Below, piece after piece: positions 1 through 64,000 of a stretch of 64,000 nucleotides of DNA. The DNA comes from Echinicola arenosa. Its GTDB lineage: Bacteria > Bacteroidota > Bacteroidia > Cytophagales > Cyclobacteriaceae. A program made the position numbers and the translations under genes. The DNA lies in NCBI RefSeq assembly GCF_014841125.1, contig NZ_JACYTQ010000004.1, forward strand, positions 388,055-452,054, in the 5' to 3' direction. Under the pieces are notes generated by a model that did not search any database, was not told the DNA's origin, and was given only the letters and a program-made list of their open reading frames with translations. Numbering within the stretch: the stretch's first letter is position 1; every line of letters begins with the position of its first letter.

Positions 1-122
1 TGAATTACATCCATAATAATCCGGTTAGTGCGGGCATCGTAGAAAAGCCTGAGGATTATTTGTATTCCAGTGCAAGAAGTTATGCAGGCTTAGCAGGTCT
101 TATAGAGGTCGATTATTGGTGA
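1..122 (+). CDS. REP-associated (Y1/RAYT-type) transposase, C-terminal end
   Basis: Only the last 39 codons lie in the window, read in the frame starting at base 3 and ending at TGA 120-122. The peptide has the signature NNPVSAGIVEKPEDY followed by YSSARSY, which is the conserved C-terminal stretch of the IS200-like Y1 transposases that mobilise REP palindromes (RAYT family). In that family a single HUH-type catalytic tyrosine domain cuts single-stranded palindromes; that domain lies outside the window. An imperfect 23-nt palindrome begins 41 nt after the stop, as expected for a RAYT with its own REP. Whether the 5' part is intact cannot be seen. Confidence 0.8.
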   Translation, partial: NYIHNNPVSAGIVEKPEDYLYSSARSYAGLAGLIEVDYW

Positions 123-163
123 GGTACGTTTAACTATTCAATTAAGATTGGTAGAGGATAGGA

Positions 164-186
164 GGGTGTAATTGCAAATTTCACCC
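164..186. repeat. REP-like palindrome, copy A
   Basis: The 23-nt sequence has arms GGGTGTAATT and AATTTCACCC around a GCA centre, with one mismatch between the arms. It lies directly downstream of the RAYT tail and 30 nt before the next gene. The same sequence recurs at 1476-1498 in the same orientation. Confidence 0.7.
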
Positions 187-215
187 AGTTAAAGAAACTT
201 TTTAAAAGAAAAATA

Positions 216-1394
216 ATGAGTGAATTTCATAAATCCCAATTCAAAATTACTTGTGTTTTACTATCCTTTATTATTCTATCATGCTCTGATAAGAACCATA
301 ATGAAGATTATTTTCAGGTGAAAATAGATTTGGATGATTCCAGAGCGGGGAAATTATCTGATTATTTTGAAGCACCAGAATTTATTTTTTTGCACTCCCA
401 AGATACCTTGCCCTTGGTATCACCTTATGATTTTGAGTTTAAAAACGAAAAAATATATGTCCTTGATTACACCCTGAATAATATTTTGATTTTTGATAAA
501 GAGGGGCATTTGCTGGACGCGCTCCTTCCACAAGGAAAAGGTCCCAATGAGTTTTTTCAGCCTGATGGCTTTCAGGTAGTGGGCGACAATATTATTGTCC
601 AAGATACCTATCTCTCCAAGGACTTGACATTTGACAATAATATGAAGGTTGTTCTGGAGAGGAAAAACAATTTTAATACTACTTCCTTTTATTATGGGGA
701 GGATTATATGCTATACTTTTTGGACTATAATCCTGAATTTGGAAGGCATAATTTCCTAAGGAAAGATTTAAGCTCTGGTGAAGAGGAAACCTTTGTGGAC
801 ATCCCAGGTAATTTGGAGAATTTGACGAAATACAGCAAAAGAAATGATTTTGTAATTGATGAAAGAAACCAAAAGCTTTTATACACTATCCCCCATTCCA
901 CCAATTTAGCCGTGTTTGATAAAGAAACTGGTCGTCTGGATTCTCTGGTTTATTTTGATTTTGGAAAGCATAATATGGATGATGAATTTAGAAAACTAGA
1001 CAGGAAGCAGAAAAATGAGGTGATATATGAAAGAGGTTATGTTGAACGGGTTGATTTGTTCGGGGGTTTTGGGAATACAAATTTGCTTTATGTAAAGCAG
1101 GGTGGAGAGGACCATCATCTTATCTTTCTCAACAAACAATTGGAGCTTACAGACCAAACGGTGAACCCAACAAATGACTTCAATAAAATCAAATTGAAGT
1201 TTCCATGGACATTAAATGAAAACGCTATTTTCTACCTTAAAAATTCCATCAGGTTCTATAATGAATACCTTGAAGCTTACTCAGGGAAAAAAGTGAAGGT
1301 CCAGGAAGGAAATGTGCATGATTTCTTTTCCAAAAATAAAGAAGAATTAAAAAATGAGGGTTGGATTTTGGTAAAGCTCAGGCTTAAATCTTAA
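216..1394 (+). CDS. 6-bladed beta-propeller lipoprotein (DUF5128-like)
   Basis: A 392-residue exported lipoprotein. A hydrophobic signal (about residues 11-22) ends in a lipobox with Cys23 (ILSC), so it should be anchored to a membrane after SPII cleavage. Residues 107-113 read GKGPNEF, the G-x-GPxE(F/Y) loop typical of the Bacteroidota 6-bladed beta-propeller family (DUF5128), and strand-rich repeats such as YVLDYTLNNILIFDKEG precede it. Substrate and partners are unknown; these proteins are generally assumed to sit at the cell surface. The ATG at 216 is the only sensible start. The gene is flanked on both sides by directly oriented REP-like palindromes (164-186 and 1476-1498), with no clear promoter between the left palindrome and the start. 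Confidence 0.8.
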   Translation: MSEFHKSQFKITCVLLSFIILSCSDKNHNEDYFQVKIDLDDSRAGKLSDYFEAPEFIFLHSQDTLPLVSPYDFEFKNEKIYVLDYTLNNILIFDKEGHLLDALLPQGKGPNEFFQPDGFQVVGDNIIVQDTYLSKDLTFDNNMKVVLERKNNFNTTSFYYGEDYMLYFLDYNPEFGRHNFLRKDLSSGEEETFVDIPGNLENLTKYSKRNDFVIDERNQKLLYTIPHSTNLAVFDKETGRLDSLVYFDFGKHNMDDEFRKLDRKQKNEVIYERGYVERVDLFGGFGNTNLLYVKQGGEDHHLIFLNKQLELTDQTVNPTNDFNKIKLKFPWTLNENAIFYLKNSIRFYNEYLEAYSGKKVKVQEGNVHDFFSKNKEELKNEGWILVKLRLKS

Positions 1395-1429
1395 TAGAGG
1401 GAATTGCTGTTTTTGAATTGTCGGAATGA

Positions 1430-1502
1430 TGATTATCGGTGACTTAGGTTTATTGTCAATGGGTAGGGATAGATGGGGTGTAATTGCAAATTACACCCAG
1501 TT
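1430..1502. repeat. REP-like element, copy B with RAYT-tail-like flank
   Basis: A palindrome at 1476-1498 (arms GGGTGTAATT and AATTACACCC, GCA centre) has perfectly complementary 10-nt arms. The 45 nt before it align with the end and 3' flank of the transposase gene at 111-163, for example GATTATCGGTGA against GATTATTGGTGA and GGTAGGGATAG against GGTAGAGGATAG. It therefore looks like a dispersed copy of the transposase-end-plus-REP unit. Confidence 0.65.
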
Positions 1503-1793
1503 GGGCCTGAAGACAACCCTGTCATTGTCCAGTTTGCCATAAAAAAGAAGTTGGAGTTAGATTGACATTCAGTTGTGCAGAAGGAGCCCTCTCTGTGATT
1601 CCTCCGTGTCTTCAGTGGTTATTAGCGTCTAATATCTAAAATCCATTCTTAGCTCCTTAATATTGACCTATAGTGTGACGATTATAAGGATTTTTAAGCT
1701 GCTTATGACCAAAATATTGAAAGGTATGTCCCTTATTGTTCTAGGACATAAGGTGCAGACACCCCTAAGACAAGCCTAAGTCACTGATAAGAG

Positions 1794-1859
1794 AAACACG
1801 GGTTAAACACGGGTTAAACACGGGATAAACACGGCTTAAGGAGGGGTTAAATATGGGTT
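1794..1859 (+). repeat. 11-bp tandem repeat, six units
   Basis: Six contiguous 11-mers follow the pattern AAACACGGGTT. The units start at 1794, 1805, 1816, 1827, 1838 and 1849. The first two are identical and the later ones carry 1-5 substitutions. A seventh, decayed unit follows at 1860. The period is close to one DNA helical turn. It lies in the 690-bp gene-free stretch between the propeller gene and the thioredoxin-like gene. Confidence 0.85.
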
Positions 1860-1950
1860 AAACAAGACCGTTAAAAATGTTACATATTAATATGATTATC
1901 CGTTTTTACAGTGTGGGGTGGATCTTTAGTTTACACGGCTAAAAGGAAAA

Positions 1951-1973
1951 GGCAATTGCAATTTATACCCAGC
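1951..1973. repeat. degenerate REP-like sequence, copy C
   Basis: The core CAATTGCAATTTATACCC followed by AGCT resembles the right two thirds of copies A and B (AATTGCAAATTACACCCAGTT) in the same orientation, but the left arm is lost. It is a probable decayed REP. Confidence 0.35.
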
Positions 1974-2085
1974 TGTAGAGTAAGCTTTTATTAAGAATTG
2001 GTGAAATGGTAGAATTTGGGATAATTTATTTGCAAAGATCAGCGTTTTTATAGACTATAGTAGTAGGGTTTAAGATTATGTGAAA

Positions 2086-3192
2086 ATGAAATACCTGATG
2101 TCTTTTCTTGGCTGTTTGTGCCTGGCAATTGCCTTTTCCAATGCGCAAAGCTTGAAGGTGGCTGAAAAGATCAGTGAAAATCAGATAGCCCCTTTGGCAG
2201 ACCAAAAACTGCTGGTGATTGATTTTTGGGCTACTTGGTGCGGCCCTTGTATTCCGGCCACCAAGCAAATGGAGATTTACCAGGATTTGTATAAGGAGGA
2301 GATCTATTTTATGGCGCTGTCCGATGAATATTTCGGTACCATCAGTACCCACCTGCAAAAGCATCCCATCCAACTGGCGGTATTCCAGGATGCAGAGAAT
2401 TACACTTTTAACAAATACCAAGTGACCAGTCGCCCTCATGTGGTGGTGTTGAACGCCAAGGGGAAGCTCCTTTGGCAAGGGAAGCCGGGAGATCTTCGGC
2501 CTGCAGATTTCGATAGGTTTCTAAAACGAGAAGCCAACGCCAATAGTGAAGATTTAGCTGAATTGATCAATTATCAAGTGGTCAATAAGGAAGTGGTGCC
2601 CGATGAAATTGTCAGTACAGTCCAAATAGATTTATGTGAGGGTGCTTGTTATGATCGTATGGAGCTTACGCCTCAGTATATTAATTTTCAGGGCCACCTT
2701 TCCCATTTATTGGCTGAGCTCTACCAAGTGTCAGATTTTGAGGTGGTCATGGAATATCCTGATGTCCAAGTCATGTTAAAAGCACCTTATCAAACTTGGA
2801 ATGAAGCGCCTGATGACATTGTCCGTCAATTGGCTGATCAGTTTGGTTTGGAGATTAAAAAGCAATCGATAAAGATGAAAATCCAAGAACTTGACATCGT
2901 GGATCGCTCCAAACTTTGGGATGACCAACAGATCGACTGGGGCAATCCACAGGGGAATTTTTTGGTAGGAAACAGTAGGATGGAAGGAGATAATTTAAGC
3001 CTAAAAAGCCTGGCCAGACTTTTGTCTAAAGAGAAAAAGACACTCTACAAATACCAAGGAAAAGATAAGCTCTTACGGGATTGGAACTTTCATTACCTCT
3101 ATGATGACCTGATGAAAAGTGAGTTGCTGGATCAATTTGGCATTGCCATCCGGCCTACAGTAGCTGATGTAGAAGTGATCCTGGTCAATTAA
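2086..3192 (+). CDS. TlpA-like thioredoxin-fold secreted protein with C-terminal extension
   Basis: A 368-residue exported protein counted from ATG 2086. An in-frame GTG lies two codons upstream, but the ATG gives the better signal peptide, with likely cleavage after SNA at residue 20. Residues 45-56 read IDFWATWCGPC, the thioredoxin active site with the CxxC pair at 52 and 55, so a periplasmic disulfide reductase or isomerase role is likely. The thioredoxin domain spans roughly 25-150. The remaining 215 residues are not typical of TlpA; their end (QFGIAIRPTVADVEVI) is reminiscent of the DUF3738 proteins that often follow such domains in Bacteroidota, which is a guess. The gene stands alone, with the terminator-like hairpin at 3373-3403 downstream. 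Confidence 0.8.
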   Translation: MKYLMSFLGCLCLAIAFSNAQSLKVAEKISENQIAPLADQKLLVIDFWATWCGPCIPATKQMEIYQDLYKEEIYFMALSDEYFGTISTHLQKHPIQLAVFQDAENYTFNKYQVTSRPHVVVLNAKGKLLWQGKPGDLRPADFDRFLKREANANSEDLAELINYQVVNKEVVPDEIVSTVQIDLCEGACYDRMELTPQYINFQGHLSHLLAELYQVSDFEVVMEYPDVQVMLKAPYQTWNEAPDDIVRQLADQFGLEIKKQSIKMKIQELDIVDRSKLWDDQQIDWGNPQGNFLVGNSRMEGDNLSLKSLARLLSKEKKTLYKYQGKDKLLRDWNFHYLYDDLMKSELLDQFGIAIRPTVADVEVILVN

Positions 3193-3372
3193 TTTTTTTG
3201 CCTATAGAAAGAAAGTAACTAAGTATGGACTGATTATAGCTGGGAAATTATTCCAATAAAACCGATTTTGGTGTCCACAATATATCGCATAAAACTGAAA
3301 ATTTTCTGATTACGAATATAAAAATCCAACGTATTTATTTATTCAACCAGAAACTAAAGCTAGTTAAAATTC

Positions 3373-3403
3373 AAAGAGCCCAAACTCTATTTCTGGGCTC
3401 TTT
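3373..3403. terminator. hairpin between convergent genes
   Basis: A perfect 10-bp stem AAAGAGCCCA/TGGGCTCTTT with an 11-nt loop lies between the thioredoxin-like gene (+) and the lipocalin-like gene (-). It lacks a long T-run, so it may be a weak terminator for both strands. Confidence 0.55.
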
Positions 3404-3444
3404 AAAAATGAATTTATTTTTTTTTCATGGCAAAATAGATGCTA

Positions 3445-3864
3445 TCATTCCGATGATATTTTTTTAAATTTATCACCACACCCTTCGACACAATTTAAAT
3501 AATCAGGCACTAAGATCATTAAACTGTTTTCGAATTCTAATTTTTCAACAAAAGTACCTTTGGGAGTTTCTATTCCCGTAGTAAATTCTTCACATCCAAA
3601 TATTAATGTTAAGGAATTTGCGGAAAGAATATAAGTACCATATCCACATTCAGAATATTTATTTGAAACAAATGTGCCGTCGTTTTTAAATGAATAAGTA
3701 TATCCATCATTAATAGGACTCCATTTTCCTTGACCAACATCACTAGTATACCTTTCTATCAGCTGCCAAGTACCAATAATAGACACTTCATTATCAATTT
3801 GTCCATTACTATTACAACTAGATATGGATAATAAAACACTTAAAAATAAAGTTAACATTTTCAT
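3445..3864 (-). CDS. lipocalin-like small lipoprotein
   Basis: A 139-residue exported lipoprotein read from the ATG at 3864; a TTG three codons further up is possible but unlikely. The signal ends in SISSC with Cys17 as the lipidated residue. Residues 31-36 read GTWQLI, followed by YSFKNDGTFVS and a strand pattern matching the lipocalin-like domains (Lipocalin_4/DUF4488 kind) of Bacteroidota lipoproteins. Four cysteines in the mature part may form disulfides. The start lies 13 nt after the stop of the interrupted protease gene, so the two were probably co-transcribed. No ligand can be proposed. Confidence 0.65.
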   Translation of the reverse strand: MKMLTLFLSVLLSISSCNSNGQIDNEVSIIGTWQLIERYTSDVGQGKWSPINDGYTYSFKNDGTFVSNKYSECGYGTYILSANSLTLIFGCEEFTTGIETPKGTFVEKLEFENSLMILVPDYLNCVEGCGDKFKKISSE

Positions 3865-3877
3865 AACTACCAATTTT

Positions 3878-5524
3878 TTATTCTAAAATAATGTGATGGG
3901 ACTCAATTGCCCCATTTGATAAAAGCTTCAAAATATATCTTCCTCTCATAAATTTGGACACATCAATACTTTTATTACCGTTGATTTTCCCTTCCAAAAC
4001 TAGATTAGAATTTGAGTCATAAAGCTGGAAGGTATCTTCACTGGATTTAACTTCACTATCTAAACTTTTTATTTCGGAATTAGTGCCTTCAAATTGTTCT
4101 TTAATATATAAAGTTTCTGATGAAGGATTTGGATAAACACTGTACATATAACTTCCTGAAGTTACTTCCATAGTAACAGGAAGGCTCCAGTTACTCCATC
4201 CACAGCAATTTAGTATACGAGCTCTTATGTAATAAGTTCCTGGTTGATGGAACACCATTAGCTTATTGGAGTTATTATCTATTACGCAAGGAAAACTTCC
4301 GTTCATTATAGTAACCCCCGACACTTGCTGCCATTCAACATCGAGAATATCACATCTATTTCCAGGAGGATATCCCAGTGTAAACTCCACAGGAGTATTC
4401 GTTGGGGTTGTATTATAAGGGTAGGTAGTTTCTGTGGAGTTCCAAATTTCAATATTACCTGCATTTAGCTTTCCTATACTTACATTTAATGATAATGTTT
4501 CAAAAGGTAATATTGCTTGAATTTCACCTGTACCTGTGGTAGAAGAATTATTAGGCCTAACAGTAATGCTTGAATTTGAGGATGATAGAATTTGAACATT
4601 TGATGGTACTTGCCAAGTAACTGAGTTCCCTCCATTTTGTAAAGTATAAGTCGTTCCTCCAGCTGAATAGCATAATGATTCATCTCCGGACAAAATAGGT
4701 ATTGAACAATTATCTCCTATTGTCTGAGAAAGCAATGAAGAATTGGCAATTGAAAGTAACATTCTTTGACCTTGTCCATTAGTAAAATGATCTGCATCAG
4801 GATAATAAGACATGATGTTTGTTAAATCCGGATTAAATCCAAAAGTTGTACCAAAGCCATCATCTGCAGGAGTATCACATACTAGATCACCACAGGAATT
4901 GCAATTTGAACCATTAATTGCTTCAGCACATCCTGGAGTTCCAGCCATTGTACCTTGAAAAGTATGGAAAAGATTAAGGCAATGTCCCATTTCATGGGAA
5001 GAAACATGTTCCAAAACTTGGTCCCTTCTAATAACCAACCTATTTGATGTTATTGATAAAGCTGTTCCAAAAACACTTCCTTGCGGTGTATTCCATAAAG
5101 ATTAAACTATATAATAATTTATTGCATCTGATTGATTATTGACTTGGGCTAAAGTTGCCGCTTCGGTTGCATCATCTATGGTTTGAAAATTAGTATTATC
5201 AATAAAATCATGTCCATAATTATTAAAATAAATATTGTGCGAATTATAAAATTGGCTTAAATCATCTATGATTCCATCAAGTTCATTCACTGTAATCCCA
5301 CCACTGCCACTATTATTCCTTACAATATGAAAATATACATTAATGCAAACCCCTCCGTCAGTTGATCCAAAAGCTTCTACAATTGACTGATTTAATGATT
5401 CTTGTTGATCCGAACTATGAAAGATTTCTGAATTCAAATCATGTGGTGTTCCACAAACCCCCTGTCCATAAACCGTGACTGAGACACCTAAAAGAAAAAA
5501 CACTAGTAAAATTTTCCTAATCAT
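3878..5524 (-). pseudogene. T9SS-secreted pappalysin/M43-like metalloprotease, interrupted by an in-frame stop
   Basis: One reading frame of 548 codons is broken only by a TAA at 5102-5104 (codon 141). The N-terminal part begins with a clear signal peptide (cleavage near VYG-QG), then a protease prodomain-like stretch ending NYYIV. In the same frame after the stop come SLWNTPQGS, then HEMGHCLNLFH at codons 177-187, the HExxHxxGxxH-like zinc site of M43-type metallopeptidases, though the usual Gly is replaced, and the Met-turn NIMSYY. The last 90 residues (YSVYPNPSSETLYI onwards) are a T9SS type A sorting domain, so the ancestral product was exported to the surface. No frameshift is needed, so this is a single-base nonsense change, a recoded stop or a sequencing error. 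A TTG at 5038 could in principle restart translation but would make an unexported fragment. Confidence 0.75.
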
Positions 5525-5632
5525 CTTTAAATAGTTATTTATTTTGTTTAATAAAAAAGACTATTCAAATAAATCCGTAGTTAAAACAACCTGAATAAGT
5601 ATTTATTTAAATCTCTCAATAATAACCCAGGC

Positions 5633-5678
5633 CAATCAATTAAAAAATACCCCATATGAGGTATTTTTTAATTGATTG
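5633..5678. terminator. long perfect hairpin (ATACC/GGTAT type)
   Basis: A 19-bp perfect stem, with arms CAATCAATTAAAAAATACC and its complement, has an 8-nt loop. It lies 109 nt upstream of the protease start and about 350 nt downstream of the OmpA gene stop, both on the minus strand. The T-rich arms make it terminator-like in both directions. Its core is almost the same as the hairpin at 11028-11053. Confidence 0.6.
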
Positions 5679-5931
5679 ATCAAAACTTTCATAATTAAAC
5701 CTGGGTATTTTACTAGTTAATTACATTTTTCTTACACTAAATTTCATTTATCTATTTGTAAGGGTCAAAAAAATATTTATAGAGCTTCTTCAAATTTTTT
5801 TGTCTTATAGAACATGGTTCTTACTTTTTTTAAATTTTTAATATTATAAATCTGTGAGAATAAAACTGAGGTATTAAATAATACAAATTTTGAAACTACC
5901 TTAAAGACCATAAAACCTCTTTTGAAAATTT

Positions 5932-5979
5932 AAAAAGGATATACCCTAACCATAAAAAATGATTAGAGGCATATCCTTT
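5932..5979 (-). terminator. probable intrinsic terminator of the OmpA-family gene
   Basis: A 9-bp stem (AAAGGATAT/ATATCCTTT) with a partly paired 28-nt loop lies 55 nt past the OmpA stop. On the minus strand the stem is followed by a T-run (complement of the A-run at 5932-5936). Confidence 0.45.
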
Positions 5980-6033
5980 ACCTAACTGACAGACTATAAA
6001 GTAAATATGTGGTTGATTTAATTGGGGCGGAGA

Positions 6034-7158
6034 CTACTGAATAATCCTAAACTCTGTCCTTCTGTTTTCATGGTGCATGGACTCAGGACAATCCACTCCA
6101 TTAGCACATTTATTGATCAGGCGGGTTTCACCATAGCCTTTGGCCACCAGTCTGTTTCTACTGATCCCTTTGTTGACCAGGTAATTGACCACAGATTGCG
6201 CCCGCTGCTGAGAGAGGGACATGTTATAGTCATCACTTCCCCTGGAGTCGGTATGGGACATGATTTCTATCCTCAGGGCTGGGCTATCCTCCATCAAGGC
6301 CAGTAAGTGTTCATCTATGATATCTTCAGATTCAGGGGTAAGCCTGGCACTGTTGAGCTCATAAAGGATAGGCAGTAAGTTGATATTGCCTACCAGCTCG
6401 CAGTCTACTTCTTCCCAAACGGTCATGCCGCCTTTGTTGACCAAGACGGTTTTGGTGATGGTTTTGGTCACAGCAGGGACGACCTCTTTTTCTGTTCTGG
6501 CAGGCTGGTCAACCACTTGTCGGGTGATGGTGGCATATTCTGCCGGGATCTCTATTTCTTCCATTCTGGCAGGAGTTCTGACCACTTGTTTTTTATAAGT
6601 AGCATTTTCTTCAGGAATAGGAATGGGGGCAGTGCTGGCATCGGCCACCAAGGTTTGGGTGGGGACTGTTTCACTTTTAGAAGGATATTCTACATAGCAG
6701 GCGACCATACAGTCTTCCTTGTCGACTGATGGACAATCTTCCAGGATGCGATATTCCCATCTACCCACCATGGGATAGGTTTCTACTTCCTCCAAATCAT
6801 CACCAAAAGAAGCAGGGATTACCTTAAGGTTTTGGGCCTCTTCCTTGGAAATGTAGGGAACCTCGATGGTCTCATAAACCGCAGGAACATACCTAAGTTC
6901 CTTGGAAGCTTCTTTGATGATCACCCGGTCTTCCACCGTCTTGTAGGTGGCGGGATAAGTGACCAGCACGGAGTACTCCGGCTCAACGATCACGGTAACC
7001 GTCTCATCCTGGAATTCATCAGGCGTGATACATTTTACATAGCATTTTCCAGGTGATGGACTTTCAGTAGGGGCTTCTTCTACAGGGGGCTGACTTTGGG
7101 CGGTTGCATAGCTAATGACCCCCACTAAGACAATAGTGGTTAATGTAAAAATTTTCAT
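6034..7158 (-). CDS. OmpA-family outer-membrane/peptidoglycan-binding protein
   Basis: A 374-residue protein with a signal peptide cleaved near ATA-QS (residues 20-22). Residues 30 to about 255 hold repeated 40-45-residue units of the pattern PA-x-Y-x-T-(I/V)-x2-x-(V/Y)-(I/V), for example PATYKTVEDRV, PAVYETIEVPY, ENATYKKQVV and PAEYATITRQV; such linkers are common in Bacteroidota OmpA proteins. The C-terminal 110 residues are an OmpA_C domain: LYELNSARLTPES, SHTDSRG with the DAP-contacting Asp, LSQQRAQSVVNYL, KGYGET and the closing RRTEF containing the second ligand Arg. It should tether the outer membrane to peptidoglycan. It is a single gene with its own terminator. Confidence 0.85.
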   Translation of the reverse strand: MKIFTLTTIVLVGVISYATAQSQPPVEEAPTESPSPGKCYVKCITPDEFQDETVTVIVEPEYSVLVTYPATYKTVEDRVIIKEASKELRYVPAVYETIEVPYISKEEAQNLKVIPASFGDDLEEVETYPMVGRWEYRILEDCPSVDKEDCMVACYVEYPSKSETVPTQTLVADASTAPIPIPEENATYKKQVVRTPARMEEIEIPAEYATITRQVVDQPARTEKEVVPAVTKTITKTVLVNKGGMTVWEEVDCELVGNINLLPILYELNSARLTPESEDIIDEHLLALMEDSPALRIEIMSHTDSRGSDDYNMSLSQQRAQSVVNYLVNKGISRNRLVAKGYGETRLINKCANGVDCPESMHHENRRTEFRIIQ

Positions 7159-7534
7159 TTTTTGTGTATGGTTGGTTTGGACTATACTAAAATAATCATA
7201 ATAAATCTGTTTTAAATATTAAAAATAGCTTTAGGTGATATCTGAAATGATTTAGATTATGGAAGCGTTATTTTTGATGATAAAAAAAGTTTTGAAGGTT
7301 TAGTATTAAAAGTTTAATAATGAAATGGTCAGGGTTGTATTGGGAGTTGCTTGCTTAAGGTGTTGATTATGAAGGATAAAATCATCTGGGGAAATGGGCG
7401 GTGGATTATGGAATGGTTGTCAGTGATAGCTAAGACTAAGCTTATTTAAGAAAGCTTAACTTTTTTGATTTTTAAGTGTGTCCGGAATTAGGCTATTTGA
7501 ATCATTGATAATTCTTTGAACTAATTGCTTTTTT
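7159..7534. other. gene-free stretch between divergent genes
   Basis: This is the AT-rich intergenic DNA between the OmpA gene (-) and the DUF4221 lipoprotein gene (+). No exact TAnnTTTG element was found for either gene. The only structured element seen is the hairpin at 7437-7467. Confidence 0.6.
7437..7467 (+). terminator. terminator-like hairpin upstream of a lipoprotein gene
   Basis: A 7-bp stem TAAGCTT/AAGCTTA with an 8-nt loop is followed at once by ACTTTTTTG. It points in the plus direction, but the nearest upstream plus-strand gene ends 4.2 kb away, and the DUF4221 gene starts 68 nt downstream. It could act as an attenuator of that gene or end an unannotated transcript. Confidence 0.4.
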
Positions 7535-8647
7535 ATGATCCAATGGAGATATGTTTTGTTTTTTGGATTGACGTTAGCTTCTTGCCAAAAGTCAAAACGA
7601 GCTACTTTTAGTAGAAAAGTGGAAATCACCCATGTTAAAATTCCTATTACCCACATGCAGTTGAATGCTTATCCTATTAGTCATGCTTTTGAGGAGCAGG
7701 GAACTCCAAAGTTGGTAGGATACAATAAGCCTGCTCATGCTTTGGATTTCTTTGACCTGGAGGCCGAAAAAGCGGGAGAAGTGGTTCCTCTGGAAAAGCA
7801 AGGTCCCAATGGGATCGGTGACATCAAGTCCATCTATTATCATAATCAGGATTCAATATTTCTATACGAGCAAGGGAAACTACAAATCGTCAATCTTCAG
7901 GGCAGATTGACCCAGTCTGTGGATCTGTTCGAACTGGTGGATGTGAAACAATATGGCATGCCTGTTTGCAATTTGTTCTTTAAGCTGAATTATCAAGCAG
8001 AAAACCATGCGTTACTTTTTACGTTGATCAACCGGAAAAATCCTATTGAGGGGAGCTTGGTAGTTGCACTGGACATCAAGAACAGGCAAGTAGCTTACCT
8101 ACCTATTTCCCATACGCAGGTATTTAAAGACAGGAAAGGACAGGTGGGCTATATGCGAAACATAGGTTTTTATGGCTATTGGCAGGGTAAAATTCTTTAT
8201 AACTTCCAATATGCTTCTTCCCTTTTTCTATATGACCCTAATGGCCCTGAGCCCCTAATCCAATCAAGTGGTGTGGAAACAGCGGAAGGGGAAACTGTAG
8301 CGATGTTGGAAGATAAAGCGCCAGGCGAGGCCTACGACCAGCATATGCTTCAAAGCACCTGGTATTTTACGGCGATTCCCGACCCATGGCGCAACTTGGT
8401 CTATAGGTTGGAATGGGGCGCACCTAACCCGAAGTATGCGCATCCCAACAATATGGAAAAGTCTATGACTTTTTCGGTCTATGATGAGCAGCTGCAATAC
8501 CTTTACAGCTATCCCTTACCGGATCACACCTATGAGCTCAACAATTGGTTTGTCAATAAAAATGGCCTTTACCTCAATGCATCCCATCCCAAGAACACAG
8601 CTTACAGTGAAGACTTTTTGGAGTTTGATGTGTTGAAGTTTGAATAG
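7535..8647 (+). CDS. DUF4221-family beta-propeller-like lipoprotein
   Basis: A 370-residue lipoprotein with a short signal ending LASC (Cys17). The loop EKQGPNGIGDI, about 80 residues after the lipid anchor, and the following IYYHNQDSIFLYEQGKLQIVNLQG repeat pattern fit DUF4221, a Bacteroidota family with a beta-propeller-like strand pattern and unknown function. The C-terminus holds another repeat (MTFSVYDEQLQYLYSY). It is a single gene without a partner. A related protein is encoded at 23857-25050, so two members of the family occur in 16 kb. Confidence 0.7.
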   Translation: MIQWRYVLFFGLTLASCQKSKRATFSRKVEITHVKIPITHMQLNAYPISHAFEEQGTPKLVGYNKPAHALDFFDLEAEKAGEVVPLEKQGPNGIGDIKSIYYHNQDSIFLYEQGKLQIVNLQGRLTQSVDLFELVDVKQYGMPVCNLFFKLNYQAENHALLFTLINRKNPIEGSLVVALDIKNRQVAYLPISHTQVFKDRKGQVGYMRNIGFYGYWQGKILYNFQYASSLFLYDPNGPEPLIQSSGVETAEGETVAMLEDKAPGEAYDQHMLQSTWYFTAIPDPWRNLVYRLEWGAPNPKYAHPNNMEKSMTFSVYDEQLQYLYSYPLPDHTYELNNWFVNKNGLYLNASHPKNTAYSEDFLEFDVLKFE

Positions 8648-9081
8648 CAAGTTAGGTTCCTTTGGTTATAGAGTGATCCAGCTATGTTTAGGTTATTAGG
8701 CTTCTTGGTTTTGGTGAAAAATCAAAGAAAACAAGCCGTTAACAGATTATGTCTGTATCAAAAGCAATTATTTTTTCAAAACAAGGAGTAATTTACCTTG
8801 GTCTGGGATTTTTTAAGTAATTGGCTACCCGTGTTTGATCCAGTATATGGAATATTGAGATGTGATTTTGTATTGCCTTTTTTAATGTAGAAAGTGCCGT
8901 TACTGTTTGATTGAGGCAAAAGGGATCATGTTATTACCAATAACTTTAATTTGCTGATTTTAAAAATGAAAAGAGATATCACAGTTTTTGATTTAGATAT
9001 AAGCTTCTTTTCCATCGCAAGTATGTTCAATTGATCTAATGACCAGCCAAGAAAATCAACTATCAGAAAATAACTTAAACT
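8648..9081. other. gene-free stretch
   Basis: 434 bp between two plus-strand lipoprotein genes. No open frame, palindrome or exact promoter element worth calling was seen. Confidence 0.55.
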
Positions 9082-10794
9082 ATGAGAACAGCTAATTTTT
9101 ATTTGGTCATACTAATGACATTTTTTATTTCTTGCAGCAATCCTGTTAAAGAATCCAAGTCGGATATCTACAACTTCAGTTTTGATAAGTACAATAGTTA
9201 TTTGTCCACTGAAGGGAATTGGCAGTTTGGTGGTTGCTATATGGGTATGTTGAATCATGATACCATCAATGTAAAAGAAGGCTATGCTTCCGGAAAAATC
9301 GAGGTGCAGAGCCCCCAGCACTTCAAAGAAATGCCCTATTACGTTTTTCAAAAGGTCCCTTTGCCAGGTGAATTCAATAAAATCAATATTTCTTTTTGGA
9401 TGAAGACCGATCTTTTGGCAGAATCCAATTTCACAGTAGTGGTCCAGGATCAAGATGAAACCACTGTAAATCATCAAAAACTACCCCTATCAAGGAGTAA
9501 GGATTGGAAACTGGTCAATACCCAGTTGTCTGTAAGGGGGGGGAAGGCTATTTTCTTAAAGTTTGATGTTAAGCCTGAAGGAGTCCTGTGGCTGGATGAT
9601 ATGGAGATCACTGTTGAAGGAAAGGGGTACTATGAGTATTTGGATGAAATGATTGGCCTCCAATCTGAACAAGAAACAGTAAAAAGTGAGAGTATAAAGG
9701 AGTTTCCTTCAGAGATAGGAAACATCATAGAGGATATTGGTGATAGCAGAATCATTGGGCTTGGTGAAAGTAGCCATGGAGTAGAGGAAATGCAGGAGGC
9801 CAAAAATGAAATGGTAAAGGCCTTGATTGAACAAGGCAATTGCAATCTAGTGATGTTTGAATTACCGGATCTTTTTATGCTAAAGATGAATGACTATGTT
9901 TTGGGAAAGACTACGGAAGGTTTTCCTCAAAAAACACCTCAGGTAGGCTTCTTTGGATTAACGGTTAAAAACAAAGAACTGTTTGATTGGATAAGGGAGT
10001 ACAACCTTAAAAATAAAACTAAGGTATCTGTAGCAGGGATGGATTTTTCTTTGAAATGGCGTGAATTAGTAGAGAAGAAAATAAAAGAATACAAAGAAGG
10101 AAGCTGTTATAAAGGACTATGGCACCATTCAAGCAAGTTGTACCCTGATAGCCTTTACAACTATATCAAAAATAACCAAAAGAAACTGGAAGCAGAAGCT
10201 GGCAAATCAAATTACAGGCAACTACTGGAATATTCACAAGGCTACAATCAGGCTTTAAATGTTTTATCTGTTCAATTATATCCACAAATTAGGGATTCAA
10301 TTATGGCAAACAATGTGATCAACTTAGTTGAAAAAAATCTTAAAAAAGGAGAAAAAGGTGTAGTATATGGGCACCTATCACATATCAACAGGCTAAGAAC
10401 AAGTAATTCTGATTTTGTCTCTTTGGGCAACCGACTGGCAAAACATTTTGGAGACCAATATTTTGCCATTGGAATATTGGTTGGAGAGGGAGAAGTTCAG
10501 GGAATGCCCGGACATGTTAGTGGAGATAATAAAACAAATATTCAAGAGCTGTCCTCTCCTCATCCTTTAAGTATAGAAAAATACTGTATGGATCAGTCCA
10601 TCTCCCCATTTTACTCCAACATTAATGATATTCCTTCACTTGGAGATCAAATGCTTATGTATCGGTTTGTTGGAGGGCAGCCTAGGGAGAATCAATTTTT
10701 TCCGGGCAATATTTTCCAAAGACTAGATGGAATTATTTGGTTACCAAAAGGGTCACCCTTAAAGCTTCTACCCTACTTTAATGAATTTATGTAA
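9082..10794 (+). CDS. erythromycin-esterase-family lipoprotein with N-terminal beta-sandwich
   Basis: A 570-residue lipoprotein with a signal ending FISC (Cys18). Residues 25 to about 180 look like a carbohydrate-binding-type jelly roll, with strands such as KINISFWMKTD and a closing VLWLDDMEI typical of these modules. From about 210 the erythromycin esterase (EreA/EreB-like) domain begins: IIGLGESSHG (226-233), the E-x-x-H catalytic region, then FELPDLF and, near 430, VYGHLSHINR, which corresponds to the conserved AHNxHI segment. Family members hydrolyse esters or lactones, but most, including surface-anchored ones, have no tested substrate, so macrolide resistance should not be assumed. It is a single gene. 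Confidence 0.75.
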   Translation: MRTANFYLVILMTFFISCSNPVKESKSDIYNFSFDKYNSYLSTEGNWQFGGCYMGMLNHDTINVKEGYASGKIEVQSPQHFKEMPYYVFQKVPLPGEFNKINISFWMKTDLLAESNFTVVVQDQDETTVNHQKLPLSRSKDWKLVNTQLSVRGGKAIFLKFDVKPEGVLWLDDMEITVEGKGYYEYLDEMIGLQSEQETVKSESIKEFPSEIGNIIEDIGDSRIIGLGESSHGVEEMQEAKNEMVKALIEQGNCNLVMFELPDLFMLKMNDYVLGKTTEGFPQKTPQVGFFGLTVKNKELFDWIREYNLKNKTKVSVAGMDFSLKWRELVEKKIKEYKEGSCYKGLWHHSSKLYPDSLYNYIKNNQKKLEAEAGKSNYRQLLEYSQGYNQALNVLSVQLYPQIRDSIMANNVINLVEKNLKKGEKGVVYGHLSHINRLRTSNSDFVSLGNRLAKHFGDQYFAIGILVGEGEVQGMPGHVSGDNKTNIQELSSPHPLSIEKYCMDQSISPFYSNINDIPSLGDQMLMYRFVGGQPRENQFFPGNIFQRLDGIIWLPKGSPLKLLPYFNEFM

Positions 10795-10889
10795 TAAGTA
10801 GAAGTAGCTTAATGGGACAACTTAGCTTTAATTTAGTTAATCATTTGATGAAATGATACTGGAGTTTAGGCTTGATCTTTTTAACGATA

Positions 10890-10920
10890 TTCATGGCATG
10901 ACTCCAAGTCATGCCATGAA
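10890..10920. terminator. perfect 13-bp hairpin downstream of the esterase gene
   Basis: The arms TTCATGGCATGAC and GTCATGCCATGAA are fully complementary around a 5-nt loop. There is no T-run on either side, so it could be a processed 3' end or an operator-like palindrome rather than a Rho-independent terminator. The left-arm sequence ATTCATGGCATG recurs just after the next gene, at about 12425. Confidence 0.5.
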
Positions 10921-11027
10921 TTGCAATCCTAATATCTTTCCCCCTTGGTGTAAATTGAATATACATCATTCATTTTGTTGAATTTGTAATACCAGCATCG
11001 ACCATTGCTTTTCTGTTCTTTTTAGAT

Positions 11028-11053
11028 AAAATACCCTACGTGGGGTATTTTTT
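11028..11053. terminator. ATACCC/GGGTAT hairpin upstream of a propeller gene
   Basis: A 9-bp stem AAAATACCC/GGGTATTTT with a 6-nt loop is followed by two further T residues. It lies 187 nt before the start of the 6-bladed propeller gene at 11240. The core matches the hairpin at 5633-5678, which also sits upstream of an exported-protein gene. Confidence 0.5.
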
Positions 11054-11239
11054 GTTTACAAAATATTTCATTGTTTTAAAGATTGACGTTTTAATGAATG
11101 GGATAAATGGTTTTCTACTGCTCTAAATAAGTGGTCAGGGTTGAGTTTTTAATAGACATGTGTCAATCAATATAGAAAATTGGAAATAAGGTTTCCTTGT
11201 GAAAGCTTCAAGATTAGAATAAGAGAATTATTATTAGAA

Positions 11240-12424
11240 ATGAAAGGATATATTTTATTAGTTCTTATTGGGATAATAGCGCTTGGTAGTTGTACTAAGA
11301 ATAAGCATGAAGCTGGTTTGGTCCAATCCCCAGATCACCTTGACTTGACTATTACTTCCCAATTGGATAATATGGCCAATGGTTTTAGCGATATTTTTAA
11401 TGAGGGGACTTTTATACCAATTGATTTAGGGGAATCGCTTTACCTCGCTTCATTGGATGAACTGGAGCTGGATGATGACAAATGGATTATTTTGGATCGA
11501 AAGAGCTCACAGCTGCTGGTTTGTAATAATTCTGGAAGGTTGATAAAGAAAATTGGAGAATTGGGGTCCGGTCCAGGGGAATTTCAGGGGCTGAATGATT
11601 TTTTTATAGATAAAGGAGAAAAAGAGCTGATTGCATTTTCCAATTCAGACATGTCCTTCTATTGTTTTTCGTTAGAAAACGGGGATTTTATAAAGAGGGT
11701 AAAGTTAGGCATGTATGGGGATAAAATAGAGCAAGTAGATAAAGATTCCTATTTACTTTACTTAAACCACAATCTAAGTGATAAAAGTGGAGAGTTCAAT
11801 CTGGTTTTGATTGATAAAAAAGGTCAGATTAGAGATAAGTTCTTTCCAATTGATCCTCAAAAATCCAATATGGTAATTCCATTCTCAGGATTTCTTACCA
11901 AGTCAAATGGTGAACTGCTTTTTTCATCTCCATTTAGCAATGAGGTCTTTCAATTTGATGGGGAGTCAAGGAGTTTTCAGAAAAGTATCAGCATGAATAT
12001 TAACAGTGATTATATGGAAGAAAACAAAGCGGATTTTCAAAAAATAGTAAATGCCAATGTGTTGGTACATGATAAATCAGTAAGATTTCTTGGTGAAACA
12101 TTCATGAAAAATAATGACTTCATTTTATTTAATTATCAATATAAATCCCAGAGAAGATTTGGATTGTATAGTGTCAAGGAAGAATCACTTAAGTCTTTTA
12201 GTAAATCTTTAAATGACCCTCTCTTCAAATTACTTGAAAAGCCTTTATACTTGGATGAAGAGAACTTTGTCTACTTTGGAATTTCTTCAGACCAAATTGC
12301 TTACCTAAGAACGAAAAGTCCTGATTTATATCAATTACTCAATTCGGAAACGCGACAAATGTTTGAAGAAAATAGGGAGCAGATCAGCCATTATGTTTTA
12401 AAAACTAAAATAAAGGATCGTTAA
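11240..12424 (+). CDS. 6-bladed beta-propeller lipoprotein (DUF5128-like)
   Basis: The open frame reaches back to 11180, but the ATG at 11240 puts a proper signal at the N-terminus with a lipobox ALGSC (Cys18), giving 394 residues. The family loop appears as GSGPGEFQGLNDFFI, about residue 104. Preceding strands (WIILDRKSSQLLVCNNSGRLI) and later ones (LVLIDKKGQI) match propeller blades. No enzymatic residues can be named. It is monocistronic, about 120 bp before the RND adaptor gene; the 11028-11053 hairpin lies in its upstream region. Confidence 0.75.
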   Translation: MKGYILLVLIGIIALGSCTKNKHEAGLVQSPDHLDLTITSQLDNMANGFSDIFNEGTFIPIDLGESLYLASLDELELDDDKWIILDRKSSQLLVCNNSGRLIKKIGELGSGPGEFQGLNDFFIDKGEKELIAFSNSDMSFYCFSLENGDFIKRVKLGMYGDKIEQVDKDSYLLYLNHNLSDKSGEFNLVLIDKKGQIRDKFFPIDPQKSNMVIPFSGFLTKSNGELLFSSPFSNEVFQFDGESRSFQKSISMNINSDYMEENKADFQKIVNANVLVHDKSVRFLGETFMKNNDFILFNYQYKSQRRFGLYSVKEESLKSFSKSLNDPLFKLLEKPLYLDEENFVYFGISSDQIAYLRTKSPDLYQLLNSETRQMFEENREQISHYVLKTKIKDR

Positions 12425-12555
12425 TTCATGGCATGTCTTCAAATCAAAGCCAGCATGCTCAAGTCTAGCGTTTAATACCTGATATCTCTCCTAGTTTCTT
12501 TTCTATTACTTAATAATTTAGTTAATTAAGGATTCGAAAATTTTAAATTAAATAC

Positions 12556-13635
12556 ATGAACTTAAAGCCACTTTTTTTTCTACCATTACTGGCAGTATCG
12601 GTCTTCTTTTCCTGCGAAACCAAAGGGGACAAAGCAGAGGAGATTCCCATAGAATCCATGCGCAAGGAGGTAGCGGGAACCAAGGTCACCGTAGCCAAAG
12701 CAGAAAAGCGTTCTTTTGATTACCTGATCAATGCCTCGGGCAAGGTGGAGGCCGCCCAGCAGGTGACTGTAATCATCCAAAGACAGGGCTACCTCAAGGA
12801 GCTTGATGTCAAGGAAGGCCAGTCCGTGCAGGCAGGCACCCTTATCGCCCAGCTCGACAATACCAACAATATCTTCCAAAAAGAAAAGGCCTGGGTCCAG
12901 TTAAAAAATGCCCAGGCTTCTTACAACAGTGAAAAGCTGGGCTATGCCACCATCTTTGAAGGAGAAAATACCGATCAGATTACCATGTTGGAGGAACAGC
13001 TCAAGGCCAGCAGTGGCTTATTGTCCGCAGAGATCGAACTCAAAGAGGTAGAAATGGAACTGGCCAAAGCGGCCATCAAGGCCCCGATATCCGGTAAGGT
13101 GGCTGACCTGAAGATCAAGCCCGGCAGCTTGGTCAATGCCGGGGATGAACTTTGTGAAATTCTCAGCACCAACCTTCTGGAGCTCCATGTCAAGGTACTG
13201 GAATCCGATATTCCCTTTATTGCTTTGGGACAAATAGCTGAAGTCTATCCGGTTTCCGGAGGCACAGGCAGCTTAAGCGGAAAGGTCAGCAGCATCAACC
13301 CTAAAGTGGATGAAAATGGTCTGGTAGAAGTGGGGATACAGCTTTCGGGCGCATCCAAGCTCCTTCCCGGGATGAATGCCCGTGCCGTCATCCGGGCCCC
13401 GCAGACCAACAGTGTCGTAGTGCCCAAACAGGCACTGGTATACCGTTCTGGCAGACCGGTGGTCTTTACCCTCAGTGGCACGGAATCCAAATGGAACTAT
13501 GTGGAGGTCGGCAAGGACAATGGTCGCGAAATCGAAATCCTGGATGGGGTAAAGGATGGGGAAACGGTTATTACCAGTAATAACCTCCAGCTTGGCCACC
13601 AAGCCCAGGTTCAGGTAGTAGAAGAAAATAAATAG
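12556..13635 (+). CDS. RND efflux periplasmic adaptor (membrane fusion protein)
   Basis: A 359-residue lipoprotein adaptor (VFFSC, Cys20). It shows the HlyD/MFP layout: a biotinyl-lipoyl half (GYLKELDVKEGQSVQAGTLIAQLD), a short coiled-coil hairpin (about 105-170, rich in K, E, A), the second lipoyl half (IKAPISGKVADLKIKPGSLVNAGDELCEI), then a beta-barrel and membrane-proximal domain (VVVPKQALVYRSGRPVVF). It would bridge an inner-membrane RND pump to an outer-membrane TolC-like channel; no channel gene lies nearby. The RND permease gene starts 3 nt after its stop. The block from here to 20.0 kb looks noticeably richer in G+C than the genes on either side. Confidence 0.9.
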   Translation: MNLKPLFFLPLLAVSVFFSCETKGDKAEEIPIESMRKEVAGTKVTVAKAEKRSFDYLINASGKVEAAQQVTVIIQRQGYLKELDVKEGQSVQAGTLIAQLDNTNNIFQKEKAWVQLKNAQASYNSEKLGYATIFEGENTDQITMLEEQLKASSGLLSAEIELKEVEMELAKAAIKAPISGKVADLKIKPGSLVNAGDELCEILSTNLLELHVKVLESDIPFIALGQIAEVYPVSGGTGSLSGKVSSINPKVDENGLVEVGIQLSGASKLLPGMNARAVIRAPQTNSVVVPKQALVYRSGRPVVFTLSGTESKWNYVEVGKDNGREIEILDGVKDGETVITSNNLQLGHQAQVQVVEENK

Positions 13636-13638
13636 CCC

Positions 13639-16600
13639 ATGGTCAGATTTTTATTGGCTAGGCCCATCGCAGTGACCATGGTCTTTCTGGCCCTGATGGT
13701 CTTTAGCCTGATAGCATTCACCAAACTTCCGATATCCCTGCTGCCACCTATAGACGTGCCCCAGATTGTGGTCAAGGTCAGCTATCCCAATGCTTCCCCG
13801 GAGGCCATCGAGCAAAATGTACTGCGGCCGGTGCGGGAGGGACTGCTTACCCTCAATGGCCTGGAGGACATGGAAAGCAAGGCGGGCAGCGAAGTGGGCA
13901 CAATCCGCCTGCAGTTTGCCTTTGGCACTTCCATGGAGCTGGCCTACATCGAAGTAAACGAGAAGATCGATCGCCTGACCAATAGCCTGCCGGAAGAGTT
14001 GGACCGTCCTCAGGTCATCCGCATCAACACCAATGACATTCCCATGGTCCGCATTCAGGTGACGCCCAAAGAAGGCATCGACCATGCGGAAGTGACCAAG
14101 TTGGCAGAAAATGTCCTCAAGAAAAGGATCGAACAGCTGCAGGGCATTTCTCTAGTGGACATCAACGGCAAGCAAGAAAGGGTCATCACCGTAACGCCCA
14201 ATAAGGCCGTCCTGGCAGGACTGGGCATGACTGAGCAAAATGTCATCAATGCCATACAGTCCGGCAACCGCGAGCTGCCTGGCATCAGCGTAAAGGATGG
14301 GCAGTACCGTTACTTTTTAAGGCTGGCCAGCAGGGTAGATAGCCCTACTGACATTGAGGGTCTTCCGGTCAGTGCAGCGAATGGCCATACAGTGCCACTG
14401 GGAAAAGTGGCCCAAGTGCAGTATGAAATGGGCGAAACCATGGGCTACCACCTCTATGGTCAGCAGGAAGGCTTGGTGGTCACGGTTCATAAGCAGGCTG
14501 CGGCGAAGATGAATGAACTGATGGAAAAGGTCAGGGCGTCCGTGGAGCTGTTTAAAAAAGACTACCCACAAGTGGACTTTGCCATGACCCAAGACCAATC
14601 TACCCTGCTCAATGCCGGGATCAGCAACCTGCAGACCAGTTTGCTTTTTGGTGGGATTTTTGCCTTTGGGGTGCTCTTTGTCTTTATGGGCAATTACCGC
14701 ATGCCCATTATCATTGGACTGAGCTTGCCCACTTCCTTGGTGATCAGCTTTCTGGTCTTTTATGCCTTTGGCATCTCCATCAATGTGATTTCACTCAGTG
14801 GCTTGGCACTGGGCCTGGGCATGTTGATCGACAATGCGATCATTGTACTGGACAATATTACCCGCAAGCGGCAGGAGGGGCTTCCCATATTTGAGGCTTG
14901 TGTGACCGGGGTCAATGAGGTGATGTCAGCCCTGATTTCCTCGGTATTGACAACCTTGGCGGTATTTGTGCCCTTGGTCTTCCTAAGTGGGATTTCAGGA
15001 GCCTTGTTTTTTGATCAGGCTGTATCTGTGGCAGCCATTCTCTTTGTATCCTTACTGGTGGCCTTTGTGCTTTTACCTTTGCTTTACAAACTATTTTTTG
15101 CCAAACAGGAATGGAATTCAAAGCAGGAAGACAGTCGCTTTTTCAAGGCCATTCTCAAACTATACAAAGGAGCTTACCAAAAACTCATGACCCACAGAAA
15201 GCTCAGCTTGGCCTTGCTTTTTGCTTTGGTTCCGCTCTTCCTGCTGGTTGGCCTGGCACTGCCCACAGCAGGTTTGCCGCCCATCGATAAAAAAGATGCC
15301 GTACTGGAAGTGGATTGGAACGAGCCCATTGGGGTGGAGCAAAACCGGGACCGGATCAAAAACATCATGGCCAGCTTGGAGGGCCAATATGAGCAAGCAG
15401 AAGCGGATATAGGGGTAAGGCAGTTTTTGCTTTTTGATGGGGAAAATGCGGTGCAGCAGGCTACCGTTTATATGGACTTTGAGGACAGGGAAAGCAAGGA
15501 AAGCCAGATGGAGCAATTGGAAGGTCTCCTGACCGAGAATTACCCCATGGCAAGCATGGAGATCAAGGATGCCCCCAATGCCTTTGATCAGCTGTTCAAT
15601 GCCAATATCCCCTATTATGAGTTGCGCTGGAAAATGCTGGAAAGCAAACAGCCCGTGGAGGCCAGCACCATGGGCACTTGGTTGGAGAAGCTGCCTTTGC
15701 AGGATTGGAAAAAAGGACCGGGCCTGCAAGAGGAATCAGCGGTGATTTTCCGTATTGACCTGGAGAAGCTGGCCCTGTATGAAGTGGAGATCGGTGCGCT
15801 GACGGGGGCTGTGGAGAAGCTCTTTGGCCATTACCCCATCGATGAGATCAAGCACTTCAATGAGGTCACCCCAATCAAGCTTCAGGGCAATAAAAATGAT
15901 TTTGGGCAAATCCTCAATAACAATTACTTGCAAGGCAAAGAGGGACAGCGATATGCCTTGTCCAATTTTATCCAGGTAAACTATGAGAACCACTACAAAT
16001 ATGTGACGGCAGACAAAATAGATGTGTACCAATCCTTGGAGTTGACAGGGGAAAACCCAGCGGAGCATGAGCTGGCCTTAAAGCAATGGGGCAAGGACAG
16101 AAGTCTGAGTGTTTCCTTTTTTGGGCAGTACTTTAAGGATCAGGAAAATGTCAAGCAGCTGATGGGGATCCTGGGCGTTTCGGTACTCCTACTCTATTTT
16201 ATTTTGGCCGCCCAGTTTGAAAGTTTTGTGCAGCCCATGATCGTGATATTTACCTTGCCCTTGGGAATTGGTGGGGCATTATTGGTGCTTTGGCTGACAG
16301 GAACTTCCCTGAATGTGATGTCAGCCATTGGCTTGGTGGTGATGTTGGGGATAATGGTCAATGACGCCATCCTAAAGATCGATACCATCAACCGCTTAAA
16401 GGTAAAATACAAGGAACAGGAAAAGGAATGGTCGCAGGCAAAAGTATTGGACAGGGCCCTGTATGAGGCAGGAGAAATCAGGTTGAAACCCATCCTGATG
16501 ACCTCCATTACCACGATCTTGGCCCTCTTGCCGGTGATCTTCAGTGCTGGCTTAGGAGCCGACCTGCAAAGGCCACTGGTGTACAGCGTTATCGGCGGCC

Positions 16601-16668
16601 TGACCATCGGTACCCTGACGGCATTGTACTTTGTCCCTTTGGCGTATTGGGCGGTAGTGAGGAAGTAG
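13639..16668 (+). CDS. RND efflux permease, first of two
   Basis: A 1009-residue inner-membrane proton-driven exporter of the AcrB/HAE-1 superfamily. The order is TM1 (about 10-30), a porter domain, TM2-6 including GMLIDNAIIVLDN with the proton-relay Asp398 in TM4, a second porter domain, then TM8-12. In TM10 the usual AKNAIL motif of AcrB, with its essential Lys, reads VNDAIL, the Lys-less form found in many non-AcrB RND pumps. Both porter halves are short compared with AcrB (1049 residues). It should work with the adaptor just upstream; whether it pairs with the second permease at 16908 as a heteromer, as in MdtBC, is inference. Confidence 0.9.
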   Translation: MVRFLLARPIAVTMVFLALMVFSLIAFTKLPISLLPPIDVPQIVVKVSYPNASPEAIEQNVLRPVREGLLTLNGLEDMESKAGSEVGTIRLQFAFGTSMELAYIEVNEKIDRLTNSLPEELDRPQVIRINTNDIPMVRIQVTPKEGIDHAEVTKLAENVLKKRIEQLQGISLVDINGKQERVITVTPNKAVLAGLGMTEQNVINAIQSGNRELPGISVKDGQYRYFLRLASRVDSPTDIEGLPVSAANGHTVPLGKVAQVQYEMGETMGYHLYGQQEGLVVTVHKQAAAKMNELMEKVRASVELFKKDYPQVDFAMTQDQSTLLNAGISNLQTSLLFGGIFAFGVLFVFMGNYRMPIIIGLSLPTSLVISFLVFYAFGISINVISLSGLALGLGMLIDNAIIVLDNITRKRQEGLPIFEACVTGVNEVMSALISSVLTTLAVFVPLVFLSGISGALFFDQAVSVAAILFVSLLVAFVLLPLLYKLFFAKQEWNSKQEDSRFFKAILKLYKGAYQKLMTHRKLSLALLFALVPLFLLVGLALPTAGLPPIDKKDAVLEVDWNEPIGVEQNRDRIKNIMASLEGQYEQAEADIGVRQFLLFDGENAVQQATVYMDFEDRESKESQMEQLEGLLTENYPMASMEIKDAPNAFDQLFNANIPYYELRWKMLESKQPVEASTMGTWLEKLPLQDWKKGPGLQEESAVIFRIDLEKLALYEVEIGALTGAVEKLFGHYPIDEIKHFNEVTPIKLQGNKNDFGQILNNNYLQGKEGQRYALSNFIQVNYENHYKYVTADKIDVYQSLELTGENPAEHELALKQWGKDRSLSVSFFGQYFKDQENVKQLMGILGVSVLLLYFILAAQFESFVQPMIVIFTLPLGIGGALLVLWLTGTSLNVMSAIGLVVMLGIMVNDAILKIDTINRLKVKYKEQEKEWSQAKVLDRALYEAGEIRLKPILMTSITTILALLPVIFSAGLGADLQRPLVYSVIGGLTIGTLTALYFVPLAYWAVVRK

Positions 16669-16696
16669 GTGGAGTAATGCGTATTAGGGAAAACCA

Positions 16697-16716
16697 GTTG
16701 TGTTGTGTTGTGTTGT
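16697..16716 (+). repeat. pentanucleotide repeat (GTTGT)x4
   Basis: Four perfect 5-bp units lie 28 nt after the stop of the first RND permease gene, immediately before the hairpin cluster. Confidence 0.7.
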
Positions 16717-16825
16717 ACCAAGTCTCTGACTTGGTACTGGTGACCTAGAGTCTCCGACTCAAATAAAAGTAGAAGTGGAGTAAGAGACTCCAAGTTATTT
16801 GATCCCGCGACAGAGTCGACGGGAT
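16716..16825. repeat. cluster of short GAGTC/GACTC hairpins
   Basis: Three compact inverted repeats occur in 110 bp. They are 16716-16736 (9-bp stem TACCAAGTC/GACTTGGTA, 3-nt loop), 16748-16760 (GAGTC/GACTC, 3-nt loop) and 16802-16825 (ATCCCG-CGAC/GTCG-CGGGAT with one bulged base, AGA loop). A fourth relative (GAGACTCC) sits at about 16784. All are built on the same AGTCTC/GAGAC core. None has a T-run. They separate the two RND permease genes and look like REP-type intergenic elements. Confidence 0.6.
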
Positions 16826-16907
16826 AACGGCAACTTAAAAGAAATAAAAGCTAAGATAAATAAATACTTATATCAAATTTCATTTCTAAAATCCAGCATC
16901 TAAAATA

Positions 16908-19900
16908 TTGAATTCATTCAGAATAGTCATATCGTTTTTTGTCCTGGCCATAATTGGTTTTGCCTTGGTGCCCAAGCTGACAGTGGAGCTCAACCCTCGT
17001 GAGCAGCAGCCGGTATTGACCGTTTCTTTTTCCGTGCGGCAATCCGCTCCCGAATTGGTGGAGAAACTGGGGACAGCGCCTTTGGAGGGACTTTTTAGCC
17101 AACTAGCAGATCTCAAGAAGATTGAGTCGGTATCCAATTATAACAATGGCCGGATTACCCTGCGCTTCGACAAGCATACGGACATGGAGTTCAAGAAATT
17201 TGAAGTGGCCTCGCTGATCAGGCAGGTTTACCCTTCTTTGGACCGGAAGGTCAGCTATCCTTTGATCTACCAGTCTGCCCAGCGCAATGATGAGCCTCCT
17301 ATTCTCCAGTACAGTATCAATGCTCCTTTTGCTGCTTTTGAAATCAAAAAGGTCACGGAAGATGTACTGAAGTCCGTGATCAACCGGTTTGATGAAGTGG
17401 AGGAAATCCAGGTTTACGGAGCCAATGACCTGCAGTTGTATGTGACCTACGACATCCAGAAAATGCAGGCTTATGGGGTCAACCGGGGCATGTTGACTGG
17501 CATGCTGCGCAGTGCCTTTGGAACCAGTTATCCGGGGATGGCGCTGAACCATCAGGGAGAAGCCTTATTTATCCAAGTGGACCGGTCATTGACTGATGTG
17601 CAGCAACTGGAAAACCTGCGCATTACTACCAGGGGAGGCAAGGAAGTGTACCTGCGTGACCTGGCCAAGCTGACCCTGGAGGAGGCAGAGCCGAACCGCT
17701 ATTACCGTATCAATGGCAATAACTCGGTGACCATGAGTATTACCAGCCGCGCCGGGGTCAACAAGGTAGTGTTGGCACAAAAGCTTAAACAGGCGATGGA
17801 AGAAGCTTCGGAATTGTTGCCTGCTGATTATGATGTGCGATTGGAGCAGGATGATACCGAATACCTGTCCAAAGAGCTCCATAAGATCTATCAACGCTCT
17901 GGGCTCTCCATTTTGATTTTGGTGGTCTTTATCTTTTTGATCAACCGCAATTGGCGTTACTTGACAGTATTGTTTTTGGGGATCTTGGTCAACCTTAGTG
18001 TCACGGGCATTATCCTTTATGCTTTGGGGACCCATTTGCACCTCTATTCCATTGCGGGATTGACCATTTCTTTTGGCTTGATCGTGGACAATGCCATCAT
18101 CATGATCGACCACCTGCACAAGCACAAAAACAGAAAAGTCTTTTTGGCTTTGTTGGCGGCTTCCTTGACGACCATTGCCGCTTTGCTAATGGTGTTTTTA
18201 TTGCCGGAAGAGGACCAGAAGAACCTGACGGACTTTGCGGTGGTGGTGGCCGTGATGCTGGCAGTGTCGCTGCTGGTAGCTCTCCTGTTTACCCCGGCCA
18301 TGTACCAAATGCTGTTTGGGGACAAAGTGGGTCAGGGAAGAAAAATTACTTTTATCAAGCTGAGGAGACGGGTACGGTGGTTTGGAAGGTACCAAAGGGT
18401 CATTGGCTTTGCTGCCCACTATCGAAAGACTTTTATTATCCTCTTGGTCCTGCTTTTTGGCCTGCCCATATTTTACCTGCCGGCCAAATGGGAAGGGCAG
18501 GAATGGTACAACAAGACCATTGGCAGCACGGTTTACCAAGAGGATATCAGGCCTTATGTGGACAAGGCCTTGGGAGGTTCCTTGCGCATGTTTGTTCGTG
18601 GGGTGTTCGAAAAGTCAGGTTATCGGGAAGCTGCCCAGACAAGGTTATATGTCAATGTGCGCCTGCCCTTTGGCAATACCTTGGACCAAATGGATTTTAT
18701 TGTCCGTGAATTTGAAGAGTTCCTAATAGGAGTGGAAGGGGTGGACAAGTTTGTCAGCAATGTTTCTTCTGGACAACAAGCCTCTATCACCATTACCTTT
18801 AAAGAGGCCTACGAAAACTCAGCAGTGCCTTATCAACTCAAGGGAAGGTTGTCCGTCAAAGCCACGGACTGGAGCGGGGCAAATTGGGGTATTTATGGGG
18901 TCGGGCAAGGCTTTAGTGCAGGACCGGGAGGGGAAGGCATTCCCTCTTTTACGGTGATGATGAAAGGCTATAACTTTGACGAACTGGAAAGACAGTCAGA
19001 AGTCCTGGCAGAAAAGCTGCTCAAACATAAAAGGATTCAAGAAGTCAATACCAATGAACGCTTGTCCTATGGCGAAAAAAGCTCCGAGGAATTGGTGCTG
19101 CGCTTTGATCAGCAAAAATTGGCCCTCCAAGGCACCAGCCAATATGAAGTGATCGGGGCATTGCAGGATGTATCCAAACCTAGCGGCCCCGCCCTGTATT
19201 TGAACCTGGATGAGGTAAATTACGGGGTGATGGTTCGGGAAAGAGCGGCTGAGGATTTTTCCCGCTATGATTTGGAAGAGACTACTTTGATTGGCAGTGA
19301 AGAGCGAATGTTTAAGGTGTCCAGCTTTGGATCCTTGGACAAGGAAACCACCACCAATTCCCTCTACAAGGAGGATCGGCAGTATATCCGACGCGTTGCC
19401 TTTGAGTATATGGGCTCCAGAAAATTCGGAAATGAATACCTGGAGGAAGTCCTGGAAGAGATGAAAACGAGTATGCCCATTGGTTACTCGGCAGAAACTT
19501 CCTCCTATGGATGGGGCTATGGCAAGACCAAAAGGCAATATACTTTGCTGCTGGTGCTGATTTTAGCCATTTTCTTTATTTGTGCGGTGTTGTTTGAAAA
19601 CTTGAAGCAGCCTTTCTACATCATTGCCGTGATCCCTATTGCCTTTATCGGCCTGTTCCTGATCTTTTCGGTTTTTGACTTTTACTTTGACCAAGGGGGC
19701 TATGCCGCCTTTGTGATGCTGGGAGGATTGGTCGTTAATGCCGCCATCTTCATTGTCAATGACCTCAACAGCCGGGAAGCTTTTGGGGTGTACAACCGTA
19801 ATGTGCTGAAGGCCGTAGCCGGAAAAGCCATTCCCATTTTGCTGACGGTGCTGTCTACCTGTTTTGGGCTGATTCCTTTTATCATGGAAGGTCAAAACGA

Positions 19901-20033
19901 GATCTTTTGGTTTTCACTGGCCATCGGCACCATCGGTGGCTTGGTTTTCAGCATGGTCGGGGTGTTTTTGGCTTTGCCCGTGTTTTTATGGAGAAAAGGG
20001 AGTGGGAAGTATCAAATATCAAGTACAAAGTAG
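16908..20033 (+). CDS. RND efflux permease, second of two
   Basis: A 1041-residue RND-superfamily inner-membrane pump, diverged from the first. The frame has no ATG near its N-terminus; TTG at 16908 is the first usable start after the in-frame stop at 16887, and TM1 follows within a few residues. TM4 reads FGLIVDNAIIMID (Asp394, proton relay). TM10 reads GLVVNAAIFIV, with neither the AcrB Lys nor an acidic replacement, so the relay must differ. Porter domains are glycine-rich around 640-660. There is no separate adaptor, so sharing the adaptor at 12556 is likely. The last residues (KYQISSTK) are encoded by a 7-bp tandem repeat that contains the stop codon. Confidence 0.88.
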   Translation: MNSFRIVISFFVLAIIGFALVPKLTVELNPREQQPVLTVSFSVRQSAPELVEKLGTAPLEGLFSQLADLKKIESVSNYNNGRITLRFDKHTDMEFKKFEVASLIRQVYPSLDRKVSYPLIYQSAQRNDEPPILQYSINAPFAAFEIKKVTEDVLKSVINRFDEVEEIQVYGANDLQLYVTYDIQKMQAYGVNRGMLTGMLRSAFGTSYPGMALNHQGEALFIQVDRSLTDVQQLENLRITTRGGKEVYLRDLAKLTLEEAEPNRYYRINGNNSVTMSITSRAGVNKVVLAQKLKQAMEEASELLPADYDVRLEQDDTEYLSKELHKIYQRSGLSILILVVFIFLINRNWRYLTVLFLGILVNLSVTGIILYALGTHLHLYSIAGLTISFGLIVDNAIIMIDHLHKHKNRKVFLALLAASLTTIAALLMVFLLPEEDQKNLTDFAVVVAVMLAVSLLVALLFTPAMYQMLFGDKVGQGRKITFIKLRRRVRWFGRYQRVIGFAAHYRKTFIILLVLLFGLPIFYLPAKWEGQEWYNKTIGSTVYQEDIRPYVDKALGGSLRMFVRGVFEKSGYREAAQTRLYVNVRLPFGNTLDQMDFIVREFEEFLIGVEGVDKFVSNVSSGQQASITITFKEAYENSAVPYQLKGRLSVKATDWSGANWGIYGVGQGFSAGPGGEGIPSFTVMMKGYNFDELERQSEVLAEKLLKHKRIQEVNTNERLSYGEKSSEELVLRFDQQKLALQGTSQYEVIGALQDVSKPSGPALYLNLDEVNYGVMVRERAAEDFSRYDLEETTLIGSEERMFKVSSFGSLDKETTTNSLYKEDRQYIRRVAFEYMGSRKFGNEYLEEVLEEMKTSMPIGYSAETSSYGWGYGKTKRQYTLLLVLILAIFFICAVLFENLKQPFYIIAVIPIAFIGLFLIFSVFDFYFDQGGYAAFVMLGGLVVNAAIFIVNDLNSREAFGVYNRNVLKAVAGKAIPILLTVLSTCFGLIPFIMEGQNEIFWFSLAIGTIGGLVFSMVGVFLALPVFLWRKGSGKYQISSTK

Positions 20034-20041
20034 GAAGTACA
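20007..20041 (+). repeat. 7-bp tandem repeat across the end of the second RND gene
   Basis: Five 7-mers (AAGTATC, AAATATC, AAGTACA, AAGTAGG, AAGTACA) are contiguous and include the TAG stop at 20031-20033. A 7-bp unit is not a multiple of three, so gain or loss of one unit would change the C-terminal tail. Confidence 0.65.
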
Positions 20042-20149
20042 AATTGAATAAAGAGCTAATTACGCCATAATACCGCTGGAAGTATACAAGTAACTTCAGG
20101 TCTGAGTTAGGCTATAGATTATTTACCCTTTCAAAAATTCTAAGAGGCC

Positions 20150-20842
20150 TCAATCAAGTAGTATCCGAACTGCTATACCCGGCCTGAGAAGTTCGAATGG
20201 ACTGCGTCGGGGATGGAAGAAATACGCTCCTTCGGAATCGTAGGAGGTGTCCTTGCTGGTAAGGTATTCCGTGATGGCGGAATGGAGATAGTCCATTCTT
20301 AGTTCCAAGGAAAGCCTTCCCCAGCTTTCAGGAGTAAGGACCATGCCCGCTCCAAATTGCCAAAACTCTGCCCAGTCATAAAATTCCGTTCCTTCAGAAT
20401 AGGGTTCGGAGAACCGGTCTTCCCTGACTTTTGATCGGGTATAGGTGTGGAGCCCTCCTAATTGCCCTTCAATAAAAGGCCTGACAATGCCTGGTAGTGC
20501 TGGCATCACGCGAACGATACCCGATAGGGTGACAAGGTTATTGTTCCTACGGATTCTCCAGCTTTGCTCTACTCCATCAATGATTTCATGGTCTATGGTG
20601 AGCTTGGTGCCATATTGGCCATAACTCAAGGCAGAGCCAATGAATATGGGTGTTTCTGGAATTTGATAAAGGATATCTATGCCTAAGCTTGGTAAAATAA
20701 GCGTGCCAGCATCCTTTTTCATTTTTCCATGGCTTATGCTCGGGCTGAGGGTGGCTCCAAAGTAGAAATCTTGGGCATGACTGGGTAATCGACAGCCAAA
20801 AAATATCAATAGAAAGAGCGAAAACAGTACAGGACTTCTCAT
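20150..20842 (-). CDS. outer-membrane beta-barrel-like protein, unassigned family
   Basis: A 230-residue exported protein (signal cleaved near SHA-QD, residue 23). The mature part is a run of alternating amphipathic strands with glycines at turns (FYFGATLSPSISHG, IFIGSALSYGQYG, FIEGQLGGLHTYT, WQFGAGMVLT, LSLELRMDYLHS) and ends in a short hydrophobic strand (GIAVRILLD). This is the pattern of small 8-stranded outer-membrane barrels such as those in the PorT/OmpW-like group. No specific family is recognised. It is a single gene, convergent with the RND operon, with about 115 bp of unremarkable DNA between. Confidence 0.6.
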   Translation of the reverse strand: MRSPVLFSLFLLIFFGCRLPSHAQDFYFGATLSPSISHGKMKKDAGTLILPSLGIDILYQIPETPIFIGSALSYGQYGTKLTIDHEIIDGVEQSWRIRRNNNLVTLSGIVRVMPALPGIVRPFIEGQLGGLHTYTRSKVREDRFSEPYSEGTEFYDWAEFWQFGAGMVLTPESWGRLSLELRMDYLHSAITEYLTSKDTSYDSEGAYFFHPRRSPFELLRPGIAVRILLD

Positions 20843-20931
20843 GTTTCAAAGAATTTATATGGTGTTTTATACGTCCTGCGCTGTTTTAAGTTGGGTTTGG
20901 AGGTTGTGCTTTTTTATAGCTTAGAAAAGGA

Positions 20932-22092
20932 CTATTTCAAATGATACTTGACCAAGATACTCCCGGAATCGCGATTGAGTTTTTTGGCCATTTTGGTGAA
21001 TGCATTATTAACCTGTGATAATTGTTCTTGGTGTTTTTTATCATGTTCCATCAATGATTCAGGAGAAAAGATATTGAAGATAATATTATCCTGGAGAAAT
21101 CTGGGGCTTAGGTAGGATAGTCCATGATCAATATCGTTTTTGAATTGAGTACTCGAAATGGATTTTCCAGTGTGCCTATTATAAATTAAGGTGCCATTGC
21201 CGTTTTCTTGATAGGAATCAATCATATAATCCTCACTGGCGAATAGTCTGGCAAAATGATAAATATACCTTTCTCTTGTATTGGGATTATTCAGTAGCTC
21301 GACCATGTCATTTTCTTGTAAAAGCTTCATTGGGATTAGTTTGTTTCTAAACTCTAGATGATATTTTTGGACTACTTGATCGCCCCTGATCCAGTAGATG
21401 GAATCGGTAAATGATTTGGTGAAGAAGTAATCCTTATTTACTTTTTTCAGGATATTGGATTCGCTCATAAAGGGGATTTGACCTTCATAGGGATTGGGTA
21501 AAATGGGTGTTAAATCATTTGTATTGGTGTTCCACTGATACAGTAAATAGTTGCTTAAGGATTCATTATTTTTAGCAGTAATGCTTTTTACCCAAGGGTG
21601 GATATGAATGATATAATCATCGTTCTGAAGGTGTTCCAGTTTGGAAATAATATAGGGCACTTTGAATTCTTCGATAAAATCCCCCTTAAAATCAAAGCGA
21701 AGAAGCTTGTGGTTAGAAAGGATGTCAAGGCTTTTCTTGGAACTATTGATGCAGGCATCAGTGATGTATTGGTATTCACCCGGTCCCTCTCCATAGTTTT
21801 CGATGGTGCCTTTTAAATTAAAATTTTTATCAAGAATAGCTATTTTATAAGTATGTCCAAAGTCACAGAAGAAATAGTACTCCCCTGTAAAAAGGATTTC
21901 GTCGACAAAGGAGAAGTTGAAATTATCAGGCAGCACAATATATTCGATCTTGCTGATGATCTCACTCATAGGGATTTCCTTTTTTTCGGATAAAGAAATG
22001 CTGATGATGTTTTCATCCGATTGGGTGGGCTTTTTGCAGGATAGACAAAAAAACAGAATAAATATGGAGGCTGTAAAAAAAGTTGATTTCAT
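20932..22092 (-). CDS. 6-bladed beta-propeller lipoprotein (third gene of the operon)
   Basis: A 386-residue lipoprotein (FCLSC, Cys19). The family loop reads NYGEGPGEYQYITDA near residue 108, preceded by YFFCDFGHTYKIAILDKNF and followed by LDILSNHKLLRFDFKGDF, which are typical blades. The ATG overlaps the stop of the preceding gene (TAATG at 22090-22094), so it is translationally coupled to the thioredoxin-fold-like lipoprotein. Its paralogue at 22596 is the first gene of the operon. Function is unknown. Confidence 0.75.
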   Translation of the reverse strand: MKSTFFTASIFILFFCLSCKKPTQSDENIISISLSEKKEIPMSEIISKIEYIVLPDNFNFSFVDEILFTGEYYFFCDFGHTYKIAILDKNFNLKGTIENYGEGPGEYQYITDACINSSKKSLDILSNHKLLRFDFKGDFIEEFKVPYIISKLEHLQNDDYIIHIHPWVKSITAKNNESLSNYLLYQWNTNTNDLTPILPNPYEGQIPFMSESNILKKVNKDYFFTKSFTDSIYWIRGDQVVQKYHLEFRNKLIPMKLLQENDMVELLNNPNTRERYIYHFARLFASEDYMIDSYQENGNGTLIYNRHTGKSISSTQFKNDIDHGLSYLSPRFLQDNIIFNIFSPESLMEHDKKHQEQLSQVNNAFTKMAKKLNRDSGSILVKYHLK

Positions 22093-22592
22093 TAATTCTC
22101 TTTTAGTAGTTCTTCAAGTTGTTGGTAAAAGAAATTGATCATGCCAATTTGGGCCAGACCCTTAGATTGATGGTTTTTAATCAAAAAAGGTAAAAGGTTT
22201 TTGTTGTCCAGCGATACCGTGTCCAATTTATTCAGTTGGTAAAATGAACCGGAAGGATCATAAAGCACTGGGAAAGGAAAATGGTAACCTGAGAGCTCTC
22301 GCTTGATTTTTTCTTTGTCCTTACCGCTTAGATAGAAGATAAAGGCTATGTCCGGGTATTTTACCTTTGTGTCAGCCCATCCAAAAGCGCCTGAAAGTGC
22401 ATGTAGGTTAAGTTTCTCTGCGTTTAAATAGACCACGACCTGATTATCACATTCAAAGCAAATATGTTTGGTACCGTCATTTGTTGGAATGACCTCAAGC
22501 TCTTGGGGAAGATTTAATGGTTTGGAGTTATGATTACAAGCGCTGAAGAAACAGATGATTAGACAAAGATAAAATAGATGATACTGTTTCAT
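22092..22592 (-). CDS. small lipoprotein with thioredoxin-like strand pattern
   Basis: A 166-residue lipoprotein (FSAC, Cys19). The middle (IAFIFYLSGKDKEKIKRELSGYHFPFPVLYDPSGSFYQLNKL) resembles the second half of peroxiredoxin/AhpC-TSA folds, where FPVLyDP precedes a conserved small-residue turn, but no CxxC or peroxidatic Cys motif is present; CFEC at residues 45-48 is the only close cysteine pair. It lies between two 6-bladed propeller genes, 3 nt after one and overlapping the start of the other, so the three products probably act together at the envelope. The family is not recognised with certainty. Confidence 0.55.
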   Translation of the reverse strand: MKQYHLFYLCLIICFFSACNHNSKPLNLPQELEVIPTNDGTKHICFECDNQVVVYLNAEKLNLHALSGAFGWADTKVKYPDIAFIFYLSGKDKEKIKRELSGYHFPFPVLYDPSGSFYQLNKLDTVSLDNKNLLPFLIKNHQSKGLAQIGMINFFYQQLEELLKEN

Positions 22593-22595
22593 ATA

Positions 22596-23714
22596 TCAAG
22601 GAGTTAGGCTGACAGAAATGATAACTGGGAAGTTGAAATCACTTTCAGGCAGAGAAAAGCTAAAAGGCTGTCCTGATTTAGCTAAATAGTCTTTGAGCGA
22701 ATCTTGATAAGTGAGAAAGAGAAAGTGTCCCTCTTGATCTATTCCTATAGGGTAATAGAAAACAGGAGATTCATCTTCATTTATTTGAATACTGTATTTT
22801 GAATTTTTATCATCTTCCAAGAATAAAAGTTGTTTATAAACACCAAAAGGTCCTTGGAACATACATTCAATCATAGTGTATAGATCTGCTTGGAAAATGG
22901 CAGTGATGTTGCCAAACCCCTTTTCATTTAGCATGGAAAATCCTTCCATAAAATCCATATCCCAATAAGATGATGGAATGGCATATGCACCGAAGTCTAT
23001 TTCAAAAATCGGGGTTAATGAATCCCCTATATATTGATAGACTTGATGATCGAATGACTCAATAAAATTGACGTTATCACCAGAGGGAAAGAAGTTTCGC
23101 TCTGTCATGGGAAGTAACTTTCCTGAATAATCATTTGGAAGATAAGTATCTGCTATTTCACCTGTTGCTGATACTTTGACCACCCTGTTTTTAATTATAG
23201 GAAGGTTATATCCGCCACAGAGTAAGTACTCATCATTTGGGAGTTTGGTGAAAGATGTCGCTACATATTCTGATTTGAATTTGACATTAGGACTTCCTGA
23301 TGTGTCGATTTGATAAATGGTGGCCATGTCTCCCACCGTGGATAGTAGTTCCAATTTTCCATCAGAACCTATAAAGAAATCATCCAAGGATGGAATGTTT
23401 TCAGGGCCTTCACCTTCTTCAATAGCTTTTCCGATATAATTGCCGGTTGGTGCAAAAACATGGAGACTTTTTCGTTTGCTTTCTTCATCCATGATATATA
23501 AATGGGATGAGGATTTTCTGATTCTTAATCTGTTTCCCATCAAGTTCTCTGAGGTGGTTTCCAAAGGAATGGCATTGATGATTTCAAGGTTCTTTGCTTG
23601 AAGTTTTTTGGTATTTTCCAGTGAGATTATGTTTTCAGCGTTCTGCTCAGAGGAGGATGATCTACAAGCAGATAATAGCAAAGAGAATGTGATATAAGTA
23701 AAAATGTATTTCAT
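22596..23714 (-). CDS. 6-bladed beta-propeller lipoprotein (first gene of the operon)
   Basis: A 372-residue lipoprotein (LLSAC, Cys17). The family loop is EEGEGPENIPSLDDFFI near residue 100, with GPEN instead of GPGE. Preceding blade: HLYIMDEESKRKSLHVFAPTGNYI. It opens a three-gene operon running 23714 to 20932 with gaps of 3 and -1 nt. Upstream it faces the divergent DUF4221 gene at 23857 across a 142-bp AT-rich spacer, so the two units may share control. Confidence 0.75.
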   Translation of the reverse strand: MKYIFTYITFSLLLSACRSSSSEQNAENIISLENTKKLQAKNLEIINAIPLETTSENLMGNRLRIRKSSSHLYIMDEESKRKSLHVFAPTGNYIGKAIEEGEGPENIPSLDDFFIGSDGKLELLSTVGDMATIYQIDTSGSPNVKFKSEYVATSFTKLPNDEYLLCGGYNLPIIKNRVVKVSATGEIADTYLPNDYSGKLLPMTERNFFPSGDNVNFIESFDHQVYQYIGDSLTPIFEIDFGAYAIPSSYWDMDFMEGFSMLNEKGFGNITAIFQADLYTMIECMFQGPFGVYKQLLFLEDDKNSKYSIQINEDESPVFYYPIGIDQEGHFLFLTYQDSLKDYLAKSGQPFSFSLPESDFNFPVIISVSLTP

Positions 23715-23856
23715 GATTGAGTTTGAAAATGCTTGACGTATAATAAACCTATAAAAATAGTTTTGAAACTAAAAGATTTTTAATACGTTTTCTTAACTTG
23801 TTGTTGAAAATGGCAATCGTTTTGTAACTCTCTCAAAAATCATATTATCCATCACT

Positions 23857-25050
23857 ATGAAATTTCCACACATTCAGTATAGTTATGCCCTTACTTTAGT
23901 TTTAGGGCTATTTGCCTGTAGTACATCTGAAAAGAAAAAAGAACAAGGTCCCACTTCACCGCTTGAACTGGAAGTGGTGGATTCACTCGTGGTGCATGAG
24001 CTGGAACCTTTGGTGATGGATGATCATATGGCCAGTTTGGGTTATTACCTTTTGAGAAACACCAAAAGCCGTCAACCGCTTTTGGTAGATGAGAAAGGGG
24101 CAGTCATCAAAGAATTTGATATTCTTCATGATGGACCTGATGGCATAGGAAGTTTTGGTACAGGGTACAGGTTGTTGGATGATAGTCTGTGGGTAGCCCA
24201 AAACCTTATGACAGGCTATCATGTTTTTGATTATCAAGGAAAGAAGATCAAAGAGCTTCCCTCTGAGAGAGCTGGGCTTTTCTCTATTTCCATTTATAGC
24301 AATAGGACCACCTTCACCCCTTATGTCAAAAACGGGAATGGCTATATCATAGGCGAGGAACCCAATGCTTTTGATCACAAGGAGATCAGTGCCGAGGAGT
24401 TAGGGCCGAAGTTTTATGGCTTGGCAGAGACAATATTTAACTATGATATTGAAAAAGAAAGTCAGGAAATGATTACCACTTTCCCAGAGACTTGGGAGCC
24501 TAGGGCCAAAGAAAGGTTTGTAGGTCAGGCCTTCCCGTTGGTGGCCATGAATAGAAAAACTATGGAAATGGCCCTGCTGCCTACCGTAGGCAATCAGTTG
24601 TTTATTTATGATTATAAAGGCGAGGCGCCCATATTGATCGATACTGTGCGCTTGACTCACCGTTACAGGCCTGATGAAGCTCGGGAAGTAGACCTGAATA
24701 CTGAGCGATGGTTTGATGACTATCCCTTATTTACAGATTTGAGGGTGTTTGGAGATGGTTATCTGGTAGGGTTTTATACGAGGATTCCGAAAGAGGTCAT
24801 GAAGGAATTGAGAGCAAAAAGTGAGGAGTATTATAAGTTGCCGGAATTCCAAGAGGCCAATGATCAATATGCCAAGCCTTATTATATCTATGTCAAAGAT
24901 GGTGAGCAAATAGGAGTCATTGACAAGCTGCCGGTACATGGGGTTGTGGACTTCGCAGATGAATTAGGTGTCTTATTTGTGAATGACAATGGAGATCCGG
25001 AAATAGAGCGGGATTACAATGTTTTCTATAAATTAAAGGTTAAAGAGTGA
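23857..25050 (+). CDS. DUF4221-family beta-propeller-like lipoprotein
   Basis: A 397-residue lipoprotein (LFAC, Cys21). The family loop is HDGPDGIGSFGTGYRLLDDSLWV near residue 91, the same GPxGIG form as the protein at 7535. Later repeats include NQLFIYDYKGEAPILIDTV and FGDGYLVGFYTRIP. It is divergent from the propeller operon at 23714. In the spacer, TAGTTTTG at about 23756 matches the -7 element, but the -33 spacing is 22 rather than 19-20, so no promoter is called. Function is unknown. Confidence 0.7.
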   Translation: MKFPHIQYSYALTLVLGLFACSTSEKKKEQGPTSPLELEVVDSLVVHELEPLVMDDHMASLGYYLLRNTKSRQPLLVDEKGAVIKEFDILHDGPDGIGSFGTGYRLLDDSLWVAQNLMTGYHVFDYQGKKIKELPSERAGLFSISIYSNRTTFTPYVKNGNGYIIGEEPNAFDHKEISAEELGPKFYGLAETIFNYDIEKESQEMITTFPETWEPRAKERFVGQAFPLVAMNRKTMEMALLPTVGNQLFIYDYKGEAPILIDTVRLTHRYRPDEAREVDLNTERWFDDYPLFTDLRVFGDGYLVGFYTRIPKEVMKELRAKSEEYYKLPEFQEANDQYAKPYYIYVKDGEQIGVIDKLPVHGVVDFADELGVLFVNDNGDPEIERDYNVFYKLKVKE

Positions 25051-25148
25051 TTTTTTTTAACGCATTAAAAGAATATTTTTTGAGGGTAAAATTTTAAAAT
25101 TTGTAAATAATCAGTAAAAAAGATGGCTTAAGTTGTGTTTTATAGATG

Positions 25149-25162
25149 TTGCAAACGGTTTC
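25149..25162. promoter_or_regulatory. possible LacI-type operator
   Basis: TTGCAAACGGTTTC resembles the GCAAACGTTTGC palindrome bound by LacI/GalR-family regulators. It lies 80 nt upstream of the -33 box of the 25406 gene. A related site occurs upstream of its paralogue at 26876-26889. No regulator gene is nearby. Confidence 0.3.
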
Positions 25163-25241
25163 TAGGTGAAAATATTGAATAATTATCGGTTAGTGCTTAT
25201 TATTGCTAAATTGTTAATGAATAATATTTATTGTTGTAGTA

Positions 25242-25273
25242 TTTGCAATTATGAATCCTCTTTTTTACGTTTG
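25242..25273 (+). promoter_or_regulatory. promoter of the 25406 gene (TTTG-N20-TACGTTTG)
   Basis: TTTG at 25242-25245, exactly 20 nt, then TACGTTTG at 25266-25273, a full match to the Bacteroidota housekeeping promoter (TTTG-N19/20-TAnnTTTG). Transcription should begin near 25280, leaving a leader of about 125 nt. Confidence 0.75.
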
Positions 25274-25310
25274 AATTACAATCACGTGATTCACTAATTA
25301 ATAGTACCTG

Positions 25311-25371
25311 CCCAAAGTAATTAGCCTCAGTAATATCTGGCTGTTCGGACGGACAGCTGGGAGGTTTGAAA
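25311..25371 (+). promoter_or_regulatory. structured 5' leader element, copy 1
   Basis: The 5' block CCCAAAGTAATTAGCCTC and 3' block GGAGGTTTGAAA are almost identical to those at 27155-27213. AGCCTC (25323-25328) pairs with GAGGTT (25361-25366). Inside are 8 unpaired nt and a 10-bp helix (25337-25346 with 25351-25360, three G-U pairs) closed by the tetraloop GGAC. In copy 2 the inner helix has different bases but the same place and loop size. The GGAGG is 41 nt from the start codon, too far to be a Shine-Dalgarno site. No Rfam family comes to mind. Confidence 0.6.
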
Positions 25372-25405
25372 GAGTTATTTTATTAACCCTTAAAATTTTA
25401 AAACC

Positions 25406-26011
25406 ATGAGATTAATTATTGCAACAATGATGGCGCTATGCATTTCACTTAATGCAACAGCCCGTACCGCAGGTCACACAGACCTCAAGAAAGAAGAAAA
25501 AGAAGCAAAGGTGGTCCTGGAGAAAATCGGGGACAAGAAAGTACAGCTCAAGTTTTTGACCGAGCCAAGCGGAAATGTTTTGGTAAGGATCAAGAATTCA
25601 CACAAGGGCGTTATCTATAAGGAAGTTATCAAAACAGGCAAGGAATTCAAGAAGAACTATGATTTGTCTGCTTTGGCTGAAGGTGACTATGAAATTGAGG
25701 TGTTTACCCGTGAACAGGGAACTATCAATAATTTTGAAGTGACTTTAGGCAAAGAGAAATCTGCTGGTTCCAATTACTTCACCAAGGTGAAAGTGATAGA
25801 CAATAAGAATGTGGCTCTTTTGGTGAAATCTAAAGGTGATGACAAAAAGTACATCCGTATCTTGGACAAGGGGCATGTGATCTTTGAAGATTCCTTTGAG
25901 GGAAACAAGTACGGTAAACTATTCAAATTCGAAAAAGTAGCTTCTCTTGATGACCTTGTATTTGAGGTAAGAGACGAAGATGGAGATGGAAAATACCTTT
26001 CTGCTCTTTAA
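25406..26011 (+). CDS. small secreted protein, paralogue 1 of 3 (two Ig-like repeats, T9SS-tail-like)
   Basis: A 201-residue exported protein; the signal covers residues 1-19 (cleavage near NATA-RT). The mature part holds two related beta-sandwich-like units: residues about 38-118, with the motif YDLSALAEGDYEIEVFT, and about 125-201, ending LDDLVFEVRDEDGDGKYLSAL. The DLSxLxEGxY motif resembles the final strands of T9SS sorting domains and of DUF3244-type small secreted proteins; the match to either is tentative. It is lysine-rich, lacks cysteines in the mature part and has no enzymatic motif. It has its own promoter and structured leader, and a strong terminator at 26036. The protein at 27244 is a close paralogue and the first 21 nt of the two genes are identical. 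Confidence 0.65.
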   Translation: MRLIIATMMALCISLNATARTAGHTDLKKEEKEAKVVLEKIGDKKVQLKFLTEPSGNVLVRIKNSHKGVIYKEVIKTGKEFKKNYDLSALAEGDYEIEVFTREQGTINNFEVTLGKEKSAGSNYFTKVKVIDNKNVALLVKSKGDDKKYIRILDKGHVIFEDSFEGNKYGKLFKFEKVASLDDLVFEVRDEDGDGKYLSAL

Positions 26012-26035
26012 AACTAAAACCAACAAAGAATTTGG

Positions 26036-26066
26036 AGGCTGTCTATTTATAGGCAGCCTTTTTTTA
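26036..26066 (+). terminator. intrinsic terminator of the 25406 gene
   Basis: A 10-bp stem AGGCTGTCTA/TAGGCAGCCT (one G-U), 4-nt loop, followed by seven T residues; 24 nt past the stop. Confidence 0.85.
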
Positions 26067-26875
26067 TGCGTATATGTTTTTGAGTTGGTGTTATTGGATT
26101 GGTTTACGTTTTTTGGTGTGTTGATTCAGAATTAAAAATATTGGATTTAGCCATATTTCCGAGTGAGAGGTAAATCAGTCTTAAGCTTTATGGACTTGCT
26201 TTCTTAAAATAATTTTTGAAACACTTAGATAGAGGTCTGTCTTACTACTAGTCAAGCAAACATAGATGTGATTATTTGTCTTCCAAAATATTTACCATGC
26301 CCAAATGCATTTTGGATTGCTTATTCTGAATCCAAGAGTATTTGCTAAGGATGAGGAGAGCAAGTCATTGAATCCATGGACAAAAGGATGTTCTAATGTT
26401 TAAGCATATCAAGATGTACCAACGGCAGGATAAGTCATATTTTCATTCATAAAACTATAGAAAAGTCAAGAAAATTATGCTCATTACAAGTTGGTTGAGG
26501 TTGGGACAAGTGACATCTTTCATGGTCTAAGGTAATGTTTGGTGCCATCATTCTGAATGGTTTGTTGGAAGGCAAAGGTTGATAATGACCTTGTCCTTTG
26601 ATACAGTTTTTGTTACCAACAAAAGGAATTATGGTTGTGAGCGCCAGAGGGCACGATGCAATCATTTTACATCAGCCAATTTAAATTTTGTCGACTCTTG
26701 TGCTATCGATTGCTCAATTTGTGTGTGGGCTTAAACTGTAAGTAAGGTGTGAGTGGTTTGAGATTTCAAGATATTGACTTCTTTTTTTGCAGTTATTGAT
26801 TTTTAAGGTTTGATAATAGTGTTCATTTTATGAGAGAATTGTTGAATAGCGTAAAATAGGTTTATTTTTTTGAGC
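26067..26875. other. gene-free stretch between two paralogues
   Basis: About 800 bp without a credible gene. The longest open frame, on the minus strand at 26447-26665 (72 codons), resembles nothing and has no signal peptide or upstream element. No palindrome above background was noticed. It may be decayed coding sequence or upstream regulatory DNA of the 27244 gene. Confidence 0.5.
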
Positions 26876-26889
26876 GGAAACGTTTGCAA
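26876..26889. promoter_or_regulatory. possible LacI-type operator
   Basis: GGAAACGTTTGCAA, on the other strand TTGCAAACGTTTCC, is a near palindrome around CG and a relative of the site at 25149. It lies 206 nt upstream of the -33 box of the 27244 gene. Confidence 0.3.
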
Positions 26890-27095
26890 TAAATCCCTAG
26901 ATAATGTCAGGAAAACTTTTTTCAAGTTATTTATCGCTTGGTTCTCTATGGCTTATAAGAGTTTTATCCAAATAATATTTGGCGCCTAGCCGGCGTCATG
27001 TATATTCATAGTTTAAAACATGGAAATACAAAATAACTAATGATTTACTTATAATATTATTGAATCGTTAATTTTGAATAATTATTATTATATAT

Positions 27096-27127
27096 TTTGT
27101 AATTAATAACACTATGTTTTACATTTG
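27096..27127 (+). promoter_or_regulatory. promoter of the 27244 gene (TTTG-N20-TACATTTG)
   Basis: TTTG at 27096-27099, exactly 20 nt, then TACATTTG at 27120-27127. It has the same architecture as the promoter of the paralogue at 25242. The predicted start of transcription is near 27134, giving a leader of about 110 nt that begins close to the inverted repeat TGATCAATGATCA. Confidence 0.75.
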
Positions 27128-27154
27128 TAGTGTGATCAATGATCAAACAAAGCA

Positions 27155-27213
27155 CCCAAAATAATTAGCCTCTAGAAAATACAAGTGCTCAGCAGAGACT
27201 TGGAGGTTTAAAA
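27155..27213 (+). promoter_or_regulatory. structured 5' leader element, copy 2
   Basis: The 5' block CCCAAAATAATTAGCCTC and 3' block GGAGGTTTAAAA match copy 1. AGCCTC (27167-27172) pairs with GAGGTT (27203-27208). Nine unpaired nt follow on the 5' side and none on the 3' side, then an 8-bp helix (CAAGT, bulged G, CTC with GAG, ACTTG; 27182-27202) with a 4-nt loop AGCA. The inner-helix sequence differs from copy 1 while the pairing and geometry are kept. Confidence 0.6.
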
Positions 27214-27243
27214 AAATTCAAAACCTATTAACATTTCTAAAAA

Positions 27244-27828
27244 ATGAGATTAATTATTGCAACATTAGTAGCGTTAAGTATTTCAGTAAGTACATTCGCG
27301 AAAACAGGTTCTGACCTGGACGAAAAAACAGTTAAAATTGAAAAAGTAGGAGACAAGAAGGTTCAGTTGAAGTTCTTGGCCGTACCAAGCGGTAAAGTAC
27401 TTTTAAGAATCAAAGACGAAAATAGCTCAGTTATTTTCAAAGATATCATTTCTAGTGACAAGCTTTTTGCTAAGAAGTATGACCTTTCTGCCTTGGCAGA
27501 CGGAGAGTACAACTTTGAAGTATTCACTCCAGAGCAAGGAACTATACAAAATAAAGATCTTTTCGTAGGCGCTACCGCAGCGAAAGCAGATTTCTTTACT
27601 AAAGTAAAAGTTCTTGATGACAATAATATTGCTTTCTTGGTGAAGTCTTCGGGAGAATCTAGGAAGTTTGTAAGAATCCTTGATCAAGGAAACGTGATCT
27701 TCGAACAAGAGATTGCCGGTAACAAATTTGGAAAAGTTTTCAAATTCGAAAAAGTAGCTTCTCTTGATAACTTGGTATTTGAAGTAAGAAACGAAGAAGG
27801 ACAGGGTAAATACATCTCTGCTCTTTAA
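27244..27828 (+). CDS. small secreted protein, paralogue 2 of 3
   Basis: A 194-residue exported protein (signal 1-19, cleavage near TFA-KT), clearly homologous over its full length to the product at 25406: VGDKKVQLKFL, YDLSALADGEYNFEVFTPEQGTI, LVKSSGESRKFVRILDQGNVIFEQ and FKFEKVASLDNLVFEVR all have counterparts. The same two-unit layout is kept. The gene and its leader appear to be a duplication of the 25406 locus, or the reverse. Codon choice looks biased towards favoured codons and the promoter is canonical, which suggests high expression. A strong bidirectional terminator follows. Function is unknown. Confidence 0.65.
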   Translation: MRLIIATLVALSISVSTFAKTGSDLDEKTVKIEKVGDKKVQLKFLAVPSGKVLLRIKDENSSVIFKDIISSDKLFAKKYDLSALADGEYNFEVFTPEQGTIQNKDLFVGATAAKADFFTKVKVLDDNNIAFLVKSSGESRKFVRILDQGNVIFEQEIAGNKFGKVFKFEKVASLDNLVFEVRNEEGQGKYISAL

Positions 27829-27850
27829 TACAAAAAGATAATTTTTGATA

Positions 27851-27882
27851 AAGGCGCTTTGAATGCTCAAAGCGCCTTTTTT
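27851..27882. terminator. bidirectional terminator between convergent genes
   Basis: A 12-bp perfect stem AAGGCGCTTTGA/TCAAAGCGCCTT, 4-nt loop, with T-rich sequence on the right and A-rich sequence on the left. It serves the 27244 gene (+) and, within its last bases, the gene at 27887 (-). Confidence 0.85.
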
Positions 27883-27886
27883 ATTT

Positions 27887-28594
27887 TTAGTCTGTGGATA
27901 TGCTCAGGGCATTTTCCAAATTGCCAATAATGGTGAGGTAGATGTCCCTATTACCATCCAAGTTATTGGGTTCAATTTCAATGGTGCCATTACTATTTCC
28001 ATCCACGGCCAAGGTAAGGTCTACATTTTCCAATAATCTGTTCAGGTCAAAATTAAGGTACAACTCCTGATTGCCTTCAATATTTAGACTTCCTCCTTCA
28101 GCCATGGCTGATAGTATTTCTTCATTATCCGTATAAATTGTCAATAGCTGCTCATTAACATTGCCATGGATCTGTAATGTTTTTTCAAACATCGCGTCAC
28201 CATCCATCAAGCTGTCATCACTTTGGAACTGCAAAGAGATTTTCGAATAGGTCCCCTGATCCAAAGTCACCGTTTCCAAAGTTTTGCTGAGAGGCAAAGC
28301 GCTTTGGACAAGTCCAAGGGTAAAGGAACTGCCCTGCTTGATTGGAACTTGAGTGCTGTCAGAGCTCTCACTTCCTCCCTGTATGCTTAAGTTGGCAATG
28401 GAGGCTTCGGCACTAATAATATTGGCGCCTGAGATAAGACGTGCATTTTCATCAGGCTGACTGTCATTTGCAATCGTCCTTGCCTTAACAGTCACACTGG
28501 CTTTGGGCATCTCATCATTTTCATCATTGTTACAGGAGATCAATCCAAAAGTGCCTACGGCCATAAGACCGATCATTAATAATTGCTTTTTCAT
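27887..28594 (-). CDS. secreted lipoprotein, DUF4382-like fold possible
   Basis: The open frame extends to 28633, but the ATG at 28594 begins a normal lipoprotein signal (GLISC, Cys21), giving 235 residues. After an acidic linker (NNDENDE) the mature part starts ASVTVKARTIANDSQ and continues with strand-rich, serine-rich sequence (ANIISAEASIANLSIQGG, TLDQGTYSKISLQFQ, NQELYLNFDLNRLLENVD). The layout resembles DUF4382-type lipoproteins, in which a beta-sandwich is followed by a similar repeat; this is only a resemblance. It is convergent with the 27244 gene and a single gene. Confidence 0.55.
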   Translation of the reverse strand: MKKQLLMIGLMAVGTFGLISCNNDENDEMPKASVTVKARTIANDSQPDENARLISGANIISAEASIANLSIQGGSESSDSTQVPIKQGSSFTLGLVQSALPLSKTLETVTLDQGTYSKISLQFQSDDSLMDGDAMFEKTLQIHGNVNEQLLTIYTDNEEILSAMAEGGSLNIEGNQELYLNFDLNRLLENVDLTLAVDGNSNGTIEIEPNNLDGNRDIYLTIIGNLENALSISTD

Positions 28595-28998
28595 AATATA
28601 GTTGGTTATGTTTTTTCGTGACTGGCCAATCATTATGCCATATTACTCCAAATGGTTTTCTGTTCGGTAATTATGGTTTTTAGTTCTTGAGATGATCAAA
28701 AAGCACTTGATAAAAGAGAAAGTCTGAGAAGTTAGAGGAAGGAATAGGGGCAATTATGTGTGCCAAACTATTGAAGAAGTAGTGAAAGTATGCTGAATTT
28801 TGTGTCACATTAGTACAGTAATCTGTCCGATATAGAACAATCGTACAGTCTTAATTGAGGAATGTCAAAATTAATTTAAGAGAAAATTAAAATAATAAAT
28901 ATTAATTTTTTGATGTTGGAACAATAATTTGAAAGATGGATTTTAGCATATAATCGATTAAACGTGTACTGTTTTCGATCAATTTAGCGAACAGTTAT

Positions 28999-29014
28999 CC
29001 TGTATTGATACAGG
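28999..29014. promoter_or_regulatory. 16-bp perfect palindrome upstream of paralogue 3
   Basis: CCTGTAT-TG-ATACAGG is a perfect inverted repeat of 7-bp arms, 185 nt before the 29199 start, in an otherwise featureless 600-bp intergenic region (28595-29198). It has the size of an operator for a dimeric regulator; no T-run follows. Confidence 0.35.
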
Positions 29015-29198
29015 TGTATGGATTTTTACCCCATGCCAAATAGGGGGAAATCAATAACTTTTAACATTTTAGTCATTTTGAAAAAATAAATTATTCCAAA
29101 TAAAAGAGGGTAAAATTGGTGTGGTACGCAATTGGTGTTAGTGGATGTACAACTGAAATCAAAAACTATAACATTCAAAAAAATAAACAAACACCGTC

Positions 29199-29789
29199 AT
29201 GAAAGCATTATTAACATCAATTTTTGTATTTGGAATGATATTCCTAGCAAAAGCTTCAGAACCAGAAACACCAGCGAAAGAAAGTTTAATGGCCGTAACT
29301 ATGGTCGAGGCAACCAATGAAAAAGTAAACATCACTTTTAGGGTGCCAGTGGGAAAAGTAGTAGTCTCTATTTTAGATGAGGACAATAAGCTCCTTGCGC
29401 GAAATAAATACAATGCGAAAACTCCCATGAAGATTCCTTATAATCTTTCAGAATTACCAGAAGGGGACTACTCTATCAAAATCAAAACAAAGGACGAGGT
29501 AGCCATTTATAACGTAGAAACTGAGGAGAAAAAAGTGGTTTTTGAAATGCCGATTGTAGCCTTTGGTAAAGCTACGGATAATCATACCATTAACCTGACT
29601 GTTATCGGTATTGAGCAGGCTGGTACTCAGGTAGATATTTTCGATGAGAGCAACAGTAAAATTGCCAGCGATCATGTGAAAGTTGAGAAAGGCTTTGAAA
29701 GAGATTATAAAATTACCAACAGAAATGTGGAAGGGTTATATGTACGCATCAAGGATGCCCAAGGGAGAAAGAAATACATTTATTTCTAA
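29199..29789 (+). CDS. small secreted protein, paralogue 3 of 3 (diverged)
   Basis: A 196-residue exported protein (signal cleaved near AKA-SE, residue 20). It follows the same two-unit plan as the products at 25406 and 27244: VEATNEKVNITFRVPVGKVVVSILDEDNKLL, then YNLSELPEGDYSIKI, a second unit beginning NHTINLTVIGIEQAGTQVDIFD, and a short end VEGLYVRIKDAQGRKKYIYF. Sequence identity to the other two is much lower and it lacks their leader element and promoter layout. The predicted mature protein is acidic at its N-terminus. A terminator follows at 29816. Function is unknown. Confidence 0.6.
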   Translation: MKALLTSIFVFGMIFLAKASEPETPAKESLMAVTMVEATNEKVNITFRVPVGKVVVSILDEDNKLLARNKYNAKTPMKIPYNLSELPEGDYSIKIKTKDEVAIYNVETEEKKVVFEMPIVAFGKATDNHTINLTVIGIEQAGTQVDIFDESNSKIASDHVKVEKGFERDYKITNRNVEGLYVRIKDAQGRKKYIYF

Positions 29790-29815
29790 TCCCAAATTAG
29801 CATAGGTTTGGGCAT

Positions 29816-29849
29816 GAGGCTGTCAGTATCAGGGGCAGCCTCTTTTTTT
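29816..29849 (+). terminator. intrinsic terminator of the 29199 gene
   Basis: A 9-bp stem GAGGCTGTC/GGCAGCCTC (one G-U), 9-nt loop, then seven T residues. Similar in sequence to the terminator of paralogue 1. Confidence 0.8.
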
Positions 29850-29852
29850 GTT

Positions 29853-31850
29853 TTAATATTCCAGTAAGCGTTGAAGTTTTTCTTTGAAGCGATTTTTGGG
29901 AAGGAAGTTCTCTTCCAAGTTTGAACTAAAAGGTACTGGGGTGTCCAAGCCAGCTTCCCTCATCACAGGTGCATCGAGTGACTCAAAACAGTGTTCGCCT
30001 ATCCATGCAGCGATTTCCCCGCCGATTCCTCCAGTCAAGCAGTCTTCGTGGAGGATAATTACCTTGCCTGTTTTTTCAGCAGTTTTCCTTACAGCCTCTT
30101 TGTCCCAAGGCAGCAAGGTTCTCAGGTCCAATAAATCTCCATTGACATCTAATTCCTCCATTACAGCCCTGGCCCAATGTACCCCCATGCCATAGGTAAT
30201 GATGCTTACATCCTTCCCTTCCCGGATCCAGTTTGCTTTTCCAATTTCCAAGGTGTAATAATCATCAGGAACCTGCTCGCTGATGGCCCTGTAAAGTGCT
30301 TTGTGTTCAAAGAATAAATAGGGATTGGGGTCTTCAAGTGCTGTAGCAAGCAGACCCTTGGTATCAAAAGGAGAAGATGGATAGACAATTTTTAAGCCAG
30401 GGGTATGAAAAAACCAAGCTTCATTGGATTGGGAATGAAATGGCCCAGCCCCAACGCCTGCGCCAGTAGGCATGCGGATGACCACATCGGCATGCTGCCC
30501 CCAACGGTAATGAATTTTGGCGAGGTTATTTACAATTTGGTTAAAACCACAGCTTACAAAGTCAGCAAATTGCATTTCCACCATGGCTTTATGGCCATTG
30601 ATGGAAAGACCTAAAGCAGTACCTATAATGGCGCTTTCACACAAAGGTGTATTTCTGACGCGCTCGGCACCAAATTCTTCCATAAAGCCATTGGTAATTT
30701 TGAACACACCTCCATAAGTGGCGATGTCTTGCCCCATCAGGATCAAGTTGGGGAATCTTTGCATGCTTTGCCGTAGCCCATCACTTATGGCATCGATGAA
30801 TCTTTTCTCGCTAGTTTGATTATGATCGGCTATACTAGGCTTGCAAGTAAAAGGCTTATAAAGGTCACCGATTTCTTCTTCAGTAAAGGCTTCACTTTTC
30901 ATTTCTGCAAAAGCACTTTCCAATCCCTTTTCAATCTTTGTTGAGATTTCATTGATAATCTTTGATTGCAATTTAGGATTTAAGATGCCCTCCGATATTA
31001 AGAAGGCCTCAAAGTTTTCCACGGGGTCTTTTGAGCTGCCTTCTTCGAAATAAGCTGTAGGTACGTATTTAGTGCCAGAAGCTTCTTCGTGCCCCCGCAT
31101 CCGATAGGTCATGGCTTCTACTAAAATGGGATGTGGTTTTTTACGGATGTCTTTTGCCAGTTTGCTCAGGCACTGGTAAGTCTCTAAAATGTTATTGCCA
31201 TCCACCTTGATGGATTCTATGCCATAACCTGGGCCTTTATCAATAAACTGCTTGAATTTGAATTGCTCCTCACTGGGAGTGGAAAGACCATAGCCATTGT
31301 GTTCTATTACAAAAATAACGGGAAGCTGCCAGACAGCAGCCACATTGAGTGCTTCGTGGAAGTCCCCCTCAGAAGTGGCACCATCTCCAGTAAAAACCAG
31401 TGTGGCCTTCGGATTTTTTTTGAGCTTATGGGCTAGGGCAATTCCATTGGCTACAGCCAGTTGAGGGCCGAGATGTGAAATCATTCCTACGATATGATGG
31501 GGTATTGACCCAAAATGAAATGATCGATCACGGCCTTTGGTAAAACCTGACTTTTTTCCTTGAAACTGGGCAAATAGCCTTTCCAAAGGGATATCCCTAG
31601 CTGTAAATACACCCAGATTTCGGTGCATGGGCAATATAAACTCATCTTCTTCCAAGGCCTTTACCGCGGCAATGGATATAGCTTCCTGACCCCAACCGCT
31701 AAACCATTTGCTGATTTTTCCCTGCCTCAGGAGGATAAGCATTTTTTCCTCTATCTTTCTGGGAAGAAGCAAAGAGCGGTAGAGGTCCAAAAGCGTTTTG
31801 TCATCCATGGATTTTCGGTCAAAGATCATCTTGATAGTGTTATTGCTCAT
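29853..31850 (-). CDS. fused alpha/beta E1 component of a 2-oxoacid (branched-chain type) dehydrogenase
   Basis: A single polypeptide of about 665 residues carries both E1 subunits. The open frame reaches TTG at 31901, but ATG 31850 (or 31808) is a better start. The first half is E1-alpha: GWGQEAISIAA, MHRNLG, then the thiamine diphosphate motif GDGATSEGDFHEALNVAAVWQLPVI with NGYG, and YRMRGHEEASG. The second half (from about 360) is E1-beta: ILMGQDIATYGGVFKIT, CESAIIGTALG, AGPFHSQSNEAWF and DLRTLLPWD. It decarboxylates a 2-oxoacid and passes the acyl group to E2 lipoyl groups; branched-chain 2-oxoacids are the usual substrate of the fused Bacteroidota form. E2 and E3 are not nearby. Confidence 0.9.
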   Translation of the reverse strand: MSNNTIKMIFDRKSMDDKTLLDLYRSLLLPRKIEEKMLILLRQGKISKWFSGWGQEAISIAAVKALEEDEFILPMHRNLGVFTARDIPLERLFAQFQGKKSGFTKGRDRSFHFGSIPHHIVGMISHLGPQLAVANGIALAHKLKKNPKATLVFTGDGATSEGDFHEALNVAAVWQLPVIFVIEHNGYGLSTPSEEQFKFKQFIDKGPGYGIESIKVDGNNILETYQCLSKLAKDIRKKPHPILVEAMTYRMRGHEEASGTKYVPTAYFEEGSSKDPVENFEAFLISEGILNPKLQSKIINEISTKIEKGLESAFAEMKSEAFTEEEIGDLYKPFTCKPSIADHNQTSEKRFIDAISDGLRQSMQRFPNLILMGQDIATYGGVFKITNGFMEEFGAERVRNTPLCESAIIGTALGLSINGHKAMVEMQFADFVSCGFNQIVNNLAKIHYRWGQHADVVIRMPTGAGVGAGPFHSQSNEAWFFHTPGLKIVYPSSPFDTKGLLATALEDPNPYLFFEHKALYRAISEQVPDDYYTLEIGKANWIREGKDVSIITYGMGVHWARAVMEELDVNGDLLDLRTLLPWDKEAVRKTAEKTGKVIILHEDCLTGGIGGEIAAWIGEHCFESLDAPVMREAGLDTPVPFSSNLEENFLPKNRFKEKLQRLLEY

Positions 31851-31993
31851 AGTACTGGGGCCATGCTTAGTCCAAAATAAGGGAAGATTATTTGAAAGCA
31901 AAGCTATTAATGGTTTTGGATTTTATCTACTCTTAAGTCATGTAGAGGAAGAAAATTTCCGAACTTCCTGCCAGAAAGATCAGTTTAAAGAGT

Positions 31994-32560
31994 ATGTCAG
32001 AGATTTTGATCAAAAATATGGTTTGCCCACGCTGCATCATGGCAGTTGAGGACATTTTTAGGAAATTAGAGGTGCCGATCAGTGGTGTTGAATTAGGAAA
32101 AGTGACCGTCACTCATGCCTTGACCAATGAGCAGGAAAAACATTTGGAAGATGAACTAAAGTCCTTGGGATTTGGGCTGATCAGGACAAAAGAGAGTAGG
32201 TTGATTGAGAAGGTCAAAAGTAAGCTTTATCAGCTGCTTCAGGAGGAAGAGATCCCGACATCTTTGAATTTGTCAAGTTATCTTATCAAGGAAATCAATG
32301 AAGATTATAGTAAACTCAGTCATTTATTCAGCCAAGATCAGGGGATAACCATTGAGAAATTCTTTATTCGGTTAAAACTGGAGAAGACCAAGGAGTTGCT
32401 TTTTAATCAAGAACTGCAGCTTAGTGAAATTGCCTGGAGGCTAGGGTACAACAGTGTGCAGCATCTTTCCAATCAATTTAAAAAAGTAACAGGTATTACT
32501 CCCTCTGCCTATAAGAAAATGAAAGAAAAACCTCGGGTAGGTTTGGATGAGGTAAAATAA
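31994..32560 (+). CDS. AraC-family regulator with an HMA-like N-terminal domain
   Basis: A 188-residue protein of two parts. Residues 1 to about 70 look like a heavy-metal-associated ferredoxin-fold domain: IKNMVCPRCIMAVEDIF carries the MxCxxC-like site (Cys11, Cys14), followed by VELGKVTVTHAL and a C-terminal LKSLGFGLI strand. Residues about 115-176 are a C-terminal AraC/XylS helix-turn-helix: IEKFFIRLKLEKTKELL, LSEIAWRLGY, HLSNQFKKVTGITPSAY. It is therefore likely to sense a thiophilic metal such as Cu(I) or Zn and regulate transcription. It is divergent from the E1 gene and ends at a strong bidirectional terminator. Proteins of this kind occur in other Bacteroidota. Confidence 0.75.
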   Translation: MSEILIKNMVCPRCIMAVEDIFRKLEVPISGVELGKVTVTHALTNEQEKHLEDELKSLGFGLIRTKESRLIEKVKSKLYQLLQEEEIPTSLNLSSYLIKEINEDYSKLSHLFSQDQGITIEKFFIRLKLEKTKELLFNQELQLSEIAWRLGYNSVQHLSNQFKKVTGITPSAYKKMKEKPRVGLDEVK

Positions 32561-32596
32561 AAATGCGGATGAAAATCATTTTCCATCCGCATTTTT
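32559..32596. terminator. bidirectional terminator
   Basis: A perfect 13-bp stem AAAAATGCGGATG/CATCCGCATTTTT with a 12-nt loop lies between the AraC-like gene (+) and the beta-barrel gene (-). It has A- and T-tracts on both sides and begins at the last two bases of the AraC stop codon. Confidence 0.85.
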
Positions 32597-32612
32597 ATCA
32601 ATGGCTTTTGGC

Positions 32613-33203
32613 TTAGAACAACCTGAGGCCAAGTGATAGTATCAACTGATTTTGTCTTTGGTCAGTTTCCAGTCCAGCAATACTTTCTGCCTGCTTGCTC
32701 AGAGATCCTTCATATTTCAAATCAATGATCATATTGGCGATGTCTACGCCTATACCGGCCTGATAGCCAATGGTGGAGCTTTTATAATCTGGAACAGTTG
32801 CTCCATTGAGTTCATCCTCAAATTCTGAGTTCAGAAGGAAACTGGCCACTGGACCTCCTTGGATTCTGAAGATATCTCCCAACTTAAATCCTAGCATCAC
32901 AGGGACATCAAGACGGTTGAAGGACGCTTCATAGGTTTTTTCTTCCATTCCTTGGGTTTCTTTGATTTCGCCACCAGTGTTTACATAAAGAACTTCTGGT
33001 TGGAGATAAAGTGAGTTGCCGCCCATTCTCACAAAGGCACCTACATGATAACCGAACTTATCACTTCCGCTCTCATACCCATCACCATTCACTTTGATGT
33101 TTCCTTGAGAAATACCCAGCTTAGGACCAATGGAAAAGTCCTGGGCTTGAAGAGAAGCACTGATCCCTAGGATTGCGATAATTACAAGACAAATTTTTTT
33201 CAT
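32613..33203 (-). CDS. PorT-like outer-membrane beta-barrel protein
   Basis: A 196-residue exported protein with a signal cleaved near LQA-QD (residue 20). It starts FSIGPKLGISQGNI, continues FGYHVGAFVRMGGNSLYLQPEVLYVNTGGEI and closes LILSLGLRLF with a terminal Phe, the features of the small outer-membrane beta-barrel family (PF13568-type, 8 strands). Function in this family is mostly unknown. It is a single gene. Confidence 0.75.
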   Translation of the reverse strand: MKKICLVIIAILGISASLQAQDFSIGPKLGISQGNIKVNGDGYESGSDKFGYHVGAFVRMGGNSLYLQPEVLYVNTGGEIKETQGMEEKTYEASFNRLDVPVMLGFKLGDIFRIQGGPVASFLLNSEFEDELNGATVPDYKSSTIGYQAGIGVDIANMIIDLKYEGSLSKQAESIAGLETDQRQNQLILSLGLRLF

Positions 33204-33308
33204 TACTGTGGAGCTTTTACTTGATAAGATTTAAATACTACCTCCATTAAATTCAAATACCTTGCCATTTAAGTAGGACAAGGTATTTATCACACGAAAG
33301 TTTATGGG

Positions 33309-34928
33309 TTACATTTTTTTGATGGCATCAGTGTATCTCTTCAGCTCCTTTTTTACTTTAGGGAAAAGGAAGAAAAGCCCAATCATGTTCGGGAATACCA
33401 GTGCCAAGATCATGGCATCTGAGAATTTCACGACAGCATTTAAGGTAGTGGATGCACCGATCACAATAAAAGCAATGAAGAGCATCTTATATGTGAGGTC
33501 GGCTGTTTTACTTCTTCCGAATAAGAATTTCCAAGATTGAAGTCCATAGTAAGACCAAGAAATCATGGTAGAGAAAGCAAACAAAATAATAGCTACGGTC
33601 AATACATAGGAGAAATGAGGAATTACTGCGTCGTAGGCCATAGTGGTCAACTCCACTCCACCGACAGATGCGCCGCCGTCTTTTAAGATTACATTTCCAC
33701 TTCCATCTCCCCCGTAATTAAAGATGCTTTCTACATTTTTCAAACCACCGTCAATATTGAAAAAGATGATGACCAAGGCGGTCATGGTACAGACGATCAC
33801 GGTATCGATAAGCGGTTCCAATAAGGCTACCACCCCTTCACTGGCAGGGAATTTGGTTTTTACAGCGGAGTGAGCAATGGCTGCTGACCCAGCTCCTGCT
33901 TCATTGGAGAATGCCGCACGCTGGAAGCCTACGATGATTACTCCCACCATACCACCTAGTCCGGCCATTGGTGTGAAAGCTCCTTCTATAATCAAACCAA
34001 AGGCATCATCAATATAGTCATAATTGGCTCCTAGGATGATCAAGGAGGCCAATACATATACACCGGCCATGAAAGGAACGATCTTTTCAGTAATGTTAGC
34101 GATTCTTTTGATGCCACCAATGATCACAATGGCTACCAAAACAGCAAGTCCAACACCTATCCAAAAGCCATTGGTTTGAAAGTTGATTCCCAATAAATTT
34201 GAAAGCTGGGAAGCTGCCTGGTTAGATTGGAAAGCATTACCGCCACCAAAAGAAGCACCCACACAAAGTACAGCGAATAGGCCACCCAAAAACTGACCCA
34301 AACGACCTTTTTTCAGGTCATGACCTAATCCACGAGAAAGGTAGTACATCGGTCCGCCGTGTACTGTTCCGTCATCTTCAATATCTCTATATTTTACTCC
34401 GAGAGTACATTCAACAAATTTTGTGCTCATACCTAAGATGCCACAAACAATCATCCAGAAAGTAGCTCCCGGTCCACCAAGAGCAATGGCAACAGCTACA
34501 CCAGCGATGTTTCCAAGCCCCACTGTTCCAGAAACTGCAGTGGCCAAGGCTTGAAAGTGACTTACTTCTCCTCCTTTACTTTCATCTACTACTATATCTC
34601 CACTTTCAGGATCTTTATAAGTTTTCTCCATATCGTCATATTTGCCTCTGACCGTGTTGATGGCCAATGGCATCTTTGTGATACCTGGGGCGGCAAAATA
34701 AATGGTGAAGAAAGTAGCACCTACTACTAATAAAATAAGGATGAAAGGGATGTTGTATTCGCCGATTGGAATGGGATAAAGTACCAGGCTTTCCCAAGCA
34801 TCTGCAACTGGCTGAAAGGATTGGTCTATTCTTTGTCCAAAACTTAATTCTTCCGCAGGAGCAGCCTCTTGGGCAAATAGGGAAATGGGAAGTAGAAAAA
34901 TTAAGAAGGATAGAAGTTTTCTATACAT
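33309..34928 (-). CDS. sodium:alanine/glycine symporter (AGCS family)
   Basis: A 539-residue inner-membrane transporter. An unusual N-terminal extension looks like a cleavable signal (LLPISLFAQ) followed by a first membrane helix at about 50-70. The AGCS core then starts with residues such as ATAVSGTVGLGNIAGVAVAIALGGPGATFWMIVCG, and later GFQRAAFSNEAGAGSAAIAHS, the family signature involved in sodium and substrate binding. About ten further helices end near 530. It imports alanine or glycine with sodium. It stands alone with a 245-bp upstream spacer in which nothing notable was seen. Confidence 0.9.
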   Translation of the reverse strand: MYRKLLSFLIFLLPISLFAQEAAPAEELSFGQRIDQSFQPVADAWESLVLYPIPIGEYNIPFILILLVVGATFFTIYFAAPGITKMPLAINTVRGKYDDMEKTYKDPESGDIVVDESKGGEVSHFQALATAVSGTVGLGNIAGVAVAIALGGPGATFWMIVCGILGMSTKFVECTLGVKYRDIEDDGTVHGGPMYYLSRGLGHDLKKGRLGQFLGGLFAVLCVGASFGGGNAFQSNQAASQLSNLLGINFQTNGFWIGVGLAVLVAIVIIGGIKRIANITEKIVPFMAGVYVLASLIILGANYDYIDDAFGLIIEGAFTPMAGLGGMVGVIIVGFQRAAFSNEAGAGSAAIAHSAVKTKFPASEGVVALLEPLIDTVIVCTMTALVIIFFNIDGGLKNVESIFNYGGDGSGNVILKDGGASVGGVELTTMAYDAVIPHFSYVLTVAIILFAFSTMISWSYYGLQSWKFLFGRSKTADLTYKMLFIAFIVIGASTTLNAVVKFSDAMILALVFPNMIGLFFLFPKVKKELKRYTDAIKKM

Positions 34929-35173
34929 AGTGAGTTTAAATTTGAATTGTATATTTGAGTCTAAAACCTAGATTTTTAATTATTTATAGTTCATAAACCC
35001 AATTCCTATCTTTCCACTTTTCTATTTCCATCCTTCCAAAATATCAGACTGTCATTAGGCACTTTCCTTGGTTGGGAATGCATCCTTCATAACATAGATA
35101 ATAACTTATTTTGGGAGTGAATTTCATAGTAGAGGAGAAGAAATTGGACTTCTTCAAATAAATATTAATTTTT

Positions 35174-36106
35174 TCAATTAGCTAAATTAAGTTGTTTTGC
35201 TAGAATATCAATCCCTTCATTGAAACTTTTTGGCTGATAATTTAACTGAGTTTTAGCTTTTTGAATGTTAAAACCTGTTTTAAGGGGTCTTTTTGCTGGT
35301 TGGGTAAAGGTACTTGAGTTTGTTCTATTGATCTTGGATTTGTCCAATTTAAAAAAGTCAGCTGTTTTTATTGCCATGTCGTAGGGGGTCAATAACTCTT
35401 CCCCAGAGATGTTAAAAATACCCTTGGCCTTTTGTTCTGCCATCAATATACAGCCCTCGGCTAGGTCCTCCGCAAGTGTAGGAGTTCTGAGTTGGTCGTC
35501 TACCAGTTGTAGGTCTTTGCCCTGTTCGATGGAGTTTTTTACCCAAAGCACAATGTTTGAGCGGCTCATATCGTGGGAAATACCATAAACCAGCACGGTC
35601 CGGGCAATCCCCCAATTGATGTTTGATTGTTGGATGAGCTCTTCAGCCAATAATTTGGTCTCTCCATAATAATTGACCGGATTTGGTTTGGCAGCCTCAT
35701 CATAAGGTCCATCTTCTCCATCGAAAATAAAGTCAGTAGAGACATGAACCATGTAGGAGGCATGTTGCTCACAAGCTTTGATGATATGTTGCACTGCAGC
35801 CACATTCTGTTGGTAGCATGCCTCTTTTTCCGTTTCACATTGGTCCACATTGGTCATGGCTGCTCCATGAATGACTAGGCCCGGTTTGAATTTGGTAAAG
35901 ACACTTTTGACATCTTCCTGAGAAGTGATGTCCATAGAAGCATAGGTATAATCCTTCCAAGACTCAGGAAGCCTGCAAGCGCCCCTTCCTGTGGCGATAA
36001 TTTCAAATGAACCTTTTTCGATCAAACGCTTTACCAGCTTTTGTCCCAAAAGTCCATTGGCTCCAGTAATTAAGATTGATGGTTTATTGTTCTTCTGTGT
36101 ATTCAA
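35174..36106 (-). CDS. RmlD-like SDR oxidoreductase
   Basis: A 310-residue extended SDR protein. Residues 12-20 give the NAD(P) motif ITGANGLLGQ, followed by HGAAMTNVDQCE, STDFIFDGEDGPYDE and the catalytic pair in NYYGETKLLAEE (Tyr and Lys). This is the RmlD pattern (dTDP-4-dehydrorhamnose reductase), but no other rhamnose genes are near, so a different sugar or a housekeeping reductase role is equally possible. Its start overlaps the 3' end of the cyclophilin gene by 23 nt, making it the last gene of the seven-gene operon that begins at 41572. Confidence 0.75.
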   Translation of the reverse strand: MNTQKNNKPSILITGANGLLGQKLVKRLIEKGSFEIIATGRGACRLPESWKDYTYASMDITSQEDVKSVFTKFKPGLVIHGAAMTNVDQCETEKEACYQQNVAAVQHIIKACEQHASYMVHVSTDFIFDGEDGPYDEAAKPNPVNYYGETKLLAEELIQQSNINWGIARTVLVYGISHDMSRSNIVLWVKNSIEQGKDLQLVDDQLRTPTLAEDLAEGCILMAEQKAKGIFNISGEELLTPYDMAIKTADFFKLDKSKINRTNSSTFTQPAKRPLKTGFNIQKAKTQLNYQPKSFNEGIDILAKQLNLAN

Positions 36107-36926
36107 AACCGTATTCTTTGGTGATTTTTTTCTTTGAGATGTTTTCCACTTCTACTGTGATATAGACAGGGTCGACAGGTACGTCCATATCATCTGTCTT
36201 TTCAGCAGCGATCTTCTCTACCACATCCATTCCTTTGATGACTTTGCCAAATACAGTATATTCCTCATCTAGATGTGGTGTGCCTCCAACAGTGGTGTAG
36301 GTATTGATTTGTTGTGTCGTAAGCTTTTTGTCCAAGTTGATATTGAGGAACTCTTCCATTTCATCTTTTTTGGAAAGCATCAATTGGGTCATTCCATTAA
36401 AATCTCCAAAGTTGTATAGATCGATGTAACGCTTGGCCAGATCCTTTCTACTTTCCAAGGTGATGTATTTCATGAAATACTTTTGTAGCCTTTTCATGTC
36501 CGTGGTCAACTCCAACTCGGAATAGACTTTTCCTTCCACAATATAAAATTGGCTGCCATTGGAGCGTTGTTCCGGATTGATGTTGTCACCTTGGCGAGCA
36601 GCAGCTATGGCGCCTTTTTCATGGATGAGGTTTTTATTGAACTCCGCCGGAATGGTATACTGTTCGGATTCCGGTAACCCCTCCTTGGTAAAAACATCGC
36701 CTCCTTGAATCATAAAATCTTCAATGATCCGATGGAATTCTGTTGAATCGAAACGGCCAGATTCCGCTAGGTCGATGAAGTTGGCCTTATGCTTTGGGGT
36801 TTCGTCGTACAAGATCGCATAGATGTCTCCATGACGTGTGTGTATTTTGATTAAAGCATCTTTTTCAGAAGCACATGAGAATACCAGTGGAAGTAAATAG
36901 GCAAACCATAAAAGTTTCTTGTTCAT
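36084..36926 (-). CDS. cyclophilin-type peptidyl-prolyl isomerase, lipoprotein
   Basis: A 280-residue lipoprotein (VFSC, Cys18) with a cyclophilin domain: IKIHTRHGDIYAILYDETPKHKANFI, FHRIIEDFMIQGGD, and RSNGSQFYIV, with the active-site Arg in FHRII. Between SQFYIV and the closing EEYTVFGKVIKGMDVVEKI lies an insertion of about 75 charged helical residues that most single-domain cyclophilins lack. It should catalyse proline isomerisation of exported proteins. It lies 3 nt after hemC. Confidence 0.85.
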   Translation of the reverse strand: MNKKLLWFAYLLPLVFSCASEKDALIKIHTRHGDIYAILYDETPKHKANFIDLAESGRFDSTEFHRIIEDFMIQGGDVFTKEGLPESEQYTIPAEFNKNLIHEKGAIAAARQGDNINPEQRSNGSQFYIVEGKVYSELELTTDMKRLQKYFMKYITLESRKDLAKRYIDLYNFGDFNGMTQLMLSKKDEMEEFLNINLDKKLTTQQINTYTTVGGTPHLDEEYTVFGKVIKGMDVVEKIAAEKTDDMDVPVDPVYITVEVENISKKKITKEYGFEYTEEQ

Positions 36927-36929
36927 AAG

Positions 36930-37865
36930 TTACTTGTTAAGGTTCCTTTTGATTTCTGCTAATATTCTGTCTCCACCGGATTGGATCACTTTTTCTGCTA
37001 GCATTTTACCAAGTTCTTCTGCTTTTTCAGCAGCTCCAGAAATACTATGCTGTATTCTTTCTTGGCCGTCTAGGCTTACAATGCCTCCATTGAGGGAAAT
37101 TGTCCCGTTTTGATAGTTGGCCAAGCAGAAGACAGGAATGCTGCATCCACCTTCCAGTACTTTTAGATAGCTGCGTTCTGCAATCAACCTATATCCTGTC
37201 TGTTGATGGTGGGTGGCTGCAATGATAAGTTTTTTAAGGTCGCTATCCAGTCTGTGTGAAGCTTCTACTGCAATGCTTCCCTGACCTACGGCAGGAGTAA
37301 ACTCATCCAAAGAAAGTTCATGACGAATCATGTCATCATAACCCATTCTATGCGCTCCCGCATAGGCCAAAAGTAAGGCGTCACAAACTCCGGATTCCAT
37401 TTTTTTAATACGGGTCTGTAGGTTGCCCCTTACTTCTACGGTTTGGATATGGGGATAGAAATGCTTCAACGTGGCAACTCTCCTAGTGGAAGAAGTGCCC
37501 AGTAATAAAGGTTTTTCTGGATTTTTATAATCAATCTCAGGTTTGTGGCTGAGAATAATATCATTGACTTTTTCACGCTCGGTAAAAGAGATTAACTCAA
37601 AACCTTCAGGTAAACTGGAAGGCATGTCTTTGGCGCTGTGAACAGCGATATCCACTTCACCAGAAGCTAACTGGTCTTCCAATTCTTCAGTAAAAACCCC
37701 TTTGCTTCCGATTTTTGAAATGGAGACATCGAGAATTTTATCTCCTTTGGTTTCTATAGTGACAATTTCTGTTTGGAGTCCTTTTTCCTTAAGCAGGTCT
37801 GCAATGTGATAAGCTTGATACAGCGCAAGTTTGCTGCCTCTGGTTCCTATTTTGATAGGCTGCAT
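36930..37865 (-). CDS. hemC: hydroxymethylbilane synthase (porphobilinogen deaminase)
   Basis: A 311-residue cytosolic enzyme that joins four porphobilinogens into hydroxymethylbilane for haem synthesis. Hallmarks are the start IKIGTRGSKLALYQA, the FTEELEDQL and HSAKDMPSSLPEGF substrate loops, LGTSSTRRVATL, EVRGNLQTRIKK, and LEGGCSIPV, in which Cys241 holds the dipyrromethane cofactor. The length is normal. The ATG overlaps the rimK stop (TAATG at 37863-37867). hemE of the same pathway lies at 56717, outside this operon. Confidence 0.95.
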   Translation of the reverse strand: MQPIKIGTRGSKLALYQAYHIADLLKEKGLQTEIVTIETKGDKILDVSISKIGSKGVFTEELEDQLASGEVDIAVHSAKDMPSSLPEGFELISFTEREKVNDIILSHKPEIDYKNPEKPLLLGTSSTRRVATLKHFYPHIQTVEVRGNLQTRIKKMESGVCDALLLAYAGAHRMGYDDMIRHELSLDEFTPAVGQGSIAVEASHRLDSDLKKLIIAATHHQQTGYRLIAERSYLKVLEGGCSIPVFCLANYQNGTISLNGGIVSLDGQERIQHSISGAAEKAEELGKMLAEKVIQSGGDRILAEIKRNLNK

Positions 37866-38773
37866 TATTCTTTGATTTTTCTTTTAGTTGTTTTTCTGTT
37901 GGCGGAAGCTTCGATGAATTCAACGATTTTTCCTGCAATATTGATTCCTGTAGCCTTTTCAATGCCTTCCAGGCCGGGAGAGCTGTTGACTTCTAGGATC
38001 AAAGGGCCCCGGGCAGATTGAAGCATGTCCACTCCAGCTACTGTCAACCCCAAGGCTTTTGCTGCGCCCAATGCTGCTTTTCTTTCTGCTGTAGAAAGCT
38101 TGATGACCGTGGCTTTTCCTCCTCTGTGGAGATTGGACCTGAACTCACCTTCTTCTCCCTGTCGTTTCATGGCTCCAACTACTCTTCCGTTAACCACAAA
38201 AGCCCTAATGTCGGCTCCTTTCGCTTCTTTGATGAATTCTTGGACTATAACCCTGGCCTTCAGTCCATGGAATGCTTCTATTACAGATTGGCCGGCTTTT
38301 CTGGTTTCTGCCAAAACAACCCCGAGACCTTGCGTGCCTTCCAGCAATTTGATGATCAAAGGTGCTCCACCAACTTGGTCAATCAATTGTTTTTCGCCTC
38401 CTTTAGAGAAATTGGTAAAGGCTGTTTTGGGCATCCCTAAACCTTCTCTTGAAAGAATTTGTAGGCTTCGAAGTTTATCTCGGCTTCTTACAATGGCTTG
38501 GGATTCCACAGCAGAGAAAGTGCCCATAAGCTCAAACTGACGGACTACAGCCGTACCATAAAAGGTGACCGATGCTCCGATTCTTGGGATAATGGCTTGT
38601 ATGTTGGACAACTTTTCTCCTTTATAGAAGATGGAAGGTCCTTCTTGCTCAATCACCAAATCGCATAGTGAATGGTCAATGACCAAGGCATCATGCCCGG
38701 CGGCCTCGATGGCTTCTTTTAATCTCCGTGTAGAGTATAAATTTGGGTTTCTTGATAATATGGCTATTCTCAT
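37865..38773 (-). CDS. rimK: RimK-family alpha-L-glutamate ligase
   Basis: A 302-residue ATP-grasp enzyme. The sequence shows [59 protein letters not shown] (ATP-binding loop), [32 protein letters not shown] and [13 protein letters not shown] (metal-binding Glu and Asn). RimK adds glutamates to the C-terminus of ribosomal protein S6 in E. coli. The ATG overlaps the stop of the retropepsin-like protease gene (ATGA), so the two are translationally coupled, as with the rimB/rimK pair of pseudomonads. Confidence 0.92.
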
Positions 38774-39213
38774 TTCTGTGAGGCTTTTGATTTTTTGGAT
38801 AGGTTGGTTTCATCGACATCTACGATAAACCGGCCTTTAAGCATTTTTCTGCCCAATAAAATGGCATTTCGCATTTTAGAACGGTCAGATAAGGTGAATT
38901 CCGTCTCGAATTCCTCATCAAACATCACCACTTTGGTAGTGATTTTATACCTTAATTCAGCTCCTCCAAAAGAGTTTTTGACTTTTTTGAGACTATATCT
39001 ATTTGTCCTAAAGGTAGTGTCTTTAAAAAGACGGTGTTTTGGAGAAAGCAATTTGAATTCCAGAACTTCTTCACCGTCAATAACTTTTTCTTCCATCCAT
39101 TCACAATGAATGGCATTGGTGTAGGCTCCGGTATCCACTTTAGCGGAAATCATGAACAAGTCCCATTCTGGAAGGCTTATTTTTTCTCTTCTGCCAATAA
39201 CATGTTTTTTCAT
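38770..39213 (-). CDS. retropepsin-like protease, RimB/RloA-type (PF05618)
   Basis: A 147-residue protein of the family once named ATP-dependent zinc protease. Residues 1-8 (MKKHVIGR) and the core [15 protein letters not shown] (Asp27-Thr-Gly-Ala) give the aspartic, retropepsin-like active site; [17 protein letters not shown] is the conserved C-terminal strand. Members next to rimK are linked to S6 tail processing, opposing RimK in pseudomonads. It is coupled by ATGA overlaps to both holB upstream (39210-39213) and rimK downstream (38770-38773). No membrane segment or signal is present. Confidence 0.85.
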
Positions 39214-40355
39214 GCAGGTTCTTTTCTTCTTAGAACTTTGGCCATATCAAAAGAAAGGTCGGCAAAAAGAATTTTTGCATTTGCATTTCTTTCTAAATGA
39301 TAATGGGCCGTGTTGAGCAATTGATAAATACTCATAATCTTGTCTTCTGTCATGGCATTGAGGCTGAAATTCTCAACAAACTCCCTATCAGAAGGGGCTG
39401 TTCTCATGAGATTTTCCAGTTGGCTTCTCTTCAAAAGGCTCTCGCGTAAAATGTTCAAGCCAGTGAGGAAAAGCGCTTTTTGCCCTTCTTTGTCAATGGT
39501 TTGGAAGTTGTCTGACCAAGACATAATATTGTTAATGTCTAAAGTAAAGCAAATTCGCATCCAATCACGAAATTTTGCCGTGTTTTCATCGACTACCTGA
39601 TCAGCCAATCGATAAGCTTCCCGCATATTTCCATTGGCCAATGGAGCAATCTGTAAGGCGGCTTCCCTGGAGCTTAAGCCCTCTGAAATGATATGGTCTT
39701 TAATTTCATCATCTGTAAAAGCCCGAACCAATACTTTTTGGGTTCTGGAAAGGATGGTTGTCAGCAATTGCTCAGGTTGATGGGCTACCATCAGGAACAA
39801 TGTCTTTTCTGGTGGCTCTTCCAGCACTTTCAATAAAGCATTGGCAGCGGCAGTGTGCATTAATTCCGGCATCCATACCAAAATGGTCTTGTAGCCTCCC
39901 TCAAAGGATTTTAGTGATACGGTCTGGATGATTTTTTTGGCAGCCGCTTTGGAAATATTGGGTTGTTTCTTTTCGAAACCATTGTGATAGATCCAGTCTT
40001 GGAGATTTCCATACGGCTTGTTCAGTACAAAGTCTCTCCAAGGGGCAAGGATGTCTGTTTTTTTGCTGTTTCCATCATCATCTTCTTTGACCAAGCTGCC
40101 AGGTACGGGGAAAGTAAAATTCAAGTCAGGATGAATGAGCTTTGCCATTTTTTGACATGAACTACAAGTGCCACAGGAATCCTGATCACCCTTGTTTTCA
40201 CAATTGACATATGTGGCCAAAGCCAAAGCCATTTTTAAATTGGCAGCCCCTTCAGGTCCGTGAAATAACAAGGCATGGGCCAAGTGATTGTTGTTGATGG
40301 CCTGGATGAGTTTTTCTTTAGTTTCCTGTAAGCCCGGTATGGATGAAAATAGCAT
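39210..40355 (-). CDS. holB: DNA polymerase III subunit delta'
   Basis: A 381-residue clamp-loader subunit. The N-terminus reads IPGLQETKEKLIQAINNNHLAHALLFHGPEG. The P-loop is degenerate (GPEGAANLKMALA without GKT), as tolerated in delta', which need not hydrolyse ATP. A zinc-binding set of four Cys follows (C-x8-C-x2-C-x2-C within CENKGDQDSCGTCSSC). LLKVLEEPPEKTLFLMVAHQPEQLLTTILSRTQ contains the SRC-like SRT sensor motif. It starts 14 nt after the GlmU-like gene and overlaps the protease gene by 4 nt. Confidence 0.9.
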   Translation of the reverse strand: MLFSSIPGLQETKEKLIQAINNNHLAHALLFHGPEGAANLKMALALATYVNCENKGDQDSCGTCSSCQKMAKLIHPDLNFTFPVPGSLVKEDDDGNSKKTDILAPWRDFVLNKPYGNLQDWIYHNGFEKKQPNISKAAAKKIIQTVSLKSFEGGYKTILVWMPELMHTAAANALLKVLEEPPEKTLFLMVAHQPEQLLTTILSRTQKVLVRAFTDDEIKDHIISEGLSSREAALQIAPLANGNMREAYRLADQVVDENTAKFRDWMRICFTLDINNIMSWSDNFQTIDKEGQKALFLTGLNILRESLLKRSQLENLMRTAPSDREFVENFSLNAMTEDKIMSIYQLLNTAHYHLERNANAKILFADLSFDMAKVLRRKEPA

Positions 40356-40369
40356 GGGTTAGTTTTTGC

Positions 40370-41572
40370 TTAGACTTTTTTATCCCAAATACGATAAGCT
40401 TGGGTCATTTCAAATACCCTATGGAGGATTGATTCTTCTTGCTGATCAAATGCGAGTCCTCTTCTCTCCATGACTTTGCTGGCGGTATCTTCAAACTTCC
40501 TGAACTGGAAAGTGGAGAAGCCTGCAGCCCCGCCCCATGCAAAGGAAGGGACAAAGTTACGTGGAAAGCCATCTCCGAATACATTGGCCCCAACACCTAT
40601 TACGGTGCCTGTATTAAACATGGTGTTGATGCCACACTTGGAGTGGTCACCCATCATTAGCCCACAAAACTGCAGTCCTGTATTGCTGAAGCCTCCTTTA
40701 GTGTAATCCCAGATTTTTACTGGGGCATAATTGTTTTTTAGATTGGATATATTCGTGTCAGCTCCGAAATTACACCATTCGCCAACTACCGTGTTGCCCA
40801 TAAAGCCGTCGTGGCCTTTGTTGCTGTAGCCAAAGATAACCGAATTGGAAACTTCTCCTCCTACTTTGGAGAAAGGACCAACGGTAGTATCTCCTCTCAT
40901 TTTTCCTCCCATGCTTACTGCTGATCCCTCACACAAGGCAAAAGGTCCCCTGATCAAAGCGCCTTCCTGAACCTGTGCATTTTTGCCAATATAAATGGGG
41001 CCATTTTCAGCATTGAGCACCGCTGCTCTGATTTCAGCTCCTTCTTCCACGAAGACCATCTCAGGGTTATAGACAATAGTGTGTTTGTCATGGATTCCTA
41101 CAGATTGCCTATTCGCTGTAATCAATACAAAGTCTTTTCTGATCTCCAAAGCATTGTGCTGGAAGATGTGCCAACTACGATGGATCAAGGTGATTTCTCC
41201 CTCGTATTGAACTTGTTCAGCTTGTTCTTTGACCTCGTCAATGGAGAAATTATCAGGTTGGTCTACATAAGTAGCCAATAAATACTGGTCTTTGAAAATG
41301 GCCTGACCTTTTTTAAGCTTTTTAATGGCAGTGACCAGTCCATGGTCAGGGCAAAGTCCACCGTTGATGAATAATTTGCTTTCTTCAATAAGAGGGAATT
41401 TGTCCTTCAGGTAATCCTGGGTGAAAAAACCAGCAGAAGTTTGAAGGTACTTTTCCCATTTTTCTTTGATCTTTAATATCCCCACGCGAATGTCAGCCAC
41501 GGGGCGCGTAAAAGTAAACGGTAATAACGAACCGCGGAATGCTGGGTCGTCAAATAATGTGATTGGCTCCAT
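40370..41572 (-). CDS. GlmU-family sugar nucleotidyltransferase/acyltransferase-like protein
   Basis: The frame is open to 41605, but ATG 41572 (MEPITLFDDP) is the natural start, giving 400 residues. The N-terminal half has the reduced nucleotidyltransferase-like domain of this Bacteroidota family (FDDPAFRGSLLPFTFTRPVADIR). The C-terminal half is a left-handed beta-helix of hexapeptides: GPIYIGKNAQVQEGALIRGPF, TTVGPFSKVGGEVSNSVIFG, VVGEWCNFGADTNISNLKNNY and GTVIGVGANVFGD. It probably activates a sugar phosphate or transfers an acyl group; the exact substrate is unknown. It is the first gene of the holB-rimK-hemC operon, and the L31 terminator lies between it and rpmE2. Confidence 0.8.
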   Translation of the reverse strand: MEPITLFDDPAFRGSLLPFTFTRPVADIRVGILKIKEKWEKYLQTSAGFFTQDYLKDKFPLIEESKLFINGGLCPDHGLVTAIKKLKKGQAIFKDQYLLATYVDQPDNFSIDEVKEQAEQVQYEGEITLIHRSWHIFQHNALEIRKDFVLITANRQSVGIHDKHTIVYNPEMVFVEEGAEIRAAVLNAENGPIYIGKNAQVQEGALIRGPFALCEGSAVSMGGKMRGDTTVGPFSKVGGEVSNSVIFGYSNKGHDGFMGNTVVGEWCNFGADTNISNLKNNYAPVKIWDYTKGGFSNTGLQFCGLMMGDHSKCGINTMFNTGTVIGVGANVFGDGFPRNFVPSFAWGGAAGFSTFQFRKFEDTASKVMERRGLAFDQQEESILHRVFEMTQAYRIWDKKV

Positions 41573-41585
41573 GCTACAAAAATAG

Positions 41586-41621
41586 AAAAGTCTCTCGGAA
41601 TACAATTTCCAAGAGACTTTT
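41586..41621 (-). terminator. terminator of the L31 gene
   Basis: A 10-bp stem AAAAGTCTCT/AGAGACTTTT lies 30 nt past the L31 stop; on the minus strand it is followed by CTATTTTTG. It ends 14 nt before the GlmU-like start, so that operon probably begins in or just after it or depends on read-through. Confidence 0.75.
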
Positions 41622-41650
41622 AAAACGCTTTTTTACAGAAAAGTAATTGA

Positions 41651-41896
41651 TTACTTCTTCTTGTATCTTCTGTTGAATTTCTCTACTCGACCAGCAGTGT
41701 CCAATAGCATCTTCTTACCAGTGTAGAATGGGTGAGAGTTAGAGCTTACTTCTATTTTGTAAACTGGGTACTCATTCCCGTCTTCCCAAGTGATAGTCTC
41801 GTTAGTTTCGATTGTAGACTTGGTAATGAATTTATATTCACTGGAAGTGTCATAAAAAACAACCTCTCTGTAGTTTGGATGAATGTCTTTTTTCAT
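41651..41896 (-). CDS. rpmE2: 50S ribosomal protein L31 type B
   Basis: An 81-residue ribosomal protein. It begins [16 protein letters not shown] and contains [28 protein letters not shown], which matches L31 type B. The zinc-binding cysteines of type A L31 are absent, so this form is zinc-independent (in many bacteria used when zinc is scarce, but the only L31 in many Bacteroidota). A canonical promoter lies just upstream and a terminator downstream, so it is a monocistronic unit. Confidence 0.97.
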
Positions 41897-41941
41897 GGTA
41901 ATCCCTATTTATATTAAATGTCGCTTTTTCAAATGGAGGCA

Positions 41942-41973
41942 CAAAGTTATCCTTTTTTCTAAAAGCGTCCAAA
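41942..41973 (-). promoter_or_regulatory. promoter of the L31 gene (TTTG-N20-TAACTTTG)
   Basis: Read on the minus strand: TTTG (41973-41970), 20 nt, TAACTTTG (41949-41942). This is an exact Bacteroidota consensus. Transcription should start near 41935, about 40 nt before the ATG. The rest of the 313-bp gap to the divergent gene at 42210 holds TATTTTTG at about 42124 but no partner -33 element. Confidence 0.8.
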
Positions 41974-42209
41974 TGTTTATCAATGAATTATTTAACCAGA
42001 AGGCATTCAGTGATCTAATTGTGCCCAAATTTCTAAAAAATCAAGCACTTTGTCATTACCTAGCCTGATTTTTCTTTTTTAAGAGCTTTCGGTGATAGGA
42101 GTATTCAAAATACAATTGGGGGAATATTTTTGAGAAAAAATGTGGATTCAATAATTATTGTTCTAAGTTTTGTGGTTGAAAGGTTATTTTAAGTAAATAA
42201 AATTAGCTG

Positions 42210-43886
42210 ATGAAGAAGCTTTTAATGCTAGCACTATTGGGTGTTTTTGTCTCTGGGGCTTTAATGGCTCAAAGTGCGTATATCACTTTTAATCGGGATT
42301 ATTACCATTTATTGGATAGGTATGAGGTATTGAAAGGCGATTTTAATCCGTATTTTCACTCAGGGATTAAGCCATATAGAAGAGATGATGTAGCGCCTTT
42401 TTTTAACTCACTAAACAGCGATGGATTAAATAGAGTTGATCAATTTAACTTGCAATACCTCAAAAATGATAATTGGGAGTTTGTGGATGGGGAAACCGAT
42501 AAATCAAAAAATCCTTTGTGGAACACTATATATAACAAGCCTTCGGATTTTTATTATCATCGGGATGATGTATTTGACGTTCATGTTAACCCTGTTATTT
42601 ACTTTCGGGGAGGATCTGATTCCAATCAAGATGAGATGAATTTTAGGAATACACGGGGGGTTGTGCTCAGGGGAAGTATAGATAGAAAGGTCGGCTTTTA
42701 TACTTATTTTACTTCCAATGAAGTGATCTTTCCTTCTTGGACCAGTGATTATGTCCAGCACAATGGAGCAGTACCGGGAGAAGGGTTTTGGAAGCCATAT
42801 GGAGATAATGGTTACAGTTATTTTTCTGCAAGAGGATATGTAACAGCGCAGGTGAGCAAACATATTTCTGCACAGATGGGACACGATAAGAATTTTGTAG
42901 GAGAAGGTTATCGATCTATGATATTGTCCGACTTTTCAAATGCCTATATGTTTTTTAAGCTGAATACAAGGGTGTGGAAACTTCAGTATACCAATTTATG
43001 GGCTCAGATGAATGCTGACGTGTTTTTAAATGGTAACGGACGACCAACGGACGGTAGGTATCCTAAAAAGTGGTTTTCGATGCATCGTTTAGGGATGAAT
43101 CTTGGAAAGCGCTTTAATCTTGGTGTGTTTGAGTCTGTGATGGCCAATCAAGCTGACTGGTCCTATTACAATCCTGTGATATTTTTCAGATGGGTAGAGC
43201 ACCAGTTGGGTACTCCGGATCAGGTGATGGTGGGGACGGATTTTAAGTGGAACTTTGCCAAATCCATGCAGCTATATGGGCAGTTTGCCTTAGATGAGTT
43301 TGTGTTTGGAGAGTTTTTTGGCATTGATGGGAAAAACTCAAGTAGAAACAAGCATGGCCTGCAAGTAGGTTATAAGTACATTGAGGTGTTCAATATTCCT
43401 CATTTGGATTTACAACTGGAGTATAACCAAGCCCGTCCCTATACTTATCAAGAAAAGCAAGAATATCAAGCTTACACCAATTACAGGACGCCTCTTACCA
43501 ACCCAAGGGGAGCTAACTTCCGTGAAATGATTAGTATAGTAAGGTATCAGCCTCTTCCAAAACTTTCTCTTAACTTTACAGGAGTTTACCATTACTATGG
43601 AGCTGATCCTGATGAAGAAACCAATATGGGAGGTGATTTGTTGAAAAACAGATTGCAAGGGACAGATGGTTTGGGACTTTATGGGCATACCATAGGTCAA
43701 GGTGTGGAGAACAAGGTGATGGTGGGGAGTTTGACTGCATCATATATGCTTAGACATAATTTATTCTTGGATTTAGGGCACAGCTATCGGCGAAGAACTG
43801 CCCAAGATTTAGACAGTCCAGAGGTAACCAACTATTCGCAAATGTCCCTAAGGGTGAATATCGGAAGGGAAGACTACAATTATTAA
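42210..43886 (+). CDS. capsule-assembly Wzi/RemB-like outer-membrane protein
   Basis: A 558-residue exported protein (signal cleaved near LMA-QS, residue 21). The mature part is an aromatic, strand-rich barrel: DDVFDVHVNPVIYFRGG, GFYTYFTSNEVIFPSW, and the Wzi-like motif GHDKNFVGEGYRSMILSDFSNAYMFFKLNTRVWKLQYTN. Long sections align by eye with RemB of Flavobacterium, a surface protein of the gliding machinery, and with the Wzi family that anchors capsule. The closing strand is SLRVNIG. The MsbA-type exporter gene starts 33 nt downstream and may be co-transcribed. Confidence 0.75.
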   Translation: MKKLLMLALLGVFVSGALMAQSAYITFNRDYYHLLDRYEVLKGDFNPYFHSGIKPYRRDDVAPFFNSLNSDGLNRVDQFNLQYLKNDNWEFVDGETDKSKNPLWNTIYNKPSDFYYHRDDVFDVHVNPVIYFRGGSDSNQDEMNFRNTRGVVLRGSIDRKVGFYTYFTSNEVIFPSWTSDYVQHNGAVPGEGFWKPYGDNGYSYFSARGYVTAQVSKHISAQMGHDKNFVGEGYRSMILSDFSNAYMFFKLNTRVWKLQYTNLWAQMNADVFLNGNGRPTDGRYPKKWFSMHRLGMNLGKRFNLGVFESVMANQADWSYYNPVIFFRWVEHQLGTPDQVMVGTDFKWNFAKSMQLYGQFALDEFVFGEFFGIDGKNSSRNKHGLQVGYKYIEVFNIPHLDLQLEYNQARPYTYQEKQEYQAYTNYRTPLTNPRGANFREMISIVRYQPLPKLSLNFTGVYHYYGADPDEETNMGGDLLKNRLQGTDGLGLYGHTIGQGVENKVMVGSLTASYMLRHNLFLDLGHSYRRRTAQDLDSPEVTNYSQMSLRVNIGREDYNY

Positions 43887-43919
43887 TCTTAAAATTTACC
43901 TGGTTACAGACCAAATCTG

Positions 43920-45752
43920 ATGAAGACTTATCTCAGAATTTTGGCATATGCACGCCCTTTTAGGAGGTACTTGCCTTTCTATGTCGTTTATGCCCTTTTG
44001 GCCATTATTTTCGGCTTGTTGAACTTCACTTTATTGAAACCGCTGTTTGATGTGATCTTTGAGCAAGTGGAACCGGAGGCTTTACAGCGTTTTGCTGAGA
44101 AGCCCGAATTTGCTTTTACAATTGAATATTTTATGCACCTATTCAATTACTATTTCATTCATGTATCTGAGGTTTATGGGAAGTTCGGGACTTTGGTCTA
44201 TGTCTGTATCATAATAGTGGTTTCAGTATTTTTGGCCAACCTATTTACCTATTTGTCCGGTGTGGTCTTGGCCAAAGTAAGGGCGGATGTGATCAAAGGC
44301 ATGCGAATGCATATTTTTGATCAAGTCAGTGGGATGCATATCGGTTATTTTTCCAATGAGCGAAAGGGCGATTTGATGTCTAAGATGACCAACGACGTGC
44401 AGGAAGTGGAAAACAGTGTGGTGCAGTCTCTAAGGGTAGTGTTTAGGGAGCCGGTAACCATCATTCTATATTTTGGGGCATTGTTTTTCATGTCGGTAAA
44501 ACTCACCCTTTTTACTATCCTAATCATTCCTATATCAGGTGCGATAATAGGAGGCATTACCAAACGATTAAAGAAGAAGGCCATTCAGAGTCAAGAGTCT
44601 TTAGGAAGAATCGTCAATATTCTCGATGAAACTATTGGTGGGATGCGTGTTATCAAAGCCTTTGGTGCCAGGGGCTATGTGTACAGTAAGTTCGATGAAG
44701 AAACCGATCAATACTCCAATATCAATGTGTCCATGGCCAAAAGGAATGAGTTGGCTTCTCCTATTTCCCAGTTTTTAGGGGTCTTTGTGGTTGCAGGAAT
44801 ACTTTTGTATGGTGGCAGTCTGGTTTTGAACAATGCTTCAGACTTAAGTGCGAGTGAGTTTTTGGCCTATATTATTCTCTTTACACAAGTACTGAATCCG
44901 GCAAAGGAAATCTCTAGGGCCATGAGTACCATCCAAAGAGGACTTGCCTCTGCGGAAAGAATCTTCAAGGTAATCGACACAACACCTGAAATTCGGGAGG
45001 TAGCTTCTCCAAAGCACCTCAATAGTTTCGAGAATAGCATTGAATTTGATCATGTGTCATTTGGATATGATCAGGAAATGGTCCTTAAAGACATTGATTT
45101 TATTTTGGAGAAAGGCAAGACAATTGCATTAGTTGGACCTTCGGGGGGAGGGAAATCCACTATAGCAGATCTGGTGCCCAGGTTTTATGATGCCATGAAA
45201 GGGGCTGTCAAAGTAGACGGAGTAAATATAAAAGAGTTGAGAATAGAAGATTTAAGAAGCCAAATTGGGATAGTGACCCAAGAGTCCATTCTTTTCAATG
45301 ATACTGTTTTCAACAATATTGCTTTTGGTTTGGAAGAAGTTTCTAAGGAAGCAGTGGTGGAGGCGGCAAAGATCGCTAATGCACACGAATTTATTGAGCG
45401 CTTGGAGAATGGTTATCAGACTAATATTGGAGAAAGGGGAAGCAAGCTTTCTGGAGGTCAAAGACAAAGGCTGAGCATTGCCCGGGCTGTGCTTAAAAAT
45501 CCACCCATTTTGATCTTGGATGAAGCAACATCTGCATTGGATTCGGAATCTGAGCGCTTGGTTCAGGAGGCTTTGACCAATTTGATGAGCAACCGAACCA
45601 CTCTGGTGATTGCACATCGCTTGAGTACGATTCAGCACGCGGACGAAATATTGGTGATCCAACAGGGTGAAATTGTAGAAAGAGGTACTCATGAGTCATT
45701 AATTAGTCAAGAAGGATTGTATAAGAAACTTTCCTCAATGCAGTCAGTTTAG
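43920..45752 (+). CDS. MsbA-type ABC exporter (permease-ATPase fusion)
   Basis: A 610-residue half-transporter. A six-helix ABC_membrane domain (about 15-330) is followed by an ATPase: Walker A GPSGGGKST near 405, Q-loop TQESILF, signature LSGGQRQR near 507, Walker B ILILDEATSALD near 530 and the switch His in VIAHRLSTIQ. It carries an insertion in the first periplasmic loop (FEQVEPEALQRFAEKPEFAFTIEYFMHLFNYYF) seen in the Bacteroidota MsbA-like group. Lipid or lipid A flipping is the likely job. It forms a unit with the small membrane protein at 45785. Confidence 0.88.
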   Translation: MKTYLRILAYARPFRRYLPFYVVYALLAIIFGLLNFTLLKPLFDVIFEQVEPEALQRFAEKPEFAFTIEYFMHLFNYYFIHVSEVYGKFGTLVYVCIIIVVSVFLANLFTYLSGVVLAKVRADVIKGMRMHIFDQVSGMHIGYFSNERKGDLMSKMTNDVQEVENSVVQSLRVVFREPVTIILYFGALFFMSVKLTLFTILIIPISGAIIGGITKRLKKKAIQSQESLGRIVNILDETIGGMRVIKAFGARGYVYSKFDEETDQYSNINVSMAKRNELASPISQFLGVFVVAGILLYGGSLVLNNASDLSASEFLAYIILFTQVLNPAKEISRAMSTIQRGLASAERIFKVIDTTPEIREVASPKHLNSFENSIEFDHVSFGYDQEMVLKDIDFILEKGKTIALVGPSGGGKSTIADLVPRFYDAMKGAVKVDGVNIKELRIEDLRSQIGIVTQESILFNDTVFNNIAFGLEEVSKEAVVEAAKIANAHEFIERLENGYQTNIGERGSKLSGGQRQRLSIARAVLKNPPILILDEATSALDSESERLVQEALTNLMSNRTTLVIAHRLSTIQHADEILVIQQGEIVERGTHESLISQEGLYKKLSSMQSV

Positions 45753-45784
45753 TATATTAGGTAAGGAATCTTAACTTTACACAT

Positions 45785-46150
45785 ATGAAAAAAGTAACAA
45801 GTATATTTCAGCTTTTAGTGGCACTGTTTTTTGCCATAGCGCTGGTGTTTTTTCTGGCGTTTGACAGCGTAAAGAATGGCTTTGGGATAGAGGAGTTGAC
45901 AGCTGGTAAAGTGGTGGTTTGGCTGACGGTAGGCTTTTTACTGTTTTTAGTAACCTGGATGTTTCAGAGCATGTATGCCAATAGTCTTGTTAAAAAAATC
46001 AAAAAAATGGAGACAGAAAGCAATGGTTTGAAGGCCAAGCTATATGATTTGGAGCAAGGTGGGAAAATAGCCAAGCCTAAGGTGTTAGCGCCTGATTCTG
46101 AGGAAGAAAAAGATAGTTCAGCCATCAAGCCCAGACAAAACATCAAATAG
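45785..46150 (+). CDS. small two-helix membrane protein, coiled-coil tail
   Basis: 121 residues: helix 1 (about 8-28, LLVALFFAIALVFFLAF), helix 2 (about 42-62), then a basic, coiled-coil-like segment (NSLVKKIKKMETESNGLKAKLYDLEQ) and a charged tail. The shape recalls LapA-type small membrane proteins, but no family match is certain. It starts 32 nt after the ABC exporter gene. TAACTTTA just upstream is one base from a -7 box. Confidence 0.6.
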   Translation: MKKVTSIFQLLVALFFAIALVFFLAFDSVKNGFGIEELTAGKVVVWLTVGFLLFLVTWMFQSMYANSLVKKIKKMETESNGLKAKLYDLEQGGKIAKPKVLAPDSEEEKDSSAIKPRQNIK

Positions 46151-46188
46151 TCGGTAGTATTCAGGACTGGTTTAAAATTAGTATATTG

Positions 46189-46218
46189 GGAAATCTCGAC
46201 CGGAGATTTCCTTTTTTT
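46189..46218 (+). terminator. intrinsic terminator before comM
   Basis: A 9-bp stem GGAAATCTC/GAGATTTCC, 5-nt loop, then seven T residues; 38 nt past the small membrane-protein gene and 24 nt before comM. Confidence 0.85.
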
Positions 46219-46241
46219 ATGATAACAGATTTGAGATCAAA

Positions 46242-47780
46242 ATGGTAGCAAAGACTTTTGGAAGTACGGTGTCCGGTGTGGATGCCATACTAATTACGAT
46301 TGAGGTGAATGTGGGGCAGGGCACGAGTTTTTATATGGTGGGACTGCCAGACAGTGCTGTCAAAGAAAGCCAGCAAAGGGTAGAATCAGCGCTAAAATAT
46401 TTTGGATACCGAATGCCACGTCAAAAGGTGGTTATCAATCTTGCGCCAGCAGATATTCGTAAGGAAGGTTCTGCTTATGATTTACCCATTGCTATGGGGA
46501 TATTAAAAGCATCAGAACAAGTAGCTTTTCCTGAATTGGAGCAATATGTCATTATGGGGGAGCTATCATTGGATGGGAATTTGAGGCCCATTAAGGGAGT
46601 ATTGCCCATTGCTATTGAGGCTCGGAAAAGAGGGTTTAAGGGAATTGTATTGCCTAAAGTTAATGCTGCTGAGGCATCAATTGTGAATAATCTGGATGTA
46701 ATAGGGGTGGAGACTTTGGAAGAGGCGATCGGTTTTCTGGATGGTGAAATTGATATCGAGCCTTTAGTGACCGATACCAGGGATATTTTTTACAGTTCCT
46801 TGGAAGGCTATGCCTTTGATTTTGCAGATGTCCAAGGGCAGGAGAATATCAAAAGAGCCATGGAGATAGCAGCTGCTGGAGGACATAATGTCATTATGAT
46901 TGGGCCTCCAGGTGCAGGGAAGACCATGTTGGCAAAGAGGCTTCCTTCGATATTGCCTCCATTGACTTTACAGGAAGCGCTTGAAACTACCAAGATTCAT
47001 TCTGTGGCGGGGAAATTGGGAAGTGAGGCATCATTGATAGCCCAAAGACCTTTTAGGTCCCCACATCATACCATCAGTGATGTCGCGTTGGTGGGTGGTG
47101 GTGGTAATCCCCAGCCAGGAGAAATTTCATTGTCTCACAATGGCGTTTTGTTTTTGGATGAGTTGCCTGAGTTTAAGAGGACAGTTTTGGAGGTGATGCG
47201 TCAGCCTTTGGAAGAAAGAAGGGTGACGATCAGTCGAGCACGTGTTTCTGTGGATTATCCTGCAAATTTTATGTTGATTGCCAGTATGAATCCCTGCCCA
47301 TGTGGGTATTACAATCACCCTGAGAAAGAATGTGTCTGTGGTCCGGGTGTCGTTCAGCGCTATTTGAATAAAGTAAGTGGTCCTTTGCTGGACCGAATAG
47401 ACTTGCATGTGGAAGTGACACCGGTGAAATTTGATGAGATGACCTCTTCTAGAAAGTCAGAAAGTAGTGAGGCCATTAGGGAAAGAGTGGTGATAGGTAG
47501 AAACCGCCAAGTTGATCGATTTAAAGATTACAAGGATATTTATTGCAATGCCATGATGCCATCGCATATGGTCAAGGATGTCTGTCAGATCAATGAAGGT
47601 GGCAAGGTCTTATTGAAAACGGCTATGGAGCGACTTGGTCTATCAGCTCGAGCTTATGATAGAATTCTAAAAGTGGCGCGCACAATTGCAGACTTGGCGG
47701 ATGCTGATGAGATTCGAGTGGAACATTTGGCGGAGGCGATTCAATATAGAAGCTTGGATAGAGAAGGTTGGGCAGGTTGA
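46242..47780 (+). CDS. comM: YifB/ComM-family Mg-chelatase-like AAA+ ATPase
   Basis: A 512-residue protein of normal length. The N-terminal Lon-like domain (VVAKTFGSTVSGVDAILITIEVNVGQGTSFYMVGLPD, with KVVINLAPADIRKEGSAYDLPIAMGIL) is followed by the AAA+ core: Walker A MIGPPGAGKTMLAKRLPSIL near 225, Walker B GVLFLDELPEF, and a zinc-like Cys cluster NPCPCGYYNHPEKECVC. The C-terminal helical domain is present. ComM is a hexameric helicase that promotes branch migration during integration of transforming DNA. It is monocistronic. Confidence 0.92.
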   Translation: MVAKTFGSTVSGVDAILITIEVNVGQGTSFYMVGLPDSAVKESQQRVESALKYFGYRMPRQKVVINLAPADIRKEGSAYDLPIAMGILKASEQVAFPELEQYVIMGELSLDGNLRPIKGVLPIAIEARKRGFKGIVLPKVNAAEASIVNNLDVIGVETLEEAIGFLDGEIDIEPLVTDTRDIFYSSLEGYAFDFADVQGQENIKRAMEIAAAGGHNVIMIGPPGAGKTMLAKRLPSILPPLTLQEALETTKIHSVAGKLGSEASLIAQRPFRSPHHTISDVALVGGGGNPQPGEISLSHNGVLFLDELPEFKRTVLEVMRQPLEERRVTISRARVSVDYPANFMLIASMNPCPCGYYNHPEKECVCGPGVVQRYLNKVSGPLLDRIDLHVEVTPVKFDEMTSSRKSESSEAIRERVVIGRNRQVDRFKDYKDIYCNAMMPSHMVKDVCQINEGGKVLLKTAMERLGLSARAYDRILKVARTIADLADADEIRVEHLAEAIQYRSLDREGWAG

Positions 47781-47922
47781 TAGTCAGTAAGATGAGGAGA
47801 TTAAAAATATAATTATTGCTGCATTAATTTTAAGTGTCAATAATACATATTAAAATTTTTAATTTGAATAATTATATTGAATTATTTTTATGAAATTAAT
47901 TGTACTTTATTTAGCGGCAAGT

Positions 47923-48073
47923 TTTGTGTTTAGAAAAAGTTATGTGTTAATTTGCAACAAAAGTTGTGATCACCCAAAGAATAAAACAATCCAACTTGTA
48001 CAACACACTTTTTTTAGATTAGTAAAAGTCAGTTAAATCATTAGGCCATTCGCAGAGGCGAATGGCCTTTTGT
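47923..48073 (+). ncRNA. candidate small RNA with own promoter and terminator
   Basis: In the 305-bp gap between comM and the convergent PLP-enzyme gene, TTTG (47923-47926) is followed at 20 nt by TTAATTTG (47947-47954), one base off the TAnnTTTG box. About 110 nt later comes a strong plus-strand terminator (48043-48071). The predicted transcript (about 47961-48073) folds into a first stem, ACAA-GTTG with CAACTTGT (2-nt bulge), followed by a T-run, and then the terminator hairpin. No coding frame with a known match covers it. The evidence is architecture only. Confidence 0.35.
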
Positions 48074-48075
48074 AT
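48043..48075 (+). terminator. strong hairpin terminator in the comM / PLP-enzyme gap
   Basis: A perfect 11-bp stem AGGCCATTCGC/GCGAATGGCCT, 4-nt loop, followed on the plus strand by TTTGTATTTT. On the minus strand the PLP-enzyme stop is only 11 nt before it, so it may serve that gene too, although the T-run favours the plus direction. Confidence 0.8.
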
Positions 48076-48085
48076 TTTAATCGTT

Positions 48086-49195
48086 TTAGCTTACTTTATC
48101 AAGGGCACTTTCCATGTCTTCTAATAAATCATCAAGGTGTTCCAATCCTACTGATACACGGATAAGGTTTTGTGGGGTTTTGGTGTCAGGCCCTTCTACA
48201 GCAGCTCTTCTTTCCAGTAAACTTTCTACTCCACCCAGGCTTGTTGCGTTGTTGAAGTATTTAAGATTTGATATCACTTTATCGGCATCATCTGGGCCTC
48301 CTTTTACCAAAAAAGAAAGGATTCCTCCAAAACCGCTCATTTGACTTGACGCAACTTCATGCCCAGGGTGGTGGGTAAGGCCAGGATAGAATACCCTTTC
48401 CACCTGTTTGTGCTGATCCAGAAAAGTAGCTAGCACACCAGCATGTTCAGCATGTCCTTTCATTCTATAAGCAAGGGTTTTGATACTTCGACAGAGCAAA
48501 TAGCAATCAAATGGAGAAGGCACAGCGCCCCCAGTTTTTTGAATATTGACAATTTGCTCCCAAAAGCTGTTGTTTTGTTTGGTGATCAAAGCACCTCCCA
48601 AGATGTCACTGTGCCCACCAAAGTATTTGGTAGAACTGTGCATGACGATATCAGCACCAAGTTTTAATGGGTTTTGGAAAACAGGTGTGGCAAAAGTATT
48701 GTCACAGACAGTAATCAAATCATTTTCCTTTGCAACAGTACAGAGGCTTTTGATATCACTTATTTTCAGAAGTGGATTGGAAGGTGTTTCGATCCACAGC
48801 AACTTGGTATTGGGTTGAAGGCACTTTTTGAGATTTTCAATATCGGTAAGGTCAGTAAACGTCAATTCGAGTTTGTCCTTGAAAACATCCACCAATAATT
48901 TTTTCAAGCCATGGTACATGTCTGCGGGAGCAATGATATGGCTTCCGAGAGGAAGGGCTTGGAAGACTGTCATTCCTGCAGCATTTCCAGAACTGAAAGC
49001 GGCAGCGGCTGTTCCCATCTCCATTTGTGTTAGCAGCTGCTCCAAAGCCATTCTATTGGGGTTATTTGCCCTGGTGTATATCAGGGATCCTTCTTGATGC
49101 CCAAAAGTTGTGGATAAAGTAATGGGTTGAATGACGGGCTTTTGGCTGTCTGTGATCAAGTTGCCACCATGGATGGCTAAAGTCTCAAATTTCAT
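48086..49195 (-). CDS. Cys/Met-metabolism PLP enzyme (trans-sulfuration family)
   Basis: A 369-residue pyridoxal-phosphate enzyme of the cystathionine gamma-synthase/beta- or gamma-lyase family. It contains YTRANNPNRMALEQ, SSGNAAGMTVFQAL (PLP phosphate contacts), WIETPSNPLLKISDI, CDNTFATPVFQNPL and the Schiff-base lysine in SSTKYFGGHSD (Lys190). The C-terminal domain has the usual LGGVESLLERR and IRVSVGLEHLDDLLEDM. By sequence alone synthase, lyase and homocysteine-forming members cannot be told apart. It is a single gene. Confidence 0.9.
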   Translation of the reverse strand: MKFETLAIHGGNLITDSQKPVIQPITLSTTFGHQEGSLIYTRANNPNRMALEQLLTQMEMGTAAAAFSSGNAAGMTVFQALPLGSHIIAPADMYHGLKKLLVDVFKDKLELTFTDLTDIENLKKCLQPNTKLLWIETPSNPLLKISDIKSLCTVAKENDLITVCDNTFATPVFQNPLKLGADIVMHSSTKYFGGHSDILGGALITKQNNSFWEQIVNIQKTGGAVPSPFDCYLLCRSIKTLAYRMKGHAEHAGVLATFLDQHKQVERVFYPGLTHHPGHEVASSQMSGFGGILSFLVKGGPDDADKVISNLKYFNNATSLGGVESLLERRAAVEGPDTKTPQNLIRVSVGLEHLDDLLEDMESALDKVS

Positions 49196-49384
49196 GTTTG
49201 GCTGTTTTGTATAAAATTAAAGAATTTGGGCCAGAATGATGCAAAGCCCCACTGAATTGGATAAACTAAATCGGAACGAATAAGTTCATCCCTAATTTTT
49301 AATAAATTGAAAGAAGGAAAAAAAGTATGTCCCATTCCAACCTTTATCTGTAAATGCACCTCTTTATATTGGAAACCAATAAAA

Positions 49385-49915
49385 ATGAAATCAATTTTTG
49401 AAAAGGATCTCATTGCTGCTTGTGTAAAACAAGACCGAAAAGCTCAATTTGAGTTATTTGAGCGATATAAGGTGGCGCTTTATTCTTCAGTATATAGGAT
49501 CTTGAATGATGAGGCAGAGGCCCATGATGCGCTTCAGGAGGCTTTTATAGAAATCTTTAAAAGCATAAGGAAGTTTAGAGGAGATGGAGCCTTGGGTGCA
49601 TGGATGAAAACCATAGCGGTGCGAAAAGCCATTTATATGGCTAAGAAGAAAATGTATTTCACACCTTTGGATCAAGTGGACGTCCAAGCAGGAAAAAGTG
49701 AATTGGATAGCTGGATCGATGGAGAGATGCTAGATCAAGCCATAAGGGAATTACCTGTTGGCTGTAGGAGTGTATTTCTACTGGTGGAGGTAGAAGGTTA
49801 TAAGCATGCGGAATGCGGAAAACTGCTTTCTATTTCAGAAAGTACTTCTAAATCACAGCTTTTTTATGCCAAGAAATTGTTGAAAGAAAGTTTGACCAAA
49901 CTCCTAAAGGCATGA
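49385..49915 (+). CDS. ECF-type RNA polymerase sigma factor
   Basis: The frame is open from 49307, but ATG 49385 (MKSIFEKDLIAACV) is the natural start, giving 176 residues. Region 2: YKVALYSSVYRILNDEAEAHDALQEAFIEIFKSIRKFRGDGALGAWMKTIAVRKAI; region 4: AIRELPVGCRSVFLLVEVEGYKHAECGKLLSISESTSKSQLFYAKKLL. It directs transcription of an envelope-type regulon that cannot be deduced here. The stop overlaps the next gene by ATGA (49912-49915), and that gene encodes a one-helix membrane protein, the usual anti-sigma arrangement. Confidence 0.9.
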   Translation: MKSIFEKDLIAACVKQDRKAQFELFERYKVALYSSVYRILNDEAEAHDALQEAFIEIFKSIRKFRGDGALGAWMKTIAVRKAIYMAKKKMYFTPLDQVDVQAGKSELDSWIDGEMLDQAIRELPVGCRSVFLLVEVEGYKHAECGKLLSISESTSKSQLFYAKKLLKESLTKLLKA

Positions 49916-50604
49916 AAGGAAAATATGATTTACCAGAGCATCTTCCCAATGACGAGCTTTGGAGAGACTTGGAACGGTCCAAGGCATTGGATAACCAGCT
50001 TGCCCGAGAGTTGAAAAATTTGCCTTTGTCAACACCTAAAGGCAACCTTTGGCTGGGTATTGAGGCAGAAATGGATCAGGAAAGTTCCAAAGGATATTAC
50101 TGGTGGAGTGCTGCTGCTATATTGCTATTGATGAGTTTTGGGTATTTGTTATGGGGGCTTTTAAGTAATGAAACTCCTGTAAATGAAAGGAATTATTTAC
50201 TAACAAACACCTACTCCAATTTAGACATAGTCATGTCACCACCTAAAAAGGAAGAGATAAAAGAGGAAATAGCAGTAAATGAAAAACCATTCATAAATCA
50301 ACACCAAGGTGATTGGCAGAAGGTGAAAGTAGAAGAAGAGTTAGCTTTAGAGGAAGTGGATGTTCCCGTATTGCTGCTTCCTGAGTTGGAACCATTGGTT
50401 CCTCAGATAGTCTCTATTTCTGAGCAAATGATTGCCAAGAATCAATCATTCCATGAAGTGGCCATTTCCTGGGGGCTGAATGACAAGATAAAAATAAGGA
50501 CCGCTTTTTCAGACAAAAATGAAGCATTACAAAATCAAGAAAAGCTCCAACAGGTAAGGAATCCCTCTGGAAAGCTTGTCTTGAAACTTTCCAAAACACC
50601 ATAA
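49912..50604 (+). CDS. probable anti-sigma factor, single-pass membrane protein
   Basis: 230 residues. A cytosolic N-terminal part (about 1-62: LPEHLPNDELWRDLERSKALDNQLARELKNLP) is followed by one transmembrane helix (about 64-84, WWSAAAILLLMSFGYLLWGLL) and a periplasmic acidic and proline-rich tail. Membrane anti-sigma factors have this layout and this position (4-nt overlap with the ECF sigma gene), but no zinc-binding HxxxCxxC motif is present, so it would be of the non-ZAS type. The gene at 50663 probably belongs to the same operon. Confidence 0.6.
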   Translation: MKGKYDLPEHLPNDELWRDLERSKALDNQLARELKNLPLSTPKGNLWLGIEAEMDQESSKGYYWWSAAAILLLMSFGYLLWGLLSNETPVNERNYLLTNTYSNLDIVMSPPKKEEIKEEIAVNEKPFINQHQGDWQKVKVEEELALEEVDVPVLLLPELEPLVPQIVSISEQMIAKNQSFHEVAISWGLNDKIKIRTAFSDKNEALQNQEKLQQVRNPSGKLVLKLSKTP

Positions 50605-50662
50605 AATTGACTCCATTGGTTTCCATCCTAAATAAGTCAATAATCTAAAAAATGATGAAATA

Positions 50663-51421
50663 ATGAAAACGACAGGTTTGATTGCCATGTTGCTAGGGAT
50701 CATTGTGTTCTCTGCCAAGGCGCAAGAAGTAGAAAATAAGCTTTCTCGAAACCAACAGGAATGGTTGGATAAAGGGTGGCCGGTGACCGACACTTTACAG
50801 TTTAGTCTGCCCAATGAAGGAAAGGTCTTGTTTTATTTTAACAATACAGAGTTTTCCGTAGAGCAGCTTAATTCTGAACTGGCACCACTAATGAAGAATG
50901 CGACCAAATTTCCTGAATTTGAGACCAAAGCTTTTCGTGTAGCGGATAACTTTTACCCTACAAGTCTGAATACCGTCAAGAACAGTATCGATAAGAAATA
51001 TACAAAGCACTTGGAAAGCATTGAGTTGGGGATTCCGGTGGGCTTGGATTTTATGGCCGGATACTTTACACCGGAAGTTGGGTTTAGGGCTCATTTAGGC
51101 TTGCCGGGGTATAGTTTGGGTGCTTCTATTACCAATACCGTGTATTTTCCGGAGAGAGAAGCGGGAGAAATACAGGTCAATAGCAACTGGTTTTTAAATG
51201 CTGAATTTTCATGGAACAAGGGACAACGGATTGTAAATAATGATCAGACTATACAATTGGGTATTCTATTGAATCAGGGCAGCTACAAGCTGTTCAAAGG
51301 AACCACTTTAAAGGCAGTCTATCGACACAGGGTCAACAATCACCTTTATATTCAGGCAGGTGTGGTCGGTACAGATGATTTAAAAACCTTTTACCCGACA
51401 GTTGGTGTGAGGTTTTGGTAA
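50663..51421 (+). CDS. exported protein with beta-barrel-like C-terminal part
   Basis: 252 residues with a signal cleaved near AKA-QE (residue 20). The first 110 mature residues are mixed (SRNQQEWLDKGWPVTDTLQFSLPNEGKVLF). The second half is strand-rich with short turns (VGLDFMAGYFTPEVGFRAHLG, WFLNAEFSWNKGQRI, IQLGILLNQGSYKLF) and ends TVGVRFW, a typical terminal aromatic strand of an outer-membrane barrel. It is unassigned. It lies 58 nt after the probable anti-sigma gene, so it may be a target or partner of that system. A terminator follows at 51488. Confidence 0.55.
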   Translation: MKTTGLIAMLLGIIVFSAKAQEVENKLSRNQQEWLDKGWPVTDTLQFSLPNEGKVLFYFNNTEFSVEQLNSELAPLMKNATKFPEFETKAFRVADNFYPTSLNTVKNSIDKKYTKHLESIELGIPVGLDFMAGYFTPEVGFRAHLGLPGYSLGASITNTVYFPEREAGEIQVNSNWFLNAEFSWNKGQRIVNNDQTIQLGILLNQGSYKLFKGTTLKAVYRHRVNNHLYIQAGVVGTDDLKTFYPTVGVRFW

Positions 51422-51487
51422 AGGGTGCTGCTGGAAATAATGAATCATCCAAATCCGTAATTGATCTAAAAGTAAACGATGAAAAGG

Positions 51488-51526
51488 GAATAAGAAAGGC
51501 CAAGCAATGCTCGGCCTTTCTTATTC
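51488..51526. terminator. bidirectional terminator
   Basis: A perfect 14-bp stem GAATAAGAAAGGCC/GGCCTTTCTTATTC with an 11-nt loop lies between the exported-protein gene (+) and the DUF4293 gene (-). Confidence 0.85.
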
Positions 51527-51540
51527 ATAATTGATTAATA

Positions 51541-52020
51541 TTATCTGATCCTATCCACAGATTTTACCAGCATTTCATCTTTACGGATAAACCTATTGGC
51601 TACGATATTAAAAACCATCGCGGCAATAATACAATAGAATCCAATCATAAATGCCCCGCTGGCCGTAGGGTTGAAATCTATATTGAAACTATAGGTCAAG
51701 TACACGATAAGGCCAAGGTTAATCACCATGACCAAGGAATTGATCATATTCAAGAACATCTGTTTGGTTCTGGTTTTAAATTGGCTCAAGCTATAAAGGG
51801 CGATCAATGCCGCCAAAATGGCCAAAGCTCCGATATAGAAGGTGCCTGTTTCTTCAATTACACTATCATTAGCTACATCCCAATGGGTCAAAGACCAAGC
51901 TGTCAAAGTCATGGTTTCGGTTTGGCCCACATTCACCTGAGACCAAATTGGGAAATAGGTGACCAATAGCATGGCTACAGCTACTAAGAATAGAAAGATC
52001 GTTTGTACGCGTTGTATCAT
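51541..52020 (-). CDS. DUF4293 membrane protein
   Basis: 159 residues with four transmembrane helices (about 5-25, 62-82, 88-110, 122-145). The N-terminus MIQRVQTIFLFLVAVAMLL is the family signature of DUF4293, a Bacteroidota-specific inner-membrane protein of unknown role. It is a single gene, divergent from truA across 107 bp. Confidence 0.85.
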   Translation of the reverse strand: MIQRVQTIFLFLVAVAMLLVTYFPIWSQVNVGQTETMTLTAWSLTHWDVANDSVIEETGTFYIGALAILAALIALYSLSQFKTRTKQMFLNMINSLVMVINLGLIVYLTYSFNIDFNPTASGAFMIGFYCIIAAMVFNIVANRFIRKDEMLVKSVDRIR

Positions 52021-52112
52021 TGTAGAATTTTAAAACTTTTGACAAAGAAACAGGGTAATTTGAATATTCGCAAGGATTAGTGACAAAGCACTTTTAAATT
52101 CCGTTGGAATAG

Positions 52113-52120
52113 TATCTTTG
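52113..52120 (+). promoter_or_regulatory. -7 box (TATCTTTG) of truA
   Basis: TATCTTTG matches TAnnTTTG and lies 7 nt before the ATG of truA, so the transcript would start at or within the start codon region (nearly leaderless). The -33 region has no full TTTG. Confidence 0.45.
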
Positions 52121-52127
52121 TAGATTG

Positions 52128-52883
52128 ATGGAAACACTTAAAAGGTATTTTCTGGAAGTAGCCTACATGGGCACCCATTATCATGGTTGGCAGATTCAAC
52201 CTAATGCCGTTACCGTACAGGAGAAAATCAACGATGCACTCAAAACCATATTGAGAAAAGAAATAGAAACCATGGGCAGTGGCCGGACGGATACAGGAGT
52301 GCATGGAAAGCAACAATTTTTGCATTTTGATTTTGAGGAAGGCTTGGAAAGAAAAACATTTCTCAAAAAGCTGAATGCTGTTCTACCGAAAGATATCAGT
52401 GTCTATGATTTACGGGAAGTGCGGCAAGAAGCCCATGCAAGATTTGATGCAGCATGGAGAAGTTATGAATATTACATCTCTTTGCGGAAAAATCCGTTTG
52501 AACAAGAGTTGTCCTGGCATTGTTATTACCAGTTGGATTTAGAGAAAATGAATAAGGCCGCACAACTTTTACTGAATCACAGAGATTTTGAGTGCTTTAG
52601 CAAAGTGAAGACAGAAGTGAATCATTTCGAATGTGAAATAAAAACAGCTTTTTGGGAACAAAAAGACCAACATTTGATTTTCCATATAACAGCCAATCGA
52701 TTTTTGAGAGGAATGGTACGTGCCATAGTGGGTACCATGGTGGAAGTGGGGATGGGAAAACTTGATGTAAAAGGATTTCAAGACATTTTGAACAGTAAAA
52801 ATAGAGGTAAGGCAGGGGCAGCAGCTCCATCACAAGGCTTGTATTTGAGTGAAGTGACTTATCCTGAAGAAATATTTATATAA
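52128..52883 (+). CDS. truA: tRNA pseudouridine synthase A
   Basis: 251 residues from ATG 52128 (a TTG directly before it is not needed). It converts U38-40 of tRNA anticodon stems to pseudouridine. Hallmarks are VAYMGTHYHGWQIQPNAVTVQ, GSGRTDTGVHG with the catalytic Asp55, and HFDFEEG. In the second half FLRGMVRAIVGTMVEVG and GAAAPSQGLYLSEV are conserved. The ABC exporter gene begins 13 nt after the stop. Confidence 0.95.
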   Translation: METLKRYFLEVAYMGTHYHGWQIQPNAVTVQEKINDALKTILRKEIETMGSGRTDTGVHGKQQFLHFDFEEGLERKTFLKKLNAVLPKDISVYDLREVRQEAHARFDAAWRSYEYYISLRKNPFEQELSWHCYYQLDLEKMNKAAQLLLNHRDFECFSKVKTEVNHFECEIKTAFWEQKDQHLIFHITANRFLRGMVRAIVGTMVEVGMGKLDVKGFQDILNSKNRGKAGAAAPSQGLYLSEVTYPEEIFI

Positions 52884-52896
52884 ACAGCATTAGATT

Positions 52897-54669
52897 TTGA
52901 GTCTGGAAAAAGAAAATGAAAAGAGTGGAGATATTATCGACACCCAAGTGTTGAAAAAGCTCTACCAATTTGTACAACCTTATCAGGCCAGGTTTTTCTT
53001 TTTGATCTTCCTGACGATTGCCTTGGCGGCTTTGGCTCCAACGCGTCCCCTGTTTATCCAAAAGGCCATTGATGATTATGTGGCGGTTGGTGATCAAGAG
53101 GGTTTACTTCGCATCATTTATCTCTTGATAGGACTATTGGTCTTGCAGGCGGTAGTTCAATTTGCACATACTTATCTGTCAGGATGGATAGGGCAGGTGA
53201 TTATCAGGGATATCCGTACCAAATTGTATCGCCATTTGCTAAAAATGCGTTTGAAGTTTTTTGACAACACACCAATTGGTCGCTTGGTGACTCGGAATAT
53301 TTCTGATATCGAAACATTGTCCAACGTCTTCAGTGAGGGATTGGCGGCGATCATAGGGGATTTGCTGCAATTGGTTACCATTTTGGGAGTAATGTTTTGG
53401 GTGGATTGGAAGCTGACTTTGGTCAGTTTGTGTACTTTGCCTTTGTTGATCATTTCCACTTATGTTTTTAAGGAGAAGGTGAAGGTGGCCTTTAATGAAG
53501 TGAGGAATGCTGTTTCCAATTTGAACTCTTTTCTTCAAGAGCATATCACGGGGATGAATATTGTGCAAATATTTAACCGTGAAGCCCGTGAATACCAGAA
53601 ATTCAACGATATCAATACGGAGCATAAAAAGGCCCATGTAAAGTCGGTGATGTATTATTCCATTTATTATCCTGTTGCGGAAATTATTCAAGCTATAGGG
53701 ATAGGTTTGGTGGTTTGGTATGGAGCCACTGGGGTGTTTGGTTTGGATTTAAAAGTGGGGGTGCTGATCTCCTTTATCATGTATTTGCAATTGTTCTTCC
53801 GCCCAATCAGAATGTTGGCAGATCGTTTCAATACCCTTCAAATGGGAGTGGTGAGTTCGTCTAGGATCTTCAAACTACTGGAAAGTGATGAGCACATTGC
53901 GAATGAGGGAGAGCTTAAACCTGAAAAAGTTAAAGGAAATATCAAGCTTGAAAATGTTTGGTTTGCTTATAATGATGAGGAATGGGTGCTAAAGGACATT
54001 AATTTCAAAGTGAGGCATGGTGAGACGGTGGCCTTAGTAGGTGCCACAGGAGCTGGGAAATCTTCCATCATCAATTTGATCAGCAGGTTCTATGATATCA
54101 ATAAAGGTAGTATTAAGGTGGACGGCACAGATATCAAAGACTATGAGTTGGGGGTGCTTCGCAAGCACATAGGGGTGGTGCTCCAAGATGTGTTTTTGTT
54201 TTCAGATACAATTTATTTTAACATTACCCTAGGTAATCCAGACATCACCCGTGAACAGGTGATGGAAGCAGCTGAACTTGTGGGTGCTAGAAGGTTTATT
54301 GAAAGACTTCCTGGAGGACTGGATTATAATGTGATGGAAAGAGGGGCTACCCTTTCAGTGGGGCAAAGACAGTTAATCTCTTTCGTGAGGGCCATGGTGT
54401 ACAATCCAGAAATCATCATTTTGGATGAAGCGACTTCCTCTGTGGATACAGAAACAGAAGAGCTGATCCAAAGTGCTATTGATAAAATGATGAAAGGAAG
54501 GACTTCTATTGTTATTGCTCATAGGCTATCCACTATTCAAAAAGCGGATAATATTATCGTATTGCACAAAGGGGAAATCAAAGAGATGGGGACCCACGAG
54601 ACGTTGCTGGAAAAAGAAGGCTATTATGCACAGCTTCACCAGATGCAGCTCAAATCAATGGTCAATTAA
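52897..54669 (+). CDS. ABC exporter (permease-ATPase fusion), YheI-like
   Basis: 590 residues, started at TTG 52897 because no ATG is available near the N-terminus. Six-helix domain at about 30-320; ATPase with Walker A VGATGAGKSS near 383, Q-loop LQDVFLFSDT, Walker B IIILDEATSSVD and switch IAHRLSTIQ. The ABC signature reads LSVGQ in place of LSGGQ (TLSVGQRQLISFVRA), a change also found in heterodimeric multidrug exporters such as YheI/YheH; here no partner half is adjacent. It is probably co-transcribed with truA. Confidence 0.88.
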   Translation: MSLEKENEKSGDIIDTQVLKKLYQFVQPYQARFFFLIFLTIALAALAPTRPLFIQKAIDDYVAVGDQEGLLRIIYLLIGLLVLQAVVQFAHTYLSGWIGQVIIRDIRTKLYRHLLKMRLKFFDNTPIGRLVTRNISDIETLSNVFSEGLAAIIGDLLQLVTILGVMFWVDWKLTLVSLCTLPLLIISTYVFKEKVKVAFNEVRNAVSNLNSFLQEHITGMNIVQIFNREAREYQKFNDINTEHKKAHVKSVMYYSIYYPVAEIIQAIGIGLVVWYGATGVFGLDLKVGVLISFIMYLQLFFRPIRMLADRFNTLQMGVVSSSRIFKLLESDEHIANEGELKPEKVKGNIKLENVWFAYNDEEWVLKDINFKVRHGETVALVGATGAGKSSIINLISRFYDINKGSIKVDGTDIKDYELGVLRKHIGVVLQDVFLFSDTIYFNITLGNPDITREQVMEAAELVGARRFIERLPGGLDYNVMERGATLSVGQRQLISFVRAMVYNPEIIILDEATSSVDTETEELIQSAIDKMMKGRTSIVIAHRLSTIQKADNIIVLHKGEIKEMGTHETLLEKEGYYAQLHQMQLKSMVN

Positions 54670-54839
54670 GGCAAAATATTCTTATGGAAATTCAGCTATT
54701 TGATAATAGCGATTAATTTTGCGCCGTTAAAGTAAAGAATCACAACAAATTTTATAGAATCCATAGGGACTTGCTGGCATTGGGTGTCATATAGTAAATC
54801 ACTATGGTTTCATCTCTCCTTTAAATTTTAAAAGAACAA

Positions 54840-55421
54840 ATGAAAAAACTATTGCTATTGATCATCTTTAGCTTGCCTGTTGTGGCATTTGCTCAAGAAC
54901 AATCTATTGGTTTGAGAATAGGCGAACCATTGAGTATTACTTACAAAACTTTTATTGAAGAAAAGATTTCCATTGAAGCCATGATTGGTCGCGGTAGTGC
55001 CAATAGTTCCACTTACTACAGAAAGGTGTTTGATAACAATAAGCCGGCACCAGGGGCCTTTTACTTAAATCATAGTGCTGGAGGTGGGGTGTCTTTGAAT
55101 GGTCGGGTGGCCTATCATGAGGATATCACGGCTGAGTTTGATATTACAGAAGGTACCTTGTTGGCTTTTGGGGGAGCTGGTTTACAGCTGAGAAGTATTG
55201 GTTTGGAATATGCTTACGAGGAAGCTCCTGATGCTAACGTGGTAAGGTATGAGAGTAGAAATAACATCGACTTCGGCCCAGAAGTATTTGGTGGTGCAGA
55301 GTATTATTTTGAGGAAATGCCAATCAGTGTTTTTGCGGAACTGGGTTTGATGTTGGAAATTGCCGATCGTCCTGGGCATATTAAGTTACAAGGAGGGATT
55401 GGCGCTAGATATATTTTCTAA
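54840..55421 (+). CDS. small outer-membrane beta-barrel-like protein
   Basis: 193 residues, signal cleaved near AFA-QE (residue 18). The mature part begins QSIGLRIGEPLSITYKTFI and shows alternating strands (ISIEAMIGRG, LLAFGGAGLQLRSIGLEYAY, IDFGPEVFGGAEYYFEE, ISVFAELGLMLEI) with the end GGIGARYIF, a C-terminal Phe as needed for barrel assembly. No named family. The next gene starts 1 nt after its stop, so they form a pair. Confidence 0.6.
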   Translation: MKKLLLLIIFSLPVVAFAQEQSIGLRIGEPLSITYKTFIEEKISIEAMIGRGSANSSTYYRKVFDNNKPAPGAFYLNHSAGGGVSLNGRVAYHEDITAEFDITEGTLLAFGGAGLQLRSIGLEYAYEEAPDANVVRYESRNNIDFGPEVFGGAEYYFEEMPISVFAELGLMLEIADRPGHIKLQGGIGARYIF

Positions 55422-55422
55422 G

Positions 55423-55941
55423 ATGAAAATTGCGGCCATTATTGTGGGAGTCATTGCTTTGCTTGGCTTTGGGGCTTTTGTCTATTTGGGCGGTTTTGAG
55501 GAAATTCCATTTAGGGTGGAAGAAGTGGGTGATGTTCGGCTTTATGGTTTGACTTATAGAGGGACCCCACAAGATGAAGGGCTTAAGCAAACCTTTGAAA
55601 AGGTGGAAGGGTTGAAACAGTCAAATCCCTCGGCTGTATTGCATACCATTTATATGATCGAGCCGGCAGGGAAGTTGGATACTATGCAAGTTTTTGTAGG
55701 TCTGGACCGTTTGGAGAATAGCGATGGCGGTAATTGGGAGGAAAAGGTTATCTTCGTAAAGTCAGCTGTTGTAGCGGATCTAAAATTCAATAAACTGGTG
55801 ATGCCCAGACCTGCAAAGGTGAAAGATGGAATCAAGGGATTTGCAAAGGAAGAAGGCTTGGCATTGCAAGGTATTTATATTGATAGGTTGATAGCAGAGG
55901 ACCATGTTCAGGTCATTGCGCCAATCAAATCCGGAAATTAA
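55423..55941 (+). CDS. membrane-anchored protein with GyrI-like domain (tentative)
   Basis: The open frame reaches 55360, but ATG 55423 gives a 172-residue protein with an N-terminal membrane helix (about 3-25, IAAIIVGVIALLGFGAFVYL). The outer part (VEEVGDVRLYGLTYRGTPQDEGLKQTFEKVEGL, AVLHTIYMIEPAGKLDTMQVFVGLD) follows the strand-helix order of GyrI-like small-molecule-binding domains, with the internal duplication. Function is unknown. It is co-transcribed with the barrel gene. Confidence 0.5.
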   Translation: MKIAAIIVGVIALLGFGAFVYLGGFEEIPFRVEEVGDVRLYGLTYRGTPQDEGLKQTFEKVEGLKQSNPSAVLHTIYMIEPAGKLDTMQVFVGLDRLENSDGGNWEEKVIFVKSAVVADLKFNKLVMPRPAKVKDGIKGFAKEEGLALQGIYIDRLIAEDHVQVIAPIKSGN

Positions 55942-56061
55942 AGATTTTGTGAAAACTGGTACGGTTTTAGTAAAACAAACGAAAAGGTTATTTATAAAGA
56001 AAGAAACATAATTTCTAAAAAACCGTCTAGAGAAAATAATGTAATACTAAACTCCCCTATT

Positions 56062-56580
56062 ATGAAAAAACTATTTTTGATTTTATTCGTGGCCACAGGA
56101 ATCATCATGCAAGCATGTGAAGGGCCAGAAGGACCTCCAGGTGAACCGGGGATAAATATTGTTGGTGAGGCTTACGAGGTTGAAGTTAGTTTTAATGCCG
56201 AGAATAATTATATCGAGTTTTTTGATTTCACAGAGCCACTTGTTGAAGGAGATGCAGTATTGGTTTATATGTATGAAGCTTCACCAGTAGATTCAGAGGC
56301 GTTTGCATGGAGACTTTTGCCTCAAACCTTTTACTTTGAAAATGGAATTTTGGTTTATAATTTTGATTATACACCAGTTGACTTCAGTATTTTCTTGGAT
56401 AACTCTCCTATAGATTTTGCACAATTAGACTCTTACTGGACAGACAATCTGTTGTTCAGGGTAGTGGTTTTGCCGGCAGATTTAGTCAGCTCAAGTGCAA
56501 GAATGGATTTCTATGACTATGAAGCAACTATGAAATATCTTGATATTGAGGAAGGGGATTTTATTAGACTGACTAGATAA
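56062..56580 (+). CDS. lipoprotein with a short collagen-like segment
   Basis: 172 residues; signal ending IMQAC (Cys19). Directly after the lipidated Cys comes GPEGPPGEPG, three collagen-type G-x-y triplets plus one, followed by an acidic beta-rich domain of about 140 residues (YEVEVSFNAENNYIEFFDF, VLVYMYEAS, LLFRVVVLPADLV). Many Cytophagales carry small lipoproteins of this build; their function is unknown. It is monocistronic, with a strong terminator. Confidence 0.65.
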   Translation: MKKLFLILFVATGIIMQACEGPEGPPGEPGINIVGEAYEVEVSFNAENNYIEFFDFTEPLVEGDAVLVYMYEASPVDSEAFAWRLLPQTFYFENGILVYNFDYTPVDFSIFLDNSPIDFAQLDSYWTDNLLFRVVVLPADLVSSSARMDFYDYEATMKYLDIEEGDFIRLTR

Positions 56581-56598
56581 ATATCCTAAAGGAATTTA

Positions 56599-56640
56599 AA
56601 AGCCACCAAAGATCTTTTGGTGGCTTTATTGTTTTTTAGA
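56599..56640 (+). terminator. intrinsic terminator
   Basis: A perfect 12-bp stem AAAGCCACCAAA/TTTGGTGGCTTT, 5-nt loop, followed by ATTGTTTTTT; 18 nt past the collagen-like lipoprotein gene. Confidence 0.85.
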
Positions 56641-56704
56641 AGTCCATGAATGGAAAGCTAAGTCCATTTAAGTTTGATGGTTCGTATTATTTATTGTAAT
56701 CAAC

Positions 56705-56712
56705 TATCTTTG
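56705..56712 (+). promoter_or_regulatory. -7 box (TATCTTTG) of hemE
   Basis: TATCTTTG lies only 4 nt before the hemE ATG; 20 nt upstream stands TTCG, one base off TTTG. A leaderless or nearly leaderless transcript is implied. Confidence 0.5.
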
Positions 56713-56716
56713 TGCC

Positions 56717-57766
56717 ATGCAATTTAAAAATGACTTGATATTGAGGGCTGCCCGTGGGGAGCAAGTGGAAAGAACACCTGTTTGGTTGATGAGGCAGGCA
56801 GGAAGGATTTTACCCGAATACCGGGAAGTGCGGAATAGCGTTAGCGGATTTATAGAATTGGCACAAACCCCAGAGCTGGCGGCTGAAGTTACCATACAGC
56901 CTGTGGACCTCTTAGGGGTGGATGCAGCTATTATTTTCTCGGATATCTTGGTGATTCCGGAGGCAATGGGCTTGCCTTATGAAATGATAGAAAAGAGAGG
57001 ACCAAAATTTCCTAATACCGTGTCCTCTGCCGCAGATTTAAAGAAGTTGAGAATTGCAAATGGGGTGGATGATTTAAGTTATGTGATCGATGCCATCAAA
57101 ATCACCAAGAAGGCCTTGAATGGCCGCGTGCCACTGATTGGTTTTGCTGGAGCTCCTTGGACCATTTTTGCCTATATGGTAGAAGGCTCAGGAAGTAAGA
57201 CTTTCTCTAAGTCCAGGGCCATGCTTTATCAAAACCCAGATTTGGCTGAAACGCTATTGGATATGATCACCAAGTCCACCATTAATTACCTGAAAGCTCA
57301 AATTGCAGCTGGGGCAGATATGGTGCAGATATTTGACAGTTGGGCAGGGATATTGCCTCCTGATCATTATAAAAAGTATTCTTTGAAATATATTTCCACA
57401 ATTTGCGATGCCATCACCGAGGTGCCGGTAACTGTTTTTGCCAAAGGAGCATTCTTTGCAAGGGAAGAAATGGCCCAACTCAATTGTGAAACTATTGGCT
57501 TGGATTGGAACATGGGCATTGCAGAGTCGAGGAAGCTTATCGGAGCGGGAAAGACGTTGCAAGGTAACCTAGATCCTGCGGCCTTATATGGTTCAGCAGC
57601 TGAGGTAGAAGCAGCAACCAAAAGAATGCTGGATCAGTTTGGGACGGGAAGGCACATTGCCAACTTGGGGCATGGTGTTTACCCTGATATTGATCCTGAA
57701 AAGGTAAAAGTCTTTATCAATACTGTAAAGGAATACAGTTCTCAACTGAGAGCGGAAACAGTATAA
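56717..57766 (+). CDS. hemE: uroporphyrinogen decarboxylase
   Basis: 349 residues, normal length. Catalyses removal of four carboxyl groups from uroporphyrinogen III to make coproporphyrinogen III in haem synthesis. Hallmarks are [16 protein letters not shown] (substrate-binding Arg residues), [14 protein letters not shown] with the essential Asp, [25 protein letters not shown] and [11 protein letters not shown]. It is a single gene, with a hairpin terminator. Confidence 0.96.
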
Positions 57767-57796
57767 AGTATAATAGAAGTTTGAATTCGGCTTACA

Positions 57797-57832
57797 AACC
57801 TCCATCTGTTCAGGTGGAGGTTTTATTTTATA
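57797..57832 (+). terminator. terminator of hemE
   Basis: An 8-bp stem AACCTCCA/TGGAGGTT, then TTATTTTAT. It overlaps the stop region of the convergent MOSC gene. Confidence 0.75.
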
Positions 57833-58617
57833 ATGATTTTGTCCCCTATTTTAACTACTCCATGATCTAGGGATATTAGGTTCTGTCCGAAAAGTACTTT
57901 TTTGTCCTTTAATCGGTAAGTCGCCAACGTTCTGAGCGGTTCTTTTCCTTTGGTCCCGGTATTCTGATCCACGGTAGTGAGGACACATCTGGCACATGGC
58001 TTGGTTACTTTAAAACGAGTTTCTCCAATAATGATTTCATTCCAAGAGTCTTCCTCAAACGCTTTCCCACCAGAAAATACGATGTTGGGTCGGAAGCGCT
58101 CCATGGGGACAGGCGTATCCAATTTTTGATTGAGGTCATCCAAGGAACTTTGACCAATCAATAGGTAGGGCATAGCATCCGCAAAACTTACCGTTTCCCC
58201 ATTTGTCGAATATTTTTCTTCGACGTTACGGACCGTGCTTTCTGGCATAAAAACCAACTTACAATTTACTTTGAGGATTTTAGAAAACCATTGGTTGGCT
58301 CTAGAACTGACAATTTGGCCTTTGAGAGAGTCGTCCCAAACATTAACGGGTATAAATTCATCAGTTTCTGGAACAAAAGGGATTTCAAGGTTTAGTTCTG
58401 CCCGATGTTTATGCTGTACCATTAAACCCTCTTCCTGTAGACTTACTTGGAGCAAAGCCATATGGTGAAGCGTACGTTGCGTTAGGAATTTGCCTGATTC
58501 ATCGACCAGCATCCATCTTCTGTCCCACCTAAAGCCCTTGGTTAGTACTTGAGCTTTCTCTACCCGGATACCACCAAGCGACTTGATTGGGTAGATATAG
58601 ATATCTTGAATTTTCAT
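57823..58617 (-). CDS. MOSC-domain protein (YcbX/mARC-like)
   Basis: 264 residues. The N-terminal MOSC_N beta-barrel (IYIYPIKSLGGIRVEKAQVLTKGFRWDRRWMLVDESGKFLTQR) precedes the MOSC domain (PMERFRPNIVFSGGKAFEEDSW, TRFKVTKPCARCVLTTVDQNTG). The Cys in KPCARC is the residue that binds molybdenum cofactor in YcbX and mARC enzymes, which reduce N-hydroxylated compounds; the YcbX ferredoxin domain is absent here. It is a single gene, followed upstream by a small membrane-protein gene on the same strand. Confidence 0.85.
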   Translation of the reverse strand: MKIQDIYIYPIKSLGGIRVEKAQVLTKGFRWDRRWMLVDESGKFLTQRTLHHMALLQVSLQEEGLMVQHKHRAELNLEIPFVPETDEFIPVNVWDDSLKGQIVSSRANQWFSKILKVNCKLVFMPESTVRNVEEKYSTNGETVSFADAMPYLLIGQSSLDDLNQKLDTPVPMERFRPNIVFSGGKAFEEDSWNEIIIGETRFKVTKPCARCVLTTVDQNTGTKGKEPLRTLATYRLKDKKVLFGQNLISLDHGVVKIGDKIIIK

Positions 58618-58664
58618 AGCTGACTTTTGATCAACTAAATTAAGAGGATTGTCAGAAAAAAATA

Positions 58665-58895
58665 TTAATAGTGAAGAAGTTCTTTGGGTTTGTTTGGTTG
58701 ATCTGGGAGGAGTTTCAAGATGATTTTATCAGAAGGAAACTTAAAATCTTTTGCTTTAAGGGTTGAATCCGACTGTGAAATATTACTTGACTTTTGTGGC
58801 TTTTCATCCATTTCCGAAATAATGAAAGATACCAAAAGGCCTATCAAAAAGACCAAGGCCCATCGTGCGCGTTCATCTTTACGGGAAATTTTCAT
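58665..58895 (-). CDS. small single-helix membrane protein, hypothetical
   Basis: 76 residues: a basic start (MKISRKDERAR), one membrane helix (about 12-28, WALVFLIGLLVSFII), then a polar tail with QPNKPKELLHY at its end. It is not recognised. It could be co-transcribed with the MOSC gene 47 nt downstream. A plus-strand frame over the same bases has no such organisation. Confidence 0.45.
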   Translation of the reverse strand: MKISRKDERARWALVFLIGLLVSFIISEMDEKPQKSSNISQSDSTLKAKDFKFPSDKIILKLLPDQPNKPKELLHY

Positions 58896-59225
58896 TGACT
58901 GTATTGGTGTGATTTACTTGTTTTAATAGTTTAATTCTGAAAAATGCTATTGTGGTAGCATGCCTAATTGCTGATCATAACCAGTCCAAAAACTGATGCT
59001 TCATACTCTTTAGATGCGTTTGAGGACCAAAAGGTTGCATGAAGTACATCAAAAAATGAAGATTTTAATAATAAATGTGACTAATCCTCTGATTAAAGTG
59101 ACGGAGAAAATAATTGAGGTTTCTATATTTTAAATAGGGATTGACAAAATAACATTCTTAGAAAGTAATAGTAAAATAAGTTTGACAGACTTTTGTACCG
59201 ATCAGAAAGTTATGTGTCATAAATG

Positions 59226-59240
59226 CTGACAATCTGACAC
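59226..59240. promoter_or_regulatory. inverted repeat upstream of the dnaK -24/-12 element
   Basis: CTGACA-ATC-TGACAC is a near match to a CTGnCA-nnn-TGnCAG palindrome; only the final base deviates. Its place, 20 nt before the -24 box, is close for a classic enhancer but could suit a repressor or activator site. Confidence 0.4.
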
Positions 59241-59260
59241 AGAAAGTTTCTGAAATAGGC

Positions 59261-59277
59261 TTGGCACATGAGTTGTT
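59261..59277 (+). promoter_or_regulatory. sigma-54-like (-24/-12) promoter before dnaK
   Basis: TTGGCACATGAGTTGTT matches the RpoN consensus TTGGCACnnnnnTTGC with GG-to-GT spacing of exactly 10 nt; the only weak position is T for C in the -12 GC. It lies 57 nt before the dnaK ATG, leaving a leader of about 45 nt. The rest of the 438-bp upstream gap holds TAAGTTTG at about 59177 without a -33 partner. Confidence 0.55.
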
Positions 59278-59333
59278 AAATATGATTTCGAGTAACAGAT
59301 AGAATAACAGCAATAAAGAAATATAATAAAGTT

Positions 59334-61265
59334 ATGGGAAAAATTATTGGTATAGACTTGGGAACCACTAACTCCTGCGTTGCCGTAATGGAAGGTAATG
59401 AGCCAGTGGTGATCCAGAACAGTGAGGGAAGAAGAACTACCCCTTCTATTGTGGCATTTTTGGACAATGGAAATGGAGAAAGAAAGGTAGGGGATCCAGC
59501 AAAGAGACAAGCAATCACTAACCCGGCCAATACCATTTCATCCGTGAAAAGGTTTATGGGTAAAAAATTCTCTGAGGTTTCTGATGAGAAGAAACATGCC
59601 TCTTATAAAGTTGAAAAAGGTTCTAATGATACTGTAGCTGTGAAAATCGGAGACAGATCATATACACCTCAAGAGATTTCAGCGATGATCCTTCAGAAGA
59701 TGAAGTCGACTGCTGAGGATTTCCTGGGACAAGAAGTAACAGAGGCGGTCATTACTGTTCCTGCTTACTTTAATGATGCAGAACGTCACGCCACTAAGGA
59801 AGCTGGTCAAATTGCAGGTTTGGATGTGAAAAGAATCATCAACGAACCTACAGCAGCAGCCTTGGCCTATGGTATGGACAAGAAGGATAGAGATATGAAA
59901 ATAGCAGTGTATGACCTTGGTGGTGGTACATTTGATATTTCTATCCTAGAATTGGGTGATGGTGTATTCGAAGTGAAGTCTACTAACGGTGATGTTCACC
60001 TTGGTGGAGATGACTTTGACCAGGTGATCATTGATTGGTTGGCCGCAGAGTTCAAATCTGAAGAAGATATCGACTTGAAGCAAGATCCGATGGCACTTCA
60101 GCGCTTGAAGGAAGCTGCTGAGAAAGCTAAGATTGAGCTTTCAAGTTCATCTACTACTGAGATCAATCTTCCTTATATCACTGCGACCCAAACAGGTCCT
60201 AAGCACTTGGTAAGAAACCTTTCTAGAGCCAAATTCGAGCAACTGTCTGAGACATTGGTGAAGCGTTCTATGGAGCCTTGCAAGAAAGCCTTGTCTGATG
60301 CAGGCATGTCTCCTTCAGAAATTGACGAAGTAATCTTGGTAGGTGGTTCTACAAGGATCCCTAAAATTCAGGAAGAAGTAGAAAAGTTCTTCGGTAAGAA
60401 GCCGTCTAAAGGTGTGAATCCTGATGAGGTAGTAGCCATTGGTGCTGCCATCCAAGGTGGTGTATTGACTGGTGAAGTGAAAGATGTATTGTTGCTAGAT
60501 GTGACACCGCTTTCTTTAGGTATCGAAACCATGGGTGGAGTATTCACCAAATTGATCGAAGCCAACACTACCATTCCATCCAAGAAGTCTGAGACTTTCT
60601 CTACCGCAGCTGACAACCAACCTGCAGTGGATATCCATGTACTTCAAGGTGAAAGACCTTTGTCCAAGGATAACAGAAGTATTGGTAGATTCCAATTGAG
60701 CGACATTCCGCCAGCACCAAGAGGTGTACCTCAAATCGAAGTAACTTTTGATATTGATGCGAACGGTATCCTTCACGTATCTGCCAAGGACAAGGGAACA
60801 GGTAAAGAGCAGAAAATTAAAATAGAAGCTTCTTCAGGACTTTCTGATGAGGAAATCGAAAGAATGAAAAAAGAGGCTGAAGCTAACGCTGCTTCTGATA
60901 AGGAGGAAAAAGAAAAAATCGAAAAGCTTAACCAAGCTGACAGTTTGATCTTCCAAACTGAGAAGCAGTTAAAAGAATTCGGTGATAAGCTTTCTGATGG
61001 AAATAAAACCAATATCAATGGAGCATTGGAGAAGTTGAAATCAGCTCATCAAGCCCAGGATTTGACTGCCATCACTCCTGCTATTGAAGAACTCAACAAA
61101 GCGTGGGAAGCTGCTTCTACAGAAATGTACAATGCTACTCAGGGAACTGGTGCTGAAGGTGCTGCTGGCGCGGGAGCTGGTGCTTCTGCTGAGGCAGGTG
61201 CGGATGCTGGAGACAGTGTTTCTGATGTAGATTATGAAGAGGTAAACGAAGAAGATAAAAAATAA
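59334..61265 (+). CDS. dnaK: molecular chaperone DnaK (Hsp70)
   Basis: 643 residues. The nucleotide-binding domain ([71 protein letters not shown]) is followed by the linker [19 protein letters not shown], the substrate-binding domain and helical lid. A Gly/Ala-rich stretch (about 600-625) precedes the acidic end EEVNEEDKK, which replaces the proteobacterial EEVxDKK. It has its own -24/-12-like promoter and a terminator at 61287 that separates it from the GroES-like gene. grpE and dnaJ are not in the window. Confidence 0.97.
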
Positions 61266-61286
61266 TTTTCTTCGAGATCAATAAGT

Positions 61287-61322
61287 AAAAAGCATCTCGT
61301 GTATTCGGGGTGCTTTTTGTTT
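61287..61322 (+). terminator. terminator of dnaK
   Basis: A 12-bp stem AAAAAGCATCTC/GGGGTGCTTTTT (with two G-U pairs at its top), 8-nt loop, then TGTTTTT. Confidence 0.75.
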
Positions 61323-61342
61323 TTAATTCAAGTGAACTAACA

Positions 61343-61717
61343 ATGCGGTTGACGGAAGACAATAAGCTTAAAAAGCTGGTAGTAGTAGGTGATCGGGTAT
61401 TGATCAAACCTAAAAAGGCCACCGAGAAGACCTCAAGTGGTCTTTACCTCCCTCCTGGTGTCCAGGAAAAGGAAAAGGTACAGCAAGGCTATATCATAAA
61501 GGCCGGTCCAGGTTATCCCATTCCCATGCATGTGGAGGAAGATGAGCCTTGGAAAGAAAAGGAAGAGAACATTCGGTATGTGCCGCTCCAAGCGAAAGAA
61601 GGTGATTTAGCCATTTTCTTATTGAATGGAGCTCATGAAGTAATTTATGAGGGAGAGAAATTCTACATTGTCTCTCAAAATGCCATTTTGATGCTGGAAA
61701 GAGAAGAGGAGCTTTAA
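61343..61717 (+). CDS. divergent GroES-family co-chaperonin
   Basis: The open frame reaches 61310, but ATG 61343 (MRLTEDNKLKKLVVVGD) is the likelier start, giving 124 residues. The GroES beta-barrel is visible (VVVGDRVLIKPKKATEKTSSGLYLPPG with a mobile-loop-like part, KVQQGYIIKAGPGYPIPM, GDLAIFLLNGAHEVIYEGEKFYIVSQNAILMLE), with an insertion (MHVEEDEPWKEKEENIRYVPLQ) in the middle, so it is about 30 residues longer than GroES. No groEL partner is near. It probably serves a specialised role beside DnaK. The terminator overlaps its last codons. Confidence 0.78.
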   Translation: MRLTEDNKLKKLVVVGDRVLIKPKKATEKTSSGLYLPPGVQEKEKVQQGYIIKAGPGYPIPMHVEEDEPWKEKEENIRYVPLQAKEGDLAIFLLNGAHEVIYEGEKFYIVSQNAILMLEREEEL

Positions 61718-61731
61718 TAGCTCCTTTTTTT
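61707..61731 (+). terminator. terminator overlapping the GroES-like stop codon
   Basis: AGGAGCT (61707-61713) pairs with AGCTCCT (61719-61725) around TTAAT, followed by six further T residues. The stop TAA at 61715-61717 lies in the loop. Confidence 0.85.
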
Positions 61732-61778
61732 GCGCCTACTTTCGAAAAAGGCATAGCTATAATTGGATTTTAGCCGAA

Positions 61779-61794
61779 CCTAAATTGGTTTAGG
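61779..61794. promoter_or_regulatory. inverted repeat upstream of glpD
   Basis: CCTAAA-TTGG-TTTAGG is a perfect 6-bp inverted repeat 48 nt before the glpD ATG, with flanking GAAC and GTTC also complementary after one offset. It could be the operator for a regulator of the glp operon. Confidence 0.35.
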
Positions 61795-61842
61795 CGTTCA
61801 TTTTTTTTAACTTATCCAATGTATTTTTAATGATGACTTCCT

Positions 61843-63408
61843 ATGGATCGAGCCCGTAACCTCCAGCAGTTAAAAGATGATGATAAGATTTGGGATATTG
61901 CGATCATTGGAGGAGGGGCCTCAGGTTTAGGAGTAGCCTTGGATGCATTATCCAGAGGGCTAAGTGTTGTACTTTTTGAACGCTCAGATTTCGCAAAAGG
62001 GACTTCCAGTAGAAGCACTAAATTGGTTCATGGTGGTGTCAGGTACTTGGCCCAAGGGGATGTGCTGCTGGTTTGGGAAGCCTTGAGAGAAAGAGGGAGG
62101 ATTTTGAGAAATGCCCCTCATTTAGCTCATGTGCAACCTTTTGTCATTCCTATCTATTCTTATTTGGGGAAACTCAGGTATACTCTTGGGCTTAAGGTTT
62201 ATGACTGGATGTCAGGTTGGTTGAGCCTTGGAGATTCTTATTTTATTTCAAAAGAAGAAACTATTCAGCGGCTACCTCAAATTAAGCAAGAGGGATTGCT
62301 TGGTGGGGTAGTGTATCATGATGGGGAATTTGATGACGCAAGACTGGCTTTGGCAATTGCTCAGACTTGTGATGATTTGGGTGGGCTAATGTTGAATTAC
62401 ACTCCTGTGACTGCTCTATCGAAGGATGAAAATCAAAAAGTTGCCGGGCTTAAAGTAAGGGATGCTCTTGGCAAGAAAAACTATCAGGTGAAAGCTAAGA
62501 TGGTGGTAAATGCGACAGGCGTATTTGCCGATAAAATTTTGAGGATGGATCAACCGGAAGTAGCAAAGATGATTCAGCCGAGCCAAGGGGTGCATTTGGT
62601 TTTGCCCAATGAATTTTTAGGAGGGGTTGATGCGTTGATGATTCCAAAAACTTCTGATGGTCGTGTGCTTTTTGCAGTGCCTTGGAAAGGTAAGCTGGTG
62701 ATGGGGACTACAGATACATTGAGAGAGAAGGCAAAACAGGAACCAGAAGCATTGTCTAGGGAGGTTTCTTTTATCCTAAATACAGCTGGCTTGTATTTGA
62801 CCAAAAGGCCAAGCAGAAAAGATATTTTAGCTGTTTATGCCGGATTGAGACCTTTGGCAGCCCCTAAAGAAGGAAAAGTCAAAACAAAAGAAATATCCAG
62901 AAACCATAAGATTATTGTCGCTGATTCGGGTTTGGTGACCCTCACAGGCGGTAAATGGACCACGTTTAGGAAGATGGGAGAAGATACGGTCAATTATTTT
63001 CATAGAATAACTGGTGAAAAATTAATCGTGAGTAAATCATGGGAAGTTAAAATACATGGTTATGGGGAGGTTATTTTGGAAGGTCATTGGAAAAAATATG
63101 GCAATGAAGCGGTCAAGATTCTTCAAATGATCAAGGATAATCCGAATTATGCAAAACTTCTTCATGCGGACTACCCTTATACTGCTGGTGAAGTGGTCTG
63201 GGCTGTAAGGGAGGAAATGGCCATGAAGGTGGAAGATGTGTTGTCCAGAAGAATGAGAATGTTGATTCTGGATACCAAGGCTGCATTAGAGATGGCACCA
63301 TTGGTGGCCAAACTGATGGCCGTGGAATTGAAAGAAGACGATGTATGGATCAATAAGGAGTTAGAAGATTTTGAGAATATAGCTAAGAAGTATTTGATTA
63401 AAATATAA
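61843..63408 (+). CDS. glpD: FAD-dependent glycerol-3-phosphate dehydrogenase
   Basis: 521 residues. Oxidises sn-glycerol 3-phosphate to dihydroxyacetone phosphate at the membrane, passing electrons to quinone. The FAD motif is [18 protein letters not shown] (20-37); [34 protein letters not shown] and [14 protein letters not shown] are family hallmarks. The C-terminal capping domain is present. glpK starts 4 nt after the stop, so uptake-independent glycerol use (glycerol kinase followed by oxidation) is organised as one operon; the transporter is not in view. Confidence 0.94.
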
Positions 63409-63412
63409 AACA

Positions 63413-64000
63413 ATGACCCAAAATAACCAATTTATCATGGCGCTGGACCAAGGCACAACTAGCTCCAGGGCCATTCTTTTTGATAGGAAAGGTCAAATTG
63501 TCGCCTTAGCCCAAAAGGATTTCGAGCAGTTTTTTCCTAAGTCTGGTTGGGTGGAGCACGACCCCGCTGAGATCTGGACCTCACAGGCCTCAGTCATCTT
63601 GGAGGTAATTGCCAAGGCAGAGATTGAACCTAATCAGATCGCTGGAATCGGTATTACCAATCAAAGGGAAACGACTATTCTTTGGGACAGGGATACAGGA
63701 AAACCACTGTATAAAGCGATAGTATGGCAGGATCGACGGACTTCGGCCTATTGTAATGAACTGAAAAGAAAGGGCTATTCTGAAAAAATAAGTAAGAAGA
63801 CCGGGTTAATCATTGACGCCTATTTTTCCGCTACAAAGATCAAGTGGATTTTGGATCATGTGGATGGAGCTCGTCAAAAAGCAGCACAAGGAAAAATATG
63901 CTTTGGGACGGTTGATAGTTGGTTGATCTGGAAGTTGACAAAAGGAAAGGAACATATTACCGACATTACCAATGCTAGCAGGACCTTGGTTTTTAATATT
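63413..64000 (+). CDS. glpK: glycerol kinase, N-terminal part
   Basis: The gene starts at ATG 63413 and is cut by the window end after 196 codons. It shows [21 protein letters not shown] (the ATP/Mg P-loop-like motif of the FGGY sugar kinases), [48 protein letters not shown] and [12 protein letters not shown], all typical of GlpK. It phosphorylates glycerol to glycerol 3-phosphate, the substrate of the upstream glpD product. Confidence 0.95.

Follow-up and report, generated by a model that had tools for sequence, protein, structure and literature searches.

The two paralogous genes of a 64,000-nt window (the whole stretch of Echinicola arenosa DNA analysed here) are preceded by copies of an RNA element that, on comparative sequence grounds, is a real mRNA-structure family, lying outside Rfam and, within the searches made, confined to Cyclobacteriaceae and one gene family. 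The element is conserved, paired and covarying, and would extend from the leader through roughly the first 19 codons of genes for secreted DUF3244-like Ig-domain proteins. Our best explanation, to which we assign a probability of roughly 60%, is that the copies belong to a so far undescribed family of mRNA structures acting in cis, through which translation and stability of the mRNA of this one gene family are set; such control in cis is the safest reading of its presumed effect, and the leader RNA probably controls how strongly the secreted protein is made. No description of the RNA family was found in the literature searched, and comparison with Rfam gave no family overlapping the element (none over the window at gathering score, none over the element at E ≤ 1–5). 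Candidate leader RNAs in Rfam, including those from comparative genomics (e.g. PMC2864571), are similar in combining covarying helices with conserved unpaired bases, but none gave a match overlapping the element.

Gene 1 (25406–26011; this and all features below are on the forward strand) encodes a secreted DUF3244-like tandem Ig-domain protein of 201 aa, and gene 2 (27244–27828) encodes its paralogue of 194 aa (60% identity). The protein, about 200 aa long and carrying a signal peptide, shows weak DUF3244 similarity, and its similarity to the BT3441 family falls far below the cut-off. A protein model of moderate confidence (mean pLDDT 76) comprised beta-sandwich domains with only generic Ig/FnIII matches, and the neighbour genes of the homologues differ between genera, so no function was assigned to the protein. 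In g22 and g64 (L181 and L182), for example, a sigma-factor-like gene and two genes for short secreted proteins precede the gene, which differs from its surroundings in Echinicola. A third, distant paralogue (29199–29789, 196 aa, DUF3244-like) is found just downstream in the window, with neither the leader nor the coding hairpin described below.

Both genes have an exact TTTG-N20-TACnTTTG promoter, as claimed in a preliminary description of this DNA: TTTG-N20-TACGTTTG at 25242–25273 for gene 1 and TTTG-N20-TACATTTG at 27096–27127 for gene 2, which makes two exact matches in the 64-kb window against 0.09 expected by chance. Both fit the Bacteroidetes promoter consensus TTTG / TAnnTTTG as quoted in PMC7366714, and the transcription starts of both genes are predicted from this pattern. 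The palindromes that had been reported near the predicted starts were recovered as well, the palindrome or weak hairpin AATCACGTGATT at the predicted 5′ end of mRNA 1 (25280–25291) and the hairpin TGATCAATGATCA at that of mRNA 2 (27133–27145). Terminator-like hairpins are located 3′ of gene 1 (26034–26061) and gene 2 (27850–27879); a scan of the forward strand placed terminator-like sites after or between genes and none in either leader, giving no sign of a transcription attenuator. An upstream ORF in the gene 1 leader was rejected, as direct reading showed this leader to contain no ATG.

Across genera, most leaders have a 5′-end hairpin after the predicted start (29 of 35 fall below the shuffle mean; mean z −1.3), with stems of unrelated sequence and with loops of varying length, while the pairing is kept. 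Control at the DNA level, in which the post-promoter palindrome would be a repressor operator and the leader similarity a by-product, could account for Echinicola gene 1, where the palindrome AATCACGTGATT is perfect and conserved and its RNA hairpin weak. Stems and loop lengths that differ between genera with pairing kept nevertheless favour an RNA hairpin over a DNA operator, and DNA binding at the start cannot account for covariation in the helices of leader and coding sequence, which leaves an operator unlikely. The ompA mRNA carries a stabilising 5′-terminal hairpin; the hairpins found here are alike in lying near the predicted 5′ end with sequence free and pairing kept, and differ in being one of several elements and in having a 5′ end predicted from the promoter. 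Under the cis-acting reading, this 5′-proximal hairpin would shield the mRNA.

In the leader core, the conserved stretch CCCAAA-UAA would precede a hairpin that covaries. In gene 1, the stretch CCCAAAGTAATT (25311–25322) is unpaired in the leader fold and conserved across genera (alignments A2 and A6), and the hairpin (25323–25366), supported by folding and by outer-helix covariation, has the arms AGCCTC (25323–25328) and GAGGTT (25361–25366), a bulge at 25329–25336 and an inner hairpin at 25337–25360. The gene 2 core (27155–27208), supported by folding, model match and covariation, has CCCAAAATAATT at 27155–27166, the arms AGCCTC (27167–27172) and GAGGTT (27203–27208), a bulge at 27173–27181 and an inner hairpin at 27182–27202. 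The two near-identical blocks noted earlier are indeed present at both genes and constitute a unique pair in the genome, as TTAGCCTC-N20..45-GGAGGTTT was found at only two sites in 5.39 Mb, both of them the window leaders (control 0). When the core is folded alone, both copies form AGCCUC/GAGGUU with 8–9 unpaired nt on the 5′ side and none on the 3′ side, enclosing an inner helix with a 4-nt loop. The hairpin of the preliminary description is thus reproduced for the isolated core, but becomes a predicted minority state (P 0.03 and 0.01 for the two window genes) once the start of the coding sequence is included, block 1 then pairing with the first codons instead of block 2. Single-sequence fold stability of the cores is modest (z −1.8 and −2.2), and the evidence for structure is therefore comparative. 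Likewise, the leaders lie where they had been placed, within 25242–27243, but the element runs on into both coding sequences; the coding hairpin and the helix between leader and start codon were both absent from the earlier reading. GGAGG was rejected as a Shine-Dalgarno (SD) sequence, being far from the AUG and not conserved (GAAGG and AAAGCC elsewhere). Separately, three contigs of the source genome have TTAAACCTATTAAA close to an end (G000:C15:23-36, C17:65-78 and C20:45-58), perhaps within a repeat at which the assembly broke off.

Further copies of the leader were looked for and are present. All other Echinicola genomes encode the same gene pair with the exception of G001, which has three partly decayed gene copies, each with the leader; these copies (L013, L024 and L025) are in tandem, and at least two are truncated or stop-broken, with the leader retained in all. 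Homologues with 36–45% identity in four further Cyclobacteriaceae genera have the same leader. A covariance model built from the leader core (R1) was run over 391 Cyclobacteriaceae genomes and gave 55 matches at E ≤ 2.4e-4 in 13 genera, every one of the 55 directly upstream of a homologue of the same secreted Ig-like (DUF3244-like) gene, whereas a search of 341 genomes of the order gave no convincing match outside Cyclobacteriaceae (best 0.004). Reading upstream of homologues added diverged leaders in g21, g27, g46, g53, g73 and g82, for a total of about 19 genera (13 by model and about 6 by inspection). A second model (R2), built on distant genera with Echinicola, g67 and g82 left out, recovered the leaders of these three, with matches ending at the AUG, and again found nothing outside Cyclobacteriaceae. 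Matches to the block 1 pattern (2 mismatches) outside the gene family, e.g. in g82 and g18, were coding or chance where read. Some distant homologues of the gene have no leader, which indicates that the leader is not simply dragged along with the gene. Two variants were observed. The g82 leaders (L160–L171) are rearranged, with an outer helix GUAACCC/GGGUUAC that takes in the CCC block, unpaired elsewhere, and with a different hairpin (GUUGC...GCAAC type) in the signal-peptide codons. L050–L053 (G265, G271, G227 and G215) keep the leader core and have no Bacteroidetes promoter pattern at the usual upstream place; the start-codon helix discussed below is weak in three of these four.

The outer helix of the leader is maintained by compensatory changes on alignments made blind to structure, which answers the question of covariation raised in the preliminary description. 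In A2, a MAFFT alignment made without structure, 97.5% of the cells are paired compared to at most 58.6% in slid registers, and the covariation score is 0.233 compared to at most 0.105 (0/500 shuffles), these statistics using slid-register and shuffle nulls on the alignments. In the more distant alignment A6, five of the six pairs have double-sided changes and the score is 0.436 against at most 0.234. The arms AGCCUC/GAGGUU are replaced by e.g. GCCUUC/GAAGGU, GGCUUU/AAAGCC, AGCCCC/GGGGUU and CGUCC/GGACG, eye-matched examples that serve as illustration and not as a test. The inner hairpins share no evident sequence between genera and were found by unconstrained folding in most, having been exchanged wholesale with pairing kept. 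The earlier remark that the hairpin changed while staying paired accordingly holds in two forms, an outer helix that covaries and an inner hairpin that is replaced but paired. The leader combines conserved helices with compensatory changes, as judged against slid-register and shuffle nulls, and a fixed place upstream of one gene family. The conserved structure behind the earlier term "cis-regulatory RNA" is well supported, while "cis-regulatory" is a conclusion we infer from the exclusive place before this family. Shared descent by recent duplication without function, as the paralogy of the window genes (60% identity) might suggest, had been doubted as a sufficient explanation, and copies in about 19 genera with compensatory changes contradict it, as do the distant homologues without leader; we find it hardly credible.

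The best-conserved unpaired bases have no known partner, which counts against our best explanation. Alternatively, a protein or small RNA acting in trans could target the leader, or the leader could be a riboswitch; CCCAAA-UAA and the asymmetric bulge would then be the parts that are read, and invariant unpaired bases beside a hairpin of freely changing sequence fit this idea. The inner hairpin is, however, too variable for a classic aptamer, the element is carried by one gene family only, and the source genome contains no long antisense match to block 1, both matches being sense; an antisense RNA to block 1 was rejected for lack of a reverse match in that genome. We hold this account as a tentative one, below the cis-acting reading.

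In most genera the structure continues into the gene, as the signal-peptide codons 10–19 form a hairpin of the type GCA-UU-GGUAUUUC-UACA-AGUACCUU-UGC, located at 25433–25462 in gene 1 and 27271–27300 in gene 2 and supported by covariation and a synonymous-codon control. Among 39 distinct sequences, 84.8% of the cells are paired compared to 35–48% in slid registers, with 68 double-change cells against 26 in shuffles (0/500); g2 and g64, whose signal peptide has one extra residue, were manually realigned with a register shift of one codon. Synonymous codon shuffles of 44 sequences gave a sharp minimum at codon 10 (mean z −1.8, with z below −3.5 in several genera) and values near zero at codons 7 and 13, and of nine other window genes used as control, only 23857 showed a comparable dip. 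The hairpin is missing in g67, g32 and g35. Where present, it would help to define the initiation window from just downstream.

The region before the AUG would provide a strong SD-independent initiation context. Bacteroidia ribosomes generally make no use of SD pairing (PMC9976891), and in Flavobacterium johnsoniae A at −3, −6, −12 and −13 goes with higher translation, while structure lowers it (PMC6847099). Outside the Echinicola group, A is kept at −3 (20/20), −6 (19/20) and −13 (19/20), and within the group at −13 (42/42) and −12 (40/42). The A-rich initiation regions of F. johnsoniae (PMC6847099) are alike in these positions; here the context forms part of a structured leader that is conserved and belongs to one gene family. 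These favourable bases (PMC6847099), a 5′-end hairpin of unrelated sequence in most leaders and a start codon that is generally not leader-bound outside the Echinicola group would also suit a constitutive expression element, whose structures would serve only to keep an abundant mRNA stable and to adjust a strong initiation site, with neither switch nor signal. That account is possible, if not the one we lean towards, and offers no reason for the conserved CCCAAA-UAA stretch or for the first codons of the Echinicola group, which are frozen and pair with block 1.

These frozen codons are found in genes starting with MRLIIAT (Echinicola, g67, g35, g32 and g19), where codons 2–7 read AGA TTA ATT ATT GCA ACA. 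Synonymous identity between groups at codons 2–7 is 1.0, 1.0, 1.0, 0.94, 0.94 and 0.77, respectively, compared to 0.42 on average elsewhere in the gene, and TTA, fixed in the MRLIIAT start, makes up just 13% of the leucine codons in these genes. The first codons can base-pair with leader block 1 (AAUAAUUAGCCUC with GAGAUUAAUUAUU), and the resulting alternative helix is predicted in mRNA 1 between 25316–25329 and 25407–25420 (span 25316–25420, P 0.85) and in mRNA 2 between 27160–27172 and 27246–27258 (span 27160–27258, P 0.93). In its own register 92% of cells are paired; slid registers reach at most 57%. A single U-A to C-G replacement is seen, in all three G001 copies (one event), other changes being mainly A-U versus G-U, and a case for selection on the helix would draw on this double change and the frozen codons. 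The duplex energy is no better than that of synonymous versions, and the ensemble pairing is better than in most, not all, of them. The helix is weak in G002p2, G265, G271 and G227 and is not kept in most genera outside the Echinicola group; within the group we regard it as likely but not established.

In predicted folds, the leader hairpin and the start-codon helix are mutually exclusive, as they share one strand. Folds from the leader to codon 20 have the start-codon helix as dominant in most sequences, with two AUG bases inside and the leader hairpin displaced. Folds of the growing transcript form the leader hairpin first in most tested sequences, the exceptions being window gene 1 and G001, in which it stays weak at every length. 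From about 15 nt of coding sequence onwards, the start-codon helix predominates. Five gene 2 copies have lost the leader hairpin and kept the start-codon helix. A further switch helix formed by blocks 2 and 3 (GGUU/AACC) looked plausible for Echinicola and g67, but was dropped because g73 has not kept it. An RNA thermometer that melts the start-codon helix could draw on the AU-rich composition of the helix and the two AUG bases it contains; in none of the eight sequences tested, however, does predicted pairing fall below about 0.75 at 42 °C, and in window gene 1 it even increases between 10 and 42 °C; with no predicted melting the thermometer was rejected as very improbable.

Mutually exclusive folds of leader and coding sequence are known from the mRNAs of phage lambda cIII, E. 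coli cspA and hok. The likeness is that a leader strand pairs either within the leader or with the gene start, the coding sequence being part of the fold; there is no relation in sequence or gene, and the exchange is here only predicted, in one genus group and with no predicted temperature response. In Echinicola and its closest relatives, pairing of block 1 with block 2 would leave the start codon open and, in most sequences examined, be favoured during leader transcription, and pairing with the first codons would occlude it and be favoured in the longer mRNA. Such an exchange of partners could amount to a translational on/off choice, a putative switch for which a protein, a small RNA or a ligand are candidate triggers. 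A new Bacteroidota translational switch in the full sense, in which the leader strand is exchanged between leader hairpin and first codons, the signal-peptide hairpin is included and a factor reads CCCAAA-UAA, is a speculative extension that we consider rather improbable.

The putative start-codon switch of the Echinicola group would be the most interesting part of the element. As Bacteroidota start translation without SD pairing, mRNA structure around the AUG is one of few known handles on initiation, and the about 19 genera with their many independent helix replacements constitute a natural set for studying how structure tunes SD-independent initiation. The family also indicates that a conserved leader element can include coding sequence.
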